Below are positions 1 through 58,163 of a stretch of DNA of 58,163 nucleotides, in pieces. This DNA is from a virus. The DNA is taken from IMG/VR virus record IMGVR_UViG_3300048044_000016, positions 1 through 58,163 of that record. One strand, written 5' to 3'. Position numbers and translations under genes: made by a program. The notes below the pieces were generated by a model, which was not told the DNA's origin, did not search any database, and saw only the letters and a list, made by a program, of their open reading frames with translations. Positions within the stretch are counted from its first letter, which is position 1. Each line of letters begins with the position of its first letter.

Positions 1-169
1 TGGCTTTTAAAATTGGTTCATCGCCTTTGTACCACGAAAAAAGAGTCCTCTGATTGACAGCAAGGAAAACCGCAGCCTCTGGAATCGTATAAGTGGGCAA
101 AGTACGGATGTCTTGTCCCTTAGCGCGTATTGGCTTTTCCTTGATCATTTCGCAACCACTGTAGAACAT
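1..169 (-). CDS. DUF433-family protein, N-terminal part (runs off left edge)
   Basis: The minus strand reads MFYSGCEMIKEKPIRAKG and continues TYTIPEAAVFLAVNQRTLFS-W up to the window edge. A 'TIPEAA..L....RTL.SW' helix-turn-helix start is typical of the long form of DUF433 proteins, which are often antitoxin-like partners of PIN-type proteins. The ATG at 169-167 lies one base after the TAA of the preceding signal-peptide gene, so the two are translationally coupled. The matching C-terminal half appears at the right edge (58028-58163). About 80-100 middle residues are missing, which suggests the genome is a circle cut within this gene. The family name comes from pattern recognition and the function in a phage is unknown. 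Confidence 0.6.
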   Translation of the reverse strand, partial: MFYSGCEMIKEKPIRAKGQDIRTLPTYTIPEAAVFLAVNQRTLFSWYKGDEPILKA

Positions 170-170
170 T

Positions 171-761
171 TTAGAGCACCTTTGCGATAAACTTTGGAGT
201 ACCTGAATTAACTGAACTTGTGGGCATGAGCATATGGGCTATCTCGCCCAACCTGTGCTCCGCATCATAGGGAGGCGGAAAATCAAATTTGATTGGACCA
301 TTTGCGCCCATAAACCAAATTACTGTGCTGCCGCTTGTAGCTGTTGCGATCACATAAATCGCCGTAGGCGTAATACTTGATGTATAGATACCCGCGTAGC
401 CATCGACGCTTAACTTTACTTGCAGCGTTGACAGATTTGAAATAGATATAACCGCTGAATAGGTTTCACTAGACCAAGAAGTGCTACTCCATTCCTTAAA
501 ATTAGTGAAACCACCTCCACTATCTAAACTGAAATAAGCACCAGCATCTCCGTGAAAAACCGATCCACTAGAAGTTACAAATACAGTAATGGCACCACTA
601 ACTACCTGACTGGACCACAAGTATGTTGTAGAGGCAGCGCATGGACTAGATGACCCAGAAGTGCAAGAGGTGGCAACTAGCGTCGTACTTGTATTGTAAG
701 ACGTTGCTTTTGCACCAACTGATATAAGCACCAGTAGGATAATAGTAATTAATCTTTTCAT
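171..761 (-). CDS. Secreted/fibre-associated beta-rich protein with signal peptide
   Basis: This 196-aa protein is not recognised. I chose the ATG at 761 because AAGGA precedes it and it starts a clean Sec signal peptide (MKRLITIILLV then SVGAKA); an upstream in-frame ATG would add eight residues and bury the signal. The mature part is rich in Ser, Thr and Gly with alternating hydrophobics (beta structure) and one Cys pair near the N-terminus. It lies directly downstream of the long fibre gene (stop at 770) and upstream of the DUF433 gene. An accessory fibre or adhesin-like role is inferred from position only. The segment is AT-richer than its neighbours and lacks the GTCCTGA motif found elsewhere. 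Confidence 0.6.
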   Translation of the reverse strand: MKRLITIILLVLISVGAKATSYNTSTTLVATSCTSGSSSPCAASTTYLWSSQVVSGAITVFVTSSGSVFHGDAGAYFSLDSGGGFTNFKEWSSTSWSSETYSAVISISNLSTLQVKLSVDGYAGIYTSSITPTAIYVIATATSGSTVIWFMGANGPIKFDFPPPYDAEHRLGEIAHMLMPTSSVNSGTPKFIAKVL

Positions 762-769
762 TTTTGTCC

Positions 770-2893
770 TTAGTAAGTCGCGCAAATTGTAAGAGACAGT
801 CCTGCCGCCGTTGCGTCTGCCGTAGATGGGGCATAAACTTCGTATGCATTTCCAGCAGCGACACTTAAGCCGCTAGACCAGCTAAATGTTCCAATACTTG
901 CCGATGCAGCAAACGTGACAGTGCCAAAGCTAACACCATTGTAATCAAGATTAAATGTCGTACTTGCCGTCGCCGCATGAAGCAATCTTGCTTGTGATGT
1001 GCAAGATACACCTACCGCAGTTACTGTGCTATATAAAGTCATATTTACAGGAATTTGTAACCAACTAACTGCCGCAGATGAGGAATACACGCTATTACTC
1101 ATGTCGGAAAATCCGAGGTAGTGGACCATTGCTGAGATTGTGCCGCCAAGCGTTACTGCGTCAGTAAACGATGCAGTAGTGCCACTTAAAGCTCCAGTCA
1201 AACTTCCACCAGACAGCGGAAGGTAGCTTCCCAACGTAGAAGACAACACCACGTTTCCGCTTCCAGTGTAACCAGTGGTACTTAACGGAATTACTACGCC
1301 GTTGGAGTTGGAAAGGCTGGCGACAGTAACTGGATACAACATCGAAATACTACGCGTCTCGTTCGTATCTGCATTAGCTATGGTTAAAACAGAAGTCGGA
1401 GATGAACCACTTCCTACAATATTCGTAAATTCCCAATCTGAACTTATAGGTTGGCTAGTCGATGTAGAGTAATAGCTTCCCGCAATGTACAAGTTGTTAC
1501 TATTGTAGTTGGTCAACGAAGTTGCCGCCGCTTGCGGCCTGACAGTTACAGTACCATACAAATCAATGGTGTTTCCCGCTCCTGATGTCCCAAAAGTAGT
1601 GTTACCTGTAAAATTTGCCGTTGTTCCCGTCAAGCCTCCCGTCAATGTTCCACCAGACAGCGGAAGATAACTTCCTAATGTAGAAGACAACACTACACTC
1701 CCGCTGCCGGTCGTTGCAATATCTCCTAGAGTCCCTCCATTGTTATAAAGCACATGCCCAGTCGTGCTGCCGCTCACCGTGGTCGTGCCCACCGTAATGC
1801 CCGAAGTCGAAGCGGTAACAGTGCACGAACTGCCCAGTGTGCAGGTCTGCCCATTCACGGTTGTCGAAGTAGATGGCGTGCCAGTCAACTGACTATACGG
1901 CAGTGAGAGCGCCGACAGCGTCGTTAATGTAGAGTTTCTTGTCGCCGTGATATTAGCCGCTGTGCCTGTCGTGTTCTGGTTCCACGTTGGAACCGTACCT
2001 GACAAAGCCGAGTACGGAATGGTGGCGACTGTGCCAAGTGCTCCAGACGCGTTATTGGTCACGTAGCCAGCAGTGGTCAGCCCCGAATCCGTGATTCCAC
2101 CCGCATGTAGACTAGCGTTTGCCGACGCTGAGCCTAGATACACATCGGTTACGCTGCTGTTGCCGATAACCGCTGTGTTGCTCCCTGCTCCGATTGCGCT
2201 ATAGCCAATCACAATCTCGTTCGTATCGCTGGCAGCAGCAGCTTTGGTAAAGTTTCCTTCAAACACTGAATTGCTCGAATTGATATTTCCTGTCGTGCCG
2301 TCCGCAAGATACCAGCCAGATTGAAGCCCAATGGCAATGTTGGAGTTGCCGGTGGTGTTGTCATAGAGCGCAGTATACCCATTCGCGGTGTTGTCGGAGC
2401 CGGTGGTGTTGGAGAAGAGCGCATACATCCCATTCGCGGTGTTGTTGACGCCGGTGCCATTCAGGTTTCCCGCTCCACCAGAGTAGTAGTTATTGAGTGA
2501 TGTCTGCGACTGGAGAGCAGGAACCCCATTTAACAAAACACCGTTCGAACCTATAGTCGTTGGTGTCGCAGTGCCAGCCGCGACGGCGCCTGAGAACGAT
2601 GCGCTGGTGCCGTTGAGTGCGCCGGTCAGCGTGCCGCCCGTTGTAGGAAGATTTTTCACCCAACCAGAATTCGTACACTTGTACTCGACATTATTCGTCG
2701 TGTCCTGATAAGACTGTCCCCACTCTGCGCCATAAGGATAGACGGTGTAGTTTCCATTTTGCGTACAGGTGATCGTTGGCGCACCCGATCCAGTCAGAAG
2801 GTTCCATGCGACCTGATAGGTTGGATCAATTTGCGTCTGAGCAAACATAAGCGTGGAACTGATCAGGAAAAGCAGTGCGGCGAGTCGTTTCAT
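770..2893 (-). CDS. Tail fibre protein with N-terminal signal peptide
   Basis: A 707-aa receptor-binding fibre candidate. It begins with a Sec-type signal (MKRLAALLFLISSTLMFAQ). Near residues 45-75 is a 'QSYQDTTNNVEYKC..SGW' segment, followed by repeated 'LPLSGGTLTG.L.GT.A.F' units (around residues 85, 410 and 560) typical of phage fibre shafts. Around residues 145-200 there are NTANG / NTTG-type repeats resembling trimeric beta-roll (YadA-head-like) motifs. The C-terminus (residues 610-707) is a compact Cys-containing domain that could bind receptor. It follows the gpJ-like baseplate gene. A signal peptide on a virion fibre is unusual. Most of the gene lacks the GTCCTGA motif; the single copy (2702) lies near its 5' end. 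Confidence 0.8.
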   Translation of the reverse strand: MKRLAALLFLISSTLMFAQTQIDPTYQVAWNLLTGSGAPTITCTQNGNYTVYPYGAEWGQSYQDTTNNVEYKCTNSGWVKNLPTTGGTLTGALNGTSASFSGAVAAGTATPTTIGSNGVLLNGVPALQSQTSLNNYYSGGAGNLNGTGVNNTANGMYALFSNTTGSDNTANGYTALYDNTTGNSNIAIGLQSGWYLADGTTGNINSSNSVFEGNFTKAAAASDTNEIVIGYSAIGAGSNTAVIGNSSVTDVYLGSASANASLHAGGITDSGLTTAGYVTNNASGALGTVATIPYSALSGTVPTWNQNTTGTAANITATRNSTLTTLSALSLPYSQLTGTPSTSTTVNGQTCTLGSSCTVTASTSGITVGTTTVSGSTTGHVLYNNGGTLGDIATTGSGSVVLSSTLGSYLPLSGGTLTGGLTGTTANFTGNTTFGTSGAGNTIDLYGTVTVRPQAAATSLTNYNSNNLYIAGSYYSTSTSQPISSDWEFTNIVGSGSSPTSVLTIANADTNETRSISMLYPVTVASLSNSNGVVIPLSTTGYTGSGNVVLSSTLGSYLPLSGGSLTGALSGTTASFTDAVTLGGTISAMVHYLGFSDMSNSVYSSSAAVSWLQIPVNMTLYSTVTAVGVSCTSQARLLHAATASTTFNLDYNGVSFGTVTFAASASIGTFSWSSGLSVAAGNAYEVYAPSTADATAAGLSLTICATY

Positions 2894-2910
2894 GCTGAAG
2901 TCTCCTTAGT

Positions 2911-4197
2911 CTAGCTTACTGGTTGGTTCTTTGGGCCCATAACGATGGTAAGATTTACCGCTGTGCAATTCGCCCATTGTCCCGCTGTGAGCAAGAAGCT
3001 ACCGTCCGAGGTTGGCGTGAGTGGTGTACCGCCGATGTTCGCGGCAAGTGTCAGTTGCATGTCGTAGACCCCCGACACGCTGAGAGATGATTGCCACTGG
3101 CTCAGGACTATATCCTGCTCAATGTTGGCGGCAAGAGTAAGAGCAAGATTCTGCGCCGCCGTAGTGATACCCGCGGAAATGGTCGAGTAACTGGCATTGG
3201 CGTAGAGCGTGATCGCCCCGGTAACAGTGTAATCAACTTCGGTCACAGCCGAAACCAGAACAGTGTCGCAAAGAGGACGCACGGTCTGCGCACTGAGAGC
3301 CGATTGAACAGCGGAAAGCAGCGTGCCAGAGGCGATGCCATCGCTGTTTGGGGATGCAGACGGTTGCGTTACGGGTCCTGTCAGGACGTAGACCTGCACC
3401 GTCCCTGGCGTTGTTGGGTTTGTCGGGACTTGGGCGTCAACAATGGTTGAACTCACGTCAAGTGCAAGAGATCGGTACTGTCCAGACGGGCCGGCCGTCG
3501 TGAGGTTGTTCGGTGCCGCCTGGATGCGTGTGCGGTAGTGGTTGTCTCCAGCAGTCGTTCCGGCTGGCTCACCCGCCGTTCCGTTGGCGGTCGTCGTCGT
3601 GTTGGCGACGGCAGAGACAAGCGGGAAAGAACCCATCAGGACACTGACCTGTCCGGCGAGGTAGCCGTTGCCGCTGAGTCCTGCCGTAGTGCATTGCGCC
3701 GCCACGGTGCCGACTGTCTGCCCTGCGGAGATAGTGAGCGCTGCCGTCGTGGCGAAGATGTAGAGCCCATCAGTGGTGCCAACCTGCGTACCGGAGGCTA
3801 TCGTGGTGTCGGATGACTGTGCCGCGGTGAGGGTGAACTGTAACGTCGTCGTGGCGTACTGCGCGGGGAGACGATTGCAGTCCAGATACTCGCCGAGGTA
3901 GTCCAGCATCGGGTAGACGGCGAACGCGAGCAGGTTCTGAAGGCCGCAATACTGTATCGCGTTCCGGACCAGAATCTCTCGATAAGCGTAGAGGTTGATA
4001 AGCAACTGCTCGACCTGGGCCGGGTAGAGGGTTCTGCTGGTATCTGTCTCGAACTTGCTCACCATGTCGTTCAGGACTAGCGTTGAGTCGAGCCCATCTG
4101 AGTCGTTGACGAATGATGGCGTAGGCAGGTCAACAGGAACCGTCTGAGGGGTGCCGGTGGCCGCAGGGAACGATTGATTTGGGACGATGACCGGCAT
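2911..4197 (-). CDS. J: Baseplate wedge protein J (gp47/gpJ family)
   Basis: This 428-aa protein matches the baseplate J family of P2- and Mu-like phages, which builds the wedge around the tail tip. The N-terminus has the family's 'LY..QVEQLLINLYAYRE.LVRNAI' helix, then 'LDYLGE' and a Thr/Ala-rich beta domain containing '.GT.V.T.DG..F'. The ATG directly abuts the TAA of the upstream gp25-like gene, with GGAGG nine bases before it. In P2 the order is V-W-J-I-H; here V, W and J are present and gpI appears at the other end of the window, which supports a circular map. Confidence 0.88.
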   Translation of the reverse strand: MPVIVPNQSFPAATGTPQTVPVDLPTPSFVNDSDGLDSTLVLNDMVSKFETDTSRTLYPAQVEQLLINLYAYREILVRNAIQYCGLQNLLAFAVYPMLDYLGEYLDCNRLPAQYATTTLQFTLTAAQSSDTTIASGTQVGTTDGLYIFATTAALTISAGQTVGTVAAQCTTAGLSGNGYLAGQVSVLMGSFPLVSAVANTTTTANGTAGEPAGTTAGDNHYRTRIQAAPNNLTTAGPSGQYRSLALDVSSTIVDAQVPTNPTTPGTVQVYVLTGPVTQPSASPNSDGIASGTLLSAVQSALSAQTVRPLCDTVLVSAVTEVDYTVTGAITLYANASYSTISAGITTAAQNLALTLAANIEQDIVLSQWQSSLSVSGVYDMQLTLAANIGGTPLTPTSDGSFLLTAGQWANCTAVNLTIVMGPKNQPVS

Positions 4198-4647
4198 TTA
4201 GGAAGATCCTCCCACAGATATTGTCGTGCTCTCTGTGCCTATCGTAGTCGTGGTAGAACTGCTCGATCCCATGTCCGGTTTCCAGTTGATCGTCACATCG
4301 AGAGTCCCGATGTTCGTTGTGCTGGCTACCACATCGACGCTCTCAAGTGTGATACGTGTTTCCCAATCGTCAATGGCCGCAGAGATGGCGCCGATGATGG
4401 CCGGAATTGCTGCGGTGAGCGGGCGGTCAAGGAACTGCGTCAGATCGCATCCAAATGTCGGCCGGAATGGATCTTCTCCGGGGATTGTCGAAAAGATTAT
4501 CTTGAGGCATTGATGAACATCCGCGTAGGATTGGCAAACTTGTCCGAGTCCTGATCCCGGTCCGCCTCCCGCTGTCGAGTCGAGCATCAGCTCCCAACTC
4601 GATGACTGGATGTTGGTGAGGGTCGCGTATGGGAAAGTCGTTGCCAT
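4198..4647 (-). CDS. W: Baseplate wedge protein W (gp25-like)
   Basis: A 149-aa member of the GPW/gp25 family, a baseplate wedge component that can initiate sheath assembly. The diagnostic stretch is 'IFSTIPGEDPFRPTFGCDL' at about residues 52-70, followed by 'AI.AIDDWETRITLESV', which matches the family's C-terminal half. It lies between a hypothetical gene and gpJ, with stop and start codons abutting on both sides, as expected in a baseplate operon. Length is usual for the family. Confidence 0.9.
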   Translation of the reverse strand: MATTFPYATLTNIQSSSWELMLDSTAGGGPGSGLGQVCQSYADVHQCLKIIFSTIPGEDPFRPTFGCDLTQFLDRPLTAAIPAIIGAISAAIDDWETRITLESVDVVASTTNIGTLDVTINWKPDMGSSSSTTTTIGTESTTISVGGSS

Positions 4648-5181
4648 CTAGATCACACATCCTAGTTTAGACTGAGCATTCGCAACGGCCTCAGTCAATG
4701 TAAGCGTAGCATTTGCGATAGCCGTCGTCAGCCTTGTCACGGCAGCAACTAAAAGGGCCTCTTGCTCCGCAATTTGAAGTTGTTGCCCAGTGTATGCGGC
4801 ATATGGACCCGCGTAAGCGTTGATGACTTTCTGTATCCACGTTAGAACGGAGGGAAGGTCTGTCGGAACAATCATCAATGACTCTAATACCTGCATCTCT
4901 GTCATGATGTTGGCTTGCATTTTGGCAATGTCAGAAGTGGCCTTGTTTGTGTTCTGTGTGGTTTTCGATGATATTTTCGCAAACTTCTCAGTTACCTGTA
5001 CTGCCAAAAGAGCAAGTTGTCCGCACGGTGATAGGACTCCTGGAATCGCCAGCGTACCGTTCGGCAACGGTTGAGATTCGATGCTCGAGATCTGTTTGTT
5101 CACATATGCGGTGTACTTGTTGATGTACGTCGCAGCTTTATTGAGTTCGGTGATCGTCGATTGGAAGTAGGCTGTATTCAT
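4648..5181 (-). CDS. Hypothetical helical protein in baseplate operon
   Basis: A 177-aa protein, not recognised. I prefer the ATG at 5181 (GAGG six bases upstream) over a TTG at 5196 that overlaps the preceding stop codon. The sequence is mostly alpha-helical, with long heptad-like stretches (residues 5-35 and 70-110) and Ala/Leu-rich C-terminal helices, and a single PCGQL motif near residue 52. Its place between the gpV-like spike and gp25 suggests a baseplate or tail-tip role, but no motif names it. Confidence 0.6.
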   Translation of the reverse strand: MNTAYFQSTITELNKAATYINKYTAYVNKQISSIESQPLPNGTLAIPGVLSPCGQLALLAVQVTEKFAKISSKTTQNTNKATSDIAKMQANIMTEMQVLESLMIVPTDLPSVLTWIQKVINAYAGPYAAYTGQQLQIAEQEALLVAAVTRLTTAIANATLTLTEAVANAQSKLGCVI

Positions 5182-5188
5182 TTTTACC

Positions 5189-5812
5189 TCACTCAATGTC
5201 GATGATTATTCCATCTTGCACTGTCACAGTTTGCCCGGTTGACGTGCTAAATGTCCCGGTTGCCCCAGAGCCAACATGTAGGTTCTGGTCAGTGTAGACC
5301 TCTCCAGTCAGGTCAATCTCGCCAATCTCTGCCGTCAGCCCTACATCTGAAGAGTCAACGGTGACGCTATCGTCCCCCACTGTCACGCTCGAAAGGTTAT
5401 CGGCGGTCTGAATTGTTGCGGTTCCAGCCGGGCAGATGCTCACCTTCAACGTAGACGTGACGCGGTTGTATTGGATTATCGTGCCATCTGCAAACTGAAT
5501 GTAGAAGTCTGAAGGAGTGAGTCCCGATGGTGCCGAGTCTACCTGTGACGGGACACTGCCGGTCACGATGCCGTTTTCGTCCCACTCATCCATGACGACG
5601 GAAACCTGCTCGCCGATGTCCGGTTGCCAAAAGAACTTGTCATTCTGTGTCTTCGGGACCTGGACCGGCAGCCACCATGACAGGACATTCGCCTGGTCAG
5701 GAAACTGCACGCGCACCCGGTATGGCGGCACAGACTCAATCTGCGCGACGATGCCCGTCCTGTAAGGCGGGTGGAACTGCTCCGTGTATGGTCCTCGTAC
5801 TGAGTCTGGCAT
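5189..5812 (-). CDS. V: Baseplate assembly protein V / tail spike (gpV/gp5 family)
   Basis: A 207-aa protein of the phage baseplate V family. After a short N-terminus it has the OB-fold (residues 15-95: 'GIVAQIESVPPYRVRVQFPD' then 'LPVQVP', 'DIGEQVSVVMDEWDENGIV'). The rest is a repetitive beta sequence of alternating small and hydrophobic residues ending with 'TVTVQDGIIIDIE', typical of a trimeric membrane-piercing spike helix. RBS GTAGGAGAG precedes the ATG. It lies next to the hub (gpD-like) and the wedge genes. Confidence 0.88.
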   Translation of the reverse strand: MPDSVRGPYTEQFHPPYRTGIVAQIESVPPYRVRVQFPDQANVLSWWLPVQVPKTQNDKFFWQPDIGEQVSVVMDEWDENGIVTGSVPSQVDSAPSGLTPSDFYIQFADGTIIQYNRVTSTLKVSICPAGTATIQTADNLSSVTVGDDSVTVDSSDVGLTAEIGEIDLTGEVYTDQNLHVGSGATGTFSTSTGQTVTVQDGIIIDIE

Positions 5813-5822
5813 CTACTCTCTC

Positions 5823-5963
5823 CTACAAAAACAAAATCAAAGCAAGAGCGCAAGATCCGAAAATGGCTAGCAGCACCAACTGCATCTTCTGGCCTGTCTC
5901 ATTCGAAACACTCCTAGGTTCTAAATCGTAAAAAGTGAAGTTTCCTATCTGTGTTGTCTTCAT
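5823..5963 (-). CDS. Small membrane protein, 46 aa
   Basis: A short ORF between the hub and spike genes encoding MKTTQIGNFTFYDLEPRSVS, then a transmembrane stretch (LVLLAIFGSCALALILFL) to the stop codon. GGAG lies nine bases upstream of the ATG, and the gene fits the 155-base gap exactly, starting four bases after the gpD-like stop. Function unknown; a C-terminally anchored or membrane-inserting peptide in a baseplate operon is odd. It is supported by RBS, fit and hydrophobicity, not by homology. Confidence 0.5.
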   Translation of the reverse strand: MKTTQIGNFTFYDLEPRSVSNETGQKMQLVLLAIFGSCALALILFL

Positions 5964-5966
5964 TTC

Positions 5967-7049
5967 TCACTCTCCGTAGTCATCTGAGGCAAACTGTGTT
6001 GCTGCCCCGGTTATCGTGGTCCTGAGTTCCAATGAGGTCTTGTAGCCGTTCCGGTCCAGCCGATGCTTGCCCTCATTGATGATCCATTTTATCGAATCAA
6101 TCGCCGTGCCAAACCCCGAGAGCATGACCGGATTGCCGGCCCGGTAGACCATCGAGCCTGGGATGATCATCTCGCCCTTCAGGACGTGCATATTGGCGGC
6201 GTGGAGATGGGCTTGTGCGCGCAGAGTGGCCTGCTGTGCGTTCTCTATCCGTTCCCGGACTAGTAGAGTGTCCTGAAGACCCAAATCAACGCCTTGGGTA
6301 GCTGTGGCTGCCGCATTGGCCGTTGCCTGGAGCAGCTTCTTCGAGTGCGGGTCGAAATACATCACCACGGCCTTCTTGTAGGTCTTGTCGCCGTGGTGCT
6401 GCTGGTGAATCCTGAATCGCGTATTGTCGGTCTTGTAGATGTACTGCGCGTTCTTGTCTTTGAGGTCCGTGATTTTCTTCGCGTCTAGCCCTGGTCGGCT
6501 GTAGAAGACGAGTTGATCGCCGCGGATCGTGAATTCGTAGTTGTGAGCGTTGGCGATGCGGTGCAGGAAACCGAGGTCTGTCTCAAGTCGCTGCGTTAGG
6601 CGCTGGTAGGGTACATCGGGACTCACCGCTGAGGAGTCCACGCTCATGCCGTACTGGTTGGCGATGGTATTTGCTATTGAGATGAGGGATTGGCCCTCGT
6701 AGGCGACTGATTTTGGCGTCCTGATGGCGTGAGTCACCCCGGCCTGGATGGCGCGAATTAGGAACGTGTCTGGTGGCCCCTCTGCCTCCCACTCGTCCAC
6801 TTCAAAGTTCCCGCAGGCCACGAGAGACTGGCCTTGATAACCAATTGACAGGCTGAGCGCTGTCCCAATCTTCGGAGGGCTGTTCGCCCACGCCCGCGCC
6901 GAGTCCTCCACCTGAATCTCCAGCACATTTGCCTTGCCCCCAATCGCCTCGTCGTAGTGGATGTGCTGGGAATGAGTCAGCAGGTTGCCGGCGACTTGAG
7001 TGCCGCCGATCTTGATTTGCCACGCCGGGATTTGAACGGATGCACTCAT
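5967..7049 (-). CDS. D: Baseplate hub / late control protein D family
   Basis: A 360-aa hub protein of the P2 gpD / T4 gp27 family, which forms the trimeric platform between tail tube and spike. Recognisable features are the N-terminal 'H.Q.IHYDEA.GGKANVLEIQVED', the 'SIGYQG..L..CG.FEVDEWE' strand pair, 'IRTPKSVAYEGQSL..IAN.IA' in the middle, 'ETDLGFLHRIANAHNYEFTI' (about residues 155-174) and a C-terminal '.PG.MVYRAGNPVMLSGFG'. It is followed by a small membrane gene and the spike, and preceded by the gpX-like LysM protein. Confidence 0.88.
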   Translation of the reverse strand: MSASVQIPAWQIKIGGTQVAGNLLTHSQHIHYDEAIGGKANVLEIQVEDSARAWANSPPKIGTALSLSIGYQGQSLVACGNFEVDEWEAEGPPDTFLIRAIQAGVTHAIRTPKSVAYEGQSLISIANTIANQYGMSVDSSAVSPDVPYQRLTQRLETDLGFLHRIANAHNYEFTIRGDQLVFYSRPGLDAKKITDLKDKNAQYIYKTDNTRFRIHQQHHGDKTYKKAVVMYFDPHSKKLLQATANAAATATQGVDLGLQDTLLVRERIENAQQATLRAQAHLHAANMHVLKGEMIIPGSMVYRAGNPVMLSGFGTAIDSIKWIINEGKHRLDRNGYKTSLELRTTITGAATQFASDDYGE

Positions 7050-7337
7050 TTAGTTCCACGGCGTGCTGCTGGTTGTGCTGGTCGCTGGCGTGATCAGCGG
7101 GACAAAAACCTGCACTCCCTGCGCCACGATGTCGCCAATCGGAATGCCGGGATTGTTCTGAATCAAGTCCTCAATCTGTGTGCTGTCTCCGTACATCCGA
7201 TACGCGATAGCATCCCAGCGTTCCCCTTTGGACACGTAGATGATTCCCGATGACGGCGCGGACGGGTTGACGTAGGTGGTAACGAGTGACGCTGTCAGGA
7301 CTCCACTTCCACCGTTTGGTATCACGACATTCGGCAT
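7050..7337 (-). CDS. X: Tail protein X (LysM-like)
   Basis: A 95-aa tail X family protein. The core 'YVSKGERWDAIAYRMYGDST' followed by 'LIQNNPGIP' and 'GVQVFVPL' is the LysM-like fold of gpX, which joins the hub to the tube. It sits between gpU-like and gpD-like genes in the P2-type order U-X-D, with stop and start abutting on both sides. Confidence 0.85.
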   Translation of the reverse strand: MPNVVIPNGGSGVLTASLVTTYVNPSAPSSGIIYVSKGERWDAIAYRMYGDSTQIEDLIQNNPGIPIGDIVAQGVQVFVPLITPATSTTSSTPWN

Positions 7338-8186
7338 TTAGGCAGCCCTCGCAATGATACTTGCCGCAATTGAGGTGTATCGGGTGATCCCAAACGATGC
7401 GAGTAAAGACGTCGAATTGGCGTTTGCCTCAGACAAAATAGAGGCATAAGGCGGAGAACTGATAATCCCTGATATTGTGCTGGTCACGGCCAAAGCTGCA
7501 CTGTTCATCGCGGCGGTTGTGACTGTTTCGCCTGTCCAGCTACTTGTCTCCTTCAACAGGGAATCAATACCTGTGGATAGCGCTGATGTCCATGATGCGC
7601 TTACGGATTTACCCGCACTTAGAAGTTGGGTAGATACTGAGTTGAACTTTTTAAGTGCTTGCAAAAGTTTATTTGGAGCTGCTGATGCCGGGGACTTGAC
7701 TAGCGTTGATCCCTTTGCCGCGCTCTGTGAAGTGGTGAGCCCTGGGGGATTGGTGTTGATTGTCGAGTTGCCGATGGTCCCGACCGTCATGGTGTTGCTT
7801 TGGAGTGTGGACGGTGCGACATACTCGGTTAGCTCAAGATCCATCTCCGCTGCGATTACAGAGCCGTCGTCTGCCATCCACCGCTGCTTTAGCCGGTAGT
7901 TCGAGATGACGAAGGTCCCGAGGATGTTCTTGTTCCCAAAGACGAACTGCTGCGGAACGTGGAAGTCGGCAAGCTGTGTCAGGGCGTCAATGGCCGTCTG
8001 TGGCTTGCACCAGAAGTTGTGAAGGTAGATCGACAGTTCAACGTGGCGCAAGTTGTCGTAGATCCACTGCAATATGGGAGGCGCACCGATTACGTTGAGT
8101 GCTTCGTAGTGGTACTTTTTCTCGATCTCCAGCTTGGTAGGACTCGCAAGAGGCTGAAATGAGATGGGACCAAAAGATGCGAACAT
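7338..8186 (-). CDS. U: Tail protein U family with C-terminal extension
   Basis: A 282-aa protein. The first ~135 residues match the gpU family ('FQPLASPTKLEIEKKYHYEA', 'PPILQWIYDNLRHVELSIYL', 'ISNYRLKQRWMADDGSV.A', 'LELTEYV'). The remaining ~145 residues form a Ser/Ala/Thr-rich helical tail without clear match, so the protein is about twice the usual gpU length. Its ATG overlaps the tape measure stop as TAATG. Calling it U rests on the N-terminal domain and the order tape measure - U - X - D. Confidence 0.8.
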   Translation of the reverse strand: MFASFGPISFQPLASPTKLEIEKKYHYEALNVIGAPPILQWIYDNLRHVELSIYLHNFWCKPQTAIDALTQLADFHVPQQFVFGNKNILGTFVISNYRLKQRWMADDGSVIAAEMDLELTEYVAPSTLQSNTMTVGTIGNSTINTNPPGLTTSQSAAKGSTLVKSPASAAPNKLLQALKKFNSVSTQLLSAGKSVSASWTSALSTGIDSLLKETSSWTGETVTTAAMNSAALAVTSTISGIISSPPYASILSEANANSTSLLASFGITRYTSIAASIIARAA

Positions 8187-9997
8187 TAGCGTGCCCCCTC
8201 AAGTGCCGGGTTGCCAAAACTGCGGCGCGCGTCCTGATGTCTTTGGTCTGCTAACTGTTGCGCAAGGGTTTCCCAGTGGTTATCAAGCGATCCGACAACT
8301 GCATTACCTATCTGGTCGCCATCTGCCCCAGCTCCGACATGAACATGGACAACTGGAGCATACGTTAGCGGTGCCGATGTGGAGTTGTCGGAAGTAGATA
8401 ATGTCGATGCACCCCTTGCTGCCGTCATGCCAAAATCAAATCCGGCCGCGCCGAAGTTTCCACCGGCTACATCTCCGAGTATACGGCCCCAATCTTTGAA
8501 AGTTGCCACATGGAAAAAACTACTAACTGCCGATGCTGCGCCTTCGATAGCATCCTTGATGTCTTCCCAGTGTTTGTATATCTCGTAGCTTCCGATGGCG
8601 ATGGCCGCAACTCCAGTGATGATCCAGCCGATAGGGTTGGACTCAAACAGCAAGCCGAATGCCAATCCTATATCCTCAATACCGCCGGTAAATAGCGCAA
8701 CTGTTACGGCCCATGTTCCTTGCAACATTTCCAACGCTGTGGCTAGCCCTGGGGCAGTAGCGAACCATCCCCATGCAACCTGAATTAGTTTCATGCCTCC
8801 GAAAATTGCGGCGAGAGCCGCCCCCCACTCTAACCCATTGGCGACAACCCCAGTCGCATTAGGATGATTCTCTGAAAATTTATTTAGAACATCTGTTATG
8901 CTCCTCAGGCTCTTGAGGTCATCTGTCAAATCGGGAAGCAGATGTTTCCCTAGCGACTCCTTGGCCTCTTGCCATGCGTTTTTCAAATCGCTCATCTGTG
9001 CATTAAATGTTTCCTCGCGGTCTTTTGCGTCCTGATCTAACTGCCCCTGTGCATGGTCTATTTCGTTGTACGCCTCCTTTAAGTCGTCCATATGCTTGAT
9101 AAGCAAAGCTACGTTCGCACCTTGGCTTCCCATAGAAGACTCAAGTGCGCGCTTCTGCCTATCACTCATCTGGCTCATTTTATCAAGGGTCTTGATGAGG
9201 TTGACGTGTCCATCAGTCGTCTTTACGACTTGGAGGCCGTACTTCTCCATCTCGTAGCGACCATCTTTCATTTTGAGTAGAGAGTTGACGATTCCGGCGA
9301 GGATGGGTCCTGAACCGCGAGGGCCTCCGAGATTGATTCGGTTACCCTCCGCCATCAGTGCAAGCATGGTCTTCTGTGCGACATTGTTTACCTGAGCCGC
9401 TGTACCGAGCATCCGAAGCGCCATTGACATGCGCATCAGTCCGCCGCTACCCATCGGGAACCGGGCCTGAAGAATAGCTATTTCGTCGCCGAACTCCTTC
9501 ATTTGATCGATGACAGGGCGACTCGTGTCTCCGAGGTTCTGGACTGCCGAAGACAGAACTTTCGCGGCAAGAGGTGCAGTATCTCCCATCACGACTGCCA
9601 GCTTTGCGGCTGTCTCTGTTTGCTCTTTGAGCGCTCCGTCGTCACGGAAGGTCTTATACAGTTCAGTCATCGCCTGAAGAGCCTCTTCAGCCCCCCCGGT
9701 CAACGGCATTGATGATCCTATTTCATCGGCTTGACGCTTGTACTGCTCAAGCGCCTCCGCATTGGCGAGAGTGGCCTCTTTCAGCCCTACCATCTGCTCT
9801 TGCATGGCAGCAGCTGGCTCGATTACTTGGCTTATAGCCTCATACCCTGCAAACACTTCACCGGCAGCCATGCCAATACTGGCGAAATTCTCCGCCATCT
9901 CGCCGAATCGGTCATTGACCTGCTTTAGAGGGTCAGTAACCTCGTCGCGGAGTTGGACGAGAACCTTCAGGATGGATGTTTGATCGTCTTCGCTCAA
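8186..9997 (-). CDS. Tail tape measure protein
   Basis: A 603-aa tape measure protein that sets tail length. The N-terminal ~120 residues ('LVQLRDEVTDPLKQVNDRFG', 'AGYEAI', 'EEALQAMTELYKTFRDDG') match TP901/gp42-type tape measures, followed by coiled coil (residues ~290-370) and hydrophobic segments around 420-480. I accept a TTG start at 9997 because GGAGG lies six bases upstream and TTG overlaps the gpE'-like stop as TTGA. It is short for the group and implies a tail of roughly 80-100 nm (inference from about 0.15 nm per residue). Confidence 0.85.
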   Translation of the reverse strand: MSEDDQTSILKVLVQLRDEVTDPLKQVNDRFGEMAENFASIGMAAGEVFAGYEAISQVIEPAAAMQEQMVGLKEATLANAEALEQYKRQADEIGSSMPLTGGAEEALQAMTELYKTFRDDGALKEQTETAAKLAVVMGDTAPLAAKVLSSAVQNLGDTSRPVIDQMKEFGDEIAILQARFPMGSGGLMRMSMALRMLGTAAQVNNVAQKTMLALMAEGNRINLGGPRGSGPILAGIVNSLLKMKDGRYEMEKYGLQVVKTTDGHVNLIKTLDKMSQMSDRQKRALESSMGSQGANVALLIKHMDDLKEAYNEIDHAQGQLDQDAKDREETFNAQMSDLKNAWQEAKESLGKHLLPDLTDDLKSLRSITDVLNKFSENHPNATGVVANGLEWGAALAAIFGGMKLIQVAWGWFATAPGLATALEMLQGTWAVTVALFTGGIEDIGLAFGLLFESNPIGWIITGVAAIAIGSYEIYKHWEDIKDAIEGAASAVSSFFHVATFKDWGRILGDVAGGNFGAAGFDFGMTAARGASTLSTSDNSTSAPLTYAPVVHVHVGAGADGDQIGNAVVGSLDNHWETLAQQLADQRHQDARRSFGNPALEGAR

Positions 9998-10143
9998 GGT
10001 TTCCTCCGCTTCGGAATGCGCTTTTCAACGGCTCGGCTGTACTGTTGTAGAACTAGGTACCACCCCACCAAATCGCCTATTGACATGGAATCGATGGATT
10101 CAGGACTGACCCCTTCATGCACCATCGCGCCCAGTGCTTCCAT
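9994..10143 (-). CDS. Small tail chaperone, gpE'-like (49 aa)
   Basis: A 49-aa ORF (MEALGAMVHEGVSPESIDSM then SIGDLVGWYLVLQQYSRAVE...) between the larger tail chaperone and the tape measure. P2-like phages place the gpE' extension here. It could be translated separately from the ATG at 10143 or as a -1 extension of the upstream ORF, whose frame is offset by exactly one base; I see no convincing slippery heptamer. The stop TGA overlaps the tape measure TTG start. Confidence 0.6.
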   Translation of the reverse strand: MEALGAMVHEGVSPESIDSMSIGDLVGWYLVLQQYSRAVEKRIPKRRKP

Positions 10144-10145
10144 GG

Positions 10146-10529
10146 TTAGGACGACTGGTCTGTTTGCGCGTCCTGAGCGGGTTTCGGAGCGTCTGGCGTC
10201 GTCTTCAGGACACTCGAAATCCTCTGGAGCAAAGGGCGCAATACCTGAGAGACCTCGGCGCGAAACACCATCGCATCATCGAAGTCCATCTCGTCCACAT
10301 CTTCCATGCGGATGCGCTTTCCGTCCACAAGGGATAGACGGGAAGCCAGTGCGTCCTGAATCTTGATGCTGTCTGCGTTTTCGCCGGCGACCGTAGCGGC
10401 CAGGCGCTGGTCACGGCCAGTACCTTTCAGCAAGATCACGTGCTTGCCAGAGGGGAGGTCGAACTCGCGGCGAATCTGTTCGGGGGAGGGGGTTGTATCG
10501 GAAGTCAGTACGATGGATCCTGTTGCCAT
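10146..10529 (-). CDS. Tail assembly chaperone (gpE/gp41-like)
   Basis: A 127-aa protein beginning MATGSIVLTSDTTPSPEQIR at the ATG at 10529 (an upstream in-frame extension runs antisense-like through the neighbouring gene and is rejected). The C-terminal part 'DALASRLSLVDGKRIRMEDV' plus 'DDAMVFRAEVSQVL' fits small phage tail chaperones of the E/41/14 group, which wrap the tape measure during assembly. Position between the tube/sheath genes and the tape measure is diagnostic. Confidence 0.7.
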   Translation of the reverse strand: MATGSIVLTSDTTPSPEQIRREFDLPSGKHVILLKGTGRDQRLAATVAGENADSIKIQDALASRLSLVDGKRIRMEDVDEMDFDDAMVFRAEVSQVLRPLLQRISSVLKTTPDAPKPAQDAQTDQSS

Positions 10530-10597
10530 TTGAATCACCTCACGCCAGTGCTTGGCTATGGTTGTGGCGGCGCACGCGGGGCGCACCGCAGTTGTTG

Positions 10598-11920
10598 TTA
10601 CTGCCCGACGCGCTCCACCACGTAATCCATGCGGTACTGCGCACCCGTATTGCTTGTCACAGTCGTGAACAGTGCAAACGTTCCGGCTGCGGCCAAATAG
10701 GATGTTGAACTCACCGACTTGGTAGAGTTTAGACCCGTCAAGTCGCACGTGCTGCTTATCTCGCCGTTCGCAGTGGCGGTTACTCCGCCAGCGCTTCCTG
10801 CGGTCGTAGTGCGCACGCTGGCGGTGATGCGGTAGAGTCCAGCAATGGGGGCCGTGAACACTGTGCTGGTGGAGATCGATGCCGTCTTGGCCGTCTGCGC
10901 TACCCACGGCTGCGCGATGACCGCCCACGGGTTGAACAGCGCGTAGAACGCCGGGCAGAGGGCCGTGCTGGGCGGAATAGAGAGATTGGCCCATCCGGCG
11001 TAGACTGCGGCTCCATTGGCGCTCACGCCGTTGCCCGCAACGAAGGTGATGTCCTCAATAGCGTGAGAGGTAGCAACCGAGTTCGCCGTGGGCACGTAAA
11101 TGTTGAATGTCCCGGCTGCCGTGGTGAGGTATCCGCCCTTGACGGCGAGTATCCCTCCCGCAGTCATGTCGAAGTTGTAGCCGCTGGCCTTCTGAAGATT
11201 GATGTTGTTCAGTGCGATGAACGCTGAAGTCCCGCCATACTTGATCTGCATCCCGCCCGTGATGAAGTCGCCGGCCAGGGTGCCGTTGACGGTTACGGAA
11301 TATGCACCGCCCGTGTTCGTGAGTTGCACACCGTACCAGTGGACAAAGCCGCTGATTGTGATGTTGCCAGCCGCGTAGCTTCCACCGTGCCGCTCACTGC
11401 GCGCGGTTCCTGAATAGGCATAGTTGACGCTTCCCACCGTGTTCAGGTCATAGACGGCGGCAGGACCATTCAAGGTCAAGCCGTTCGTGAAAGTCAGTGT
11501 CGAGCCGTTGCCGAAAATTACATGGGGTTGAGTCCCGAGAGACAAGGCATTGGATTCCGTGTAGTTTCCTGTGGCCATCCACACAGCGTACGGGGCATTC
11601 AGCGCAGTGCCGGCAGCGCTCGCTTCGCCATAAGTCCTGAAGGGCGCTCCGATTGATCCGTTCGATACTCCGGTGAATGCAGCATCGACATAGAAAGTCG
11701 TGGTCGGGGAACCGCTGCCCGCGATGCCCAAATTGGCAAGGGCATGTGCTGCATCAGCGGCGGCCGTTCCACCATTGATGACCTTTGCGGTCTGGTGCCA
11801 CTTCCCATCAGCGCCGCAGGTGTAGTGGTTATCGGGGCCAGCTACATCCTGCCATTCCTGGCCGACATTCGCAAGAGAGCAAACCTGCGACGGCTCTCCG
11901 TTTCCTGTAAGAATGTCCAC
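10598..11920 (-). CDS. Beta-helix/jelly-roll virion protein (tail decoration or spike-like)
   Basis: A 440-aa protein. After an N-terminal segment with 'DNHYTCGADGKWHQT' it has a pectate-lyase-like start ('TTFYVDAAFTG..NGSIGAPF') and a long right-handed beta-helix-like region (residues 75-310), then a C-terminal domain with 'APIAGLYRITASVRTT' and '...YRMDYVVERVG' resembling C1q/TNF-type jelly rolls. GTG start at 11920 with GGAGG seven bases upstream; the spacer is TTGATAA, a copy of a dispersed motif. A spike-like gene between tail tube and tape measure is unusual; an adsorption or tail-decoration role is inferred. Confidence 0.65.
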   Translation of the reverse strand: MDILTGNGEPSQVCSLANVGQEWQDVAGPDNHYTCGADGKWHQTAKVINGGTAAADAAHALANLGIAGSGSPTTTFYVDAAFTGVSNGSIGAPFRTYGEASAAGTALNAPYAVWMATGNYTESNALSLGTQPHVIFGNGSTLTFTNGLTLNGPAAVYDLNTVGSVNYAYSGTARSERHGGSYAAGNITISGFVHWYGVQLTNTGGAYSVTVNGTLAGDFITGGMQIKYGGTSAFIALNNINLQKASGYNFDMTAGGILAVKGGYLTTAAGTFNIYVPTANSVATSHAIEDITFVAGNGVSANGAAVYAGWANLSIPPSTALCPAFYALFNPWAVIAQPWVAQTAKTASISTSTVFTAPIAGLYRITASVRTTTAGSAGGVTATANGEISSTCDLTGLNSTKSVSSTSYLAAAGTFALFTTVTSNTGAQYRMDYVVERVGQ

Positions 11921-11923
11921 TTA

Positions 11924-12445
11924 TCAACCTCCGATGTTGCTACGGTAACCGGACAACTGGTCCTTACCGTTCACGACGTACTGATTCGAGAACGCGTCGA
12001 AGAGGTAAATCTGAGTCCCGCCAACGCTTAGATCGACGTGGTAGACATCGAAGCTGGATGTGAATTCAACCAGTTCCTGAGACTTGAAATCAATGTCGCC
12101 CACATCGAATGGGACGCCGTTGAAGTTGTAGATGACAGGACTCTCGGAAACCTCTCCCGATGCTGAGAGTGTCTGCAAGTCGCCGAGGCAACTGATTGAG
12201 CACGTCGAACTGGACAATGCCACTTGGCTGATGGTGCCAGAATCAAACGAAGACCACTTGATAGTGGACTCCATCATGTCCCAGCCAGTCGGGATCTTGA
12301 TGCGCGCGGCCATGCCCAGGCCTTTGTAGTCTGTCCTGATGCGCTTGGGCTGGGGAACCTTCACTTCTGCGGCGCGCCCGAGGAGTTCCACCCCGTTCAA
12401 GTAGACGTTGCAATTCGACAAACTGTTGATCACAAGATTCGCCAC
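11924..12445 (-). CDS. Major tail tube protein (FII family)
   Basis: A 173-aa P2 FII-type tube protein. It starts 'NLVINSLSNCNVYLNGVELL', has 'AAEVKVPQPKRIRTDYKGLG' and 'VSESPVIYNFNGVPFDVGD', and ends 'VVNGKDQLSGYRSNIGG', the pattern of FII family C-termini. It follows the sheath gene at a 10-base gap, the standard FI-FII order. Confidence 0.85.
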   Translation of the reverse strand: MANLVINSLSNCNVYLNGVELLGRAAEVKVPQPKRIRTDYKGLGMAARIKIPTGWDMMESTIKWSSFDSGTISQVALSSSTCSISCLGDLQTLSASGEVSESPVIYNFNGVPFDVGDIDFKSQELVEFTSSFDVYHVDLSVGGTQIYLFDAFSNQYVVNGKDQLSGYRSNIGG

Positions 12446-12455
12446 GATTCACTCC

Positions 12456-14762
12456 TTATACTGTTGTGCTGGTGCTGGAAGAGCTGCTGCTCGTTGACGA
12501 TCCGATGTTCGCCAGAAGCGAAGTGTCGACGTTGAACTTGTAGATGATCTGTTCAGCCGGTGGCGGAGGCATAACGTTGATCTGGAAGGTTAACTTACCG
12601 GCCTCTAGATTGGCAGTTGGATTGTCCGAGGAGTTGTATGTGACCTTGCTGCCAGAAATCAATGCGCCACTCTGAATGAGTGAGTTGATGAAAGAGTTCA
12701 CTGCCGACAGAATCGTGTTGATAAGTCCGTTGGTGATGGGCTGATCGAGATAAGGGAGCGAGCTGTATTGGATGCTCTGCTCCACCACGTCGAGAGTCCT
12801 GCGGATCGAGATGAATGTCGTGACATTGCTGCTCGACGGAAAGCTCGAAGAGCGGTTTCCCCATACCCGGTATCCAGTCCCGTAGCCATTGAAAACGGTG
12901 ATGATGCCCTGAGCGTTCAGCGTGTTGGTATCGCTTGCGCTGTCATAGGCGCTCATGTAGAGGCTGACATCGGGACCCAAAATCCCGTTGATGACCGTAT
13001 TGGATGGCGAGTACCAGTAGCCGTCAGAAAGGTCTTTGCCGGATGTGGCACCAGCTACCCATGTGCTGTACGGGGTGTCAACATTCCCTGTCTTGTAGCC
13101 GAGGCTGACGGTACCCTGAGCGCTGATCGTTACGCCGGTCGGATCAATGATGCTGGTGGCCGACTTGAGCTGCCAGGGGAAGGTCAGGCCGAGGCGGTCG
13201 CTCGACTGATTGAACGCGTTGCCGGATGCCCCGCGATTGGCAACAGCCGTGCTCACGCCGATACCGGCAGGCGCGTCGGTGAAGGCATAGGCCCGAAGGG
13301 TAGTGGCCATGGCCAGCAATGCCGTACTGGTGGCCTGGTCTGTGAATGTAGGGGTAATCAGGAGCTTGGCAAACAGGCCCATCGTCTGGAATGTGGTCTG
13401 CAACGCCTGAATTCCGGTGTAGACGCCGCTATTGACGGTCCCGATGATGTCATTGGACGTCACCTTGGACGGGTCGGCATACACGCCTGTCACCTGCAAC
13501 GCCTGCGCGGAGGTGATTGCGCCGCCGCTCTTGGTATAGAGCAAACCGTTCACGTAGTCGATGGTGTAGTCGGTGCCCTCGACATAAGTGATTGATCCGG
13601 GCTGATTCTTCACAACAACCGTCGTCGGCGGTCCGGCAAAGGTGATGTTGAATGTCGCACCGGTACCGCTCCCAGAAGTGCTGGCCTGAGATACAGGGTT
13701 CGACGGCGTGGCCGAGTAACTGCCGGCCGTCGTGATGGTCGCAGTGTTCACGCCAAAGACGGCGGAATTGAACGTTGCCCCAGTTCCGAGTCCTGTAGAG
13801 CTTGCCTGCGTGAACGTCGCGCTATTGACCGTGAAGACGCCAGCATTGACGATGCTGAAGGTGGCCACGCCCATGGTGATTGCCAACTGAGCTCCAGTCA
13901 GCCCCGCGCCAGTCACCGGCTCAAGAGCGGGTGCGGTGGGGTTGACCGTGTAGGATCCTGCCACAGATATCGACAGGACTGCAGTGATTGCGCCACCGGC
14001 CACTGTCACGGATGCTTGGAACTTTATGCCGGTGCCAGTCGTGCCGGTCACGGTCTGAGTCCCGTTCGTGCCGCCGCTGCCGCCGGCCGCCACCGTGGCG
14101 CCCGTAACCTGAGTTGAGGTCACCGTCACTTGCGGAGGAGTTGATGCCGTCCCGCCCGTCAAGGTGATGCTGTCGCCGGCTGCGTAGTTGTGCGATGTAG
14201 CGCCGCCGGGAGCATTCACCGCCAGTGATACGAGCTTCGTTGTCGCGACGGTCAGGACCGCGGGAGTCGAAGCCGTGCCGCCGGCCAGGGTAATCGTGTC
14301 GCCTGTTGCATAACTGTGGCTTGCCGCGCCGCCCGCCTGCGCCACGGTGTCAACCGAAGCGGTGGAGAGGGGGGTGTTGGGCAAGCCTGGACCAATTAGG
14401 CCCATGTACCCGAGTGTCACCGGCACACTGTTGGATGCGGGTCCCGTCAGGGGGTTCAACGTAAACGTGCTCTGGTGCAGCAACGGATTGAACACGTCGA
14501 TGACGACAACAGAGCCAGCATTCTGTAGGCGAATATCGGCCAGAGCTTCGGGGATCGTGTAGCCCGAAATCAGTTCGCCAAAGTTCGAGTCCGAATTGGA
14601 GGTTGAGGTCAGGGTAGGAGTGTTGATTCCTGGTCCTGATCCTGACGTAGCTGACCACTGGGGAGCAGAGCCAATCAGGCCAATGACCGCCGAGTTGGTG
14701 ACCTGAATCGTATTGCCGCTGGTGTTGACCTCGGTTACCGTGATGCCATGGAAGAAGCTCAT
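12456..14762 (-). CDS. Tail sheath protein (FI family) with large inserted beta domain
   Basis: A 768-aa contractile sheath protein. I start at the ATG at 14762 (MSFFHGITVTEVNTSGNTIQ), which gives the canonical sheath N-terminus; the upstream in-frame extension is leader RNA. The C-terminal half has sheath signatures ('ADIRLQNAGSVVVIDVFN' earlier, then 'PTGVTIS..GTVSLGYKTG', 'YRVWGNRSSSF', 'FISIRRTLDVVEQSIQ'). Between residues ~135 and ~390 sits a Gly/Thr/Ala-rich insertion of repeated 'GTGATFN / AGSYT' units, making it far longer than the usual ~390-500 aa. Such insertions probably lie on the outside of the sheath and decorate it. Confidence 0.88.
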   Translation of the reverse strand: MSFFHGITVTEVNTSGNTIQVTNSAVIGLIGSAPQWSATSGSGPGINTPTLTSTSNSDSNFGELISGYTIPEALADIRLQNAGSVVVIDVFNPLLHQSTFTLNPLTGPASNSVPVTLGYMGLIGPGLPNTPLSTASVDTVAQAGGAASHSYATGDTITLAGGTASTPAVLTVATTKLVSLAVNAPGGATSHNYAAGDSITLTGGTASTPPQVTVTSTQVTGATVAAGGSGGTNGTQTVTGTTGTGIKFQASVTVAGGAITAVLSISVAGSYTVNPTAPALEPVTGAGLTGAQLAITMGVATFSIVNAGVFTVNSATFTQASSTGLGTGATFNSAVFGVNTATITTAGSYSATPSNPVSQASTSGSGTGATFNITFAGPPTTVVVKNQPGSITYVEGTDYTIDYVNGLLYTKSGGAITSAQALQVTGVYADPSKVTSNDIIGTVNSGVYTGIQALQTTFQTMGLFAKLLITPTFTDQATSTALLAMATTLRAYAFTDAPAGIGVSTAVANRGASGNAFNQSSDRLGLTFPWQLKSATSIIDPTGVTISAQGTVSLGYKTGNVDTPYSTWVAGATSGKDLSDGYWYSPSNTVINGILGPDVSLYMSAYDSASDTNTLNAQGIITVFNGYGTGYRVWGNRSSSFPSSSNVTTFISIRRTLDVVEQSIQYSSLPYLDQPITNGLINTILSAVNSFINSLIQSGALISGSKVTYNSSDNPTANLEAGKLTFQINVMPPPPAEQIIYKFNVDTSLLANIGSSTSSSSSSTSTTV

Positions 14763-14878
14763 ATCCCTCGACTCCTTTGCCGCTAAACGTGAAAAGGCCC
14801 GAGCAAGTCCAGCTTTGATAAGCCAGAATCGCTCGGGCCAAGTGCTTTGGTCCCGTCGATACAAAGTGTATCAGGTTC
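14763..14878 (-). promoter_or_regulatory. Promoter-leader module L1 upstream of tail sheath gene
   Basis: On the minus strand: a -10 box TACACT (14870-14865), four bases, ATCGACGGG (14860-14852), then a hairpin with a 9-bp perfect stem (14831-14839 / 14796-14804) enclosing an inner GCTTATCAAAGC stem-loop (14811-14824), followed by TTTT, a GGAG-type RBS and the sheath ATG. The same architecture occurs at 22286-22382 and 56702-56797. The hairpin plus T-run looks like a terminator inside the leader, implying attenuation or antitermination; that is inference. Confidence 0.6.
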
Positions 14879-15487
14879 CTACTCTTGTGGAACGATAACC
14901 TGATCGCCACACGGCGTGACGTTGAAAATCTCTTTCTGCAAGTTCGCCAACGCATATTGGGGAAGCAGCCGCGGGCGAACGGTGAGGACGTTGAAAGTCA
15001 GGTCGTACAGCCAGACGCGCCCTTGTGGGTCCTGCTCTGAGAATCTTTCCTCGGTGAAGTAGGCGTGACGGCAGCCAGTTGGCTGAAATCCCCCAAGAGC
15101 CGATTCAATCGCATCGATGAGCGCGTAAACAGAGCCGGTTCCGCTGAGGTTCCACGCTGTCTTGCGCGCCTCGACGTGGACCTTGAACTGGAGTGTGCGC
15201 TCCTGGACCATGCTCGAGGTTGCAAGCGGTTTCGATAGTCCCGTGTTGCTGTAGGATATCAGGACAAAAGCAATCGCAGAGCTCGCCCACCACGTATCAA
15301 GGTCAAAGGCCGGGTAGATGTAGACCGGAATCGCCAGTGGACCAGAAGCGAAGAACGCCACAAGCTGAGCGGCAATCTGATTTTGAATCGAGTCAACAGT
15401 TAGGGACGCGGGGGGCGTGTTGGTCCTGCCGGCCCATGCCGTGGGGTCGATCTGTACCGGAAGCGCGCCGTATGTGGGGTCACTCAT
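14879..15487 (-). CDS. Gp37-like tail terminator/joining protein
   Basis: A 202-aa protein. 'ASLTVDSIQNQIAAQLVAFF', 'YPAFDLDTWWASS..AFVLI.Y', '..FKVHVEARKTAWN' and 'WLYDLTFNVLTVRP' recall Mu gp37-like proteins (DUF1834), which lie just upstream of the sheath gene and probably terminate the tail. Adjacent upstream genes encode other neck components. The assignment rests on size, position and a partial sequence pattern. Confidence 0.55.
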   Translation of the reverse strand: MSDPTYGALPVQIDPTAWAGRTNTPPASLTVDSIQNQIAAQLVAFFASGPLAIPVYIYPAFDLDTWWASSAIAFVLISYSNTGLSKPLATSSMVQERTLQFKVHVEARKTAWNLSGTGSVYALIDAIESALGGFQPTGCRHAYFTEERFSEQDPQGRVWLYDLTFNVLTVRPRLLPQYALANLQKEIFNVTPCGDQVIVPQE

Positions 15488-15931
15488 TTACGCATTCGCC
15501 TTTGCGCTCAGCTTCTCGGCTCGCGCCGCCGCTTCCTCTGCCAGTTTCTGATGCTCTGCCGCCCCTTTGGGTAGATTGTCGCGGTAGGAGTTGGCAGCTT
15601 GCCGATAATGGTCCTGAGCTTGCCCATGAGCGGCGGCCGCTTCCAGATGTTTGGCCTTCTGCTCGACGGTGAGTTCGGTGGCCGTCTGTCCATCCTGAAC
15701 GCCTCCCCAGCCGTAGGCCTTGCGCTCGTGTTCGCCCTTCATCTGCGAGTGGTGCAGACCATGGGCAATGGCCAGGTGCATCTTCTCTTCGCTGGCACCG
15801 GCGTCCCGCTTTGCCATCGCCAGTCCGCGTGTCTGGCCGCATAGAACGCAAGGGCAGCCCACGCCGTGATTGTTGTAGGGGTTGGGGGTTGCCGACTTCG
15901 CCATTCCCATTCTGGAGTCTTCGTAGAACAT
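15488..15931 (-). CDS. Hypothetical protein with CPCVLC motif and helical tail
   Basis: A 147-aa protein with an N-terminal 'GVGCPCVLCGQTRG' knuckle that may bind a metal, a His-rich segment ('MHLAIAHGLHHSQMKGEH') and a C-terminal Ala/Glu/Lys-rich amphipathic helix (residues 85-147) likely to form a coiled coil. GAGGTG sits five bases before the ATG at 15931. Located among neck/tail-joining genes; I do not recognise a family. Confidence 0.6.
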   Translation of the reverse strand: MFYEDSRMGMAKSATPNPYNNHGVGCPCVLCGQTRGLAMAKRDAGASEEKMHLAIAHGLHHSQMKGEHERKAYGWGGVQDGQTATELTVEQKAKHLEAAAAHGQAQDHYRQAANSYRDNLPKGAAEHQKLAEEAAARAEKLSAKANA

Positions 15932-15934
15932 TTG

Positions 15935-16405
15935 TCACCTCGAATGCGGCAGTACGATTTCTACGCCGAAGTTCTGTTTGCTCTGACGTTGCGCCGATGA
16001 GCCAGTGATAGTCAAGGTACGATGCGTGATCCAGCACTCTTGCACCAGTCCGCCCAGGGTCAAGTCCGCCGTTGGCCCGACCGAATCCTGTATGGCGCTC
16101 TCAACCGCATCCGCAAGGTTGTTAAGATTTGAGACATTGGTCTCATCTGGAACTTCGCCTTGAAGGGAAACAACTGAAATCGTGCAGAGTAGAGATACCC
16201 GCGCAGGCGCAAATAGAACGCTACGGTCATAGATCTCACCCGCCTCCATCATGAAGAATGCCGGGTACTGCTCCTCGGCCAGGTCAGTATCAGGAACTGG
16301 ACGGCGACCGGCGTAGTTGAACGGGCTTGTCGGGGTCACGAGCGCCGCTTTCAACTGCGCGAAGAATGCTGCGTATATGGCCTCACGACCGATAGGGTGC
16401 CCCAT
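15935..16405 (-). CDS. Probable neck/tail-completion protein
   Basis: A 156-aa protein: 'REAIYAAFFAQLKAALV' then 'YPAFFMMEAGEIYDRSVLFA', 'VSLLCTISVVSLQGEVPDET' and 'NLNNLADAVESAIQ'. A helix followed by a strand-rich core and the 'LA.AVE.A' helix is the fold pattern of tail terminator/completion proteins. It overlaps the upstream HK97-gp10-like gene by one base. Name by pattern and position only. Confidence 0.55.
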   Translation of the reverse strand: MGHPIGREAIYAAFFAQLKAALVTPTSPFNYAGRRPVPDTDLAEEQYPAFFMMEAGEIYDRSVLFAPARVSLLCTISVVSLQGEVPDETNVSNLNNLADAVESAIQDSVGPTADLTLGGLVQECWITHRTLTITGSSAQRQSKQNFGVEIVLPHSR

Positions 16406-16998
16406 TACTCTCCCGACTCCTTGATTCCTTCGTCTACCGCCTGTTTCAATCGCGCTTCAATCCATGCCCGGTTAGCGTCAAGAGCAGGACCCGCAAACGG
16501 CCGCGCCGGGATTGAGACGTGGTGCACCAACACAAAAAGCAAGTGAACGATGCCATCCATGACGCCGAACATGTAGACGTTGTTGCCCACGTTTGAAAAG
16601 AAGATCCGATCATAACCGGCGTCTTTGGCGTCCCGCGGAGCGAACCTTGCCACTCCTGCTGGCGTCAGTGCATCTTCCATTGGAATTGCCAGCATGTGGC
16701 CATTGGCCGCATCGATCTCCGCACCGAACTCTTGAGCGGGGCCGTACTTCAAGCCTTTCCCGGCCATCATGCCGCCGGTCAGGCCGTGTTCATCTTCCTC
16801 AACCGGCATTGCCGCCATAGATGCGGCAAGGTTTCCAGACCGTCTCTTGAGTCCTGATTCCTCGAAGTGCTGCTGCCCGTAGCTAGCCAAGTGTTCGCCG
16901 ATGTTCGCCAGTTGGCGGCGCGCGGCCGTTCTGATGGCAGGACCCATGTGATCCAACCGTGCAGAGAGCCGCTTGCCGCCTTCTAGTGTTATTTCCAA
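16405..16998 (-). CDS. HK97-gp10-like virion morphogenesis / tail completion protein
   Basis: A 197-aa protein. The start is set at a TTG (16998), five bases after an AGGAG, because the longer form would overlap the preceding gene by 40 bases. The N-terminus is 'ITLEGGKRLSARLDHMG', followed by 'AAARRQLANIGEHLASYGQQ' (frame checked approximately), 'RSGNLAASM', 'YGPAQEFGAEI' and 'IPARPFAGPALDANRAWIE', the 'RPF..PA' ending of gp10/gpG-type completion proteins. It lies in the usual neck-gene cluster downstream of the head-tail connector. Confidence 0.7.
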   Translation of the reverse strand: MEITLEGGKRLSARLDHMGPAIRTAARRQLANIGEHLASYGQQHFEESGLKRRSGNLAASMAAMPVEEDEHGLTGGMMAGKGLKYGPAQEFGAEIDAANGHMLAIPMEDALTPAGVARFAPRDAKDAGYDRIFFSNVGNNVYMFGVMDGIVHLLFVLVHHVSIPARPFAGPALDANRAWIEARLKQAVDEGIKESGE

Positions 16999-17006
16999 AT
17001 CGGCTC

Positions 17007-17783
17007 CTAGCTGAGCACGACGGACGTGTTGGCCCCGGTGTACCACTTGCCGTTGTAGGCGGTGGCGGAGATGACGCTCGGCAATGTCGCGTTGAAGGTG
17101 GCGATATGTGTTGCGCCGTTGTACCCGTTTGATGGCGTGGTCACGGTGTGTGCGTATCCGGTCGTCGAGATGATCTCCAGTTTGGACCCATCATGACCAC
17201 CCGCCGAAGCCGCGCCAGCCACAGGAAGAGCCAGCGTGATTGCCGCGGCGCTCCCCTTGGTGATGACCACTTTCCCGGTGCTGATAGTGATGGCACCATC
17301 GCCCGACAGAATCTGCACTTGATCCTGAAGCCCGGACGCGAGAACTCCGGAAGTGTTGAACGGGGGCACCGTGGACGCATCGCCGGGAAGGCCGTTGTCC
17401 ACCAGCGTGACGCTCTGCAATGTGGTCTGCACGCCGCCGTAGGCGTTGTAGGTGACGCCGGGCAGGTTGGATGCAATCTTGCCCTGGTTCGAGCCGCCGG
17501 CCGTGCGGTACACGTCGTATACCGCGCCGGGGATCGTGTTCCAGTTGATCGAGTTCGATGCGGCCGCCGAGAGAGTCGCGGCACCAGTGGTGATCGTCAC
17601 GGAACCGGGAATCACGTCGCCATTGACCTTCGCTACGACGACATAGGTGTACGTGGTGGACGCGGGCGCCAGCGGTGTCGCAGTGACCACAGAAGGAGCG
17701 ATGGAGGTTTCCTGGACAGCAGCGACGAGAGCATTCAGGATGTCCTGCGACGTTGCTGGATTGGGAAGGGCTACGTTTGCCAT
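17007..17783 (-). CDS. Structural protein with fibronectin-III-like domain (head/neck decoration)
   Basis: A 258-aa protein starting MANVALPNPATSQDILNALV at the ATG at 17783 (AGGAG upstream). Residues 35-125 have a fibronectin-III-like pattern ('TTYTYVVVAKVNGD', 'SINWNTIPGAVYDVYRTAGG') similar to an insert in the major capsid protein of the same window. The C-terminal 80 residues are beta-rich ('STTGYAHTVTTPSNGYNG', 'ISATAYNGKWYTG'). Located between connector and completion genes; probably virion-exposed. Confidence 0.55.
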   Translation of the reverse strand: MANVALPNPATSQDILNALVAAVQETSIAPSVVTATPLAPASTTYTYVVVAKVNGDVIPGSVTITTGAATLSAAASNSINWNTIPGAVYDVYRTAGGSNQGKIASNLPGVTYNAYGGVQTTLQSVTLVDNGLPGDASTVPPFNTSGVLASGLQDQVQILSGDGAITISTGKVVITKGSAAAITLALPVAGAASAGGHDGSKLEIISTTGYAHTVTTPSNGYNGATHIATFNATLPSVISATAYNGKWYTGANTSVVLS

Positions 17784-17808
17784 GATGTTTGATTCTCCTT
17801 TGAGTTTG

Positions 17809-18642
17809 TTAAACAACACCCATCCCGTCGATGGGAAACACTTCTTTGTGAGGCGTCAACAGCGCGATGGTGGACGGATGCGCATCCTTCAGGAAATAGT
17901 TGATGCGGTCAGGACCTACGCCGCTGCCAGTATCACCTACACGGGTCCTGTTCTTGAACAGCAGCGCCGATTGCTGCAAACAGGCCATTTGATAATCGTC
18001 AGGCACCATGCTTGCATTGCTTGGCAGGACCGGAATCGCGCCCTCGCACCGCCAGAAGATTCCATTGTCGTTCGTGAGTGAGTTGCGCGTCTGGAGCCAT
18101 GTTCCCGGCGTCGTTGCGCCCGTCGTGCCGCCGTTTACGGCCTCGTAGTAGAAGCCGCCCACCTGAATCTGCGCATTGGCTAGAGTGACCGCCGCCGCCG
18201 TCCATCCCGGCAAGGTCAGGACCCCAAGTTGCCCCGGCGTCATGAACCCCGCCGTGTAGTTCAGCGTGATGTTCTGGCGGCCTTCCCAGAAAACATTATC
18301 CCGCAGGTTGATAAACCACTTGTCCCACGAAAGCTGCGATGCTGAACCGTTCGTAGACGGAAGAATTACGTGTCCTGTTTCCCCGTAGAATCCCGCCAGG
18401 ACGACAGACGAGACGTTCAGGACCGGATAGACTAGCGCACGCATTGAGCAGCGTCCATTCCCGTTCCGCACCTCGACAAAGGTGCCAACAGCCAGGGTAC
18501 GCGACACGTAGCGATTGATGCCGTCCGATACCGCAGTGATGATCTTTGAGAGGGCGGAGTCTGATGCGGTTGTTTGGCCCAAAGCGGGGCTTATGTAGTT
18601 CTTCAGGTCCGTCAATGTCGTCAAATCAACCGCATGAGGCAT
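17809..18642 (-). CDS. Head-tail connector (gp6-like) with insertion
   Basis: A 277-aa protein. The N-terminus 'VDLTTLTDLKNYISPALGQT' with '.DSALSKIITAVSDGINRYV' and a C-terminal 'MVPDDYQMACLQQSALLFKN' match gp6-type head-tail connectors. The middle (residues 65-190) has a beta-rich insert including 'GGFYYEAVNGGTTGATTPGT'. RBS and position downstream of capsid genes support a neck role. Confidence 0.7.
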   Translation of the reverse strand: MPHAVDLTTLTDLKNYISPALGQTTASDSALSKIITAVSDGINRYVSRTLAVGTFVEVRNGNGRCSMRALVYPVLNVSSVVLAGFYGETGHVILPSTNGSASQLSWDKWFINLRDNVFWEGRQNITLNYTAGFMTPGQLGVLTLPGWTAAAVTLANAQIQVGGFYYEAVNGGTTGATTPGTWLQTRNSLTNDNGIFWRCEGAIPVLPSNASMVPDDYQMACLQQSALLFKNRTRVGDTGSGVGPDRINYFLKDAHPSTIALLTPHKEVFPIDGMGVV

Positions 18643-18647
18643 CTGCG

Positions 18648-18914
18648 TTACTCCACCTTGATTCGCGCGCTCGGCTTGCCGGCAACCTTGACTTCGCCTG
18701 GAACCGGCAACTTCAAATCCTTTGCGTTCGCGGCGATGGCGTCAAAGTCCGCTTGGCTCACCGTCATGCTGACCGGAGAAATTGTGAAGCCGATAGCCTG
18801 TAGCTTCGGGACACTCTCCTCTTGCACGGTCACGAACCCGGTATCGTCTGCTTGGTAGTTCCTGCCATCGACAGAAACCTGCGAATTGCCTTCAGGACAC
18901 TGCAATCTGACCAT
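18648..18914 (-). CDS. Small hypothetical protein downstream of capsid gene
   Basis: An 88-aa protein (MVRLQCPEGNSQVSVDGRNY ...) with a 'FVTVQEESVPKLQAIGFT' strand-helix pattern and Lys-rich C-terminus. GGAGG lies seven bases upstream of the ATG. A strong terminator separates it from the capsid gene, so it is presumably expressed at a lower level by read-through. Similar small proteins that follow capsid genes are often neck components; no motif decides. Confidence 0.6.
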   Translation of the reverse strand: MVRLQCPEGNSQVSVDGRNYQADDTGFVTVQEESVPKLQAIGFTISPVSMTVSQADFDAIAANAKDLKLPVPGEVKVAGKPSARIKVE

Positions 18915-18925
18915 TTCATTCCCTC

Positions 18926-18967
18926 CAAAAAATAAGGCAGGAGGCGTTTGGTTGCCGCCGCCTGCCT
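18926..18967 (-). terminator. Rho-independent terminator after the major capsid gene
   Basis: On the minus strand an 11-12 bp GC-rich stem with one bulge (arms 18956-18967 and 18935-18946) is followed by TTATTTTTT. It lies 22 bases after the capsid stop codon, just before the next gene's RBS. It would let the capsid message accumulate above downstream genes. Confidence 0.8.
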
Positions 18968-18988
18968 CATTGTAAATCCATCCGTAGG

Positions 18989-20587
18989 TTAGAACGTCTG
19001 GGTTCCCGTCGGCTGGCTGATGTTGGTCAGGATAGCGAAGGCCGGGGCGAAGTACAGAGCGAACGTCTCATCGACATACACGCCGTACTCATTGCGCCGG
19101 GTGCGCAGGGGCCAGGACACTTGCACATAGTCCTGACGAACACGCGCTTCAAGGATGTTGGCCACACCGCTCAGCGGATACGGGGAGCGATCAGACCAGA
19201 ACAGGATCGTGCCCGGAGGCAGGTTGGGGTGCGTTTCAATCGGCAGCGTGTTGCCGTAGATCTTGTTCTTGTAGGCGTTGACCGCGCGCCCGGCAACGAT
19301 CTGAGAACCGCTTCCCGAGTCCGCCTCAAACACCATGCGGAGGCTGTTGTTGGTGCTGGCCGTGTTCAAGAACTGAGCAATGTTCGAGTTCAGGTCGGTG
19401 GAGCTGACCAGAATCCGGTCAAAGCCAATCTTGTACTGGTCGTAAGCTGCCTGGAAAACGGCGTCGAACTCGGTGATGCTGGTGCCGGCGATGGTCAGTC
19501 CAGTATTGCCGCTGGCGCCTTGGAAGATCAGCGCACCGGAGCCAGCATAGCCGAGCGTGCCGCTGGCCAAAACGGGAAGGTTCGGGTTGGTTGCCATGGC
19601 GGTGCCAGGAGCGGAACCGGATACAGAACCGTTGATCTGGCTGAGGATGCCATCGGGAAGCAGGGTGTTGGTCGAATTGTCCTGATACGCGCCGTTGACC
19701 TGGAGAGCGGTGATCAGTTGATTGGTGGTGGACGGGACAGAGCTGAACTTCGCCTGGTTCGTGGTGGTGATGCCCTGGAGCCGGGCCGCGCCGCTTACGG
19801 TCCCGAAGTACCACGCGTAGGCTACGGCGTTGACCACGGGGGTAACGGTTGCGGTGATGATCTGGCCGGCAGTCGGGGTGATGGTGGCCTGTGCCGAAGG
19901 TTGAGCCGATCCGCCGCCCACGTTGGTGATGGTTCCCGTGGTGCTGGTCAGTGTGACCTGCCCAGGGATGCCGTTGGCCATGCTGCCGGTGCGCCAGCCC
20001 GCATGACTAAGGGCAACGCAAACGAGGTAGTAGGGTACGTTCGACAGCGCCGAGGTAGTGGTAGTGCTGGCAGCAGTCAAGGTGGGCGTGGGAGTGATGC
20101 CCAGCGGGGTGGAGGCGTTGCCGCCGATGAGCGTCTGCTCTTCGCCCACCATGACACCTTGGAGCGTGGCCTGGATCGTCACGCCTTGAGCGTCGGGCTT
20201 GAGGTTGAGAGCGGCCAGACGGGCTTCCCAAGACACAGAACCTTCGAGTCCCATCGTCTTGTAGCTCGCCAGTTGGTCCTGAACTGTGATGGCGGAAGCG
20301 GCCGCGCGCTCGCCCTCAGGCACGCCGATGGAGACGTTGTTGACGTTGATGCCGGTGACCCTCTTCCAACGGTGCGCCGTGCCACCGTCGGCAGGGACGC
20401 GGGGGAGGCTGGAGATCAGCGGAATCAACTGCTTGAACGGGTGCATTTCCTGAACGATGCGGCTCAGGTCGTACCACACCAGCCCTGTGTTCTGGTCAAC
20501 AGTGTCGGCCTTTGCGAGAGTGCCAACACGCTCGTCAATGGCCTGCTTGAAAGTGTCGCTTTGCAGGAACTTCTCAAATTCATTCAT
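18989..20587 (-). CDS. Major capsid protein (HK97 fold) with inserted domain
   Basis: A 532-aa capsid protein. The N-terminal region ('SDTFKQAIDERVGTLAKADT', 'LVWYDLSRIVQEMHPFKQLI') and the E-loop/P-domain like 'VPEGERAAASAITVQDQLAS' with 'MGLEGSVSWEARLAA' fit HK97-type capsids; the C-terminus ('NILEARVRQDYVQVSWPLRT', 'GVYVDETFALYFAPAF') is a typical final P-domain strand. Residues ~160-340 form a Thr/Gly/Ala-rich insertion with a fibronectin-III-like pattern ('VVNAVAYAWYFGTVSG') likely displayed on the capsid surface. It follows the protease/scaffold gene and ends at a terminator. Confidence 0.85.
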   Translation of the reverse strand: MNEFEKFLQSDTFKQAIDERVGTLAKADTVDQNTGLVWYDLSRIVQEMHPFKQLIPLISSLPRVPADGGTAHRWKRVTGINVNNVSIGVPEGERAAASAITVQDQLASYKTMGLEGSVSWEARLAALNLKPDAQGVTIQATLQGVMVGEEQTLIGGNASTPLGITPTPTLTAASTTTTSALSNVPYYLVCVALSHAGWRTGSMANGIPGQVTLTSTTGTITNVGGGSAQPSAQATITPTAGQIITATVTPVVNAVAYAWYFGTVSGAARLQGITTTNQAKFSSVPSTTNQLITALQVNGAYQDNSTNTLLPDGILSQINGSVSGSAPGTAMATNPNLPVLASGTLGYAGSGALIFQGASGNTGLTIAGTSITEFDAVFQAAYDQYKIGFDRILVSSTDLNSNIAQFLNTASTNNSLRMVFEADSGSGSQIVAGRAVNAYKNKIYGNTLPIETHPNLPPGTILFWSDRSPYPLSGVANILEARVRQDYVQVSWPLRTRRNEYGVYVDETFALYFAPAFAILTNISQPTGTQTF

Positions 20588-20650
20588 CTCAGATTCTCCT
20601 ATTGCCGAGTTGTTGACTAAAAACTGGAACCGCTGTGAACTGCGCCGGGT

Positions 20651-21400
20651 CTAGTTGCCGCCCAGGTCAATCTTGAAGTTGGGGTCATTGATCGACTTCG
20701 CAAACCCGCTGCCAGGGGTGCACATCAGGCCAAAAGCGCGGGCAGTTGCCTGCTCAGAGCTGCGCTGGTCGTTCGGGTCGGCTTCGGAAAGCGACTTGTT
20801 GATCATCCGATTGAAGTCGGCCTTTCCGTCGCTGGCCGGGAACACATCTCCGGTCGAACTGGCAACGAACAACTTCGGGCGACGGCCAGCAGAGGGCTGA
20901 TTCTCGATCACAGACATCTGACCCTTCAGGAAAGCGTTGTCGGCGATCAGTGGGGCGGTAGCTTCGGCCACAGCGGCCTTGACCATCGTCGCAATCGCAG
21001 CCGCCGAATAGGGCGAGTCTCCAGCGCCGCGGAAGGTGTTGCCCTCAACTTCGCCTTCAGTCATGCGCCGGGGGGAAAGCTCTTCCACGTTCTCCGAAGC
21101 AGGCTCTTCGCCCAAGTCAGTTTCCGCCTTCTCTCCATCCCATCCAGTCATGGCCTTGCCGAGTGCAGCGTGAGCCAGTTCGTGATGGTCGGCAATGTCG
21201 TTCATGTGTCCTGAAAGCGCCGTCAAGTGCTTCTTGAACTCATCGCCACCGTCGGCCGCCTTGCCCATGCACTTGTGAAGGGCTTCAAGCTCATCGACCG
21301 CTTTGCCGTGGGAGGCCGATGCCTTCTTGATGTGGTCATCGGCTTTCTTGATGGCCGCCTTATGCATTGCCCCGAAACGCTTCTGAAGGTCAGTTGCCAT
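20651..21400 (-). CDS. Nested in-frame scaffold protein (internal start in protease gene)
   Basis: Within the protease gene an AAAGGAGAG ribosome binding site lies about ten bases before an in-frame ATG at 21400, giving a 249-aa product beginning MATDLQKRFGAMHKAAIKKA. The product is helical and rich in Ala, Lys and His, as scaffolds are. This is the lambda C/Nu3 arrangement, in which a scaffold is translated from inside the protease gene. The RBS is as strong as those of independent genes here; expression is inferred. Confidence 0.55.
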   Translation of the reverse strand: MATDLQKRFGAMHKAAIKKADDHIKKASASHGKAVDELEALHKCMGKAADGGDEFKKHLTALSGHMNDIADHHELAHAALGKAMTGWDGEKAETDLGEEPASENVEELSPRRMTEGEVEGNTFRGAGDSPYSAAAIATMVKAAVAEATAPLIADNAFLKGQMSVIENQPSAGRRPKLFVASSTGDVFPASDGKADFNRMINKSLSEADPNDQRSSEQATARAFGLMCTPGSGFAKSINDPNFKIDLGGN

Positions 21401-22285
21401 GATGGTGCTCTCCTTTTGCTTGGTGCTGCCCGGCCAGTCGGCGGGTAGAAGATGTGTTGCGTTCAGCGCTTTCGCGCGAGAGATGATGTGAGCCTTGGCT
21501 TTCTCAGGGTCCGATGCGCGGCCAAAGGCTTTGACGGCGTTCTCAAGGTCCGAGACGTTCGCAATCGGATAGCTACCATCAGGAAGGGCGATGCCTTGGG
21601 ATGCGAGATGTTTGCGCTGCTTGTCGCTGAACTCGCGCTTCTCAAAGTCCGTATCGGCCAGAATCTTGTTCAGTTCCGTCATCTCGTCGGCGGTAAGTTC
21701 ATCGGACTCAACAGGACTCGGAACCGCTTCAGGAGCGGCCTTTGCGAGCTCAGGAAGTGCAATCTTGCCCATTCCGAGAATCGTTCGAAACGTGTCAAGC
21801 GCTTTTTCCATCAAAGTCTCGTTACTGGTTTGATTCTCCATCGACCCTCCAAAGGCGAGTCCCCCGGCAATCTTCACGATGTCGATGCGGCAGTCGGAGT
21901 TCGCTGGCCGGTCGACGAGGCTGATCTCTCGCAAGGAAAGCGCCTTGACCACATCGCCAACCTTCTCCAGCTTGGAACCGCCGATGCTGAAGCCCTTGTA
22001 GACGCCTTCCTTGCACAGTTTCCATGCGGCGGGATCAACGATCTTGGCGCCGATGTAGAGTCCTTTGGCGTCAATGTGGGCCTCTTTGGTCACGCCAACG
22101 GCATTGTTGGTGTGCATGGTCCTGATGTTCGCCCACTTCATGTAGTCGGGGAGGGCGGCCTTGATGGCGTCCAGCGGAACAATCTCCCCTTGCAGGTCCT
22201 TTGATGGTGTTGAGGCGTAACCCCAGACCATTCCGCTCTGCGCGTCCACCTTTTCAATCGGGAGAAATACGCTGAAATCGTCCAT
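20651..22285 (-). CDS. XkdF-like prohead protease fused to scaffold
   Basis: A 544-aa protein. Residues 1-145 match the XkdF-type prohead serine protease domain ('VWGYASTPSKDLQGEIV', 'DYMKWANIRTMHTNNAVGVT', 'DPAAWKLCKEGVYKGFSIGG', 'LREISLVDRPAN'). Residues ~195-290 have a linker resembling small Lys/Ala-rich head-associated domains ('KRKHLASQGIALPDGS'). The C-terminal half is a His/Lys/Ala-rich, highly helical scaffold-like region. An internal strong RBS and ATG (see 20651-21400) suggests a separate scaffold from the same frame. Its promoter-leader module L2 lies directly upstream. Confidence 0.8.
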   Translation of the reverse strand: MDDFSVFLPIEKVDAQSGMVWGYASTPSKDLQGEIVPLDAIKAALPDYMKWANIRTMHTNNAVGVTKEAHIDAKGLYIGAKIVDPAAWKLCKEGVYKGFSIGGSKLEKVGDVVKALSLREISLVDRPANSDCRIDIVKIAGGLAFGGSMENQTSNETLMEKALDTFRTILGMGKIALPELAKAAPEAVPSPVESDELTADEMTELNKILADTDFEKREFSDKQRKHLASQGIALPDGSYPIANVSDLENAVKAFGRASDPEKAKAHIISRAKALNATHLLPADWPGSTKQKESTIMATDLQKRFGAMHKAAIKKADDHIKKASASHGKAVDELEALHKCMGKAADGGDEFKKHLTALSGHMNDIADHHELAHAALGKAMTGWDGEKAETDLGEEPASENVEELSPRRMTEGEVEGNTFRGAGDSPYSAAAIATMVKAAVAEATAPLIADNAFLKGQMSVIENQPSAGRRPKLFVASSTGDVFPASDGKADFNRMINKSLSEADPNDQRSSEQATARAFGLMCTPGSGFAKSINDPNFKIDLGGN

Positions 22286-22382
22286 CTGGCTCCTGTAAAC
22301 GCAAAAAGGCCCGGACGATTGAGCTTTGATAAGCCGTCGCGTCCGAGCCAGATTGTTTCTGTACCCGTCGATTGAGATATTA
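22286..22382 (-). promoter_or_regulatory. Promoter-leader module L2 upstream of prohead protease
   Basis: On the minus strand: TG-G-TAATAT extended -10 (22382-22377), four bases, ATCGACGGG (22372-22364), TACAGAAAC, then a 10-bp stem with one mismatch (22340-22349 / 22308-22317) enclosing GCTTATCAAAGC (22322-22335) and followed by TTTTT. The gene start follows at 22285 with AGGAG. Same design as L1 (14763-14878) and L3 (56702-56797). No conserved -35 is visible, so a phage activator or extended -10 recognition is possible. Confidence 0.65.
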
Positions 22383-22411
22383 CCACAGCAGGACAGATAA
22401 GCTCTTCAGGA

Positions 22412-22446
22412 CAAAAAGAGCCCGACATCTTCGCGGGATGTCGGGC
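22412..22446 (-). terminator. Rho-independent terminator, leftward
   Basis: A perfect 10-bp GC-rich stem (22420-22429 with 22437-22446, 7-base loop) followed on the minus strand by TCTTTTT. It ends the leftward transcript of the small-gene chain (22489-25762) just before the L2 promoter. Confidence 0.85.
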
Positions 22447-22488
22447 ATGAGGACTATGTATTCCAAGGAGGTCGCCGGTACCACCGGT

Positions 22489-22881
22489 CTAACGAGATTC
22501 TACGCGAGTACCTATCGGCTTGATGCGCGGATCGCTGTTGGGCTTCATTGAGAGTGAAATCTCAGTAAGACGCAGATTTGTGATGGTCCTGATCTTGTTT
22601 CCATCGGGCTTGACCGGATCACAAACGCCGCCGATGGACGGAATGTATCCCTTGAATGATCCATGCTCGGCTTCAACACGAAACGGGATGCTGATCTTTG
22701 CTTTGATGGTGTTTCCGTGAACAGAGAGAACAGCTTCCCCGATTTTCCCGTTAGGCTGTTTGATGTCGAAGTCTTTGACGACGCGGACAGGATTCGTAAA
22801 GGACACATTCTCGATTGAGATGGAGTCGTTGTCCTGATCCACTGTGCCGTCTGCAATCAAAACCACTGCTTCATATTCCAC
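22489..22881 (-). CDS. Hypothetical beta-rich protein
   Basis: A 130-aa protein started at a GTG (22881) six bases after GGAGG; a longer form would overlap the previous gene by 44 bases. The sequence ('VVLIADGTVDQDNDSISIEN', 'FTNPVRVVKDFDIKQP', 'FRVEAEHGSFKGYIPSIGG') is strand-rich and ends in a Lys/Arg tail. Phrases such as 'IPSIGGVCDPVKPDGNKIRT' recall proteins that sit near XkdF-type proteases, but I do not assign a function. Last gene before the terminator at 22412-22446. Confidence 0.6.
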   Translation of the reverse strand: MEYEAVVLIADGTVDQDNDSISIENVSFTNPVRVVKDFDIKQPNGKIGEAVLSVHGNTIKAKISIPFRVEAEHGSFKGYIPSIGGVCDPVKPDGNKIRTITNLRLTEISLSMKPNSDPRIKPIGTRVESR

Positions 22882-22885
22882 GGTG

Positions 22886-23224
22886 TTACCTCCACAGTCC
22901 GAGTTTCTTTTCCAGTTGCCATCCTCCACCTCCTGAGACCATTCTCATGCGCTTGCGGAAGTTGAGTTGGCGCTTGGTGAAGTAAACGGTTGCATGAACG
23001 CGCACGATCTCTTTGGCCTCTCCGCGGGTCCAAAGCTGTTCAATGGTGTAGTCGCTTCTTTTGACCACTGACTCCAGTTCGTTCAGGTGGTATCCCTCGC
23101 GGATGAACTGTATTGCCAGTTCGCGGAGAGCCGCCTCACGTTTGCGCAGTCGCTCCTTCATGGCAAACTGGAGAATCTGCTCGTGAGGCGATGGCGGGTC
23201 AAGATAGTTGATCGGGTAGGCCAC
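22886..23224 (-). CDS. Hypothetical charged helical protein
   Basis: A 112-aa protein. GTG start at 23224 with GGAGG six bases upstream (a TTG at 23230 abuts the GGAGG and is less likely). Sequence is helical and highly charged ('PHEQILQFAMKERLRKREAA', 'RELAIQFIREGYHLNELESV'), ending in a basic Gly-rich tail 'RMVSGGGGWQLEKKLGLWR'. Overlaps the previous gene by 26 bases. Not recognised. Confidence 0.55.
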   Translation of the reverse strand: MAYPINYLDPPSPHEQILQFAMKERLRKREAALRELAIQFIREGYHLNELESVVKRSDYTIEQLWTRGEAKEIVRVHATVYFTKRQLNFRKRMRMVSGGGGWQLEKKLGLWR

Positions 23225-23516
23225 TGCCAACCTCCACGGTTGCCACTTCTCCCAAGTGCATACCGCCGATCATTACCCTATCGGCTACTTCTTCGAGCGT
23301 CCTCTTGCGCTCCCATACGAAGTTGAACGTCGCGGGGCCAACCTGGACCATGCGGAACTCGTCGTTGGGGAACTGTGTTTCGAGCGAGTCGGCCACGTTG
23401 GAAAGTACTTCAAACTCGCCGCCAGGCTTGAACACGTTGCCTTTGCCGGCTGCCAGGATGACGGTCTTATGGGTCCTGTTGCCAGGTGCAAACATCTTGA
23501 TGGTGAGCTTCTTCAC
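23199..23516 (-). CDS. Hypothetical protein, 105 aa
   Basis: Begins at a GTG that overlaps the preceding stop as GTGA, so it is translationally coupled. The protein ('KKLTIKMFAPGNRTHKTVIL', 'GEFEVLSNVADSLETQFPND', 'MVQVGPATFNFVWERKRTLE') is alpha/beta. Part of the chain of short coupled genes 22489-25762. No family recognised. Confidence 0.55.
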   Translation of the reverse strand: MKKLTIKMFAPGNRTHKTVILAAGKGNVFKPGGEFEVLSNVADSLETQFPNDEFRMVQVGPATFNFVWERKRTLEEVADRVMIGGMHLGEVATVEVGSGLPDQLS

Positions 23517-23866
23517 TTCGCCTCCAAAAGCAAAACCTTGTCACCGTATCCTTTGACTCCACCTAGCCTTATCGATTTGCCGGTGTACTTGGATAGGTAT
23601 GCGGCATATACGGGGCTATCGTACAGTGGATCCATAAAACCGATTTTGCCCAATGCGTATCGGGTGAGCCACTTCAATCTATCTTCGTCCATCAGGATTT
23701 TGGTCGGCTCTGGAACGTGGTCGATGTACCTTTGTTTGAGAATCGCATCGAATTCTTTAATCTCGCCATAGGCAGTTGGCGTGGACATCGGGATTCGAAT
23801 CTCAGTCCATTCATGACCACGACGACGCCATATTCTCGGTGCTTTCTTGCGCAACGGTGCGGTCAC
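23513..23866 (-). CDS. Hypothetical protein, 117 aa
   Basis: GTG start at 23866 overlaps the preceding stop (GTGA); the longer form from an upstream ATG would overlap the previous gene entirely. N-terminus is very basic ('LRKKAPRIWRRRGHEW'), followed by 'TAYGEIKEFDAILKQRYIDH' and 'LKWLTRYALGKIGFMDPLYD'. Function unknown; the basic N-terminus could bind nucleic acid. Confidence 0.5.
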   Translation of the reverse strand: MTAPLRKKAPRIWRRRGHEWTEIRIPMSTPTAYGEIKEFDAILKQRYIDHVPEPTKILMDEDRLKWLTRYALGKIGFMDPLYDSPVYAAYLSKYTGKSIRLGGVKGYGDKVLLLEAK

Positions 23867-23988
23867 TTCGATCTCGCTTTCTGTTGGTTGAGAGCCCGCG
23901 CAATCCTCTGCATCCACTTCAGGGCTCGCAAGACGTGACGAGGGCCGCGCGCAAAGCGCATACGGCCCGGTAGACGGGGGATGTTCAC
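23863..23988 (-). CDS. Tiny basic protein, 41 aa
   Basis: A 41-aa product (VNIPRLPGRMRFARGPRHVL then RALKWMQRIARALNQQKARS-K) from a GTG overlapping the upstream stop as GTGA and ending in a GTGA overlap with the next gene. AAGGGAAA upstream may serve as RBS. About one residue in four is Arg or Lys. Supported by the perfect coupling on both sides. Confidence 0.45.
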   Translation of the reverse strand: MNIPRLPGRMRFARGPRHVLRALKWMQRIARALNQQKARSK

Positions 23989-24146
23989 TTGAGTTTCCCT
24001 TCGATTCGCGCCAGTGTCAGAAGGATTGACCCTATGGCGATGCAGATAAAGCATTGAGTGGGTTCTGTCTTCCAGATGTCAAGAGCCTTGAAAACGCAGA
24101 CGATTCCCAACATAGACGTCGCCGAATTCCAGAAAGGAAATCTCAT
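23985..24146 (-). CDS. Small membrane protein, 53 aa
   Basis: Starts MRFPFWNSATSMLGIVCVFK at an ATG overlapping the upstream stop as ATGA, with GGAGG just before it, and contains two hydrophobic stretches (residues 8-20 and 31-47, 'CFICIAIGSILLTLAR'). The upstream in-frame extension is a shadow of the neighbouring gene. A small two-helix membrane protein in the head-gene region; function unknown. Confidence 0.5.
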   Translation of the reverse strand: MRFPFWNSATSMLGIVCVFKALDIWKTEPTQCFICIAIGSILLTLARIEGKLK

Positions 24147-24736
24147 CCCTCCACCCACTTCCCCAACCCCTTCGCTACAGCGATGGTCGCCAGGGTCATG
24201 CTGCGCACCGTGGCGATGGTGCCGATGCTCACCACTCGCCCTTGGCTTTCCAGTTCGCGCATGATCTGCGCCTGGTTCCAGTCGGTGTGGAGCATCACCA
24301 GCGCGCGGACGGCATCGGTTGCGGTGTGCCTGGGGTTCAGAGCGTGCGGCGAGTCCTGATCTCCCAGAGGAACTGTACCGAGAGCGGCCTCGGCTTGCGC
24401 GGGTGCGTCCGCGGGCCATCCGGCATCCACCACGGCATCGATGATGGGATCGGCGGGCGCGGCGCCCTTGTAACTATCATTGCTGACAGGACCATCATGG
24501 CCGTCGAGGATGCCGAATCCGGGGCAATGCTCGGGGTCCTGATGGTGCTTCACTCGGATAGCTTGGGCGTTGTACCACTCGCGCGCCGGTTCGCCCAGTT
24601 TGAACCAGGCTTCATCGGAAGCCTTCGATACGGCCAGCACTAGGCGCCGCAAGTGATGTGCGTCAGGCTCGCCCTCAGCTTGTGGCAAGAACTCTGTGCC
24701 GGCCGCTGCCAGCAGTTCACTGTAGATAGTGCTCAA
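24143..24736 (-). CDS. Hypothetical protein with C-terminal HTH-like segment
   Basis: A 197-aa protein from a TTG (24736) that overlaps the upstream stop (TTGA) with AGGAG nine bases before it. The N-terminal half ('HHLRRLVLAVSKASDEAWFK', 'AREWYNAQAIR') is helical, the middle is Pro/Ala/Asp-rich, and the last 50 residues ('HTDWNQAQIMRELESQGRVV', 'IGTIATVRSMTLATIAVAKG') read like a winged helix-turn-helix. It might be a phage-specific regulator in this operon; not recognised as a family. Confidence 0.55.
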   Translation of the reverse strand: MSTIYSELLAAAGTEFLPQAEGEPDAHHLRRLVLAVSKASDEAWFKLGEPAREWYNAQAIRVKHHQDPEHCPGFGILDGHDGPVSNDSYKGAAPADPIIDAVVDAGWPADAPAQAEAALGTVPLGDQDSPHALNPRHTATDAVRALVMLHTDWNQAQIMRELESQGRVVSIGTIATVRSMTLATIAVAKGLGKWVEG

Positions 24737-24903
24737 GATTGCATCTCCTGTTTCTTCCTGCCGATCAGGCTTACGAGCAGGTTGCATTGGGTTGGGGTGA
24801 ATGTTTCGTGTCCCGGCCAGTTGTCCTCAATCAAGTTCAGGACCTCAATCATCGGCACGTGGGTCTTCTCGTAGACCTCGTCGATCATCTCGGGGAGCGT
24901 CAC
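24733..24903 (-). CDS. Small hypothetical protein, 56 aa
   Basis: A 56-aa product (VTLPEMIDEVYEKTHVPMIE then VLNLIEDNWPGHETFTPTQC...) from a GTG overlapping the preceding stop (GTGA), ending in a TTGA overlap with the next gene. AGGA lies nine bases upstream. Acidic N-terminal half and a 'NLLVSLIGRKKQEM' helix at the end. Function unknown. Confidence 0.5.
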   Translation of the reverse strand: MTLPEMIDEVYEKTHVPMIEVLNLIEDNWPGHETFTPTQCNLLVSLIGRKKQEMQS

Positions 24904-25076
24904 GCGGGTCCTACTTTCATGATGATTGCCGCCACCAAAACCCGCGCTTGAGCATAAGTCATCTCAATGCGACCTCCTCCCAATGTTAGGACTAAGCTCC
25001 CAATCTGACCATCTGGAGAAACCGCAGTGGGGTGAAAGGTCGCATCAAGTCCTCTATCTGTTTTTTTAGACTTCAT
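24900..25076 (-). CDS. Small hypothetical protein, 58 aa
   Basis: Starts MKSKKTDRGLDATFHPTAVS at an ATG overlapping the upstream stop (ATGA) with GAGG five bases before. Contains 'GSLVLTLGGGRIEMTYAQAR' then a hydrophobic 'VLVAAIIMKV'. Part of the coupled small-gene chain. No family recognised. Confidence 0.5.
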   Translation of the reverse strand: MKSKKTDRGLDATFHPTAVSPDGQIGSLVLTLGGGRIEMTYAQARVLVAAIIMKVGPA

Positions 25077-25294
25077 ACGCGCCTCGGTTCTGCCGGCGGG
25101 TGAGTCCCGTACTTGGCGATGAACTCGTCTGCCATGCCAAAAGGGCAAGATTCTCCATGCACTTCTGGAGAGTCATCTGGGGTTATTTCCCCACACAAGC
25201 AGCAATATCCCTCTGCTGAACGGTCATCGTCTGTCACCTCGTGCAGAATCCTCACAATTGCTTCGGCGTCTGCTTGTCTGTTGGTTTGGTACAC
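25073..25294 (-). CDS. Small zinc-knuckle protein, 73 aa
   Basis: GTG start at 25294, five bases after AAAGGAG and just after the previous stop. 'ADAEAIVRILHEVTDDDRSA' is followed by 'GYCCLCGEITPDDSPEVHGE' and 'SCPFGM', giving a Cys/His set (CCLC ... H ... C) that could bind zinc. Ends in an ATGA overlap with the next gene. Function unknown. Confidence 0.5.
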   Translation of the reverse strand: MYQTNRQADAEAIVRILHEVTDDDRSAEGYCCLCGEITPDDSPEVHGESCPFGMADEFIAKYGTHPPAEPRRV

Positions 25295-25296
25295 GT

Positions 25297-25545
25297 CTAC
25301 TCCTTTGAGGCTGCCAATGCAGCGCTGCGGTGGCTTGCATAGCCACTCCAAGTTATTCCATCCACTCCGAACACTTCCATGTGGGTGAGGTCCTTTGGAA
25401 CCAACGTGGCCTTCTGAGTCCTGTTGAGGACGGTTATCAGAGGCAGGATGCCCAACCGGCTTGCACATGCCGGGCACTGCTCTGGAGAGTCGCCGATCGC
25501 GTCACAATCAGCGCATAGGTAGGCATTGCGGAGGTTAACGTGCAT
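25297..25545 (-). CDS. Small zinc-ribbon protein, 82 aa
   Basis: Begins MHVNLRNAYLCADCDAIGDS and continues 'PEQCPACASRLG', a clear CxxC...CxxC zinc ribbon near the N-terminus. The remainder ('LPLITVLNRTQKATLVPKDL') is strand-rich. It overlaps the preceding gene by 11 bases. One of several tiny Cys-rich proteins in this genome. Confidence 0.6.
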   Translation of the reverse strand: MHVNLRNAYLCADCDAIGDSPEQCPACASRLGILPLITVLNRTQKATLVPKDLTHMEVFGVDGITWSGYASHRSAALAASKE

Positions 25546-25762
25546 GGGCCACCAGCCAATGTGCCAGGAGCATGATGGGGTGATGCAACTCCCATAAGCC
25601 CCAGATTACGAGTCCTGCCAGAACCTCAAGGGCCATCGCAGTGCCCGCTCCTACGAGTGCATCCTCGCCCAGCACTTCTCCGTCAGGCGTATGCAGTTTG
25701 CCGTTCTCGTCATATCCGTACTTGCTCATCACTTCATTGGTAATTCGTTCTGTTTCCGTCAT
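25535..25762 (-). CDS. Small membrane protein, 75 aa; first gene of the leftward chain
   Basis: Starts MTETERITNEVMSKYGYDEN at an ATG seven bases after AGAGG; a longer form would extend into the promoter. A transmembrane stretch lies near the C-terminus ('AMALEVLAGLVIWGLWELHH', then 'MLLAHWLVA'). It is the first gene after the divergent control region 25763-25963 and probably heads a leftward operon. Confidence 0.55.
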   Translation of the reverse strand: MTETERITNEVMSKYGYDENGKLHTPDGEVLGEDALVGAGTAMALEVLAGLVIWGLWELHHPIMLLAHWLVAHAR

Positions 25763-25790
25763 CCAGAGACCTCTTTCTGAAACTGGGATT

Positions 25791-25819
25791 ATTAAACCAT
25801 CACTCTCTTGATTTATCAA
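25791..25819 (-). promoter_or_regulatory. Leftward promoter with operator-like motif in its -35
   Basis: On the minus strand TTGATA (25819-25814), 17-base spacer, TTTAAT (25796-25791). The -35 lies inside CTTGATAAATCAAG (25820-25807), whose CTTGAT/ATCAAG arms are a perfect inverted repeat, and the -10 overlaps GGTTTAATAATC, another copy of the dispersed motif. A protein binding this motif would block the promoter of the small-gene operon starting at 25762. Confidence 0.55.
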
Positions 25820-25885
25820 GCGCTATTTTCGATAAGAGTCCTGATTCCCGCTTTGGGAATCTTCGCAGGTTATTAAACTTTTCTG

Positions 25886-25913
25886 TTGACATGCGTACCA
25901 GGGGTGCTATTCT
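25886..25913 (+). promoter_or_regulatory. Rightward promoter flanked by two motif copies
   Basis: TTGACA (25886-25891), 16-base spacer, TATTCT (25908-25913). Copies of the near-palindromic motif flank it: GGTTATTAAAC just upstream (25869-25879) and GGTTTATCAAC just downstream (25916-25926). It precedes the 27-aa ORF at 25964 with AAGGAG. With the leftward promoter at 25791-25819 it forms a divergent, co-regulated control region. Confidence 0.65.
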
Positions 25914-25963
25914 CGGTTTATCAACTAATTAGTTGTTGTCAATCAACCACACAAGGAGCAGAA

Positions 25964-26047
25964 ATGGACATCTACGGACGTTGGGACTGGCGCATTCTGG
26001 CTGTGCTGATTATCGGCGGATTGATTGCAGGGTGGCTGATAGGCTGA
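25964..26047 (+). CDS. Micropeptide, single transmembrane helix (27 aa)
   Basis: MDIYGRWDWRILAVLIIGGL then IAGWLIG: a charged/aromatic start followed by one hydrophobic helix. AAGGAG lies five bases before the ATG and a consensus promoter lies about 50 bases upstream. Proteins of this size are rarely annotated, but promoter, RBS and composition agree. It could act on the membrane early after infection; inference. Confidence 0.5.
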   Translation: MDIYGRWDWRILAVLIIGGLIAGWLIG

Positions 26048-26111
26048 AGCTACTACTCAAACGCAGTCGCAACCGAGCCGGGCGGTATATCCCGGCACAA
26101 GAAAGGGAACC

Positions 26112-26366
26112 ATGAACGTCGAACTCGAAATAGCCAAGAAGATCATCGCTGAAATGGAAGACACGCCAGACAAGTCGCCATCGGCCAAGAAGCACCGCGC
26201 GCGCATCGCGCTGATCGACTACCGGCTGTTTCTACTCGGCCGCAAGTCATATTCCGACCTCTGCTTAGTCAGGGCGAAGGCGATGCAAAGTGGAGTATCA
26301 GAACAGCAGTTGCTTGACGAGTCCTGCCGTATGCGGCAAATGTGGGCAGCGGGGAAACTACGCTAG
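26112..26366 (+). CDS. Hypothetical helical protein, 84 aa
   Basis: Starts MNVELEIAKKIIAEMEDTPD, basic and helical throughout ('AKKHRARIALIDYRLFLLGR', 'LDESCRMRQMWAAGKL'). RBS GAAAGGGAACC before the ATG. Second gene after the rightward promoter at 25886; its stop overlaps that of the convergent gene 26363-26557. Possibly an early DNA-binding or host-takeover protein; no family recognised. Confidence 0.6.
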   Translation: MNVELEIAKKIIAEMEDTPDKSPSAKKHRARIALIDYRLFLLGRKSYSDLCLVRAKAMQSGVSEQQLLDESCRMRQMWAAGKLR

Positions 26367-26557
26367 AGCTTCCCGCTCTGAAGAGTCTCCCAACGAATTG
26401 GCCGGCCATCCTCGAAGATCAGGATGAACCGGCCATAGAACTTTTCGGGAAGAATCGGCCTCAATGCCATGGCGGCGCGCAGGATCGATTCAGCCGTCAC
26501 CGGCATAGACTTCAGGGCTGACTCCTCGTCAATTCTTATGCGTCCTGTTGCCGCCAT
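26363..26557 (-). CDS. Small hypothetical protein, 64 aa
   Basis: MAATGRIRIDEESALKSMPV followed by 'AESILRAAMALRPILPEKFY'. Abuts the next leftward gene's stop (26558) and converges with 26112-26366. No recognisable domain; kept because it fits tightly in the packaging operon. Confidence 0.5.
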   Translation of the reverse strand: MAATGRIRIDEESALKSMPVTAESILRAAMALRPILPEKFYGRFILIFEDGRPIRWETLQSGKL

Positions 26558-26764
26558 CTATTTCGCCCTTTCCATGCGCTTGCAGTAGCGTCTGAACTTC
26601 AGTACTTTTGAGCGAGTTCCCCAGAATCCCAATTTTATGAACTGCGTTTTGTAAACCCACATGAACCGCCCTCTACGGACATAAGCGATTCTATGTAAGT
26701 TTCGCGTTGGGAAAAGCCCTACCCCCGCAATCTCTGGTGCGCCCCACGTCCCTGTGATCGCCAT
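26558..26764 (-). CDS. Small basic hypothetical protein, 68 aa
   Basis: MAITGTWGAPEIAGVGLFPT then a very basic C-terminal half ('IAYVRRGRFMWVYKT', 'SKVLKFRRYCKRMERAK'). Start and stop abut neighbouring genes (26557/26765). Function unknown; the charge suggests nucleic-acid contact. Confidence 0.5.
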   Translation of the reverse strand: MAITGTWGAPEIAGVGLFPTRNLHRIAYVRRGRFMWVYKTQFIKLGFWGTRSKVLKFRRYCKRMERAK

Positions 26765-27682
26765 CTATTCCTCGCCCTCTGATTCATCCTCGTCCTTCGA
26801 TTCAGAATACCCCATGCCACAACGATCATTCGGGTGAATAGGCGTGCAATCGTCGCCCGAAGGAAACGGCTCATCTATCGGGATGAGGCCGGCCTCAATG
26901 TTCCCCATGCACTCCTCGCACGCATCCCCTGATCCGATCTGCTGCTTGAACTTCTGCCCTGTGCCCTTGGCAGCCTCATGCTTTCCGTGGTTGTAGGCGT
27001 ACATGCTTTCAGTCCTGCTGATGGTCAGAGCGCGCGCCGCGCTGAAGTCCTCGCTCTGCAAGATGTTGTGCTGGAGTTCGGTTGTCGTCCACCCCTCATC
27101 GACCGATTTGCTTATCAACTCTCGCAGGTTCTCGCGTGTCGTCTCTGTGATGGCGTAGCGGGCATCAGGATTATCAACGATCTCGCCCTTGTCTGTGATG
27201 CGCTTGCCCACCAGATCCGCGCCGCGCTCCCGAGCCATCTGCCGCGCCTCGCCCAAGACTTTGGTCCACATGTCGCTGTCTTCCGCAATGCCGCGGTCAG
27301 TCAAGAACTCTGTGGCGCCGGCGACAGCATCAGTCTCAAGGTAGGGCGTCACCTCTGGAATCAGATCGCCCCAGTCCACCAGAACGTCTATCGTGTCCTG
27401 ATCTTCCGTCTTCTTCTTCGCAGCCTTCGCCAGTTTTTTGACGGTAAGTCCTGATGCCGCTTCTTTTCCTTTGCGCTTGAGGTAGGCCGCTAGTATCTGC
27501 TCCAGTGACTTCCCCGCTTTGCTAAAGGGCGGTCGGATTCCGTCCCGGCCTCCTTCTTCACTGACGCGTTCTTGCCGCTCTGTTGCGCGCCGGGCTTGAC
27601 CGGTTCTGATGCCCCTCCAGAACCGCCCATGGCAGGCTGTGGCATCGCCTTCTGAGCCGCAAGGACCGCCAGCGGCATCCAT
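26765..27682 (-). CDS. Phage head morphogenesis protein (Mu gpF/SPP1 gp7-like); start uncertain
   Basis: The C-terminal ~120 residues match the minor head protein family: 'ELISKSVDEGWTTTELQHNI', 'RALTISRTESMYAYNHGKHE', 'DACEECMGNIEAGLIPI' and 'IHPNDRCGMGY'. It follows the portal gene, as usual. The only in-frame ATG (27682) overlaps the portal gene by 193 bases. A strong AAGGAGG (27549-27555) instead lies about ten bases before an in-frame ATC codon (27538), with no ATG/GTG/TTG nearby, so initiation at ATC or a frameshift from portal is possible. Function assignment is firm, the start is not. Confidence 0.7.
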   Translation of the reverse strand: MDAAGGPCGSEGDATACHGRFWRGIRTGQARRATERQERVSEEGGRDGIRPPFSKAGKSLEQILAAYLKRKGKEAASGLTVKKLAKAAKKKTEDQDTIDVLVDWGDLIPEVTPYLETDAVAGATEFLTDRGIAEDSDMWTKVLGEARQMARERGADLVGKRITDKGEIVDNPDARYAITETTRENLRELISKSVDEGWTTTELQHNILQSEDFSAARALTISRTESMYAYNHGKHEAAKGTGQKFKQQIGSGDACEECMGNIEAGLIPIDEPFPSGDDCTPIHPNDRCGMGYSESKDEDESEGEE

Positions 27683-29163
27683 CCGGTGCCAGTCTTGACC
27701 ATCGGCACATCTCCGCCCTCCACATCGTCCAGACCGTCCCGCGCACGCAGTTCGTTGACCGTCCTCATCCCGTCTGCGAGGTGGGACGTGTCGATGGTTG
27801 CCTGGTCGGTTGCCGCCGTCTCCTCGTTGGTGTCGAATGCGTGGCCAATGTCATCCCATCCCCACCCGAGATAGATGAGCCGCTCCATGAGCGCAGACCA
27901 CCAAAGCATCTCTCCATTGAGGCCCTGAGCCCTCATCTGCTGAGAAAACTCTTCAGCATTCGCCTTGGGCTGTGGGTCTTTGATGTAGGGCTTCGGGTCA
28001 GTCCTGAATGCGCGGCAAGCGATGCGAGCCATCCACTCGTCATACTCCGACTTGAGCAGGTCGCCAGCCGAGCCCTTCATCTCGAAAGGCTTTCCCCCGC
28101 CAGGGATGAACCGCATCTTGGACTTGAGCTTTAGGTTCCCGCTCATCAGTGCGTCGAATGTTCCCTGCCAGAGCGCAATTTGCTCAGCGGTCCATTCCGG
28201 CGGGCAGCATACCATCACATCAGGACACGTTCCCTCGTTCCAGAAGTTCAGCATGTACATCGTCTTGCGGACCTGCTGAGTCGCCTCCATCAGGATCTGC
28301 TCAACCTCGGAATATCCGTAGATCGGCATCTGCGCCCACCGGTGCCGCGGCATGTAGACAATCTCACGCTCGGTAAAGTTGTCCATCGGGAGACCCTTGA
28401 CGATCTGGACGTAGGCCAGAGACGGCCAGTCAGGGATGCGTCCGCGGTCGTCGATCTTCGGCACGATGGTGTTGCCGTCGATAACTTCCAGCGCATAGGG
28501 CTTTGTGCCGGCTCGATTCTTCCAGATGTACACCGTGGCGGCGTCGATGGTGTAGCGCTCACGGAAGATCATCTCCATCCACTGTGGGTAGGGTATCTTC
28601 CTGTTTGGCATCTTGAAAAAGGCGTTGAGTTCTTTGATGCGCGGGTCTTCTTCCGATTTCACGCCCTTGGCCGGGGTCTTCAGAACGAACTTCCATGGCA
28701 GACTCACCAGCTCGTCGACGCGCGCGCTCAGTTCGTTGGCGATGATTCCCGAGCCCCGCACGAGGCCTCGCAGCATCTCTCCAAGGACGATGTGCCGGTT
28801 GACGATCTCGAGGTTGTAGCCGGTGGGGTAGTCCCACTCGCGGGCGTCCACGATCGACGGGGGTCCAAAGGGCGCTACAGGTTGATAAGGGCTGAAGCGG
28901 TTGCGCTCTTCGTCTACGTCGGGGATGAAGTCGGATGGCAGGAGGCGGTCATCAGGGCCAGGACGGTCGTTTTCAGGGTCCCGATTTGGCAGAGAAGGCC
29001 GAACGCTGCCGCGATTCCTTGCGCTCAAGAGTCCATACCGCGGATTCAGGAGCGTCATCGATCCGCCTGTGGCGTCCGGCATCTTCTGCAATGCCTTGTC
29101 GTTCAGCCGCTTGCCAAACACTGTATCGTCGTTGATCTCGGTCGGTTCATCCCACAAGGCCAT
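27490..29163 (-). CDS. Portal protein
   Basis: A 557-aa portal that forms the dodecameric DNA gate of the head. Landmarks: 'VDARE..Y.TGYNLEIVNRH' around residue 100, 'VDELVSLPWKFVLKTPAKG', 'ERYTIDAATVYIWKNRAGTK' and 'YALEVIDGNTIVPKIDDRGR' at 215-250, 'EIVYMPRHRW', 'YGYSEVEQILMEATQQVRKT' and 'PKPYIKDPQPKANAEEFSQQ'. RBS GGGAG precedes the ATG at 29163. The C-terminal 60 residues are Gly/Ser/Lys-rich. Confidence 0.88.
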   Translation of the reverse strand: MALWDEPTEINDDTVFGKRLNDKALQKMPDATGGSMTLLNPRYGLLSARNRGSVRPSLPNRDPENDRPGPDDRLLPSDFIPDVDEERNRFSPYQPVAPFGPPSIVDAREWDYPTGYNLEIVNRHIVLGEMLRGLVRGSGIIANELSARVDELVSLPWKFVLKTPAKGVKSEEDPRIKELNAFFKMPNRKIPYPQWMEMIFRERYTIDAATVYIWKNRAGTKPYALEVIDGNTIVPKIDDRGRIPDWPSLAYVQIVKGLPMDNFTEREIVYMPRHRWAQMPIYGYSEVEQILMEATQQVRKTMYMLNFWNEGTCPDVMVCCPPEWTAEQIALWQGTFDALMSGNLKLKSKMRFIPGGGKPFEMKGSAGDLLKSEYDEWMARIACRAFRTDPKPYIKDPQPKANAEEFSQQMRAQGLNGEMLWWSALMERLIYLGWGWDDIGHAFDTNEETAATDQATIDTSHLADGMRTVNELRARDGLDDVEGGDVPMVKTGTGWMPLAVLAAQKAMPQPAMGGSGGASEPVKPGAQQSGKNASVKKEAGTESDRPLAKRGSHWSRY

Positions 29164-29189
29164 GGTGTGCGCTCCCGTGGTCTAGTGTA

Positions 29190-29411
29190 TCAACCGTGCC
29201 GCCAGGCTCTCATGATCTTCGACAGGATAGCCTCGGACTCGATTGGAGGAATGTGGAAGTAGTCCGTAAGCGTGAGGATGATTTTATCCGGGTGCTCAAA
29301 TTCCCGGCAGCATCGGGACACGTAGCTTGTCAATTCGCACTTGTATCTGAAGAACTCCAGGTCAGCATCGGCTAGCCGTACTTGTTCGATAAACTCATCA
29401 AGGGTGTTCAT
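29190..29411 (-). CDS. Small hypothetical protein, 73 aa
   Basis: MNTLDEFIEQVRLADADLEF, then 'ELTSYVSRCCREFEHPDKII'. Helical, acidic at the N-terminus, between the RHH-type regulator and portal. No domain recognised. Confidence 0.55.
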   Translation of the reverse strand: MNTLDEFIEQVRLADADLEFFRYKCELTSYVSRCCREFEHPDKIILTLTDYFHIPPIESEAILSKIMRAWRHG

Positions 29412-29417
29412 CGCTCC

Positions 29418-29819
29418 TCACTTTCCTTGGCACATCAGGCACTTGCAGCCCGGTGCGTGGGCTGCACGCGGCGCTCCATGCCAAACTCCAGCGGCAATCG
29501 CCAAATCAGGGAGGATCGCTTCGAGACGGCTGGGGCCGAAGACCTTTTTGGGTGTCCTGACGAGGGCGGTAACCGGCTTGAGCCGCTTCGGGCTGTCTCG
29601 CATTCCACCCATAGCCGTAATCTTGCCGTGAGGATGCGCGTCCATCTCCTTCTGGAATTCGGCAACGGCTTCAGGACTCATCGGCGGTGCCTGAATCACC
29701 GTCGGCTGCTTGAGGTATGCCCCCAGCGCTTCGATGATTGCTTGACTGCGGCTCTTACCTAAAGCATCGATAGCCGCCGCTTGCTCGTCAGGTATGCGGA
29801 TGTTGATGTGTACGCTCAT
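29418..29819 (-). CDS. Ribbon-helix-helix-type DNA-binding protein with Cys-rich tail
   Basis: A 133-aa protein. The N-terminal 42 residues ('MSVHINIRIPDEQAAAIDAL', 'KSRSQAIIEALGAYLKQ') have the strand-helix-helix pattern of CopG/Arc-type repressors. The C-terminus ends 'HAPGCKCLMCQGK', a possible zinc knuckle. It lies next to a cluster of TGTASTACA sites (30005-32424) at the starts of packaging genes and is the obvious candidate to bind them; that pairing is inference. Confidence 0.65.
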   Translation of the reverse strand: MSVHINIRIPDEQAAAIDALGKSRSQAIIEALGAYLKQPTVIQAPPMSPEAVAEFQKEMDAHPHGKITAMGGMRDSPKRLKPVTALVRTPKKVFGPSRLEAILPDLAIAAGVWHGAPRAAHAPGCKCLMCQGK

Positions 29820-29989
29820 TTACGTTTCCTCATTTCAGCCGCCAGCCGGTTCACGTGCTCGCGCCGGTAGTCAATCGTTCCGTCGTCCTGCCAAAGCGTT
29901 CCAGCGATAGCCTTGGCCAGTTCGTGCGCCTGGGGCGAGTGGTCCCGCAGTTTGTCCAGCGTGCGCTCAATCATGCGGTGGAGTTTCAC
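29816..29989 (-). CDS. Small helical protein, 57 aa
   Basis: GTG start at 29989, nine bases after AGGAGG (30001-30006 region); a longer in-frame form would overlap terL. 'VKLHRMIERTLDKLRDHSPQ' then 'HELAKAIAGTLWQDDGTIDY'. Its RBS abuts a TGTASTACA site. It overlaps the RHH gene by four bases (ATGA type). Co-transcribed with, and possibly partner of, the RHH protein. Confidence 0.5.
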   Translation of the reverse strand: MKLHRMIERTLDKLRDHSPQAHELAKAIAGTLWQDDGTIDYRREHVNRLAAEMRKRK

Positions 29990-30068
29990 GGTGTCGGTTC
30001 CTCCTGTAGTACAAAACGACTGTACTACAGTAAAACACGGGGTTTCAATATAAATCTGTACTACACCT

Positions 30069-31799
30069 TCAGGACGCCCAAGATGGCCTTGCGCAGTCAG
30101 GGTGCATCCGACGTATGCCCTCTTCGACCACGGTATCGCCAAGAGGCTTGCCGCAGTGATCACAGAGGTCTTGGGGCGCAAGGGCAGCCATGGCGCGGTT
30201 GTAGGCGGTCATGGCAGGTGCTTTGACGGGCGCGGTGACCGTAGGAGCAGGTCTGAAGCCGGCAGTCTTGGGGTTTGGGTCCTGATCTCCACCCGTTTGT
30301 ACAGCCGTGATGCCCTGGTAGTACTCCAGCAGCCCAGCGCCGTTCTTTGCAACTTTTGCAAATGCCAGCATGATTGCCTCAGCACGGTCCGGGCTCTTGA
30401 CGCCACGCTTCCGCATCGCCTCTTTGGACTCAATCTCCGTCTGTCCGCGGCTGTTTGGCTTCCACCGGATGGATGCAAGCTGGGAGATAGACGTTTCGTC
30501 TAAGAGTCCTGCCAGGTCGCCGATCTTTGCGCGCATCCGCAAGCCCCAGTACAACTCAGCCTTGAGGTTCACGAATTGCTCTTTGTCCGCCGGAGACTCG
30601 CCCACATTGACCGCATTCGACGGGAACCCCAAGTCCTGCAGGTGCTTGTGGAGGTAATAGCCGATGCCAGCCGAATCGACGTTGAGAGTCCCGATTCTGT
30701 CTCCATATTTCCGCAGCGCGCTCACCAGTTCTCCGCGGGGATCTGGATTGCCCCAGCCGATGATCTCAAGAATCTGGAATCCGCATCGGGCGCACATGAC
30801 CGTCTCATCTTCGCCAGGGCCCGCCACGTCGATGCCGATATCCACCTTGCCCTCGTATGTCCGCGTGTCCCGTTGCGCGCGCTCCAGCCAAGCCAGGGAC
30901 AGCAGGGCATCAGGACTCTGAGAGGGGAAGTCTCCCATCACGCGTGAATCCCAGCGGAAGTCTCCCGGCCCCCACTCCTCAAACCGTTCCTTGACCCACC
31001 GCCTGGTGGTAAGCCATGGCATTACGTTCTGGTCAAGCTCTTCTTCGGAAAGATCCATCAGGTCGCGTCCGTTGGGGTCACCGAGCGTTATGGTGATCGG
31101 AGCGCCCTCTGAGTCCTGAGCCTCATAGGAAAGCTTGATTCCTTCGAAGTTGGGCGTATCGAATGCGCTGATTGTGAATGGCTGGATGCTGGCCCGCTTG
31201 CTATGGAACTCGTCGTAGAATGCGCCGGATGAGATGGTGGGGTTGCCCAGCTTCAGGATGCGCACGTCGCCGCCGGCCCGAATGCCCTCAATCGCTTCGA
31301 TGATCTTCGGGTCAACGCCGGGGGCCTCGTCAATGATGATGAGCACGTGGTCGGCATGGAAGCCCTGAAACTTGACGCCCTCGTCCTGCTGCTGGACGGT
31401 CGTCGTGAAGCCGAGTGCATACCGCATCGGGTACTTGGTTTTATCAAACTCAAGTTTGGTGAGGTTTGCAGACGGGAAGGGATACTTGCTCTTGACGAGG
31501 GCCTTGTGGATTTCGCCCCACATCAGGACCTCAACCTGCTTTTTCGTCGGCGCCGTGGTCACCACGATAGCGTTCTCGTACCGGGCCAGCCACCAGAGCG
31601 TAATCTGCGCCGCGAGGAACGTCTTGCCGGAGGAGTGGCAAGCCTTGACGTTCACCTTCGCCTGGGGCTTGAGCAGCGCCTTGCAAATGTCCCGCTGCAC
31701 GCTCCACAGGTCAGAGCCGAGCCAGTGTAATACAAACTTGATCGGGTCCACGAGTGTACTACGGATTTTGGCCTTCTGTACTACAGTGAGCGGCTTCAT
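30069..31799 (-). CDS. terL: Terminase large subunit
   Basis: A 576-aa packaging ATPase-nuclease. Walker A-like 'KACHSSGKTFLAAQITLWWL' near residues 52-72, 'VVTTAPTKKQVE' after it, Walker B 'HVLIIIDEAPGVDP' around residue 150, coupling 'LKLGNPTISSGAFYDEFHS', and the RNase H-like nuclease with 'KVDIGIDVAGPGEDETVMCA' (first Asp) and 'LNVDSAGIGYYLHKHL' and 'RAEAIMLAFAK' downstream. Its ATG overlaps the small-subunit stop (ATGA). The last ~100 residues are a Pro/Thr linker and a CxxC knuckle 'LCDHCGKPLGD', an unusual addition. Confidence 0.92.
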   Translation of the reverse strand: MKPLTVVQKAKIRSTLVDPIKFVLHWLGSDLWSVQRDICKALLKPQAKVNVKACHSSGKTFLAAQITLWWLARYENAIVVTTAPTKKQVEVLMWGEIHKALVKSKYPFPSANLTKLEFDKTKYPMRYALGFTTTVQQQDEGVKFQGFHADHVLIIIDEAPGVDPKIIEAIEGIRAGGDVRILKLGNPTISSGAFYDEFHSKRASIQPFTISAFDTPNFEGIKLSYEAQDSEGAPITITLGDPNGRDLMDLSEEELDQNVMPWLTTRRWVKERFEEWGPGDFRWDSRVMGDFPSQSPDALLSLAWLERAQRDTRTYEGKVDIGIDVAGPGEDETVMCARCGFQILEIIGWGNPDPRGELVSALRKYGDRIGTLNVDSAGIGYYLHKHLQDLGFPSNAVNVGESPADKEQFVNLKAELYWGLRMRAKIGDLAGLLDETSISQLASIRWKPNSRGQTEIESKEAMRKRGVKSPDRAEAIMLAFAKVAKNGAGLLEYYQGITAVQTGGDQDPNPKTAGFRPAPTVTAPVKAPAMTAYNRAMAALAPQDLCDHCGKPLGDTVVEEGIRRMHPDCARPSWAS

Positions 31800-32227
31800 T
31801 CTCCCTTGAGGATACTATCGAGCACGCTCACCTGCACTGGATTGTCTTTGTCGCCTGCCAGAGTGGTGCGGTCGCCGTACTTCGCCTTGTTCGTACCCTT
31901 CAGCAGGAAGATGAGCAGCGTGTCGCTGTACTCCTGAACGTAGCCCACGCGCTTACCGCCTTGATAGACAGGCTTCTTTACTCCCTCGTAGGCCCGGCGC
32001 TTCGCCTCATCCTCAAGCACTGCCTCGCCCTCCACTTGGGCTTCATCCCACGCCTGCCGAAACTCCTCATCTTGGCGGCGCCACTCGTAAGCGCACGTCT
32101 TCGGGAGACGGCTCAACTTGCACGATTTACTGATGTTCCCTGTAGCCTTCAAAGCCTCAAGGAACTTCGCGCGCGTTTTAGGGAAACGTTTTGAGCGAGG
32201 TGGAGGGCCTTTTACGAGGTTTGCCAT
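31796..32227 (-). CDS. terS: Terminase small subunit
   Basis: A 143-aa protein. An N-terminal basic segment ('VKGPPPRSKRFPKTRAKFLE') leads to an HTH ('ALKATGNISKSCKLSRLPKT', 'YEWRRQDEEFRQAWDEAQ') and a C-terminal oligomerisation part with 'YSDTLLIFLLKGTNKAKYGD', the standard small terminase layout. ATG at 32227; the stretch before it (GGTTTAATAAACTC) contains a copy of the dispersed GTTTATYAAC-type motif. An upstream extension in frame is rejected because it crosses the previous gene. Confidence 0.8.
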   Translation of the reverse strand: MANLVKGPPPRSKRFPKTRAKFLEALKATGNISKSCKLSRLPKTCAYEWRRQDEEFRQAWDEAQVEGEAVLEDEAKRRAYEGVKKPVYQGGKRVGYVQEYSDTLLIFLLKGTNKAKYGDRTTLAGDKDNPVQVSVLDSILKGE

Positions 32228-32234
32228 GAGTTTA

Positions 32235-32429
32235 TTAAACCTTTGTTTTCTTGAAGTCGCAGTGACATCTACATGCCCAACGCGGGTCAGGCCCCATGAA
32301 CACTTCCCACACGTCAATGAGCCAACGGCGTTGACACCGGCAAGAGCATGTCTTCCCGTCACATCGGTGATGGTTCACGTTCAGCGCGCGGATGTCTTCC
32401 ATAGTCAAAGGCTTTTGTAGTACAGCCAT
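32235..32429 (-). CDS. Cys/His-rich small protein, 64 aa
   Basis: MAVLQKPLTMEDIRALNVNH followed by 'HRCDGKTCSCRCQRRWLIDV' and 'PDPRWACRCHCDFKK': seven Cys and several His arranged as two knuckles. TGTACTACA forms codons 2-4. It lies directly upstream of the terminase genes, and its stop overlaps the dispersed motif before terS. Probably a zinc-binding accessory or regulator of packaging; unproven. Confidence 0.55.
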   Translation of the reverse strand: MAVLQKPLTMEDIRALNVNHHRCDGKTCSCRCQRRWLIDVWEVFMGPDPRWACRCHCDFKKTKV

Positions 32430-32430
32430 G

Positions 32431-32580
32431 CTACGCCGCCCGCTTCGCCGGCAGGATCAGGACACGCGAGGAGAACGTGGTTATACGCTCCCCTTCACAC
32501 ACTGCCAAGTTCACCACGAGCTGTACTCGGGTCTTGGGGAGTGTCTTTTGGGTCCTGTCGGCCATTGGATTTACCACCAT
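32431..32580 (-). CDS. Small basic protein, 49 aa
   Basis: A short ORF (MVVNPMADRTQKTLPKTRVQ then LVVNLAVCEGERITTFSSRV...) whose TAG lies one base before the next ATG. There is no strong RBS, and an inner ATG (ATGGCCGAC) is also possible. It lies just beyond the right end of the TnpB element. Kept on spacing and codon pattern; moderate to low support. Confidence 0.4.
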   Translation of the reverse strand: MVVNPMADRTQKTLPKTRVQLVVNLAVCEGERITTFSSRVLILPAKRAA

Positions 32581-32599
32581 GACGAAATCTTACCACTAT

Positions 32600-33843
32600 G
32601 ACAGGATTGTGAATTGCGGCCGATTAAAGAAGGCAGCTTCCGGTTTCAATGGCAACTGCGTTAGTTGAGGACTTGCGTCCCAACCTCCGTCTTACATTGC
32701 CTCCACCGGCAGTAGCGCCTATTCCTGACGCCAGTATCCGTAAACCTTCGTCTCGGATATTCTTTGCCGCGTTTATGTCGCGGTCGTGATGCGTGTTGCA
32801 AGATGGGCAGGTCCAAGAGCGTACATCTAACGGCATCTTTCCTGCATGGTTTCCGCACATAGAGCATATTTTGCTGGAAGGAAAGAACCGATCAACCTTT
32901 ACAAATGACTTCCCGGCACGCAACGCTTTATACTCTAAAAACGATATAAATGTTGCCCACCCTGCGTCCGAAACTGCTTTTGCAAGATTGCGGTTGGCCG
33001 TCATTCCCTTCACGTTTAAGTCTTCCGTAACAATGACTTGGTTCTCGTCTACTATCCTACGAGAGACTTTATGAAGGTAATCACAACGCTGGTTTGTGAT
33101 GCGTTCATGAACTCGTGCAACTTGAATACGTGCTTTGTTGCGTGAGCTAGAACCTTTCTTTTTGCGACTCAAATTCTGCTGTTTGCGCTTGAGATTCTTT
33201 TCAGAATTGGCAATGAAACGCGGATTATCGAACTTTGATCCATCGCTAGTGATTGCCAGATGTGTCAATCCTACGTCTACACCGATTGCTTTTCCATCGG
33301 TAGAAACAGGCATCATCGGAATTGAATCATCCGTCAGAATTGATGCGTAGTAGTGGCCACATGGGTTCTTGCTCACCGTGACCGTCTTGATTCTGCCCAC
33401 GATCTCACGATGGATTACAGCTTTAACTTTTCCGACCTTGGGAAGATAAACCTTACTTCCGTCTAACTTCACGCGCTGCGGATATTGAATCGACTGCTTG
33501 CCGTGCTTTGACTTGAAACGAGGATACCGCGCACGCCTCTCAAAGAAGTTCAAGAACGCTGCCGCCAGGTGACGGATAGAAGACTGGAGGGCTTGGGAAT
33601 CGGCATCTTTTAGCCATTCGTATTCCGATTTCAGGCCAGGCAAATAATTAGCCATCGCCACAAACGTCAGACCTCTGCCGGTTTCCTTGTATGCTTTCTG
33701 TGTTTCGCTTAACGCCCAATTCCACGCCCAACGCGCGCATCCAAACTGAAAAGACAGGAGATTCTCTTGTCCCACGGTTGGATAAAGGCGAATTTTGGTC
33801 GTGTTAAGCACTACATTTAATCTTAAGCATGAGAAGATTAAAT
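32600..33843 (-). mobile_element. TnpB-only IS200/IS605-like element (no TnpA)
   Basis: The element carries one intact tnpB gene on the minus strand. At its 5' side is a perfect 12-bp inverted repeat hairpin (33813-33845) like IS200/IS605 left ends, immediately preceded (minus strand) by TTGAC, a sequence of the type used as target/TAM in this family. The 3' boundary is not clear and is placed just after the tnpB stop. The segment is free of the GTCCTGA motif that is dense elsewhere (none between 32558 and 34050), consistent with recent arrival. It lies between dps and packaging genes without breaking either. Confidence 0.65.
32624..33811 (-). CDS. tnpB: TnpB RNA-guided nuclease (OrfB of IS605 family)
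   Basis: A 395-aa, apparently intact TnpB. N-terminal 'LYPTVGQENLLSFQFGCARW' and 'RYPRFKSKHGKQSIQYPQ' are family marks. RuvC catalytic residues are present: Asp in 'AIGVDVGLTHLAI', Glu in 'IVTEDLNVKGM' and Asp in 'NTHHDRDINAAKNI'. A zinc finger ('KICSMCG...WTCPSC') lies between the last two. GTG start at 33811. The guide (omega) RNA should overlap the 3' end of the gene and read into the flank below 32624. These proteins can bias inheritance of the element by cutting empty target sites. Confidence 0.92.
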   Translation of the reverse strand: MLNTTKIRLYPTVGQENLLSFQFGCARWAWNWALSETQKAYKETGRGLTFVAMANYLPGLKSEYEWLKDADSQALQSSIRHLAAAFLNFFERRARYPRFKSKHGKQSIQYPQRVKLDGSKVYLPKVGKVKAVIHREIVGRIKTVTVSKNPCGHYYASILTDDSIPMMPVSTDGKAIGVDVGLTHLAITSDGSKFDNPRFIANSEKNLKRKQQNLSRKKKGSSSRNKARIQVARVHERITNQRCDYLHKVSRRIVDENQVIVTEDLNVKGMTANRNLAKAVSDAGWATFISFLEYKALRAGKSFVKVDRFFPSSKICSMCGNHAGKMPLDVRSWTCPSCNTHHDRDINAAKNIRDEGLRILASGIGATAGGGNVRRRLGRKSSTNAVAIETGSCLL

Positions 33844-33845
33844 GT
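33813..33845. repeat. Left-end hairpin of the IS605-like element
   Basis: Perfect inverted repeat: ACATTTAATCTT (33813-33824), 9-base loop, AAGATTAAATGT (33834-33845). Located between tnpB start and dps stop. Single-strand hairpins of this kind are what TnpA transposases recognise; no tnpA gene is present in the window. Confidence 0.75.
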
Positions 33846-33854
33846 CAATGCTTT

Positions 33855-34361
33855 TCAGCGAGTCGCCTCGAAGAGAAACCACGCGCGCCGCTCCGCTTCG
33901 TCGATCCACACCTCAATCATCGCGGTTGACGCATAGTCGTCTGCCAGGGCGCAGACTGTATGGGCGCTCCGCAGTTGGGCGATAAGAGTCCTATTGTCGG
34001 CTAGAAGTTCCTTGAGCATCACCTCGGGTGCCGGGCCGGGCTCGTCTGAGTCCTGAATCCGCTGCAAACGGGCAATCTGGCCAATTGACCGGATCGTGGT
34101 GCCGCCGATCTTCCGCACCCGCTCCGCAATGTCGTCCGTGATGCCGTAGATTTGCGCGGCTTGCTCGTCGAGCATCAGGTGCCAGTCGCGGAAGTGAGGG
34201 CCGGTCATGTGCCAATGGAAGTTCTTTGTCTTCAAGTACAAAGCAAAGCAGTCGGCCAGCAGCGCGTTCAGCGACTCGGAGAGTTTATCAACGTTCGCAG
34301 GACTGAAACCGTCTGCAACGTCTGAGCCTTGATAATCTCCGGTGGAGAATGGGAAGTCCAT
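33855..34361 (-). CDS. dps: Dps/ferritin-like DNA-protection protein
   Basis: A 168-aa Dps-family protein. The ferroxidase-centre pattern is visible: 'ALYLKTKNFHWHMTGPHFRD' followed by 'WHLMLDEQAAQIYGITDDIA' and 'ERVRKIGGTTIRSIGQIA'. The C-terminal helix reads 'DDYASTAMIEVWIDEAERRA'. Start at the ATG 34361 (GAGGTG eight bases upstream); the longer frame runs into the leader. Dps dodecamers bind DNA and detoxify peroxide/iron. A phage-encoded copy might protect packaged or replicating DNA or the host cell; role inferred. TnpB element inserted just after its stop. Confidence 0.88.
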   Translation of the reverse strand: MDFPFSTGDYQGSDVADGFSPANVDKLSESLNALLADCFALYLKTKNFHWHMTGPHFRDWHLMLDEQAAQIYGITDDIAERVRKIGGTTIRSIGQIARLQRIQDSDEPGPAPEVMLKELLADNRTLIAQLRSAHTVCALADDYASTAMIEVWIDEAERRAWFLFEATR

Positions 34362-34415
34362 GGTGGTCACCTCGTGGACATTGTAGGCGTTTTGGGTCCT
34401 GATGCCCAACAGAAA

Positions 34416-34440
34416 AGCCCCGGCTGGTTGGCTCGGGGCT
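34416..34440 (-). terminator. Hairpin with T-run in dps leader
   Basis: AGCCCCG / CGGGGCT stem followed on the minus strand by TTTT, about 55 bases upstream of the dps start. Upstream on the same strand is ATCAACGGCAGACAGAAG, loosely like the ATYGACGGGTACAGAA box of leader modules L1-L3, but without a visible -10. It may be an attenuator or a diverged fourth leader. Confidence 0.5.
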
Positions 34441-34611
34441 CTCTGGTGGATCACTTCTGTCTGCCGTTGATAGGTGTGGGGGTGTCGGTTACGCTTGCTG
34501 AGGGCGGAATGCGACGAGGAAGGGAGTTGCGCCACTTCTCCCCCACGTCTGTAATTCTACCACCAGATGTTGTGTCCTGAAGAACTTTATAACGCAACTG
34601 CGAAAAATAAT

Positions 34612-34641
34612 TTGACGGGATGAGCGAAAGTGATCTATTCT
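34612..34641 (+). promoter_or_regulatory. Rightward promoter for early regulatory genes
   Basis: TTGACG (34612-34617), 18-base spacer, TATTCT (34636-34641), preceded by an AT-rich tract (AAAAATAAT). The -10 is identical to that of the promoter at 25886-25913. It would drive the rightward genes starting at 35007. Confidence 0.55.
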
Positions 34642-35006
34642 GCAATCGCTGAGGGATTCAGGAATGTTATGAAAAAGACCCCGACAATTCGGCTTGCTCT
34701 TCTTCAATCGCATTCTTGCGCCTCGGCACGGGTTTCAGTGTAGAGCGCGAATGCTTTTGCTAACTTTTGGCGCATGACCTGGGGAGTGATCCCCATCCCG
34801 CGAAAACGCCGGATCCGGAACAACAGCTAGCTGCTGCCGGTTGGTTCTGTGTAGAGGTTTTCTGTCGATGGGGTAGCGATCATCTTCAGGACTCCAATAG
34901 AGCGCAACTCCTCTGGAATCAAACTTAATAAGCAGGTAAAGTTGCTCTTGAGCAAAAGTTATCTGCGTCCTGATGGGGTTGATAAGTTCTGATAGGGAGA
35001 GGCCCG

Positions 35007-35237
35007 ATGGTCAACAGTTTCAAGGAAATACGATGCACGGTATGTGGAGTCAAACCACACAAGAACCACGGAAAATGGACGAAAATCAACGGCTTGGCCT
35101 ACTGCGTTCGGTGCTCCGAGGAACACAGGCGGCGGTCAGTCCACGTACTTGGAATCATCTACACATCCACAATGCCAGCGCAGATCGTAGTGATTGCGCC
35201 GAAACCAAAGGAGGGGAAGTGCTCGCAGAATCAGTGA
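35007..35237 (+). CDS. Small zinc-ribbon protein, 76 aa
   Basis: MVNSFKEIRCTVCGVKPHKN then 'GLAYCVRCSEEHRRRS': CxxC ... CxxC zinc ribbon. GGGAGAGG seven bases upstream of the ATG. Its stop overlaps the next start as TGATG. First gene of the rightward block; probably regulatory. Confidence 0.6.
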   Translation: MVNSFKEIRCTVCGVKPHKNHGKWTKINGLAYCVRCSEEHRRRSVHVLGIIYTSTMPAQIVVIAPKPKEGKCSQNQ

Positions 35238-35677
35238 TGAACCAGAACGACGGCGACGTTACAAAATCCTACTACGCCACGATGAACACGAAAGGGCTAC
35301 CCGGCCAGCTTGCCGTGGCCCTCTTCCGCGCACAAAAACGCAGCATGGCTGCCAAACGGTATCGCGCTCGGAAGTTCACGCGCGGCGCCTACGATGTGAA
35401 GAACTGGAGCCTAGGAGAGGTTTGCCGCATCCTTTCGGCGATGACCGCGTTTAAATCAGGACTCCCATGGGGATGGAAGCGTGATCCAAACACGCCAGGG
35501 TACCAGTGGGTGCTTTACGTTGAATTGCCCACAGGTCAATGCTCGTTCCACTCACGGGATAGGCTTTCGGGTCCTGATTTTACTGGCAAGTGGGACGGTA
35601 AAGGTATGAGCGCGCCGCGGATATGCGCGTTTTGTGATTCGGTTTGGGAACCAGTTTATAAGGGGGAATCGAAGTGA
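35237..35677 (+). CDS. Conserved hypothetical protein, 146 aa
   Basis: Starts MNQNDGDVTKSYYATMNTKG at the ATG overlapping the zinc-ribbon gene stop; the longer in-frame ORF would cover that gene in another frame. Features: 'LPGQLAVALFRAQKRSMAAK', 'YDVKNWSLGEVCRILSAM', 'LPWGWKRDPNTPGYQWVLYV' and a C-terminal 'ICAFCDSVW' knuckle. I have the impression of a conserved soil-phage family but cannot name it. Overlaps the Rha-like gene as GTGA. Confidence 0.6.
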   Translation: MNQNDGDVTKSYYATMNTKGLPGQLAVALFRAQKRSMAAKRYRARKFTRGAYDVKNWSLGEVCRILSAMTAFKSGLPWGWKRDPNTPGYQWVLYVELPTGQCSFHSRDRLSGPDFTGKWDGKGMSAPRICAFCDSVWEPVYKGESK

Positions 35678-36399
35678 ACGAACTTGCATTGAACATCAGG
35701 ACCATGAGCAGCCGGGAGATTGCCGACTTGCTTGAGTCACGTCACGACAAAGTGAAGCAGTCAATCGAGCGGCTGTCCGCAACGCAGTACCAGCCAGACG
35801 GCATCACCATCAAACGACTGCCGATTATCGATCTTCCCCCAATGGGGGAATACCTCGACTCGCTCAATCGTCCAGCTCACGAGTATCGACTCGACAAGCG
35901 GAGCAGCCTCATCGTAGTTGCTCAGTTGAGTCCTGAATTCACCGCGCGCGTGGTGGACCGCTGGCAGCAACTCGAAGCGGAGTTGCAGAAGCCGGCGCTT
36001 CCCGCAACCTACCTGGACGCGCTCAAAGAGCTGGTCGCGGCAGTGGAAAGCAAGCAGGCCCTCGAAGCGGAGAATGGGGTCCTGCGGCCCAAGGCTTTGA
36101 TCGTGGACCAGATCAACCACGCTGAAGGGCTTCACACCATGGCAGAGGCTGCGAAGATCCTCGGCACCGGCAGGACTCGGCTATTTCAATTCTTGCGCCA
36201 CGAGCACATCTTCGATTGCCACAACATGCCACTCCAGCAGTACATCCCCAATCGATTCGTAGTCAAAGAGCGGCCATTCATGCGGGGCGACGAACGCAGT
36301 GTCTATGCCCAGGTCTACGTGACCGGGCGCGGAATTGTCTGGCTTACTCCAAAGGTTGCCGGTTTGGGTCCTGATGGGCAAGGGGAGTTCTTCGAGTAA
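35674..36399 (+). CDS. Rha/KilAC-type phage regulatory protein (antirepressor-like)
   Basis: A 241-aa protein. The N-terminal ~90 residues match phage Rha proteins ('MSSREIADLLESRHDKVKQS', 'YRLDKRSSLIVVAQLSPEFT', 'RVVDRWQQLE'). The C-terminal ~110 residues match the KilA-C/antirepressor domain ('GLHTMAEAAKILGTGRTRLF', 'FLRHEHIFDCHNMPLQQYI', 'VTGRGIVWLTPKVAG'). Such fusions usually act as antirepressors or interfere with host regulation. GTG start at 35674 overlapping the upstream stop. Confidence 0.85.
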   Translation: MNELALNIRTMSSREIADLLESRHDKVKQSIERLSATQYQPDGITIKRLPIIDLPPMGEYLDSLNRPAHEYRLDKRSSLIVVAQLSPEFTARVVDRWQQLEAELQKPALPATYLDALKELVAAVESKQALEAENGVLRPKALIVDQINHAEGLHTMAEAAKILGTGRTRLFQFLRHEHIFDCHNMPLQQYIPNRFVVKERPFMRGDERSVYAQVYVTGRGIVWLTPKVAGLGPDGQGEFFE

Positions 36400-36408
36400 A
36401 CTTTCCGC

Positions 36409-36437
36409 TTGACATTCTCATAACCGTTCGGTTACAG
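36409..36437 (+). promoter_or_regulatory. Promoter with palindromic operator, apparently leaderless transcript
   Basis: TTGACA (36409-36414), 17-base spacer, TTACAG (36432-36437). The spacer and -10 contain the inverted repeat TAACCG-TT-CGGTTA (36421-36434). The next ATG starts at 36446, about where transcription should begin, and no ribosome binding site precedes it, so the HTH gene may be expressed from a leaderless mRNA like lambda cI from PRM. Confidence 0.6.
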
Positions 36438-36445
36438 TTGTGGCC

Positions 36446-36664
36446 ATGAGGAAATACGACAAAGACGACGTGATGCAGGCCCTTCGTGACCTCATTGCAA
36501 AGTCCAACCAGAGCAAAGTGGCAGCAGGACTCGGATACACCCCGCAGTACATCTCTCAAGTCCTGTCGGGCAAGAAGGCGCTGACGTTCGATCTTGCCTT
36601 GCGCGTGGGATTCATTCAACTGCCCGACGCTTACGTGCGGGCACCGAAAGGAAAGGTGAAGTAG
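36446..36664 (+). CDS. Small HTH (XRE/Cro-like) DNA-binding protein
   Basis: A 72-aa protein (ATG at 36446; a GTG at 36440 is also possible). Helix-turn-helix: 'SNQSKVAAGLGYTPQYISQV' followed by 'LSGKKALTFDLALRVGF'. It directly follows a promoter containing the palindrome TAACCGTTCGGTTA, its likely own operator. It may be a Cro/CI-type switch protein or a plasmid-type repressor. Stop overlaps the next gene. Confidence 0.75.
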   Translation: MRKYDKDDVMQALRDLIAKSNQSKVAAGLGYTPQYISQVLSGKKALTFDLALRVGFIQLPDAYVRAPKGKVK

Positions 36665-37122
36665 TGAGAAAGCCTCCGATTGAAGCAGAAGCATTTGCGA
36701 AGTGGTTGCGCGATGAAGGCGCATGTGGCGAGTCCCGCCGGTGGTCAAAAGGTCTGGACCTCTTGACGATATGGAATACTTGCGAACGTGGCGATTGGCT
36801 TGAATGGCTACTGAACACTTGCGGGTATCAATGGACGGCCCCGGCGTGGGAAGCCTACCGGGAGGCGAAGGACACGGCTGAGGAAGCCTACCAGAAGGCG
36901 AAGGCCCCGGCGTGGGAAGCCTACCAGAAGGCGAAGGCCCCGGCGTGGGAAGCCTACCAGGAGGCGACGGCCCCGGCTGAGGAAGCCTACCAGGAGGCGA
37001 CGGCCCCGGCTGAGGAAGCCTACCAGGAGGCGACGGCCCCGGCTGAGGAAGCCTACCGGAAGGCGAAGGCCACGAGTATCCGCGAGATCATCCCATATCC
37101 GTTTGAGAAAGAAGGCAAGTAG
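36664..37122 (+). CDS. Protein with seven tandem 11-residue (hendecad) repeats
   Basis: A 152-aa protein, GTG start overlapping the HTH gene's TAG. The N-terminal 58 residues include 'AKWLRDEGACGESRRWSKGL' and 'TCERGDWLEWLLNTCG', reminiscent of a family annotated as putative immunity proteins. Residues 59-135 are seven 11-residue units of the type APAEEAYQEAT / APAWEAYQKAK. A strict 11-residue period predicts a straight or right-handed coiled coil. Ends 'IREIIPYPFEKEGK'. Function unknown; the repeat number may vary between isolates. Confidence 0.65.
   Translation: MRKPPIEAEAFAKWLRDEGACGESRRWSKGLDLLTIWNTCERGDWLEWLLNTCGYQWTAPAWEAYREAKDTAEEAYQKAKAPAWEAYQKAKAPAWEAYQEATAPAEEAYQEATAPAEEAYQEATAPAEEAYRKAKATSIREIIPYPFEKEGK
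36838..37068 (+). repeat. 33-bp coding minisatellite (7 units)
   Basis: Seven tandem 33-bp units inside the preceding gene; units 5-6 are identical at DNA level, the others differ by a few bases (AAG/ACG and TGG/GAG changes). Each unit encodes 11 residues, so copy-number changes stay in frame. Confidence 0.85.
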
Positions 37123-38390
37123 TGGACAACCAGAATGCACTGCAAGTTCAGGACACTGACAAACTGACCGAGTATCAAGAGCAAAGCATCTCCATGGTGC
37201 AGCAGCGGGAAAAGGCCAAGATCGAGTCTCGATACATCATGGCTTTGCGTCAACCGCGAGACAAAGACCTCACAGCAGTTCGCCAGAAGATGCTACGTGA
37301 ATGCAGCCGGCCTTCTTTCTGTGCTCCTGACATGAGCAAAAATGGGTCCAGCGTGGCAATCTACCGTATCCCTCGTGGAAGTGGAAGCAAGAGGGTCTAC
37401 ATCGAAGGCGTCACGATTCGTTTTGCAGAGATGGCAAAACGCTGCTACGGTCACATCTTCGTGGAAGTTACGCCGCTTGGCGAGGATGAGACACAGCAGA
37501 TTTATCAGGTTGAGGCGACCGACTATCAGAATAACGACGGCGGAAGCGAGATCGTGATTGTCCCGAAGCGCATTGAACGGAGTTACGCCAAGGATTCAGA
37601 TGTGGTCCTTTCAAAGCGAACAAACAGCAGCGGGGAGACAACCTTTACCATCATCCCAACCGATGATGAGCTATTGATGAAGCGGAACGCGCTGCTCTCA
37701 AAGGCTCGGCGCAATGTCATCATGGCCTGTATCGATGGATGGTTGGTCGAAGAGTGCAAAGCGAAGATTTGGGATACGGCGGCGGCCAAGGATGCGGAGA
37801 ACCCAGGTGCCGCAAAGACGGCTATCTTTGATGCCTTCGCATCCATCGGAGTATCAGCAGTACAGTTGAATGACTACCTTGGACACGCTGATTCTTTGAG
37901 TCCTGCCGAGCTTGACGAACTGCGCAGTCTGTACGGCGGTATCAAAGAGGGTTACACGACATGGGCAGAGATAGCGGCCAGCAAGGGCGAAGGCAAGGAC
38001 GACGGTTCAGCAGATCGCATCGAAGCGCTGGTCAAGGAACTGGAGTATACCCCCGCACAGGCCAGGACGAAGAAGGCAAAATATGCCGGTCGCCCGAAAG
38101 AGTTGATTGAGTGGCTTGAGGGTGAAGTTGCCAAGAAGCGCAACGACGGCGGCAAGCGCGAGAGCAAAACCCAGGAGGCCGACACAGCGAAGAATGGTAC
38201 GACAGAGACTTCGACTTCACAATCAACGGAACAGAAGACGGCGCAAACTGAGCAGAAGTCCACTCACCGCGAGTCGGCCGAACCGGAGCCACAGCAGGAC
38301 GCAAAGCAGTCGTGTCCTGTTGAGCAAGAGAAGCCAGCGGAGACGAAGAAGAGTGCGCCGCCGGCGAGCGATAGCTTCAATAACTGGTAA
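37122..38390 (+). CDS. Conserved phage protein, probable recombination/ssDNA-annealing factor
   Basis: A 422-aa protein, GTG start overlapping the previous TAG. The first ~220 residues form a compact domain ('QREKAKIESRYIMALRQPRD', 'KMLRECSRPSFC', 'YRIPRGSGSKRVYIEGVTIR', 'MKRNALLSKARRNVIMACID'). This domain is common next to phage recombination nucleases and I suspect an annealase-like role. Residues 300-345 look like a small SAP/Rho-N-like helical segment ('YTPAQARTKKAKYAGRPKEL'). The C-terminal 75 residues are disordered and Glu/Lys/Ser-rich, ending 'DSFNNW', similar in style to SSB tails. Confidence 0.55.
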   Translation: MDNQNALQVQDTDKLTEYQEQSISMVQQREKAKIESRYIMALRQPRDKDLTAVRQKMLRECSRPSFCAPDMSKNGSSVAIYRIPRGSGSKRVYIEGVTIRFAEMAKRCYGHIFVEVTPLGEDETQQIYQVEATDYQNNDGGSEIVIVPKRIERSYAKDSDVVLSKRTNSSGETTFTIIPTDDELLMKRNALLSKARRNVIMACIDGWLVEECKAKIWDTAAAKDAENPGAAKTAIFDAFASIGVSAVQLNDYLGHADSLSPAELDELRSLYGGIKEGYTTWAEIAASKGEGKDDGSADRIEALVKELEYTPAQARTKKAKYAGRPKELIEWLEGEVAKKRNDGGKRESKTQEADTAKNGTTETSTSQSTEQKTAQTEQKSTHRESAEPEPQQDAKQSCPVEQEKPAETKKSAPPASDSFNNW

Positions 38391-38702
38391 TTGAGCGTGG
38401 TGCGGTTCGACTCCGCCTCGCTTGCCGAGATCGGGTGAGAAATACGGTTCGACTCCGTTCCTGTTCGGGTCTTAGGCCCGCTTAGGTTCATAGCCATCAA
38501 AGGGGATGGGGCATGGCAGCCGGGAAAGACCGGCACAAGTTTCGGCCATCCCCAATGGGTAAGCTGGCCGGAAGGTGCGCGGGGCAGAAATGCTCGTGTA
38601 CACATAGCCATCGTGGAGATGAAGGGGCTTATCGTACGGGGTTCCCGGATAATCAAGGATGGACCCGCGCACCATAACATCAGGACACAAGAAAGGAACG
38701 TC
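38391..38702 (+). ncRNA. Structured leader/ncRNA candidate upstream of cold-shock gene
   Basis: A 312-base gap without a gene but with much predicted structure: two 13-base direct repeats CGGTTCGACTCCG (38403 and 38445), each in a tRNA T-arm-like stem-loop; an outer stem GGGGATGG/CCATCCCC (38502-38509 with 38546-38553) enclosing a perfect hairpin GCCGG-GAAAGA-CCGGC (38519-38534); and a 10-base repeat CATAGCCATC (38489, 38603). No complete tRNA can be drawn. As cold-shock mRNAs often have long structured 5' leaders, a regulatory leader for the next gene is plausible. Confidence 0.5.
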
Positions 38703-38906
38703 ATGCAAGGAACGGTCATCTGGTTCAACAATCAAAAGGGATACGGATTTATATCCCGCGAGGACGGAGAGAAAGACCTCTTCGTCCACTACTCAGCCAT
38801 CCAACAGGAAGGCTATAAGAAGCTCACAGAAGGCCAGCGAGTGACCTTTGAAGTAGAGCAGGGTCCGAACGGCTTGCAGGCTGGAAACGTCAAGGTGGAG
38901 GGATAG
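38703..38906 (+). CDS. Cold-shock domain protein (CspA family)
   Basis: A 67-aa OB-fold RNA/DNA-binding protein. RNP1 '[11 protein letters not shown]' and RNP2 'DLFVHYSAI' are present, with the usual start '[11 protein letters not shown]' and end '[11 protein letters not shown]'. AAAGGAA precedes the ATG at 38703; an in-frame extension upstream is leader. It sits between the recombination-type protein and the RecB-like nuclease, so it may act on single-stranded DNA or on phage mRNA. Confidence 0.92.
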
Positions 38907-38907
38907 C

Positions 38908-40227
38908 ATGAACGTACCTGCGCTGAGACAATCCGTAGAAGACAAGATGGCTTGCGAGTACGGCTATGCACTTGCTCACACAGACCTAGTTCAGATTGGA
39001 GGGGTCAAGTTCCCCTCCACTGAGCCAGGGGAGCGCGGCCAGGACGTTCACGCGGTGCTGGCGCCCTATGCCGAGCATTGCACGCGCAAGAAGGTGCCAG
39101 CAGACTTTGTTTATCTCGAATCACTATGCAAAGCTATCGGCGATGAAGCATGGAGCATTCTTGAGTCCTGCCGCGACAATCTAACCATCGACTGGCAGAA
39201 CTTCATGGGAGCCGAAATCTCCTTCGGACTTGACGAAGACTTCCGGCCGACTTGGAGCTATGACCACGATGGGAAGCGAGTCCCGATATGGCCGGGATGG
39301 GGAATTAAGGACTCTGGAAAAGAGCCTATCTACTGCGGCATTATCGATCAACTGTATGTGATGCCCGGCGGCCGGTTGGCACTCGTTCCTGACTGGAAAA
39401 CTCATCCCCGCCCATTCCAGGCCGATACCGTGCAAGGGAAGCGTTACGACCTTGCAGTCATGATGCACTTGCCCGAACTTACAGAGAGCGAGTTTTCTCT
39501 TCGCTTCATTCGCTACGCCAATGCGGTGACCACCAAGAAGTATTTCCGCTCGGACGTTCCTGACCTCATGGAAAACATGCGCAGAGCGCGGGCGCGCCAG
39601 GTTGCCATTCATGAGAAGGTAGCCAACACCGAACCGCTTCGGGCGCACGGCGGCGCTCACTGTACTTATTGCCCCTGCACCTTGAACCCCGTCGCCTATC
39701 CCTGCCCCATCATGAAACTGAATCCGAATCTCAACATGAGGCCGGAAGAGCGGCTGAACTGGAAGCTGGTTTACGGAGCAATGGCAGCGGTGAATGACAA
39801 GGTTCTGCATCAGTTGGTGGATGGATCAGGACTCGAAATCTACTCTCAGGATGCCAACGGCAAGGTATACAAGTACGGCCCAAAGCCATCAGAGGAGACG
39901 ACGGCCCCACTGTTTGTTCAGGACGGCAAAGGTGGATTCGCAATGCCCATCCTCGACGCGCTGATGGACTGGGCCAACGCTAACCCCAAGGACCTCATCC
40001 CGCGCAAGGGAAGCCGGCCATGGTTCTGCAACCTCCGCATTGGATGGTCGCAACTCAAGAGCTATCTCAAGGCCAACAAGCGCGAGATCATCCACAACAA
40101 GATAAAAGACCTCGTGACCGTCAAGACAACTGTAGAGTACGGAGTTACGCTGGAAGCGGAAGTCGATGACGGAGTGGAAGAGAAGAAACATTGGGACGCT
40201 TCGGGTCCTGATGAAATGGAGTTCTAA
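38908..40227 (+). CDS. RecB/Cas4-like PD-(D/E)XK exonuclease with Fe-S-type cysteines
   Basis: A 439-aa nuclease. Catalytic core: His in 'RGQDVHAVLAPYAEH', Asp in 'YCGIIDQLYVMPGGRLALVP', 'DWKTHPRPF' and 'VQGKRYDLAVMMHL'. A Cys cluster 'CTYCPCTLNPVAYPCP' near residue 250 plus an upstream Cys is typical of RecB/AddB/Cas4 iron-sulphur nucleases. The C-terminal third (residues 290-439) is additional. Next to a Rad50-like ATPase and a recombination-type protein, it probably processes DNA ends in replication/recombination. Confidence 0.75.
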   Translation: MNVPALRQSVEDKMACEYGYALAHTDLVQIGGVKFPSTEPGERGQDVHAVLAPYAEHCTRKKVPADFVYLESLCKAIGDEAWSILESCRDNLTIDWQNFMGAEISFGLDEDFRPTWSYDHDGKRVPIWPGWGIKDSGKEPIYCGIIDQLYVMPGGRLALVPDWKTHPRPFQADTVQGKRYDLAVMMHLPELTESEFSLRFIRYANAVTTKKYFRSDVPDLMENMRRARARQVAIHEKVANTEPLRAHGGAHCTYCPCTLNPVAYPCPIMKLNPNLNMRPEERLNWKLVYGAMAAVNDKVLHQLVDGSGLEIYSQDANGKVYKYGPKPSEETTAPLFVQDGKGGFAMPILDALMDWANANPKDLIPRKGSRPWFCNLRIGWSQLKSYLKANKREIIHNKIKDLVTVKTTVEYGVTLEAEVDDGVEEKKHWDASGPDEMEF

Positions 40228-40379
40228 CAGTTCGCGCGTCATCTTGGATGGACAAGACTGGCCAGCCTCGGGTTAGAGGGAGAGCGCCCGCAGTATACGA
40301 GGAACTACGGGGAAGTGCCTTCAGAGAGCCGGAATCAAGCCCGGCCCGCGCGATTCAACCTTTCAGAAAGGGAACGACA

Positions 40380-42302
40380 ATGAAACTCAGCACCATCCAT
40401 CTTGAAGACTTTGGCCCATACGTGGACCAAACCGTCAACTTTGATCAGCCCCTCAACGTCATTCGCGGAGACTTAGCACAGGGCAAGACGAAGCTCTCGC
40501 AAGCCATCCAACTCAGCTTTGCCAAGATATGCGATGGCATCGACGGTAAAGGCTCCGGATTCCGTGACAAGATCCGTCTCGGGCAAGACAAGGCCATCAT
40601 CACCGCTGGTCTGGAAACTGCGCAGGGCACCATCCAAATCAGGACCACCTACGGACCCGGCAAGAGGGGGCGCGACTCTGTTGTGATTGCTGGAGAGGGC
40701 GGCAACGCTGTGAATCTTGCAGCCGGATTCCAGCAGTACCTTCAGCGCAGTGAGGAGCGTTTCTCTTGTGTCCTGGACTCGGAATACTTCACACGTCCCG
40801 GCACAGATCAGCGCGCCATCCTCGCATCGCTGGTGTTGCCAACACATCACGACTTCGACGCAAAGATGAAAGAGCTGGTCGAGAAGCATCTCGGCAAGGT
40901 CATCGACTGGAATGCGAGTCCTGTTGCCGTCATCGACAAGATGTTTGGAGACAAGAGCAGCGGCGTCTACAACGCCAGGACTCAGGCCAAAGCGGCTCTC
41001 GGCGCCATCTACATCCCACAGAAGCCAGTGCAACCTCAGTATCCTGCCGAGCTGGTCCAGCAGAAGCTACTGGCCTTGCGCGAGAAAGCTTCGCAGGAAG
41101 CGAAGAAGGTTAAGCGCTCTGGCACGGCGCAGACTGGCCGCATCGAGAAGGACATCGAGAACAAACAGAGCGACCTTCTCCTCCTCAACAACGACTACTC
41201 TGAGGCAATCAAGGAACGCGGAGCAATTGATTCACGGTTGCTTGATGGTCCTGAACTTGCCAAGCTCAAGCGCACACGCGACCAGCGATCGGCTTATGAC
41301 ACTCTTCAAACCGCTATCGATGCTTTCGCGCGCGAAATTCAGGGCATGAAGGATGCTCAGGAGATTTACGAAGGACTCCGCAGTGATGCCCATTGCCCTA
41401 CCTGCCATCAGGAGATCACTGCCAAGTTCATTGACGGCGAGATTGCCAAGCATAAGGAACTTGAGCAGCAGTCCGCGAAGTCTCAAAGTGAACTGATGAT
41501 GCAGCAAGCCGCACTCGGCAACATTACCGAGGCAGAAACAAAACTTGAGCATCATGAGCGCGATGTCGAGAAGAAACTGGAAAACGTCAAGCGCATCACT
41601 TCACTCTCCGAGAAGATCACGACAACCGAGAAGGCTATCAAGGTACTTGAAGCCTCCCTCGCAACTGCCAAGACTGCCGAGTCTGAGCCGGTCGATACGA
41701 CTGCGATCGATGCGGTGAACACTGAAATCAGCGAGTGGGAAGCAAGACTCGCGCCGGCAGTCCAGTACGAGTCAACCGTGACGCAGATCGAGACGGCTAC
41801 AAAGCAGTGGCAGGACAAGAAGAACGACGTGGACGAGTTGGAAACACTCTGCGAACACTTCGGCCCCAAAGGCATCAAGGCCACTCTTCTGCAGAATCAT
41901 ATCGGTGGGTTCAATGAGTCGGTGAATCGTGTCCTGAACTGGTGGGGATACTCGGCAACGCTCTCCTTTGAGCCCTACAGCTTCGACGTGGTGACGCCGG
42001 AGACTGCTCCGAAGACGCTTCCGGTCAAGGAACTGAGCGGTTCTGAGTTGTTCCGGTTCCTGGTGGCTCTCCAGTGCGCAATCTCCGTCTACTCCAAGAT
42101 CAAGATGGTTCTGATTGACAAGGCCGACATCCTGATCGACGCACACCGCGGAAAGCTCTTCGCGGGGGTAAAGCATCTGCTCGATACCGGGCTGTTGGAG
42201 AAGGCATTCATCTTTGTCGCTGACAAGCGGCGTGAGGCTCCGAAGCAAGAGGGAGTCGGGTTCTACCTGGTGGAGAAAGGAAAGGTTGAGAGACTTTCAT
42301 GA
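40380..42302 (+). CDS. Rad50/SbcC-like (SMC-type) ATPase with zinc hook
   Basis: A 640-aa ATPase started at the ATG at 40380 (AAAGGGAA upstream). Walker A 'NVIRGDLAQGKTKLSQAIQ', long coiled coil (residues ~220-560), a central zinc hook 'DAHCPTCHQEIT', ABC signature-like 'VKELSGSELFRFLVALQ' and Walker B 'IKMVLIDKADILIDAHR', where the usual catalytic Glu position reads Lys/Ala and may be altered. SbcC/gp46-type proteins work with a nuclease partner; no SbcD/Mre11 is seen, so the RecB-like nuclease upstream may fill that role (inference). Confidence 0.82.
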   Translation: MKLSTIHLEDFGPYVDQTVNFDQPLNVIRGDLAQGKTKLSQAIQLSFAKICDGIDGKGSGFRDKIRLGQDKAIITAGLETAQGTIQIRTTYGPGKRGRDSVVIAGEGGNAVNLAAGFQQYLQRSEERFSCVLDSEYFTRPGTDQRAILASLVLPTHHDFDAKMKELVEKHLGKVIDWNASPVAVIDKMFGDKSSGVYNARTQAKAALGAIYIPQKPVQPQYPAELVQQKLLALREKASQEAKKVKRSGTAQTGRIEKDIENKQSDLLLLNNDYSEAIKERGAIDSRLLDGPELAKLKRTRDQRSAYDTLQTAIDAFAREIQGMKDAQEIYEGLRSDAHCPTCHQEITAKFIDGEIAKHKELEQQSAKSQSELMMQQAALGNITEAETKLEHHERDVEKKLENVKRITSLSEKITTTEKAIKVLEASLATAKTAESEPVDTTAIDAVNTEISEWEARLAPAVQYESTVTQIETATKQWQDKKNDVDELETLCEHFGPKGIKATLLQNHIGGFNESVNRVLNWWGYSATLSFEPYSFDVVTPETAPKTLPVKELSGSELFRFLVALQCAISVYSKIKMVLIDKADILIDAHRGKLFAGVKHLLDTGLLEKAFIFVADKRREAPKQEGVGFYLVEKGKVERLS

Positions 42303-42727
42303 AAGCTCTGAGTGTACGCGCTCCGTGGTGGTGGGCAATCCTGCACGGTAAGCCGGTAGAGAATCGGGACTGGTCTACCAACTTTCGCGGCCGATTCTAT
42401 ATACATGCGAGCAAGTTCTGGAAGATAGATGAGATTTCCGACGATTGGGATGATGTGAAGTATATGGCTGCGCAGGACAATATCCCGATGCCTATCCCAG
42501 TCGGCAACGAGGCATCTCGTGACTTTACCGTGGCGATGCGTGAAGCGGGAGGCTGCATTGTTGGCTCTGCCGTCATCACTGATTGCGTGACGAAGCATCC
42601 GAGCGCGTTCTTTCAAGGTAAGTTTGGATTTCTGCTTGCCGATCCGATCATCTTCAGGACTCCAATACCGTTCAAGGGTGCGCTCGGTTTCTTCAATGTT
42701 CCGGATGATGTCCTGGTGAATCAATGA
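42299..42727 (+). CDS. ASCH-domain protein
   Basis: A 142-aa protein with the ASCH start 'MKALSVRAPWWWAILHGKPV', 'ENRDWSTNFRGRFYIHASK' and 'GCIVGSAVITDCV'. ASCH (PUA-like) proteins bind RNA or modified nucleotides; some hydrolyse N4-acetylcytidine. ATG overlaps the preceding stop (ATGA). Phages often carry them near replication genes. Confidence 0.85.
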   Translation: MKALSVRAPWWWAILHGKPVENRDWSTNFRGRFYIHASKFWKIDEISDDWDDVKYMAAQDNIPMPIPVGNEASRDFTVAMREAGGCIVGSAVITDCVTKHPSAFFQGKFGFLLADPIIFRTPIPFKGALGFFNVPDDVLVNQ

Positions 42728-43254
42728 TCGACTTGAAGATGTATCAGAAGCGTGTCGCCCAGCTCTACAACGACGAGCGTAAATGGTGGCGCAAGGAACT
42801 CGAAAAGCAAGCCACCAAGGCGGGATTCGTTCTCGATGTTGCCCTGGACGAAATCCTTCCCTACACGCAAGCACAATTCGGGAAGTGGCTCTGGACACAG
42901 ATTCAACTTGGGGTGATCCTTTGCCCCTACTGTGGGGCACCGATTGACATTCTGAGCATGGAGTTAGACCACAAGACTCCAAAACGCAGGCATGGGGGTC
43001 CTGAACTCGCCAACAAGCAGTGCATCTGCCGCAAATGCAATGGCAGCAAGGGCGACTTCACGCACGAGGAGTATGTGGAGATCGTCATGTTCATGCAAGG
43101 CCTTGGTGCTCCGTTCCGGCAGCGATTGGAAGGCGTGATGAGGAACGGCGGCATCGGGAACATGATGAGAAACTTCCCGCGCAAGGATGCGAAGGGCGTC
43201 AAGAAACCCGCGAAGCAAGAGGCTATCTACTTCGCCGAACTCCCAGAGTTTTAG
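42724..43254 (+). CDS. HNH endonuclease
   Basis: A 176-aa protein with an N-terminal helical region and an HNH nuclease core: 'LCPYCGAPIDILSMELDHKT' then 'GGPELANKQCICRKCNGSKG'. Zinc-binding CxxC pairs flank the H-N-H residues. Its ATG overlaps the ASCH gene stop. May be a recombination or packaging nicking enzyme rather than a homing endonuclease, since it is embedded in the operon. Confidence 0.85.
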   Translation: MIDLKMYQKRVAQLYNDERKWWRKELEKQATKAGFVLDVALDEILPYTQAQFGKWLWTQIQLGVILCPYCGAPIDILSMELDHKTPKRRHGGPELANKQCICRKCNGSKGDFTHEEYVEIVMFMQGLGAPFRQRLEGVMRNGGIGNMMRNFPRKDAKGVKKPAKQEAIYFAELPEF

Positions 43255-43271
43255 GTGGCATGGAGAGCGAA

Positions 43272-43592
43272 ATGGATCACAATTTTGATGAGTTTTTTGA
43301 GAGGCAGGCCGACTGGTCGCGTGTAACGTTTGGCCCAGATAACATACGCGGTCCCATCGGCCCACTGAAACATCTGGAAAAGGAATCACGGGAGGCGCAA
43401 GAGAGCAGCGGTGACATTGAGGAATATGCCGACTGTCTCTTCCTCATCTGTGATGCGGCCAGACGCGCAGGATTCACGAAAGAACAACTCATCGGAGCGG
43501 CGTTTGCCAAACTCGCAAAGAACAAAGCGCGGACATGGCCCGACTGGAAAACTGCTCCACCAGACACTCCCATTGAGCACGTTCGGCAGTAG
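43272..43592 (+). CDS. MazG/DUF550-like NTP pyrophosphohydrolase-type protein
   Basis: A 106-aa protein. 'EFFERQADWSRVTFGPDN', 'GPIGPLKHLEKESREAQES' and 'DIEEYADCLFLICDAARRAG' show the EExxE...ExxD pattern of all-alpha NTP pyrophosphatases (dATP/dGTP pyrophosphohydrolase group, DUF550). ATG at 43272 with GGAGAG four bases upstream; an ATG at 43260 is also possible. Such enzymes adjust nucleotide pools or ppGpp during infection. Confidence 0.75.
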   Translation: MDHNFDEFFERQADWSRVTFGPDNIRGPIGPLKHLEKESREAQESSGDIEEYADCLFLICDAARRAGFTKEQLIGAAFAKLAKNKARTWPDWKTAPPDTPIEHVRQ

Positions 43593-43641
43593 GCAATGTT
43601 TGGATAACATCACAATTCTAACCAACCGAAAGAGGTGATTC

Positions 43642-44321
43642 ATGGCAGCAAAAGTGCAACCGACGAAACTAACGACGTTCTTTGAGGGGCACCGTCGCAA
43701 ATGCTTCCTCGTCCAGTGGATTCAGCATTGCAACCGTGCAGGCGTCTCGACGATCAAGCTCGACATGCAGCTCCCGTTGCTCAACCAGTCGCTTATCGGG
43801 ATGAACGACGAGATCGGCGAACCGTTCGGCCTCATGGCCAAGAACGACAGCAAGACGGAGCGTTCGGCGATCAATGTCGAGATCGAGGGCATGACGCTGG
43901 ACATCTTCTCCACCGAGACACCAGCAAAGACCACTGGGTATCGACAACCGGCGCCAAGCTGATGAAGCTGTATCTGGCCACGGTGGGCGAAGGCGAGAAG
44001 AAGGAAGTCAACCTGCACATGGCGATATATGTCCCGTTCACCAAAGAGATGATGGAATGGGCAGCGATCCACTTGCACAAAGACTTCTACATCGAAACGG
44101 TGTACTCCAACTCGGAATCGAAGCTGGCCTTCGCAACGGCCGATGAGACGGAACTAGTGGACGACGATACGGAAGACGGCGAGAGTCCTGAAGAGGGCGA
44201 GGACGAACCGGAGCTTGACCCGGATGCCCAGGACGACATTCCATTCGAGACGCCGCCACCCGAGGGGAAATCAGGACCCGAAAAGCTGGCCGCTTACCAC
44301 CTAAACCACAACACAGATTGA
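43642..44321 (+). CDS. Conserved phage protein split by a -1 frameshift
   Basis: Two overlapping frames look like one protein. Frame A (43642-43962) begins MAAKVQPTKLTTFFEGHRRK and reads to 'GMTLDIFSTETPAKTT'; frame B, offset -1, continues 'VSTTGAKLMKLYLATVGEGE' and 'KKEVNLHMAIYVPFTKEMME' to 44321, ending in a very acidic tail. The two halves together resemble a phage family in which 'F.T.TP......TG..L....L..VGEGE' is continuous, so a -1 shift near 43930 (GCA AAG context) is needed. It could be programmed, a real mutation or a sequencing error. Acidic tail suggests an ssDNA-binding type function; unproven. Confidence 0.55.
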
Positions 44322-44337
44322 ACCAAACTCGCCAACT

Positions 44338-44360
44338 TGACAGACTTCAATCTGTTTTTT
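44338..44360 (+). terminator. Short rightward terminator
   Basis: ACAGA-CTTCAA-TCTGT stem-loop followed by TTTTT, 18 bases after the previous stop codon. Short stem (5 bp), so efficiency may be partial. Confidence 0.5.
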
Positions 44361-44361
44361 C

Positions 44362-44481
44362 TTGACTCCCGAACTGGCGCAAATTACCTTTAATAAGTCC
44401 CGCGCGCCAGCAACGGACCTCACCCAGAGGGTTGCTCCTCTGGTTAGGGGGCGGTAGTCCTTCACTTCCGCTCCCGCCCCC
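44362..44481 (+). promoter_or_regulatory. Promoter and two-hairpin leader upstream of AAA+ gene
   Basis: TTGACT (44362-44367), 17 bases, TACCTT (44385-44390), directly followed by TTTAATAAG-type motif (44390-44397). The leader holds hairpin CCAGAGG/CCTCTGG (44424-44443) and a perfect 8-bp hairpin GGGGGCGG/CCGCCCCC (44447-44481), then GAAGGAGGG and ATG at 44501. No T-run follows the second hairpin, so it would act on translation or stability rather than as a terminator. Confidence 0.55.
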
Positions 44482-44500
44482 TTGAAGGAGGGATGCACGC

Positions 44501-45274
44501 ATGGCATATAGGCGAGAAGTCAGAACTTTACAGTCGATCAGTCTCCCGGTTGCTCCTATTATCCTGATTCGTGAGGAAACGCCTCTCCCTGAACGATATG
44601 TAGAACCATTTTGGGCACGGGAACTCGTGGACGAATGGGGAAAGCGTCCTGAACTGGTTGCGGTTGGAGCCTATCCTACTCAATCTGTTTTGCTGCGCGG
44701 TCCGAGTGGAGTAGGAAAGACCACATCGGCACGATGGATTTCGCAGAAATTGAAGATGCCACTTTTCTCGCTATCGATGGCCAGGACAATCGAAAGCTAT
44801 ATGGGGGCTACGGGGAGCAACATTGAATCTGCTCTGCGGTATGCCATGGACTCTCCGGTCATGATTCTAGTAGACGAAATCGACGCTATTGCTGCGTCTC
44901 GACAGATGAAGAATTCGGACGTGGGAGAAATTTGGCGCATCACCAACACTTTCATTCAAGAGATGGACCGCTGGCATCAAGTCCCGCGCAATTCACTCCT
45001 GATCGCCACGACAAACATGAGTGACAAAGACATTGACACCGCAATCATTAGGCGTTTTGAATTGCAAGTCGAGATTTCTCTCCCAAGCGCCAAGGAACTA
45101 TCCCGCATCTCTGGTGTAGCGTGGCCGGATCAGTTCATTGTCAGTCATGCGGTATGCCGCCGAATGGTTCTTCAGGCTAAACGACGCTCAGTGCTTGCTT
45201 CATCCGACTATGAGCTCACTCTCGGGGCGATGATCTCAAGAGGAATTGCAGAGGCAAGCAATGACCCCTTCTGA
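44501..45274 (+). CDS. AAA+ ATPase
   Basis: A 257-aa AAA+ protein: Walker A 'LLRGPSGVGKTTSARWISQ', 'ESYMGATGSNIESALRYA', Walker B 'VMILVDEIDAIAASRQM', sensor 1 'LLIATTNMSDKDID' and arginine finger 'AIIRRFELQVEISLPS'. Related to FtsH/Rvb-type clade AAA cores without extra domains. Located at the head of the replication gene run, so it may load helicase or remodel replication proteins (inference). Confidence 0.85.
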   Translation: MAYRREVRTLQSISLPVAPIILIREETPLPERYVEPFWARELVDEWGKRPELVAVGAYPTQSVLLRGPSGVGKTTSARWISQKLKMPLFSLSMARTIESYMGATGSNIESALRYAMDSPVMILVDEIDAIAASRQMKNSDVGEIWRITNTFIQEMDRWHQVPRNSLLIATTNMSDKDIDTAIIRRFELQVEISLPSAKELSRISGVAWPDQFIVSHAVCRRMVLQAKRRSVLASSDYELTLGAMISRGIAEASNDPF

Positions 45275-45740
45275 GCAGGAGAGAGCGTGTTATTTGGCCT
45301 ATCCCCGCCACGTGGCCCCCGCCGCTGCTATCAAAGCCATTCGGAAGGCGGTTGATCGGCTCCGCAGAGGGTGCGATGAGTATGTCGCCATGAACTCCGA
45401 GACGGCCAGGCGGTTCCTATGGAAGAAAGCAACCGAGTACGCCAGGTCGCCAGCGGGACAAAAGCCGCCAGGACACGAAGACTACCGCCCTCACCCCGCA
45501 ACATGGTTCAATCAAGAACGCTATTTTGATGATCCTGCCGAATGGCAGAAACCGAACGGAGCAAGCAATGGAAAGCAGACTGGTACGAAAGCAGACCGGA
45601 CAGTTGATGCAGTCAGAGCCGCTGTCTCCCAAGCAGCAGATCATAGTCGCCCTCGGGACACTGGCATTGATGAGGGGCGGCGAGTACAGCCAGGCGACAC
45701 TGACAGCCTTTTCGGAAGGACTATCGAAGGAACCGTTTGA
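45261..45740 (+). CDS. Phage replication-associated protein
   Basis: A 159-aa protein started at the ATG at 45261 (AGAGG six bases upstream), overlapping the AAA+ gene end. 'YLAYPRHVAPAAAIKAIRKA' and 'FLWKKATEYA' followed by 'YRPHPATWFNQERYFDDPAE' form a motif pair common in phage replication proteins located before DnaB-type helicases. The C-terminal ~55 residues overlap the next gene in another frame and are low complexity. Possible helicase loader or initiator. Confidence 0.65.
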   Translation: MTPSEQERACYLAYPRHVAPAAAIKAIRKAVDRLRRGCDEYVAMNSETARRFLWKKATEYARSPAGQKPPGHEDYRPHPATWFNQERYFDDPAEWQKPNGASNGKQTGTKADRTVDAVRAAVSQAADHSRPRDTGIDEGRRVQPGDTDSLFGRTIEGTV

Positions 45741-46089
45741 GGATGTGATTGCAACCATCCAAAAGATCGCAGAGAGCCCGCGGCGTGACCGGGAAACCGC
45801 GTGTCCTGACTTCGGTACGCTTTTGGTGGCCATCCGGTCCATCCGGCACCCGCAAAGGCACCTGAGAGGCATTGTGGCGAAACTGGCGCGCATCTTTGGC
45901 GTGACGGCCGATGAGGAACTGCTCTCGCTGTACGAGGAGCGCGCCGGACACAGGACAGATCAGGACATGGATACGGCTTATCGAGTTCTGAGCCAGGATG
46001 AAACGCTGAAGAGGATGCCCACGCCGGCTGCTTTTCTCAGCGCGTGCGGCGTTCCGAAAGTCTACCGGGATGGGACGAGGCCGGAATGA
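45568..46089 (+). CDS. Hypothetical replication-region protein
   Basis: A 173-aa protein from ATG 45568 (GGAG six bases upstream). It overlaps the previous gene by 173 bases in a different frame. Helical: 'LSPKQQIIVALGTLALMRGG', 'FEDVIATIQKIAESPRRDRE', 'YRVLSQDETLKRMPTPAAFL'. Ends with an ATGA overlap to the next ORF. Perhaps a primosome accessory; not recognised. Confidence 0.55.
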   Translation: MESRLVRKQTGQLMQSEPLSPKQQIIVALGTLALMRGGEYSQATLTAFSEGLSKEPFEDVIATIQKIAESPRRDRETACPDFGTLLVAIRSIRHPQRHLRGIVAKLARIFGVTADEELLSLYEERAGHRTDQDMDTAYRVLSQDETLKRMPTPAAFLSACGVPKVYRDGTRPE

Positions 46090-46346
46090 GGTATCTCTCC
46101 CTATTCAGCGGCCTTGAGGGTGCGACCCTTGCTTGGCATCATCTCGGATGCAATTGTCTTTCTACTCCACATAGCACTCCATTCAAAGGGGTTTGCAGAC
46201 AAAAAGGTTCGAAAACTTTTCGTGTACAGATCGGAGCGCATGGAGTCAAGCACTACCTTGGAATGTCGAAAACGGCAGAAGATGGAGCCCGAATTTACGA
46301 TGAGGCCGCAAAAAGATTGCACGGAGAATTCGCATGGACGAACTGA
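46086..46346 (+). pseudogene. Chimeric relic: C5-methyltransferase N-terminus fused to AP2 domain
   Basis: An 86-aa ORF. The first 22 residues 'MRYLSLFSGLEGATLAWHHL' match the SAM-binding start of DNA cytosine-5 methyltransferases (usually 'LSLFSGIE..T.A...LG'). From residue ~30 it switches to 'FKGVCRQKGSKTFRVQIGAH', 'VKHYLGMSKTAEDGARIYDE' and 'AAKRLHGEFAWTN', the AP2 DNA-binding domain of phage HNH homing endonucleases. The rest of both genes is absent. This suggests a homing endonuclease invaded a phage methyltransferase gene and both were then lost. It overlaps the dnaB start. Confidence 0.65.
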
Positions 46347-47683
46347 GACTTGATTCCGTTTGCAGTATTGACTGTGAGCGCACAGTTTTAGGATCGATAT
46401 TACTCGATAATGAGGGATGGGGTGAAGTAACAGATAAGATAAGACCGTCTGATTTCTTTCTCGATAGCCATCGTCGTATTGCTATAGCAATGTCAAGTTT
46501 ATTGAAGAATAATCATGCAGTTGACATCATTACGTTAGCAAATGAACTTAATTCTCGCCACGAGATTGAAGCAATCGGAGGAGTTTCCTATCTGGCCTCG
46601 TTGACCGAAGGTTTGCCGCGACGACCAGTGATTGAAGAGTATCTACGTGTAATCAAAGACAAGTCGATGCTGCGGAGTTTGATAGTCCTGTCAAGCGATG
46701 CAATCCAGCGGGCTCAGGACCAGAGCGAAACGGCGCTTGAGGTTGCTGCGGATATATCCGGCAAGATCGAGAAACTAGTAGAGCCTGGGATGCAGTCCAA
46801 CAGTGCACTGGCAAGCACGTTCATTGTTGACACCTTGGCAGACATTGACCGCGAGTATCAGACGAAGACGAGCCCGTGTATCCCATCAGGGAATGCATGG
46901 TTCGATGCAAAGACTGGAGGCGGATACAGGCAAGCAAACATCACGCTCATTTGCGCTCGACCGAACGTAGGAAAAACGCCATGGGCCGTCATGAGCATCG
47001 CTCACAACCTCAAGTTGGGCCGCAAGTGTGTCCTGTTCTCGCTCGAAAAGAAGAAAGAGTCTATCCTCCGTGACCTGGTTCCGTATTTCGTCAACGTTCC
47101 GAACCACGTAGTCAACAATGCTTGGATGCAGACGCCAGAGCAGAATGCGCTTATCCATGAGGGAATGGAGAGGCTTGCCGAGTGCAGTCACTTGCTCAGC
47201 ATTTACGACCAAAAGATGGACCGTGAGCAAATATGCTGGGCGATCAAGCGCGAATCGAAGGACGGCCAGGAAGTTCTCTTTGATCTTGACCACTTCGGAA
47301 TGGTTAAAGGATCAGGACACGGAGAAGATCCTATCGAGCGCGACAACCTCACATCGGCTGCTATCCGAGACACAATCAAAGAAACCAACAGCGCAATCGT
47401 GGTCCTACGCCAGTTAAAGAAGGTAGCTCGTGAGTTTGAAGGGCAAGCGCCTGTTCCAAACGACGTAAAAGGATCAGGAAATTCTTGGGAGGATGCCTTT
47501 GCGGCAGTCATCATCCATCGGGCAATCGATGGGGAAACAAAGCGGATGTCGCGCTCAGTAGATCTCAACCTTGCGAAGCTCCGTACTGGCGGCTCAACAG
47601 GATCAACGAAAGGAAACTTTAACGTACAGAACCTTTGCTTTGAAGCCGATGCGGAACAGGACTCGGAGAGTTACTATGAGTGA
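46334..47683 (+). CDS. dnaB: DnaB-like replicative helicase
   Basis: A 449-aa hexameric helicase. N-terminal domain: 'DCERTVLGSILLDNEGWGEV', 'DFFLDSHRRIAIAMSSLL' and 'GVSYLASLTEGLP'. RecA core: Walker A 'LICARPNVGKTPWAVMSIAH', 'LFSLEKKKESILRDL', Walker B-like 'VLFDLDHFGMVKGS', 'VVLRQLKKVAREFE' and 'VKGSGNSWEDAFAAVIIH'. GGAG lies seven bases before ATG 46334. The 5' part (to ~46680) is AT-richer and free of the GTCCTGA motif, perhaps a recombination patch. Confidence 0.9.
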   Translation: MDELRLDSVCSIDCERTVLGSILLDNEGWGEVTDKIRPSDFFLDSHRRIAIAMSSLLKNNHAVDIITLANELNSRHEIEAIGGVSYLASLTEGLPRRPVIEEYLRVIKDKSMLRSLIVLSSDAIQRAQDQSETALEVAADISGKIEKLVEPGMQSNSALASTFIVDTLADIDREYQTKTSPCIPSGNAWFDAKTGGGYRQANITLICARPNVGKTPWAVMSIAHNLKLGRKCVLFSLEKKKESILRDLVPYFVNVPNHVVNNAWMQTPEQNALIHEGMERLAECSHLLSIYDQKMDREQICWAIKRESKDGQEVLFDLDHFGMVKGSGHGEDPIERDNLTSAAIRDTIKETNSAIVVLRQLKKVAREFEGQAPVPNDVKGSGNSWEDAFAAVIIHRAIDGETKRMSRSVDLNLAKLRTGGSTGSTKGNFNVQNLCFEADAEQDSESYYE

Positions 47684-47825
47684 CCGTCCTGATGTTGACT
47701 TGGGAGTAATCCGTCGGCAGTTGTCTGCAATAACCAACTACCTGAAAATGAACGTGTGGAAACGGAAAGAGGGAATGAATGATCCTACTCCAAAAGAAAC
47801 CACCGACAAGCGGACGTCCATCTGA
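47676..47825 (+). CDS. Small hypothetical protein, 49 aa
   Basis: MSDRPDVDLGVIRRQLSAIT then 'NYLKMNVWKRKEGMNDPTPK'. GGAGAG six bases before the ATG, which overlaps the dnaB stop region by eight bases. No domain recognised. Confidence 0.5.
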   Translation: MSDRPDVDLGVIRRQLSAITNYLKMNVWKRKEGMNDPTPKETTDKRTSI

Positions 47826-47976
47826 TGATGTTATGAACGCCTACGCTGAGAGATATGGACTTTCTCTGAAAAAGAAGACGCTCTCAAGAGAATTCATCGT
47901 GCAATTGTCGCTATGCCGAAGTGATTCAGCGCGAAGGTTGCTGCTTGGAGTGAGTCGGAAAGAAGATGCAGCATGA
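47779..47976 (+). CDS. Small basic protein, 65 aa
   Basis: MILLQKKPPTSGRPSDDVMN then 'YAERYGLSLKKKTLSREFIV'. GAGGG six bases upstream. Overlaps the preceding gene by 47 bases and the next by four (ATGA). Possibly nucleic-acid binding; unknown. Confidence 0.5.
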   Translation: MILLQKKPPTSGRPSDDVMNAYAERYGLSLKKKTLSREFIVQLSLCRSDSARRLLLGVSRKEDAA

Positions 47977-48332
47977 TTGCTCGCAGGACTCCACTGAAAC
48001 GCTACACGCCAGTACGCAAGAAGCGGCCAGGAGTGCGCAAGGGGCAGCCGACTAATGCGGAAAAAGAGACTGAGCACGAACGGGTTTATGAACGATGCGG
48101 CGGACAATGCGAGTTACGGGGAGAGGATGGAAATCCTCTGCATCCAAAGCACATCTTCGGAGTCCTGCCAAGCAAGGGAAGCATCTTTGAGCGCTGGCAC
48201 CTTGTCCACCTCCACGGGAAGCGCCGATTCGGTTGGACGGAAGCGGACGGCAATACGTTACTTGGAGGTTGCTATTGGTGCCACATCGTAGCCAGTCACC
48301 AGCAAGGAAAGAAAATACAGGAGGTTCGATGA
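47973..48332 (+). CDS. HNH-like nuclease
   Basis: A 119-aa protein with the basic start 'RRTPLKRYTPVRKKRPGVRK' often seen on small phage HNH/NinG-like nucleases, then 'VYERCGGQCELRGEDGNPLH', 'HLVHLHGKRRFGWTEADGNT' and 'GGCYWCHIVASHQQG'. His, Asn and the Cys/His zinc residues are placed as in HNH cores. ATGA overlap with the upstream gene. May resolve or nick replication intermediates. Confidence 0.65.
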   Translation: MIARRTPLKRYTPVRKKRPGVRKGQPTNAEKETEHERVYERCGGQCELRGEDGNPLHPKHIFGVLPSKGSIFERWHLVHLHGKRRFGWTEADGNTLLGGCYWCHIVASHQQGKKIQEVR

Positions 48333-48661
48333 TCTATCTTGCAAGCCCGTACAGCCACATGGATAGGACCGTAGAAGCGCTCCGCTTCGGAGAGGTTTGC
48401 CGCATTGCCGGAGTCTTGATGTCGCGAGGATTGATTGTCTTCAGCCCTATCGCGCACACCCATCCAATCGCTGAACGATGCGACCTGCCGCGCGGGTGGG
48501 ACTACTGGAAGCATTTCGATGAGGAATTCATCGACGCATCGGAAAAGGTTATAGTCGCCATGATGCCAGGATGGGAGCAATCCAAAGGGATTGCGGGAGA
48601 AATCAGGATTGCCAAAGAAAAGGGCATTCCGGTCGAATATCTGGACCCGAATAAACCTTGA
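48329..48661 (+). CDS. DUF1937 / nucleoside deoxyribosyltransferase-like protein
   Basis: A 110-aa protein starting 'MIYLASPYSHMDRTVEALRF', with 'SPIAHTHPIAERCDLPRG', 'WKHFDEEFIDASEKVIVAMM' and 'GWEQSKGIAGEIRIAKEKGI'. These match DUF1937 proteins, which have the 2'-deoxyribosyltransferase-type fold. CAGGAGG precedes the ATG. Possibly in nucleotide salvage or modification. Confidence 0.8.
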   Translation: MIYLASPYSHMDRTVEALRFGEVCRIAGVLMSRGLIVFSPIAHTHPIAERCDLPRGWDYWKHFDEEFIDASEKVIVAMMPGWEQSKGIAGEIRIAKEKGIPVEYLDPNKP

Positions 48662-48687
48662 TAACCGACAACCATTTGCTTTATAAT
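48658..48687 (+). promoter_or_regulatory. Promoter upstream of DNA methyltransferase
   Basis: TTGATA (48658-48663), 18-base spacer, TATAAT (48682-48687). The -35 is itself a copy of the dispersed TTGATAA motif and overlaps the end of the DUF1937 gene. The methyltransferase ATG follows at 48712 with AAAGGAAAG. Confidence 0.55.
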
Positions 48688-48711
48688 CACCACACATCGA
48701 AAGGAAAGATC

Positions 48712-49689
48712 ATGACGCTTAAAGCACCGTTTCCTTGGTTCGGCGGAAAGAGTAAGGTATCGGATATTGTCTGGGAACGATTCGGCGATGTGCAGAACTA
48801 CGTCGAGCCGTTCTTTGGCTCTGGAGCGGTCCTGTTAGGAAGGCCAACCGACGCCGGTATTGAGACAGTCAACGATCTTGATTGCATGGTTGCAAACTTC
48901 TGGCGTGCGTTACAGCATGATCCTGATGCTGTGGCCGACGCTGCCGACTGGCCTGTAAATGAGGCAGACCAGCACGCTCGGCATTTATGGCTGTGCTCTC
49001 AAGCAGAGTTTCGCGAAAACATGAAGGTAGACCCGGAGTTTTATGATGCAAAAATCGCAGGATGGTGGGTATGGGGACAATGTATCTGGATTGGCTCAGG
49101 ATGGTGCTCAGTGCAGCTACCGCACCTTGGGAACGCGGGGCGCGGAGTAAACCGTCAGCTACCGCACCTTGGGAACGCGGGGCGCGGAGTAAACCGTAAG
49201 CTACCGCACCTCGGGGACGCGGGAACGGGCGGCGACGAATGCCTAAGCGACCGCACCTTGGGAACGCGGGAGTTCCTGTTTCAGTACATGAACGAACTGG
49301 CAGATCGCTTGCGCCGAGTGCGGGTGTGCTGCGGAGATTGGTCCCGAGTCTGCGGCCCTTCGCCAACGGTCAAGCTGGGACTTACGGGCGTCTTCCTCGA
49401 TCCTCCTTACATGGATGGACGTACAGATGCGCTTTACTCCTCAGACAGCCTCATAGTAGCGAACGATGTACGAGAATGGGCAATCGCGCAGGGTGATGAT
49501 CCTAGAATCAGGATTGCGTTATGCGGATACGAAGGCGAGCACCAGATGCCGGATTCTTGGGAATGCGTGAAATGGAAAGCTCGCGGAGGATATGGATCAC
49601 AGGGGAACAACTTAGCCAGAGAAAACTCCACCAAAGAGCGCATCTGGTTCAGTCCGCATTGCATCGTTTCTCAACCGAATTTGTTCTAA
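48712..49689 (+). CDS. dam: DNA adenine methyltransferase (Dam/D12 class) with repeat insertion
   Basis: A 325-aa N6-adenine methyltransferase. SAM motif 'KAPFPWFGGKSKVSDIVWER', 'YVEPFFGSGAVLLGRP' and catalytic 'TGVFLDPPYMDGRTDALY'. Between the two (residues ~133-185) is an insertion of 14-residue repeats 'QLPHLGNAGRGVNR', in the target-recognition region. AAAGGAAAG precedes ATG 48712. It could protect phage DNA from restriction or control gene expression; target sequence not predictable from reading. Confidence 0.85.
   Translation: MTLKAPFPWFGGKSKVSDIVWERFGDVQNYVEPFFGSGAVLLGRPTDAGIETVNDLDCMVANFWRALQHDPDAVADAADWPVNEADQHARHLWLCSQAEFRENMKVDPEFYDAKIAGWWVWGQCIWIGSGWCSVQLPHLGNAGRGVNRQLPHLGNAGRGVNRKLPHLGDAGTGGDECLSDRTLGTREFLFQYMNELADRLRRVRVCCGDWSRVCGPSPTVKLGLTGVFLDPPYMDGRTDALYSSDSLIVANDVREWAIAQGDDPRIRIALCGYEGEHQMPDSWECVKWKARGGYGSQGNNLARENSTKERIWFSPHCIVSQPNLF
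49113..49222 (+). repeat. 42-bp coding tandem repeat in the methyltransferase gene
   Basis: Two identical 42-bp units starting CAGCTACCGCACCTTGGGAA at 49113 and 49155, then a diverged partial unit (49197-49222) and another ACCGCACCTTGGGAACGCGG copy at 49247. Units keep the frame (14 residues). Confidence 0.85.
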
Positions 49690-49707
49690 CCCAACACCCC
49701 GCAGGAC

Positions 49708-52700
49708 TCAATCGAGCTTCTGCGGGGTGACGTCCTTCTCCCAATCGAACTTCGCTGGCATCAAGATTCCCTGCTCCGTGCCGCCCTCATGCTTTGTGAA
49801 CGTGATAATTCTCCCCTTGCTGCCCGGCTTCAACTGCCCATAAGCTCCCAAGAGATTGCCTGAAATGATCTTCGCGCGTTGCCGAGTGTCGCTTAGATAG
49901 TCCTGAAACAGTTCGGCAATATCCGCATTGAGCCCAAGGTTAGAGAGCGTGATCTTCTTGATCTGTGAGCCCGGAACGCGCACCTCGCGCAATGGGCCGT
50001 TGACCGCAATGTAGAACTTCAGAGAGCTGGGAGCGTAGGGGTTTCCGCTCACTTTCTTGCGGCCGCGAATGTCGTAGATGATGCCGTTGTAGGTGTCGCC
50101 GTTGATCTCGATTCTGAGTCCTGTTCCCATTCGGAAGTCGTTCAAGATCGTCTGCGACCATTCCCGTATTTTCTGTGCCCGGTCAAAGATGTGCGGCGCT
50201 TCCACGGATGCGATGTACGGCTTGAACAAGCTCTCAAGGTGTGCGCTCAATGCTCGTGCGTGGTACGTGTCCCGCTGCCATGGCTCAAACTCCATGAGAT
50301 CAGGACCATAAGTCTGTGCAATCAGTTCCTCGACCTCTTCCGGGGTGTAGGACTTGCCTTGACGCTTGATTGAGTAGGTTCCGAAGATGGCATCTTCCCC
50401 GAATGGCGATGAAGGATCAGACCCAACATATATGACGTGCGAGGTCTTCTGCTCTGCATCGAAGTCGTAGGTTTTGGGCTCAAGGTCATTCTGTCCGGTT
50501 TCGTCGATGTAGGCGATGTAGTCCGTGTAGCTTTCGGTGATCGTCTCCATGAACTCGCGCTGCTCTTTGACGGGAAGCAATGCCGAGCGTCCTGTTGCCG
50601 TGCGCGCCAGGTCCTCCTCTGGAGTACCCCCTTCCTCTTCCGACTTGTCCATCGTGAGGCCCATGAGACGGGCAATCTGCTCATTCTCGTGCAGCCATTC
50701 CGCCACGATCTTGTCGCCGTACTTGTTCATCATGTCTGGCGCCTCAATCGACATTGCCGACCGCGTGTTGCTCGACGTGTTGGCGTTCAGGCTCTTCAGT
50801 TTCTTGGCGAGGCTGATGGCCGGGCGAATCTCTGCGGGGATGGCCAGGGAGAGCATCGTGTACCTTGGCAGGACCATCTGGCCGGTCCTGTTCGAACGTC
50901 CGAGGATCTGCATGAACACGTTCACGTCGCCGGCCGGCTGGGCAACGATCATGTGCCGCTGGTGCTGATCTTTGAATTTCTCTGAGGCGTGGAGGCTGAT
51001 TCCCGTCGATCCAGCCTGGTTCAAGATGAGGCAGTCAACGCCGCCATTATTAAACAGGCTGCCGGTCTGCACGCGGTCCTTGCGCTCGATGGACGGGACC
51101 GAAGACAGGACCGGGACGGGACCCGCATAGTTGATTCGGTAGGAGCGCCCGGTGATCTCTGCCACAGTAAAGCCAGCTTGCGTGATGCGAGTCCTGATCC
51201 AGTCGATAGGCGACACTGGCAACGTCACCGCAAGGGCGTCCAGCAGCCTCTCAGCCTCCCGGTACTTCGCTTCTGTCTCGACGTACAGCCGATGGCGCGG
51301 GAACTCTTGGCGGTCATTGCCCATTAAGGTCTTGATGGTGTAGTGGAGGGTCCTGTCGAGCGCGCGCCTGAGTATGGTGGACCATGAGAGTTTATCAAGC
51401 ACTTCACCCTCGCTCATGTTCTCAGCGCTCACATAGCTGTCGAGGAACGCTCCCATGGTGCTCTCAAGGGCCACAATCGGCTTTTCCCTGCGTCCGAGCG
51501 CTTCGATGGCGCAATCCGCCGCAGCGTCCGACTTCAGGGCCAGGAGAAATTGCTTCACGATGTTGTGGACGATGGCGCTGAACTTGTGGTGATAGATCTT
51601 GATGTGCCGCTTCTTGTACTGGAGGCGCAACGTCTCGAAGTCGTTCTGGTGATAGTCCTGATCCGCTTTGAAGATGGCCCGCAGGACCTCCGTCACATCG
51701 TCGCATACCTGCTCTTGATAAAGCTGATTTCGGTCGTCAATGAAGTTCAGGATGCTGATGCCCTCAAAGGACCGCTCACGGCGCACGAGTTGGCCGGTCT
51801 GGGCGAGTTGGTGGCTCACGACGGTCTGTAGGGGTGGACCGCCGGCGCGGATGGCGTCAGAGACGCGCTGGTTGTCGGGAATGGCAATCGAGATGTCTGT
51901 CTTGGTCGCGTAGAGCGTCATGTTGTCCGGCCGCTTCGCCCACGTTGCCGACAGGAACATCACGCCGTGCGCCGCGGGCAGAACCTCTTGGAAGAATGCT
52001 CCCGTGTTCGAGTCATCGCCGCCAGCGTTGTGGGACTCATCCAAGATGAAGACAGCTTTCGGTGCCAACTTCGCAAGGGCCAACTGCTGGATGTTGATCG
52101 TGTTGATTTGCGAGTAGGTCAGATATACGGCATTGCGGGCGCGGGGAAGCTCGCCGGTCTCAGCAATGCGGGTCAGGATCCCCTTCATGCTGCTCTTGTT
52201 GGCGAATATCTTGCGTCCTGTTGCCTGCTCGGTTATCGACGCCCCGGCATTGAAGAGCAGCGGCCAGACGCTCAGCCCGAATCCGATGTCGTCAAGATCG
52301 CGCTGGAAGTCGGTGAAGAGGGTATCCGAGTAGGTGACGAAGATCGGCAACAGACCGTGAAGAATGGTCCACCGGCAGACAGACGCCGCGCAACGACCCT
52401 TCCCGACGCCGGTCTGGTCGGAGTTTATTAAAGCCTTTTGTTTTCTGATCTGCCATATGGCCAGAGCAATGGAATCGACCTGAAGACCCATGAAGTAGCC
52501 CTGCATCTCCTTGACCGAGGGGTACTCCAGTTCGCGGGCCACGAACTCATCCAAGTCGCCAACCTCGGTGCGCACCCGCTCCATGGCCTCCCGCATCGGC
52601 TCTTTCATCGACCGCGGGCACATCACTGCTTCATCTTGGAGGCTGGAAAGTGAGGCGTAGACCTCTTGATAAGCGTTCAGGTTCTCGACAGGACGCTGAA

Positions 52701-52746
52701 TCCGAGTCCTGCGGTTGAGTAGCAATAGTCTGGTTGATAAGTCCAT
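49708..52746 (-). CDS. Strawberry-notch-type SF2 helicase/ATPase
   Basis: A 1012-aa protein. Walker A 'LINSDQTGVGKGRCAASVCR', DEAH-type box 'KAVFILDESHNAGGDDSN', 'GVMFLSATWAKRPDN', and helicase C motifs 'LILNQAGSTGISLHAS' and 'VFMQILGRSNRTGQM' place it in the strawberry-notch family. The N-terminal 110 residues and the C-terminal 300 residues are extra. Such proteins occur in large phages; their role (chromatin/transcription or DNA remodelling) is not established. ATG at 52746 within ATGGACTTATCAACC, i.e. over a dispersed TTATCAAC motif. Single leftward gene facing the replication operon. Confidence 0.85.
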   Translation of the reverse strand: MDLSTRLLLLNRRTRIQRPVENLNAYQEVYASLSSLQDEAVMCPRSMKEPMREAMERVRTEVGDLDEFVARELEYPSVKEMQGYFMGLQVDSIALAIWQIRKQKALINSDQTGVGKGRCAASVCRWTILHGLLPIFVTYSDTLFTDFQRDLDDIGFGLSVWPLLFNAGASITEQATGRKIFANKSSMKGILTRIAETGELPRARNAVYLTYSQINTINIQQLALAKLAPKAVFILDESHNAGGDDSNTGAFFQEVLPAAHGVMFLSATWAKRPDNMTLYATKTDISIAIPDNQRVSDAIRAGGPPLQTVVSHQLAQTGQLVRRERSFEGISILNFIDDRNQLYQEQVCDDVTEVLRAIFKADQDYHQNDFETLRLQYKKRHIKIYHHKFSAIVHNIVKQFLLALKSDAAADCAIEALGRREKPIVALESTMGAFLDSYVSAENMSEGEVLDKLSWSTILRRALDRTLHYTIKTLMGNDRQEFPRHRLYVETEAKYREAERLLDALAVTLPVSPIDWIRTRITQAGFTVAEITGRSYRINYAGPVPVLSSVPSIERKDRVQTGSLFNNGGVDCLILNQAGSTGISLHASEKFKDQHQRHMIVAQPAGDVNVFMQILGRSNRTGQMVLPRYTMLSLAIPAEIRPAISLAKKLKSLNANTSSNTRSAMSIEAPDMMNKYGDKIVAEWLHENEQIARLMGLTMDKSEEEGGTPEEDLARTATGRSALLPVKEQREFMETITESYTDYIAYIDETGQNDLEPKTYDFDAEQKTSHVIYVGSDPSSPFGEDAIFGTYSIKRQGKSYTPEEVEELIAQTYGPDLMEFEPWQRDTYHARALSAHLESLFKPYIASVEAPHIFDRAQKIREWSQTILNDFRMGTGLRIEINGDTYNGIIYDIRGRKKVSGNPYAPSSLKFYIAVNGPLREVRVPGSQIKKITLSNLGLNADIAELFQDYLSDTRQRAKIISGNLLGAYGQLKPGSKGRIITFTKHEGGTEQGILMPAKFDWEKDVTPQKLD

Positions 52747-52795
52747 ATCAGCACATTATAAATCAGAATTTGCTCCACTTTAGGATATTTATCAA
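52735..52795 (-). promoter_or_regulatory. Promoter of the helicase gene with two motif copies
   Basis: On the minus strand TATAAT (52758-52753) lies seven bases before the start region; no good -35. TTTGATAAATA (52795-52786) lies upstream and TTATCAAC lies over codons 2-4 of the gene, so the dispersed motif brackets the promoter. Confidence 0.5.
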
Positions 52796-52825
52796 ATAAA
52801 AAGGCCAGCCCCGAAAGACTGACCT
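52795..52825 (-). terminator. Terminator after 52876-53592, leftward
   Basis: AGGTCAG / CTGGCCT stem (one G-U pair; 52819-52825 and 52802-52808) followed on the minus strand by TTTTTATTT. The T-run merges with the TTTGATAAAT motif copy upstream of the helicase promoter. Confidence 0.7.
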
Positions 52826-52875
52826 CTTTATGCTCTGGCTACTCTGCAATCCTCCTCTATTGTTGAATTTGACTC

Positions 52876-53592
52876 CTACCAAAGTCCAAGAGCTTTGTTC
52901 CCCACCTTGGTACCCAACTCCACGAAAGGCCCAACTTTCTTGTACCAAGGCGAAGGCGCGAAATATCGGCGCGTCAGATCGTCGCTGATGCGCTGCGCAT
53001 CGCCGGTAATTGCGTTGGCATGCCTGGTGATCCCGGCCAAGTTGTCCAGCATCTCGCTCACCGCCTTACGCTTCAGCGTGTCGTTCAGCGTGTCTGTGGT
53101 GGCCTGGAGGGATGCGCCGTTCGCCGTCAGTTGCGCGAGGAGCGGCTGCGCGGATGCGATGGTACGTTTCCCTTCGTCTATGGCCCCCGTCGCGCTGGCG
53201 AGCGTCCCTGTGGCGGCGCGCGCGGTTCCTGAGAGAGAATCCGCCGTGCTGCTCAGGTGCTTGGCGGTTTGGCCGAACTCATCCATGGCGGAGATGATGT
53301 GCGGCTGGGCGGCGCGCTCTACCAGTTGAGTCCGCACAATGGCATCTCCTGCATCAATGGCTGTCTTGTTGATTTGCGCCAGAGTCCCACAGGCGTCGGG
53401 TCCTGACGAACCTTTGCATGGTCGGTTTAGGTGGTCAAGCACCGCATCTGTCTTGCCAGCGGTCGGCGCGGCGGCTCCCCACCGGTCTACGGCAATGATG
53501 ATGTGCCGGGTGAGTCCGCTCATCCCCCAAACAGAAAGCGCCGCGAGAGTGATAGCTCCCACGGCGCTTGCGACTTTGATAGTTGTGTTCAT
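52876..53592 (-). CDS. Membrane-anchored coiled-coil protein
   Basis: A 238-aa protein. N-terminal hydrophobic anchor ('VASAVGAITLAALSVWGMSG', residues 7-27), a Cys pair (residues ~59 and 68), then long Ala/Thr/Ser/Leu-rich helices ('FGQTAKHLSSTADSLSGTAR', 'LLAQLTANGASLQATTDTLN', 'ISDDLTRRYFAPSPWYKKVG') of the kind found in periplasmic coiled coils. It is the last gene before a terminator in the lysis region. A spanin-like or envelope role is possible, but there is no lipobox. Confidence 0.6.
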   Translation of the reverse strand: MNTTIKVASAVGAITLAALSVWGMSGLTRHIIIAVDRWGAAAPTAGKTDAVLDHLNRPCKGSSGPDACGTLAQINKTAIDAGDAIVRTQLVERAAQPHIISAMDEFGQTAKHLSSTADSLSGTARAATGTLASATGAIDEGKRTIASAQPLLAQLTANGASLQATTDTLNDTLKRKAVSEMLDNLAGITRHANAITGDAQRISDDLTRRYFAPSPWYKKVGPFVELGTKVGNKALGLW

Positions 53593-53595
53593 ATT

Positions 53596-54039
53596 TTAGG
53601 CTGTGGCGGTCGTTGTCGCCGTAGTGGTGGTCAAGCTCTCTAGCTTCTTGGCAATCACGTCCAGTTCGGTCAGGACCTTGGTCAAGATCGTGACGGTTGC
53701 AGTGTCGCTGATATGGCCAGCCGTCTCAAGCGCCTTAAGGTTGGCAATGATGGCGTCGAGCAAACTGGATACCGTGGTCGATGTGCCAGTATCGTAGAGG
53801 ACAGCCTGGAGAACCACAATATCCGACCGAACCTCTGCCAGGACCTTGACAGTTTCCGCTTCGGCGCTCGTACCGGCCACGCGCTCCACGATGATCTCGA
53901 TCAGGACACTGGTGTAGCTCAGGGTGGTATCGATGACCGAAAGAACGCTCGGGGCGGTCTCCAGAATCTTGGTAAAGGTCTTTTCAATCCACGCGGCAGT
54001 GCTCTTGGCCGCATTGGCAATTCCGCTGAAAATGCTCAT
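53596..54039 (-). CDS. Hypothetical protein in lysis region, 147 aa
   Basis: Starts MSIFSGIANAAKSTAAWIEK at ATG 54039 with AAGGAGG upstream; the longer frame is rejected. Helical and Ala/Thr/Val-rich ('VLSVIDTTLSYTSVLIEIIV', 'LLDAIIANLKALETAGHISD') ending in 'TTTTATTTATA'. It could be amphipathic and membrane-associated. Position between the holin-like gene and the coiled-coil gene suggests part of the lysis cassette. Confidence 0.6.
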   Translation of the reverse strand: MSIFSGIANAAKSTAAWIEKTFTKILETAPSVLSVIDTTLSYTSVLIEIIVERVAGTSAEAETVKVLAEVRSDIVVLQAVLYDTGTSTTVSSLLDAIIANLKALETAGHISDTATVTILTKVLTELDVIAKKLESLTTTTATTTATA

Positions 54040-54061
54040 GGTGTCTTGCGCCTCCTTAGCG

Positions 54062-54307
54062 CTACTTGTTTGCGTCACCGGGAAAGGTGGCGCCGGGGTT
54101 ATTGATTGTGGCGTTGGGTCCTGTGGAGTTGCTGGTTGCACTTGCGTGGCCGGCAAAGGCCCCAAGGGCACCGCTGACGAGATTGCTTGCGATTGCGAGG
54201 ACGGCGGTCCCAACTGTGACCGGATCCGGGTGAAAAAGAACGGCCAGTGCAACAACCACCCCCAGAACTGCGAGTAGAACTGCCCAGAATGGCTCGGGAA
54301 TCTTCAT
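54062..54307 (-). CDS. Holin-like protein (two transmembrane segments)
   Basis: An 81-aa protein (ATG 54307, AAGGGAA upstream). Two hydrophobic helices: 'FWAVLLAVLGVVVALAVLFH' (residues 6-26) and 'VGTAVLAIASNLVSGALGAF' (residues 32-52), then a polar Ser/Asn/Thr tail. Size, topology and position next to the endolysin fit a holin. No family match is claimed. Confidence 0.6.
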   Translation of the reverse strand: MKIPEPFWAVLLAVLGVVVALAVLFHPDPVTVGTAVLAIASNLVSGALGAFAGHASATSNSTGPNATINNPGATFPGDANK

Positions 54308-54444
54308 AGCGTTCCCTTCCCGCCGCAAACGCAGCATTTTAGATGCTTCTGAATCCCTCCTCGGTGGTCAACCTCAATCCAACCTTTACCATCGCAAAGA
54401 GAGCAGATACGCTTCCAGAACAGATTTTTGATAAACCGAATCAT
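54304..54444 (-). CDS. Small DnaJ-type zinc-finger protein, 46 aa
   Basis: MIRFIKNLFWKRICSLCDGK then 'GWIEVDHRGGIQKHLKCCVC' and 'GGKGTL': two CxxCxGxG-type knuckles like the DnaJ Cys-rich domain. Its stop overlaps the holin-like ATG (ATGA). The start region contains a GGTTTATCAAAA copy of the dispersed motif. Too short for most gene callers, but the Cys pattern is clear. Confidence 0.6.
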   Translation of the reverse strand: MIRFIKNLFWKRICSLCDGKGWIEVDHRGGIQKHLKCCVCGGKGTL

Positions 54445-54451
54445 TATGGAA

Positions 54452-54964
54452 TCAGGATACACCCGATGTTGATTGCTTCACGGCGGAATCGTAGGCTTTC
54501 TGCAAATCAGAGGAGTAGCGGACGACTCCTGCCGGCGCGTTGGCTGTCTTGTGTCCAAGATTCCAGATTTGACCGATCTGCGCCACGTTCGCCGGCTGCT
54601 GGTGAGCAACGTAGCTGTTAAAGTGGCTGACAAACGAACGTGCGCAATCGTCAAGGATGGTTTCGAGTTCGGCAGGAGTAAAGCCTGGGCAGTTGATCAG
54701 CATCGTCTGCCAAGGTCCGAAGCTGGAAGCCCCGTCCCGGCCATACTTTGCCACGAGCGCGCGCTGCGCAGGGCTCGAAGCCCATACCGAACCGCCTACG
54801 TCGTATGCGGGTTCATGGCGAGGTCCGCAATCGATTCCCACGCTGCTTTCATTGGAGGCAATGGCGATCATGACGCGCTCGCCGTCAAGTCCTGTCGGGA
54901 CTTTCAGAACCGGCCCATACTTTGCGCACGCCGCCAAAACGTCTGCTTTAGGGAAACTGTTCAT
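54452..54964 (-). CDS. Endolysin (lysozyme-like muramidase)
   Basis: A 170-aa protein starting MNSFPKADVLAACAKYGPVL at ATG 54964 (AAGGTG upstream). 'GERVMIAIASNESSVGIDCG' contains the likely catalytic Glu, followed by 'PRHEPAYDVGGSVW', 'LVAKYGRDGASSFGPWQTML', 'TPAELETILDDCARSFVSHF' and 'QIGQIWNLGHKT'. This matches lysozyme/transglycosylase-like phage endolysins. No signal peptide, so it needs the neighbouring holin-like protein. Confidence 0.8.
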   Translation of the reverse strand: MNSFPKADVLAACAKYGPVLKVPTGLDGERVMIAIASNESSVGIDCGPRHEPAYDVGGSVWASSPAQRALVAKYGRDGASSFGPWQTMLINCPGFTPAELETILDDCARSFVSHFNSYVAHQQPANVAQIGQIWNLGHKTANAPAGVVRYSSDLQKAYDSAVKQSTSGVS

Positions 54965-54966
54965 AA

Positions 54967-55293
54967 TCACCTTCTGAACATCAAAGTCAGTCCGCCACCA
55001 ATCAGCGTCCCGATGAATGTGAATGCCGAGGCGATGCCGGCCAGGTAGACCTTCCACGACTCAAGACGAGTGATGCGCTTGGACATTTCGCCGAGGTCTT
55101 TGGTCCTATCAACGAGGAGTGCGACTGACTTTTCCAGGCTAGCCAGAGCCACACCGTGCTCTTCCAGAAGTCTTGTCTGCGAGTCCTGCCGCTCTTTGGT
55201 AAGAGCGTCTCGCTGCTTTGTCAGTTCCTCGATGCGCTTCGCTAGCGCATTCACTCCTGCGAACTGACTGATGTTTGTTTCTCGCTCTGGCAT
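54967..55293 (-). CDS. Coiled-coil, C-terminally anchored protein (XhlA-like)
   Basis: A 108-aa protein started at ATG 55293 (GGGGGA four bases upstream). A long coiled coil (residues 8-75: 'NALAKRIEELTKQRDALTKE', 'VALASLEKSVALLVDRTKDL') is followed by a C-terminal transmembrane helix ('VYLAGIASAFTFIGTLIGGG') and basic end 'LMFRR'. This layout is typical of haemolysin XhlA-type proteins beside holins and endolysins. Confidence 0.65.
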   Translation of the reverse strand: MPERETNISQFAGVNALAKRIEELTKQRDALTKERQDSQTRLLEEHGVALASLEKSVALLVDRTKDLGEMSKRITRLESWKVYLAGIASAFTFIGTLIGGGLTLMFRR

Positions 55294-55322
55294 TTTATCC
55301 CCCATTTGTATGCGCAATCTAC

Positions 55323-56420
55323 TTAGTTGTGGTGCGCGTGCATACTCAAATTCCAAGAGCTACCGCCCGCGCCGTTTTGCATCGTTTGGGTAACACGAAT
55401 GCTTAATGCGCCACCGCTTGCTGCTGGAAAGGCACTCTCGTTATCTACGGTGCAATGACCATTGACCGCCGCGCTAGATGGATGTGCGTCACAGGACAAC
55501 TGATAGGCGCTGTCCGGCATCGCCCCTGGCAGATACGCCGTCGCCGTGCATTGCACGGGTTGCCCCGTTCCGGTAGTGCACGCTCCAGTTACCGTCCAGT
55601 AATAATCAACCAACGTAGAAGACCCCGCAACAACCGCAGTTACTCTTCCTTGGGAGTCGGTCGTAACACTGGTGGGATTTGCATATGTCCCGGATGTGCC
55701 GACTGACGGCAGCCCGACATTTGTCTTGCCGGTCCCGTTTGTGGCAACTACCGTTCCATCGAAGTTCAGGGTCGGCTGTTGAGTAAGCGCTGATCCTGCC
55801 TCCTGCACCGTCTGATAGTAGAAGGATGGGATGCTTCCGATCTGGCCCCACAGCACCTGAGCGCAGTTTGCAGACCAACTCGTCGTATCGCCCTGTGAGT
55901 AGAGTCCCGATCCGCACTGTGTAGGCGAATGGTCAGACGCACTAGCAGTACTAGCATTTCCACTCACGTTGCCTGTGACATTGCCTGTGACATTGCCTGT
56001 CAGCGGGCCGACGAATCCGGCGGCGTCTGTGAGTGCCCCGGTCATTGTTCCACCCTTCGACCAGTCGTCATCTAAGGTCACATCGGGAACAAAATACTGA
56101 CCATATGATGAGTTGATAAGTAGACCGTAGTGCCCGACGTGCGCGCAGAAGAAGTAGTTGCCACCCGCATCGGCCGTAAATGGATTTGTGGGAGTCGCCG
56201 TGCTGAGCGCCGTCGAGGTGTAGATGCTGACCTTGTTCGCAATGCAGTTGGATGCTGTCGATCCTGGTGTGCAGAGCGCAACCGTGGCGTATGGTATCGG
56301 AGCGATGACACCGTTCGAGATGGTCTGTGCGACGTTGTTGAGGCAAACGCCGATTGGAGCTTGGGCAAGCGCGGCGACAGCGAAAAGCCAAAGAGACGCG
56401 AGGGTAAGGATTCGCTTCAC
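55323..56420 (-). CDS. Second tail fibre-like protein with signal peptide
   Basis: A 365-aa protein beginning with a Sec signal (MKRILTLASLWLFAVAALAQ). The next ~100 residues ('GVIAPIPYATVALCTPGSTA', 'TPTNPFTADAGGNYFFCAHV', 'GQYFVPDVTLDDDWSKGGTM') resemble fibre N-terminal domains; then fibre-shaft 'TGALTDAAGFVGPLTGNVTG' and a Cys-containing C-terminal domain ('YYWTVTGACTTGTGQPVQCT'). Together with 770-2893 it suggests two alternative or complementary receptor-binding fibres. It overlaps the zinc-ribbon gene upstream. Confidence 0.75.
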   Translation of the reverse strand: MKRILTLASLWLFAVAALAQAPIGVCLNNVAQTISNGVIAPIPYATVALCTPGSTASNCIANKVSIYTSTALSTATPTNPFTADAGGNYFFCAHVGHYGLLINSSYGQYFVPDVTLDDDWSKGGTMTGALTDAAGFVGPLTGNVTGNVTGNVSGNASTASASDHSPTQCGSGLYSQGDTTSWSANCAQVLWGQIGSIPSFYYQTVQEAGSALTQQPTLNFDGTVVATNGTGKTNVGLPSVGTSGTYANPTSVTTDSQGRVTAVVAGSSTLVDYYWTVTGACTTGTGQPVQCTATAYLPGAMPDSAYQLSCDAHPSSAAVNGHCTVDNESAFPAASGGALSIRVTQTMQNGAGGSSWNLSMHAHHN

Positions 56421-56701
56421 AGGGCCTCCGGAGACTTAACCAACTGCGGTCCAGAAACTACGGCCTCTTGAGGTTTTGAGTCCTGATTCGGTGCCTGTTG
56501 CTCAATGCGCCCAACGATCTGCGTCGAGATGATCTTCCTGCACTCCGGATTCCCGCAGAAGATGATGGCGCCAATCATGCCGCCAGGAAAGATCTGGTTC
56601 ATGATTGAGAGTCGGGCAGGATCGTCTGCACAATACGGGCAGGCTGGCAGCATAACAGGCGTCACAATTGCGGTTTCGTTCGGTTCAATCTTCGTTTCCA
56701 T
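56417..56701 (-). CDS. Zinc-ribbon protein, 94 aa
   Basis: METKIEPNETAIVTPVMLPA followed by 'CPYCADDPARLSIMNQIFPG', 'IFCGNPECRKIISTQIVGRI': a CxxC ... CxxxxC zinc ribbon, then a Gln/Pro/Ser-rich tail. ATG 56701 with GGAGGG upstream, directly after leader module L3. The only recognisable gene under L3 apart from the fibre that follows. Function unknown. Confidence 0.65.
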   Translation of the reverse strand: METKIEPNETAIVTPVMLPACPYCADDPARLSIMNQIFPGGMIGAIIFCGNPECRKIISTQIVGRIEQQAPNQDSKPQEAVVSGPQLVKSPEAL

Positions 56702-56797
56702 CAGTGTTCCCTCCAAAGTGAAAGACTCGCCACTGAGCCTCTTATCAAGGTCCTGTGGCGAGTCAGACTGGTTCTGTACCCGTCAATGCCGATTGTA
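56702..56797 (-). promoter_or_regulatory. Promoter-leader module L3 upstream of zinc-ribbon/fibre genes
   Basis: On the minus strand TACAAT (56797-56792), four bases, ATTGACGGG (56787-56779), TACAGAACCAGTCTG, then a perfect 10-bp stem (56755-56764 / 56724-56733) enclosing a CTTGATAAG inner stem-loop (56738-56750), and CTTTC. Same -10-to-box spacing as L1 and L2. The inner motif has the opposite orientation to L1/L2. Confidence 0.65.
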
Positions 56798-56804
56798 CCT
56801 CACC

Positions 56805-57938
56805 CTAGTAGCGGTAAAAGGCGAGATGCGTGGACGTGGGCGGCGGGGCAATGGTGTAGGTGATTGTTGCACCGCTCAAGGTGAAGTCAACTCCCGGCTT
56901 CAGGACTTGCCATCCGCGGTAAAGCCGAAGACTGGCGGCGGGATTCGGGGCTTGCGGCAACGTAAAGACTTTGTTGGTCCCGTTCAGCGTTCCGGTCGGG
57001 GTAATCCAATCCGCAAAGTTCGGTTCAGTTCCGCTTCCGGCGTAGGTTCCCCACGCAAGGAATGACGCGCTGCCGATCGGCACAGAGGGAACAATGATGT
57101 TCCCGTCGAGAATGTAGTAGTCATCGCCAGACTGAACGAAAACCGAATCGAGCAGACAGCGCGCTGGCTTGAAGAAGTTGATGATCGTGGCCATGTAGCC
57201 GAGTTGCGCTGGGGACGCCCCTATGCTTTGAAACATTCCGTTGCGGTAGAGTTCGATGGAAATCAGAGCATCTGGCAGTACCAGATTCGACCCCGAGACG
57301 GTGGGTACAACGGCATCGAAGTAGAGCGGCGTCCCGTCCGTGGCCTTGCGCATCAGGACACACAACGAGGAATTCAGCGCGGGAGCAAAGGACATCGTGA
57401 GTCCTGTCCCGGATGACGTGTAGTCAACTCCTGGGCGTTGCAAGAGCCCGTTGTAGAAGACGCGGAGAGAACTTCCCACTGGAATTGAGGGGAGACTGAA
57501 TACGCGGTTGCTTCCGTCGATTACTCCGATGGGTGATTGTCCCGACCCGCTCACTCCCACGCGGAATACTGCCCACCCTTGGCTCGCGGGATACGATGAT
57601 CCACCCCATGATGCTTGTCCCTCGTAGCATGTCGCATTAAATCCGCACAAGCTAAGAGCCTGAACGATTGCCCCCGGCGTGCCCATGATCTTGTGCAGCG
57701 GTAGAGCGTTTTGAATGATGGTTTGTGAGGTGACGCCCAGGGCCTGCATCAGGACGCTGGGAATCATCATGTCGAGTTCCCATATCAAGTAGGGCAGGAT
57801 GGATGCGGGGAGATTGCTGCCTAGCGTCCTGATAAGCAAAGGCGTGAGGTCGATGGACTCAAGGCGCGCAGAGAGTTGCATGTGGGCTTGGGTGCGGAGG
57901 TCATTGATAGATGATGCGGGCCTGAGATTGTTTGCCAT
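56805..57938 (-). CDS. I: Baseplate/tail protein I (P2 gpI family) with duplicated C-terminal domain
   Basis: A 377-aa protein. Residues 1-130 match gpI ('RLESIDLTPLLIRTLGSNLP', 'ILPYLIWELDMMIPSVLMQA', 'IIQNALPLHKIMGTPGAI', 'LSLCGFNATCYEG..SW'). The remainder carries two similar beta domains (about residues 138-200 and 310-377, each 'G..DG(S/N)N.VF.LP....PGVD.T.SG....' ), separated by a linker. Most gpI proteins lack these. AGGAGG lies 11 bases upstream of the ATG. It lies at the opposite end of the window from J, consistent with a circle. Confidence 0.75.
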   Translation of the reverse strand: MANNLRPASSINDLRTQAHMQLSARLESIDLTPLLIRTLGSNLPASILPYLIWELDMMIPSVLMQALGVTSQTIIQNALPLHKIMGTPGAIVQALSLCGFNATCYEGQASWGGSSYPASQGWAVFRVGVSGSGQSPIGVIDGSNRVFSLPSIPVGSSLRVFYNGLLQRPGVDYTSSGTGLTMSFAPALNSSLCVLMRKATDGTPLYFDAVVPTVSGSNLVLPDALISIELYRNGMFQSIGASPAQLGYMATIINFFKPARCLLDSVFVQSGDDYYILDGNIIVPSVPIGSASFLAWGTYAGSGTEPNFADWITPTGTLNGTNKVFTLPQAPNPAASLRLYRGWQVLKPGVDFTLSGATITYTIAPPPTSTHLAFYRY

Positions 57939-58027
57939 GTTGCTCAGGCCCTCCTGTGGCCCTCCCTCTATCGTAGATGCCGGCCTTGCTCAGGCACCGC
58001 AGTGTATACAGCGACGTTGCCTTCAAG

Positions 58028-58163
58028 TCACCCGGACATAATGTTCGGGTTGATGGACACAGGGCGGCTCTGATGATCTTCAGCGGCAAAACGCCACGGA
58101 AAAATAAACTCGCCCTCGTCTATTCTCTCCGCAAACATATCAACCACTTCCGCGACGAATTGC
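58028..58163 (-). CDS. DUF433-family protein, C-terminal part (runs off right edge)
   Basis: The minus strand reads in from the edge as QFVAEVVDMFAERIDEGEFI then 'FPWRFAAEDHQSRPVSINPN' and 'IMSG' before a TGA. The 'FPW.....RPVSINP' stretch is typical of the end of the DUF433 linker region, normally followed by '..GRP...GT.I'; here the protein stops early, so it lacks the canonical C-terminus. It probably belongs with the N-terminal part at 1-169, the middle being outside the window. Confidence 0.55.
   Translation of the reverse strand, partial: QFVAEVVDMFAERIDEGEFIFPWRFAAEDHQSRPVSINPNIMSG

Follow-up and report, generated by a model that had tools for sequence, protein, structure and literature searches.

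A promoter-proximal structured leader RNA before structural genes in a myovirus lineage

Known phage leaders and the modules of this virus

In phage lambda, the Q-dependent late promoter pR' is followed by a leader terminator, tR', before the late genes. The lambda nut site consists of boxA and then boxB, a hairpin with a GNRA-like pentaloop. Class III promoters of phage T7 are served by the phage polymerase and have leaders with a 5' stem-loop, and 5' stem-loops of phage late mRNAs act as stabilisers or processing sites. In phage HK022, putRNA antiterminates in cis by way of the zinc-binding domain of RNA polymerase. This RNA of about 70 nt folds into two long stem-loops, distinguished by specific bulges and by a triplex, and its sequence is common to the copies (PMC9378689). 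Stoperators of cluster A mycobacteriophages are a short asymmetric DNA motif scattered over the genome, including transcribed regions (PMC9283540).

The window analysed here, which is the whole 58,163-base virus record, codes for myovirus genes such as sheath, portal, and head protease. An earlier note described three modules of common layout in it (L1, L2, and L3), all of which were confirmed on the minus strand. Each is built, in this order, of a -10 hexamer, 4 nt, ATYGACGG(G), usually TA, hairpin 1, hairpin 2, a U-tract, the RBS, and the gene. The features are as follows.

14870-14792 (-): L1 module
14865..14870 (-): L1 -10 hexamer TACACT, extended (TGA in front), then TTGT; spacing to GACGG the same in L2 and L3 and kept in relatives
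14852..14860 (-): L1 conserved initial transcribed sequence ATCGACGGG
14838..14850 (-): L1 hairpin 1, CCAA-AGCAC-TTGG, with covariation; the final G doubles as the base of hairpin 2
14797..14838 (-): L1 hairpin 2 with an internal small stem-loop (fold z -4.3)
14815-14821 (-): L1 apical TTATCAA in hairpin 2
14792..14795 (-): L1 U-tract TTTT, one C past the hairpin
12456..14762 (-): tail sheath gene, 3' of L1 (PHROG 23, E 4e-66)
22420..22446 (-): ordinary intrinsic terminator of upstream genes, preceding the L2 promoter
22382-22303 (-): L2 module
22377..22382 (-): L2 -10 hexamer TAATAT, extended (TGG in front), then CTCA
22364..22372 (-): L2 conserved initial transcribed sequence ATCGACGGG
22349..22361 (-): L2 hairpin 1, CAGA-AACAA-TCTG
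22309..22348 (-): L2 hairpin 2
22326-22332 (-): L2 apical TTATCAA in hairpin 2
22303..22307 (-): L2 U-tract TTTTT
20651..22285 (-): head maturation protease/scaffold gene, 3' of L2 (PHROG 80 and 21715)
56797-56720 (-): L3 module
56792..56797 (-): L3 -10 hexamer TACAAT, then CGGC
56779..56787 (-): L3 conserved initial transcribed sequence ATTGACGGG
56764..56776 (-): L3 hairpin 1, CAGA-ACCAG-TCTG
56725..56763 (-): L3 hairpin 2 (fold z -5.1)
56742-56748 (-): L3 apical TTGATAA in hairpin 2
56721..56723 (-): L3 weak U-tract (C-UUU-C)
56417..56701 (-): gene for a small zinc-ribbon-like protein, 3' of L3 (CPYC...CGNPEC in the translation); as listed, the ORF includes a TTG further upstream, at 56716
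55323-56420: fibre-like gene after the zinc-ribbon-like gene

The sequence ACAGAAxCAxTCTG, earlier reported for two of the three modules, is in fact hairpin 1 and is found in all three, L1 having the compensated form. The TTATCAA loop was seen as claimed in L1 and L2 but is inverted to TTGATAA in L3, and the pyrimidine-rich ending corresponds to a U-tract after every module, the tract of L3 (CUUUC) being weak. As for the genes behind the modules, which had been taken for structural ones, sheath and protease are clearly identified, while the fibre is a weak match to phage_tail_N only (E 0.0045, below the Pfam cut-off). Their gene content suggests that these are late genes.

The promoter is of the sigma70 type, defined by a -35 hexamer at 16-18 nt or an extended -10. 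L1 and L2 have the extended -10 (TGn) without a clear -35, and in L3 neither is clear. In the divergent relatives G006 and G004 (see below), the predicted -10 hexamers TAACCT and TAATCT are preceded, at a spacing of exactly 17 nt, by TTGACA and TTGACT, respectively. Because these -35 hexamers played no part in building the covariance model of the module, they support both the promoter and its register. Transcription is expected to start near ATYGACGG. Of the proposed phage late promoter coupled to a regulatory RNA, what stands is a promoter with a structured transcribed leader before structural genes; "late" comes from gene content, and sequence does not distinguish between an attenuator, an antiterminator, and a protein-binding leader.

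Distribution and covariation

In the covariance model, L1, L2, and L3 score 75.3, 78.3, and 68.7 bits (E 2e-16 to 9e-15). The next independent match in the window has 13.5 bits, and the search found no copies there beyond these three. Since L1-L3 were part of the model's input, the independent evidence comes from other genomes. The exact sequence pattern is found in 59 stretches of IMG/VR, and related contigs of this database contain at least 29 distinct variants of the module. Four genomes, the window and G001-G003, have all three modules. Single modules were detected by the covariance model in G006 (38.4 bits, E 2.4e-6), G005 (37.6 bits, E 3.6e-6), and G004 (25.9 bits, E 0.0025), each directly before the protease gene. 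These are divergent relatives of about 60 kb, whose proteases are 52-58% identical to that of the window. The earlier note had made its claim depend beforehand on a covariance-model search for homologues with covariation in related phages, and these were found.

Matches of a broader pattern outside the lineage reach at most 22.8 bits and were set aside as chance-like. The score of G004 is just above this best pattern-selected chance locus, and its position supports it. L244/L245 have a weak match in the same place (13.4 bits, E 0.05), in which a -10 can be recognised and both stems pair. Unrelated or distant loci picked without the sequence pattern give up to 13.6 bits, so L244/L245 rest on position and inspection. 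The position of L2 is ancestral, as divergent lineages carry the module at the protease gene and the positions of L1 and L3 are found only in the close clade. More distant phages lack the module at their protease gene and have intrinsic terminators immediately in front of its RBS, in tandem in L242/L085 and of a plain TTCG type in L259, L260, L270, and L273.

Hairpin 1 is 13 nt long, with a 4-bp stem and a 5-nt loop, ANCAN. Hairpin 2 has an outer stem of 9-11 bp, an internal loop, a small inner stem, and TTATCAA or TTGATAA at the apex. The two abut in most copies. Stem pairs of hairpin 1 in the relatives include CAGA/TCTG, CAGG/CCTG, CTTG/CAAG, CTCA/TGAG, CAAA/TTTG, and CCAA/TTGG, and CTGA likewise keeps its complement. 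With few exceptions, the loop is ANCAN across these stem variants. That the stem varies freely and the A, C, and A of the ANCAN loop are conserved suggests that hairpin 1 is recognised by its loop. The G at the junction is invariant; it closes hairpin 1 (an invariant C-G pair) and could also form the outermost pair of hairpin 2 (G-C in 27 and G-U in 2 of 29).

At the sheath-gene locus of the relatives, the flanks with promoter and RBS are near-constant, and the hairpin sequences diverge strongly with pairing kept. That stem differences compensate, as first read from L1-L3, holds for the family. Distant members included, 93.6% of cells are paired in alignment A3, which was fitted to the covariance model, compared with 73.5% after shuffling and 27-50% in slid controls. 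Both sides have changed at 15 of 18 pairs in this alignment. The MAFFT alignment A1 gives 93.3% (75.5% shuffled, 27-49% slid). Template switching can produce both compensatory changes and inverted loops even where RNA is not under selection (PMC8794818, PMC8604942), and covariation therefore overstates the number of independent events.

Rfam does not match the modules, either those of the window (gathering and permissive E-value) or those of the relatives, and the module RNA family was not found in the literature searched. The modules are a structured RNA family with covariation, new to Rfam, and constitute a promoter-proximal structured phage leader. The lineage appears to be one of uncultured soil- or peat-type myoviruses, judging the habitat by IMG/VR metagenome numbers. 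No close cultured phage relative was found, and prophages in GTDB genomes gave only distant relatives of the protease, with no module.

Other features of these genomes include phage-encoded permuted tmRNAs in G001 (L201:12330-12749(-), RF04321, 87.7 bits) and G003 (L207:4052-4358(+), RF04321, 97.7 bits), on both of which ARAGORN agrees. None was found in the window or G002. The tmRNA may hint at a proteobacterial host. The window also has a TnpB-like (IS605 OrfB) gene at 32624-33811(-), adjoined by a ferritin-like gene (33855-34535); none of the neighbouring genes examined was recognised as TnpA.

Function of the leader

A sigma70-type promoter with a built-in attenuator or elongation-control leader RNA is the best reading of the modules, held tentatively and a little short of even confidence. 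The transcript would start near ATYGACGG and at once fold the two abutting hairpins, and the leader would end in the U-tract about 65-70 nt past the start. The leader would serve as a built-in attenuator during elongation, in that hairpin 2 and the U-tract make RNA polymerase pause or terminate on part of the transcripts. Hairpin 1 would be the recognition element for whatever lets the polymerase continue. As the invariant junction G can pair in either hairpin, hairpin 1 and the full terminator stem would compete for it. Termination, control of read-through by antitermination, and a trans-acting factor are thus parts of a predicted mechanism.

Hairpin 2 with its U-tract resembles an intrinsic terminator. 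In nearly all copies, L3 and those of the distant relatives among them, three U residues follow the stem. The stem is strong and the 3-5 U are usually one C away; with hairpin 1 intact, this C stands between stem and U-tract in most copies. Most copies have a negative d'Aubenton-type score, L3 being among the worst, and G006, L244, and L1 of G001 score above zero. Because of the intervening C and the mostly negative score, the leader is described only as probably an attenuator. A terminator scan listed neither L1 nor L2, the loops of which exceed its limit. A terminator-like hairpin of a sequence unrelated to the modules (GGCAGGCGG...CCTGCC, TTATTTTTT) lies elsewhere in the window (18915-18988(-)), directly before an RBS and with TACAAT in front.

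The arrangement resembles lambda pR'-tR' in that a promoter and a terminator-like leader precede late genes. The modules differ in the distance to the U-tract (about 65-70 nt), in having several copies per genome and a conserved transcribed hairpin 1, and in that conserved sequence is lacking in front of the -10 of L2. Nothing antiterminator-like was recognised among the genes of the window, and no Q-like gene was found, the scanned early-region proteins giving no match to a Q family (Pfam; PHROGs for part), which a divergent factor could escape. Hairpin 1 is similar to lambda nut boxB as a short hairpin with conserved residues in a pentaloop early in the transcript. However, its loop is ANCAN, inspection revealed no boxA-like sequence, and no N-like gene was found, so that it is not assigned to the nut sites. 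Among the non-structural proteins tested by tblastn, only that of 24143-24787 (late region) has a relative in G006. With this exception these proteins have no tblastn match in G006, which keeps the module, and a host partner is therefore mildly favoured.

Alternatively, the hairpins may be a 5' stabiliser or translation leader that shields abundant structural mRNAs from decay or sets a processing site, the U-tract being incidental. All three modules stand before structural genes (sheath and protease clearly identified), the structure is kept while the stem sequence is free, the RBS is downstream of the hairpins, and the U-tract of L3 is poor, all of which fits this reading. However, each lineage conserves U residues immediately behind the stem, and a plain stabiliser needs neither the ANCAN loop nor the initial transcribed sequence. 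We regard it as a possible but rather improbable explanation. The T7 class III promoters are similar in their number, common initial transcribed sequence, structural genes, and leader hairpin; the modules, in contrast, have host sigma70-type -10/-35 elements and two hairpins with a U-tract.

The loop motif allows a role at the DNA level as well, because TTATCAA is about eightfold over-represented in the window (29 vs 3.7 expected). TTATTAA is also in excess (7 vs 0.5), and TTATCAA is 8-10-fold over expectation in five related genomes (G001-G005). The sites occur in several frames and both orientations, which rules out codon bias as the source, and 6 of the 29 are in the small intergenic fraction of the window. 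These 7-mers are conserved above control 7-mers (79/69/62% vs 46/46/37%). In nearly all modules of the close clade and in G004 the apical loop is TTATCAA or TTGATAA, with the variants TTATTAA/TTAATAA. Its orientation flips among close relatives at one locus: the inner loop of L3 in L005, L006, and L012 is the reverse complement of that in the other relatives. Duplex TTATYAA might thus be an operator whose binding protein, from phage or host, blocks polymerase or loads it, with the hairpin serving chiefly as a frame for the site, and a role in duplex DNA would explain the indifference to orientation. On the other hand, the modules of G005, G006, and L244 lack the motif and keep the hairpins, so the motif is not essential to the family, and an operator leaves hairpin 1 and the stem covariation unexplained. 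The cluster A stoperators are likewise dispersed, an analogy for the dispersed motif only. They are repressor sites oriented with transcription and are 13 bp rather than 7 bp long, TTATCAA is not strictly oriented and sits in an RNA hairpin loop, and reversal of a stoperator site abolishes repression (PMC9283540). On balance, an operator is unlikely to be the main function.

Two other observations concern short motifs and promoters in these genomes. A plus-strand sigma70-type promoter (TTGACA-16-TATTCT) at 25789-25930 of the window has four TTATYAA sites within 140 bp and precedes two small plus-strand ORFs inside a minus-strand region. CAGGAC occurs 173 times (35 expected), about equally on the strands, as an excess of the close clade only (window and G001-G003); in G004-G006 it is near or below expectation.

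The earlier note also considered an HK022 put-type element. On such a reading, the nascent two-hairpin RNA would itself attach to host RNA polymerase, which could then pass downstream terminators with no phage protein involved. As in putL (PMC9378689), the transcript indeed opens with two adjacent stem-loops just past a phage promoter, and the retention of the module in G006 fits a host partner. However, put stem-loops are long and sequence-specific, with a triplex, and serve early genes. The modules have a short hairpin 1 of 4 bp and freely varying stems (9-11 bp in hairpin 2), with a U-tract after the second hairpin and structural genes behind. They are not members of the put class, and a put-like action is distinctly unlikely. 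Chance or functionless paralogous copies are disfavoured as highly improbable: the three modules could derive from one copy and template switching can maintain hairpins mutationally (PMC8794818), but the position before the protease gene is kept at 52-58% protein identity and unrelated loci give no match.

Significance of the module

Taking the attenuating leader together with the loop motif, a bolder and rather doubtful proposal is that a compact phage element of about 80 bp joins promoter, recognition hairpin, and attenuator and is reused at three structural operons. It would work through host RNA polymerase and need no conserved phage factor dedicated to it, and its loop would hold one of the sites (TTATYAA) of a phage DNA-binding network that spans the genome. 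Because the module is small and each genome can have several copies, reporter assays can directly measure how it affects start, pausing, termination, and mRNA stability. If put-like, the modules would add to the antiterminators that act without a protein. Should the loop motif prove to be an operator, they would represent a stoperator-like network tied to attenuation.

Follow-up and report, generated by a model that had tools for sequence, protein, structure and literature searches.

In the head-gene cluster of an uncultured tailed phage, represented by a 58,163-nt IMG/VR virus record that was analysed at its full length (hereafter, the window), two predicted sigma-70-type promoters diverge from one another, each accompanied by an inverted pair of the same short element. 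Conservation among related phages establishes this arrangement, in which the spacing inside each promoter unit is fixed and the length of the DNA that joins the units is variable. The content of the cassette of small genes on the rightward side changes between constant borders. That the control DNA remains nearly unchanged while the adjoining small genes are swapped suggests a regulated slot, perhaps one for anti-defence genes. About half of our confidence goes to reading the region as a divergent promoter-operator unit controlling an exchangeable accessory-gene slot within a myovirus head cluster.

The gene content of the phage, which includes tail sheath, baseplate, tape-measure, portal, Mu-F-like protein and terminase, is that of a myovirus, and a replication block with a DnaB-like helicase runs rightward. 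The control region is placed inside the leftward head-gene cluster, with the Mu-F-like head morphogenesis gene upstream (26765-27682, minus strand; PHROG head morphogenesis/portal matches) and the head protease gene (20651-22285) on the other side. The 3 kb surrounding it (24500-27500) gave no DNA match when compared with the phage collection. Elsewhere in the window, a TnpB/OrfB-type IS605 transposase gene was recognised by Pfam at 32624-33811, and none of the 17 relatives compared matched the DNA of about 32.6-33.85 kb. Beside the terminase genes, 33855-34361 matches the PHROG category 'DNA binding protein' and is conserved in most relatives compared; we take its product to be Dps-like. The protein encoded at 36664-37122 contains tandem repeats with a unit like 'APAEEAYQEAT'.

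Direct reading of the sequence confirmed the two promoters and the four motif copies that the earlier note had described. The leftward promoter, PL (25791-25819, minus strand), consists of a -35 TTGATA (25819-25814), 17 nt and a -10 TTTAAT (25796-25791). It was not picked up by the promoter scanner, and it was located in relatives by patterns that include its own hexamers. The rightward promoter, PR (25886-25913, plus strand), consists of TTGACA (25886-25891), 16 nt and TATTCT (25908-25913); its -10 is preceded by TGC, as in an extended -10, and the scanner detects it (10/12). Site 1 (25789-25797), which reads GTTTAATAA on the minus strand, includes the PL -10 TTTAAT and occurs in all 21 distinct control regions. 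Site 2 (25811-25819, plus strand) reads ATTTATCAA in the window and GTTTATCAA in most relatives, and includes the PL -35 on the opposite strand. Site 3 (25870-25878), again GTTTAATAA on the minus strand, is directly upstream of the PR -35, and site 4 (25916-25924, plus strand), with the sequence GTTTATCAA, falls at the expected PR start point and is present in 20 of the 21 distinct regions. Together, the sites are arranged as two inverted pairs of the type TTnnTAAAC...GTTTAnnAA.

Other symmetrical sequences accompany these pairs. The spacer between the promoters contains an extra inverted repeat, GATTCCC-N5-GGGAATC (25842-25860), and similar repeats, some of them imperfect, are found solely in the long-spacer versions (6/21 distinct regions). 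The end of site 4 is overlapped by the dyad AACTAATTAGTT (25923-25934), which takes the form CAAC-N6-GTTG in relatives. The arms CTTGAT/ATCAAG (25807-25812/25815-25820), to which the earlier note had given weight, are exact in the window, but the palindrome is not a conserved feature, its perfect form being limited to the window and a near-identical contig. As an operator, the perfect palindrome 25807-25820 was rejected, since its left arm is missing in relatives. A search for RNA families in 25400-26700 gave none.

When 25763-25963 was shuffled preserving dinucleotides, the observed number of repeated 8-mers was reached in 352 of 5000 shuffles and that of 9-mers in 601 of 5000; because shuffles match the observed repeats this often, the single sequence is by itself not significant. 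Used as a query, the 84-aa protein of the cassette retrieved 16 loci, and a 22-nt pattern spanning site 3 and the -35 retrieved 30 viral contigs. As selection based on the motif was to be avoided, relatives were sought through the Mu-F-like protein, which gave 46 loci. The two-unit arrangement was found in 33 of them, corresponding to 21 distinct sequences. Twelve close relatives without it have merely 0-1053 nt of DNA past the Mu-F-like gene, and in the distant relative L237 (31% identity) the motif is absent from the 4000 nt searched. Sites 1 and 2 are spaced by 22 nt in 21/21 distinct regions and sites 3 and 4 by 46 nt in 20/21, and the units themselves lie 47, 81 or 91 nt apart, measured between sites 1 and 3. 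The one region without the 46-nt spacing is that of the relative G001, which has lost site 4, the PR -10 and the entire cassette. The PR hexamers are also maintained in the distinct regions (TTGACA in 19/20, TATTCT in 18/20).

Nucleotide variation followed the same pattern. Invariant columns accounted for 31 of 36 positions in the four cores versus 19 of the 68 other positions of the two blocks (Fisher p = 1e-8), a figure inflated by the site-locating patterns, which fix most core letters (8/9 at sites 1 and 3, 7/9 at sites 2 and 4). With sites 3 and 4 alone, which contain no promoter hexamers, the values were 16/18 versus 16/55 (p = 1.3e-5). Visual inspection of a pattern-free MAFFT alignment of the loci anchored on the 84-aa protein showed the same conservation. 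What is conserved is the unit TTnnTAAAC...GTTTAnnAA, and it is the comparison of relatives, not the window alone, that shows the sites to exceed chance. The matches listed by a loose paired-motif scan of viral_contigs were mostly due to chance, and the scan was excluded from these counts. In the search for a host prophage, the DNA pattern gave a single match, a Desulfobulbaceae contig with an unrelated bacterial gene context, which was likewise taken as chance.

A possible fifth copy of the motif, GTTTAATAAAC (32230-32240, minus strand), is located just before the start of the terminase small subunit gene (terS) and is kept in the relatives compared, with one letter changed in G001. Exact occurrences of TTATTAAAC fall at the control unit or at terS in 3/3 cases in G002 (all 59,367 nt), 3/3 in G003 (60,000 of 61,059 nt in this count, the entire record in a separate one), 3/4 in the window and 2/5 in G001. 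The early region at 34.4-35.0 kb was considered as a second motif place and discarded, as it holds a partial copy at 34987 and the full unit is absent. Around the terS start, about 35 nt (32208-32242), including the GTTTAATAAAC before the ATG, are near-identical in relatives and the DNA just upstream differs freely; this block looks like a recombination junction.

The cassette borders are the same in 31 of 31 loci, with p75 at the left and p64 followed by the Mu-F-like gene at the right. p75 (25535-25762, minus strand), the first gene of the leftward operon, has a match at this position in all 31 loci with 37-100% identity, and p64 (26363-26557, minus strand) is conserved in the same 31. Between these borders, 22 distinct cassettes were counted, ranging in size from zero, in G001, where the PR remnant is joined to p64 without a cassette, to about 1.68 kb, and carrying from 0 to about six small ORFs according to a simple Shine-Dalgarno rule. 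The first cassette gene of the window (25964-26047, plus strand) encodes a 27-aa peptide with a hydrophobic stretch and the last one (26112-26366, plus strand) an 84-aa protein predicted to be all-helical, with tblastn matches in 11/31 and 13/31 loci, respectively. Some cassette genes are separated by recurrent short linkers: of the 22 distinct cassettes, 11 contain a GCCGGG..CCCGGC block and 8 a TACAGGAAGGAGGGTAGCCTATGG block. At the cassette end there is no terminator-like site, both such sites in 25000-27000 lying elsewhere, and the hairpin before the 84-aa gene is no stronger than those of shuffled sequences (z -0.11).

Of ten cassette proteins compared with Pfam, none scored above the cut-off. 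Of ten compared with PHROGs, among them the 84-aa one, three had matches at E ≤ 0.01, namely to a DNA methyltransferase (L175, E 2e-61), to one family of unknown function and, marginally, to a scaffold family. The L175 methyltransferase gene is inside the cassette, at 302-899 nt counted rightward from site 3 (window orientation). The 84-aa protein matched neither Pfam nor PHROG families, and its all-helical model (pLDDT 73) gave no PDB match at E < 0.001 with Foldseek. Since most cassette proteins are without a family match, their anti-defence role is a guess.

The earlier note had remarked that no repressor gene adjoins the region, which is correct for the immediate neighbours, p75 and the 27-aa peptide. 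A gene with an HTH-like C-terminus (24143-24736, minus strand), one of the candidate regulators named in that note, is nevertheless found about 1 kb into the leftward operon, on the PL side, in every testable relative. Of the 30 loci that carry this gene, 4 have too little upstream DNA to tell, and in all of the other 26 sites 1 and 2 lie 792-1333 nt upstream of it; this linkage is confined to one closely related phage group, so that the co-occurrence may reflect descent. In a comparison of nine genomes, the N-terminal domain of the protein was conserved and its C-terminal domain near-invariant; the hypervariable linker joining them varies strongly in length and sequence even among close relatives. 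Nothing scored above the cut-off when the protein was compared with Pfam; one C-terminal variant gave weak matches to HTH_32 (E 0.0018), HTH_35 (0.0028) and Arg_repressor (0.17), all below the cut-off, and the variant of the window matched HTH_32 alone (E 0.19). The structure model, poor overall (mean pLDDT 49.5), has three C-terminal helices, and its Foldseek matches to the PDB, Fur and ArgR included, were all weak (none at E < 0.001). The 24143-24736 product is the leading candidate for the DNA-binding regulator.

It is rather unlikely that the regulator is instead the 72-aa HTH_3 (Cro-like) protein encoded at 36446-36664, coming from the early operon and acting on PR, perhaps through the dyad AACTAATTAGTT. 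This protein is the sole HTH_3 match found in the window and in each of 3 relatives, and it is 82-97% identical in 17 full-length matches among 18 loci. Its gene has a promoter (36409-36438, plus strand; TTGACA -18- TACAGT) that shares an 18-nt block with PR: allowing up to 3 mismatches, TAAACTTTyCnsTTGACA, a pattern derived from both promoters, occurs in the window only at these two. The PR dyad also has the AACY-N4-RGTT shape seen at the HTH_3 promoter, but this general pattern is frequent by chance, with 5 found in the window versus 2.3 expected. Moreover, the dyad of the HTH_3 promoter, AACCGTTCGGTT (36422-36433; 14/18 rows), differs from TTnnTAAAC, indicating that the HTH_3 protein probably reads another site. 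Within 36397-36446, AACCGTTCGGTT is replaced by other sequence in L186 and L187, whose HTH_3 protein differs too. The RHH-like gene 29418-29819 was rejected as the regulator because of its uneven conservation (33-60% where found; C-terminus only in G001; absent in G009).

The region could also be devoid of any dedicated operator. In that case sites 1 and 2 would simply be the hexamers of PL, an UP-like element would account for site 3 and conservation of the start region for site 4, and the likeness of the four would arise from AT-rich promoter DNA. The letters of sites 1 and 2 do coincide with the -10 and -35, so their conservation is explicable without a repressor, and the window repeats are within the range of the shuffles (352/5000). 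Site 3 could be UP-like because the HTH_3 promoter, where site 4 is absent, has a similar upstream block, TAAACTTT, ahead of its -35. Against this explanation, which we consider unlikely, the 9-mers of sites 1 and 2 recur at sites 3 and 4 as inverted pairs at fixed distances in 20/21 distinct regions; such repetition exceeds the normal sequence needs of a start point.

The geometry reported by the earlier note, divergent promoters overlapped or flanked by several operator-like copies of one motif, holds and is conserved; its interpretation as a master-control or immunity region is not supported. A lambda-type region in which PL and PR form the lysis/lysogeny switch of a temperate phage is very improbable, for although this geometry and a Rha/KilAC antirepressor-like gene in the window (profile matches) would fit it, the region is inside the structural gene cluster, the early operon has separate promoters of its own and lacks the paired motif, alignment of the Mu-F-like protein against genome_contigs found no relative or host prophage, and a Pfam search for this one integrase family, PF00589, was negative in 0/4 genomes, namely the window and three relatives 59-61 kb long.

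Under the reading of a promoter-operator unit that controls an accessory-gene slot, PL would restart the head cluster and PR would drive the cassette. In the course of events that we infer, as regards timing, repression, regulator and anti-defence role alike, PR would be on early after infection, giving rise to small host-takeover or anti-defence proteins. Later, a phage DNA-binding protein, most likely the 24143-24736 product, would fill the four sites, so that PR would be shut through sites 3 and 4, upstream of its -35 and at its start point, and PL would be tuned or damped through sites 1 and 2, at its -10 and -35. As this regulator would be made from the PL operon, PL would be autoregulated. 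The motif copy before the terminase small subunit, if functional, would bring the terminase operon into the circuit. A more far-reaching proposal, possible but on balance doubtful, is that autoregulated anti-defence slots of a new type exist in uncultured myoviruses, and that in these one conserved unit serves any cassette, a new regulator family (near-invariant HTH-like domain, hypervariable linker, second conserved domain) is encoded in the opposite head operon, and head-gene expression switches the accessory genes off.

A constant unit beside a swapping cassette offers a sequence tag for pulling small candidate host-takeover or anti-defence genes from metagenomes; the 22-nt pattern has already retrieved the 30 viral contigs mentioned above. 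Should the HTH-like head-operon protein be the regulator, the region would represent a new arrangement that ties structural-gene expression to accessory-gene shut-off.

We finally compared the region with known systems. Lambda OL/OR and other phage operator regions contain divergent promoters with several operator copies. Unlike OL/OR, the present region has no adjoining repressor gene and is not located between immunity and early genes. A literature search on divergent autoregulated accessory promoters found no matching paper. Small unknown genes and a methyltransferase in one slot recall the anti-defence clusters of mobile elements (PMC7648647); in contrast to these, a single tested cassette gene resembles a known counter-defence type. 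In the morons and regions of genomic plasticity of Mu-like phages (PMC4378225), accessory genes that have a promoter of their own lie between conserved neighbouring genes, and the cassette is similar in both respects. Its absence between the PR remnant and p64 in G001 also fits a moron, as an insertion between genes that adjoin in a related phage. Unlike morons, however, the promoter unit is itself conserved, fixed at the slot and bidirectional, it carries operator-like sites, and no terminator was seen.

The acr loci of Pseudomonas Mu-like phages sit in the head-gene cluster, a location to which that of the present slot can be likened. According to PMC9410906, the core promoter that goes with each Aca family contains a conserved inverted repeat and is repressed by the cognate Aca. 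The slot shares with acr-aca loci exchangeable small genes, a strong promoter and conserved inverted repeats in or beside the core promoter. A conserved inverted repeat is present at the accessory-gene core promoter here, where sites 3 and 4 flank PR (20/21) instead of lying between its -35 and -10. In contrast to acr-aca loci, the cassette operon of the window has no recognised HTH gene at its end, the HTH-like gene being in the opposite, predicted PL-driven operon, and the motif is common to two divergent promoters. As neither an aca-type gene nor a terminator was recognised for the cassette, and no activity is known, we have filed the slot under none of acr-aca locus, moron or anti-defence cluster; we infer that it is best read as an autoregulated accessory-gene slot resembling acr-aca loci.
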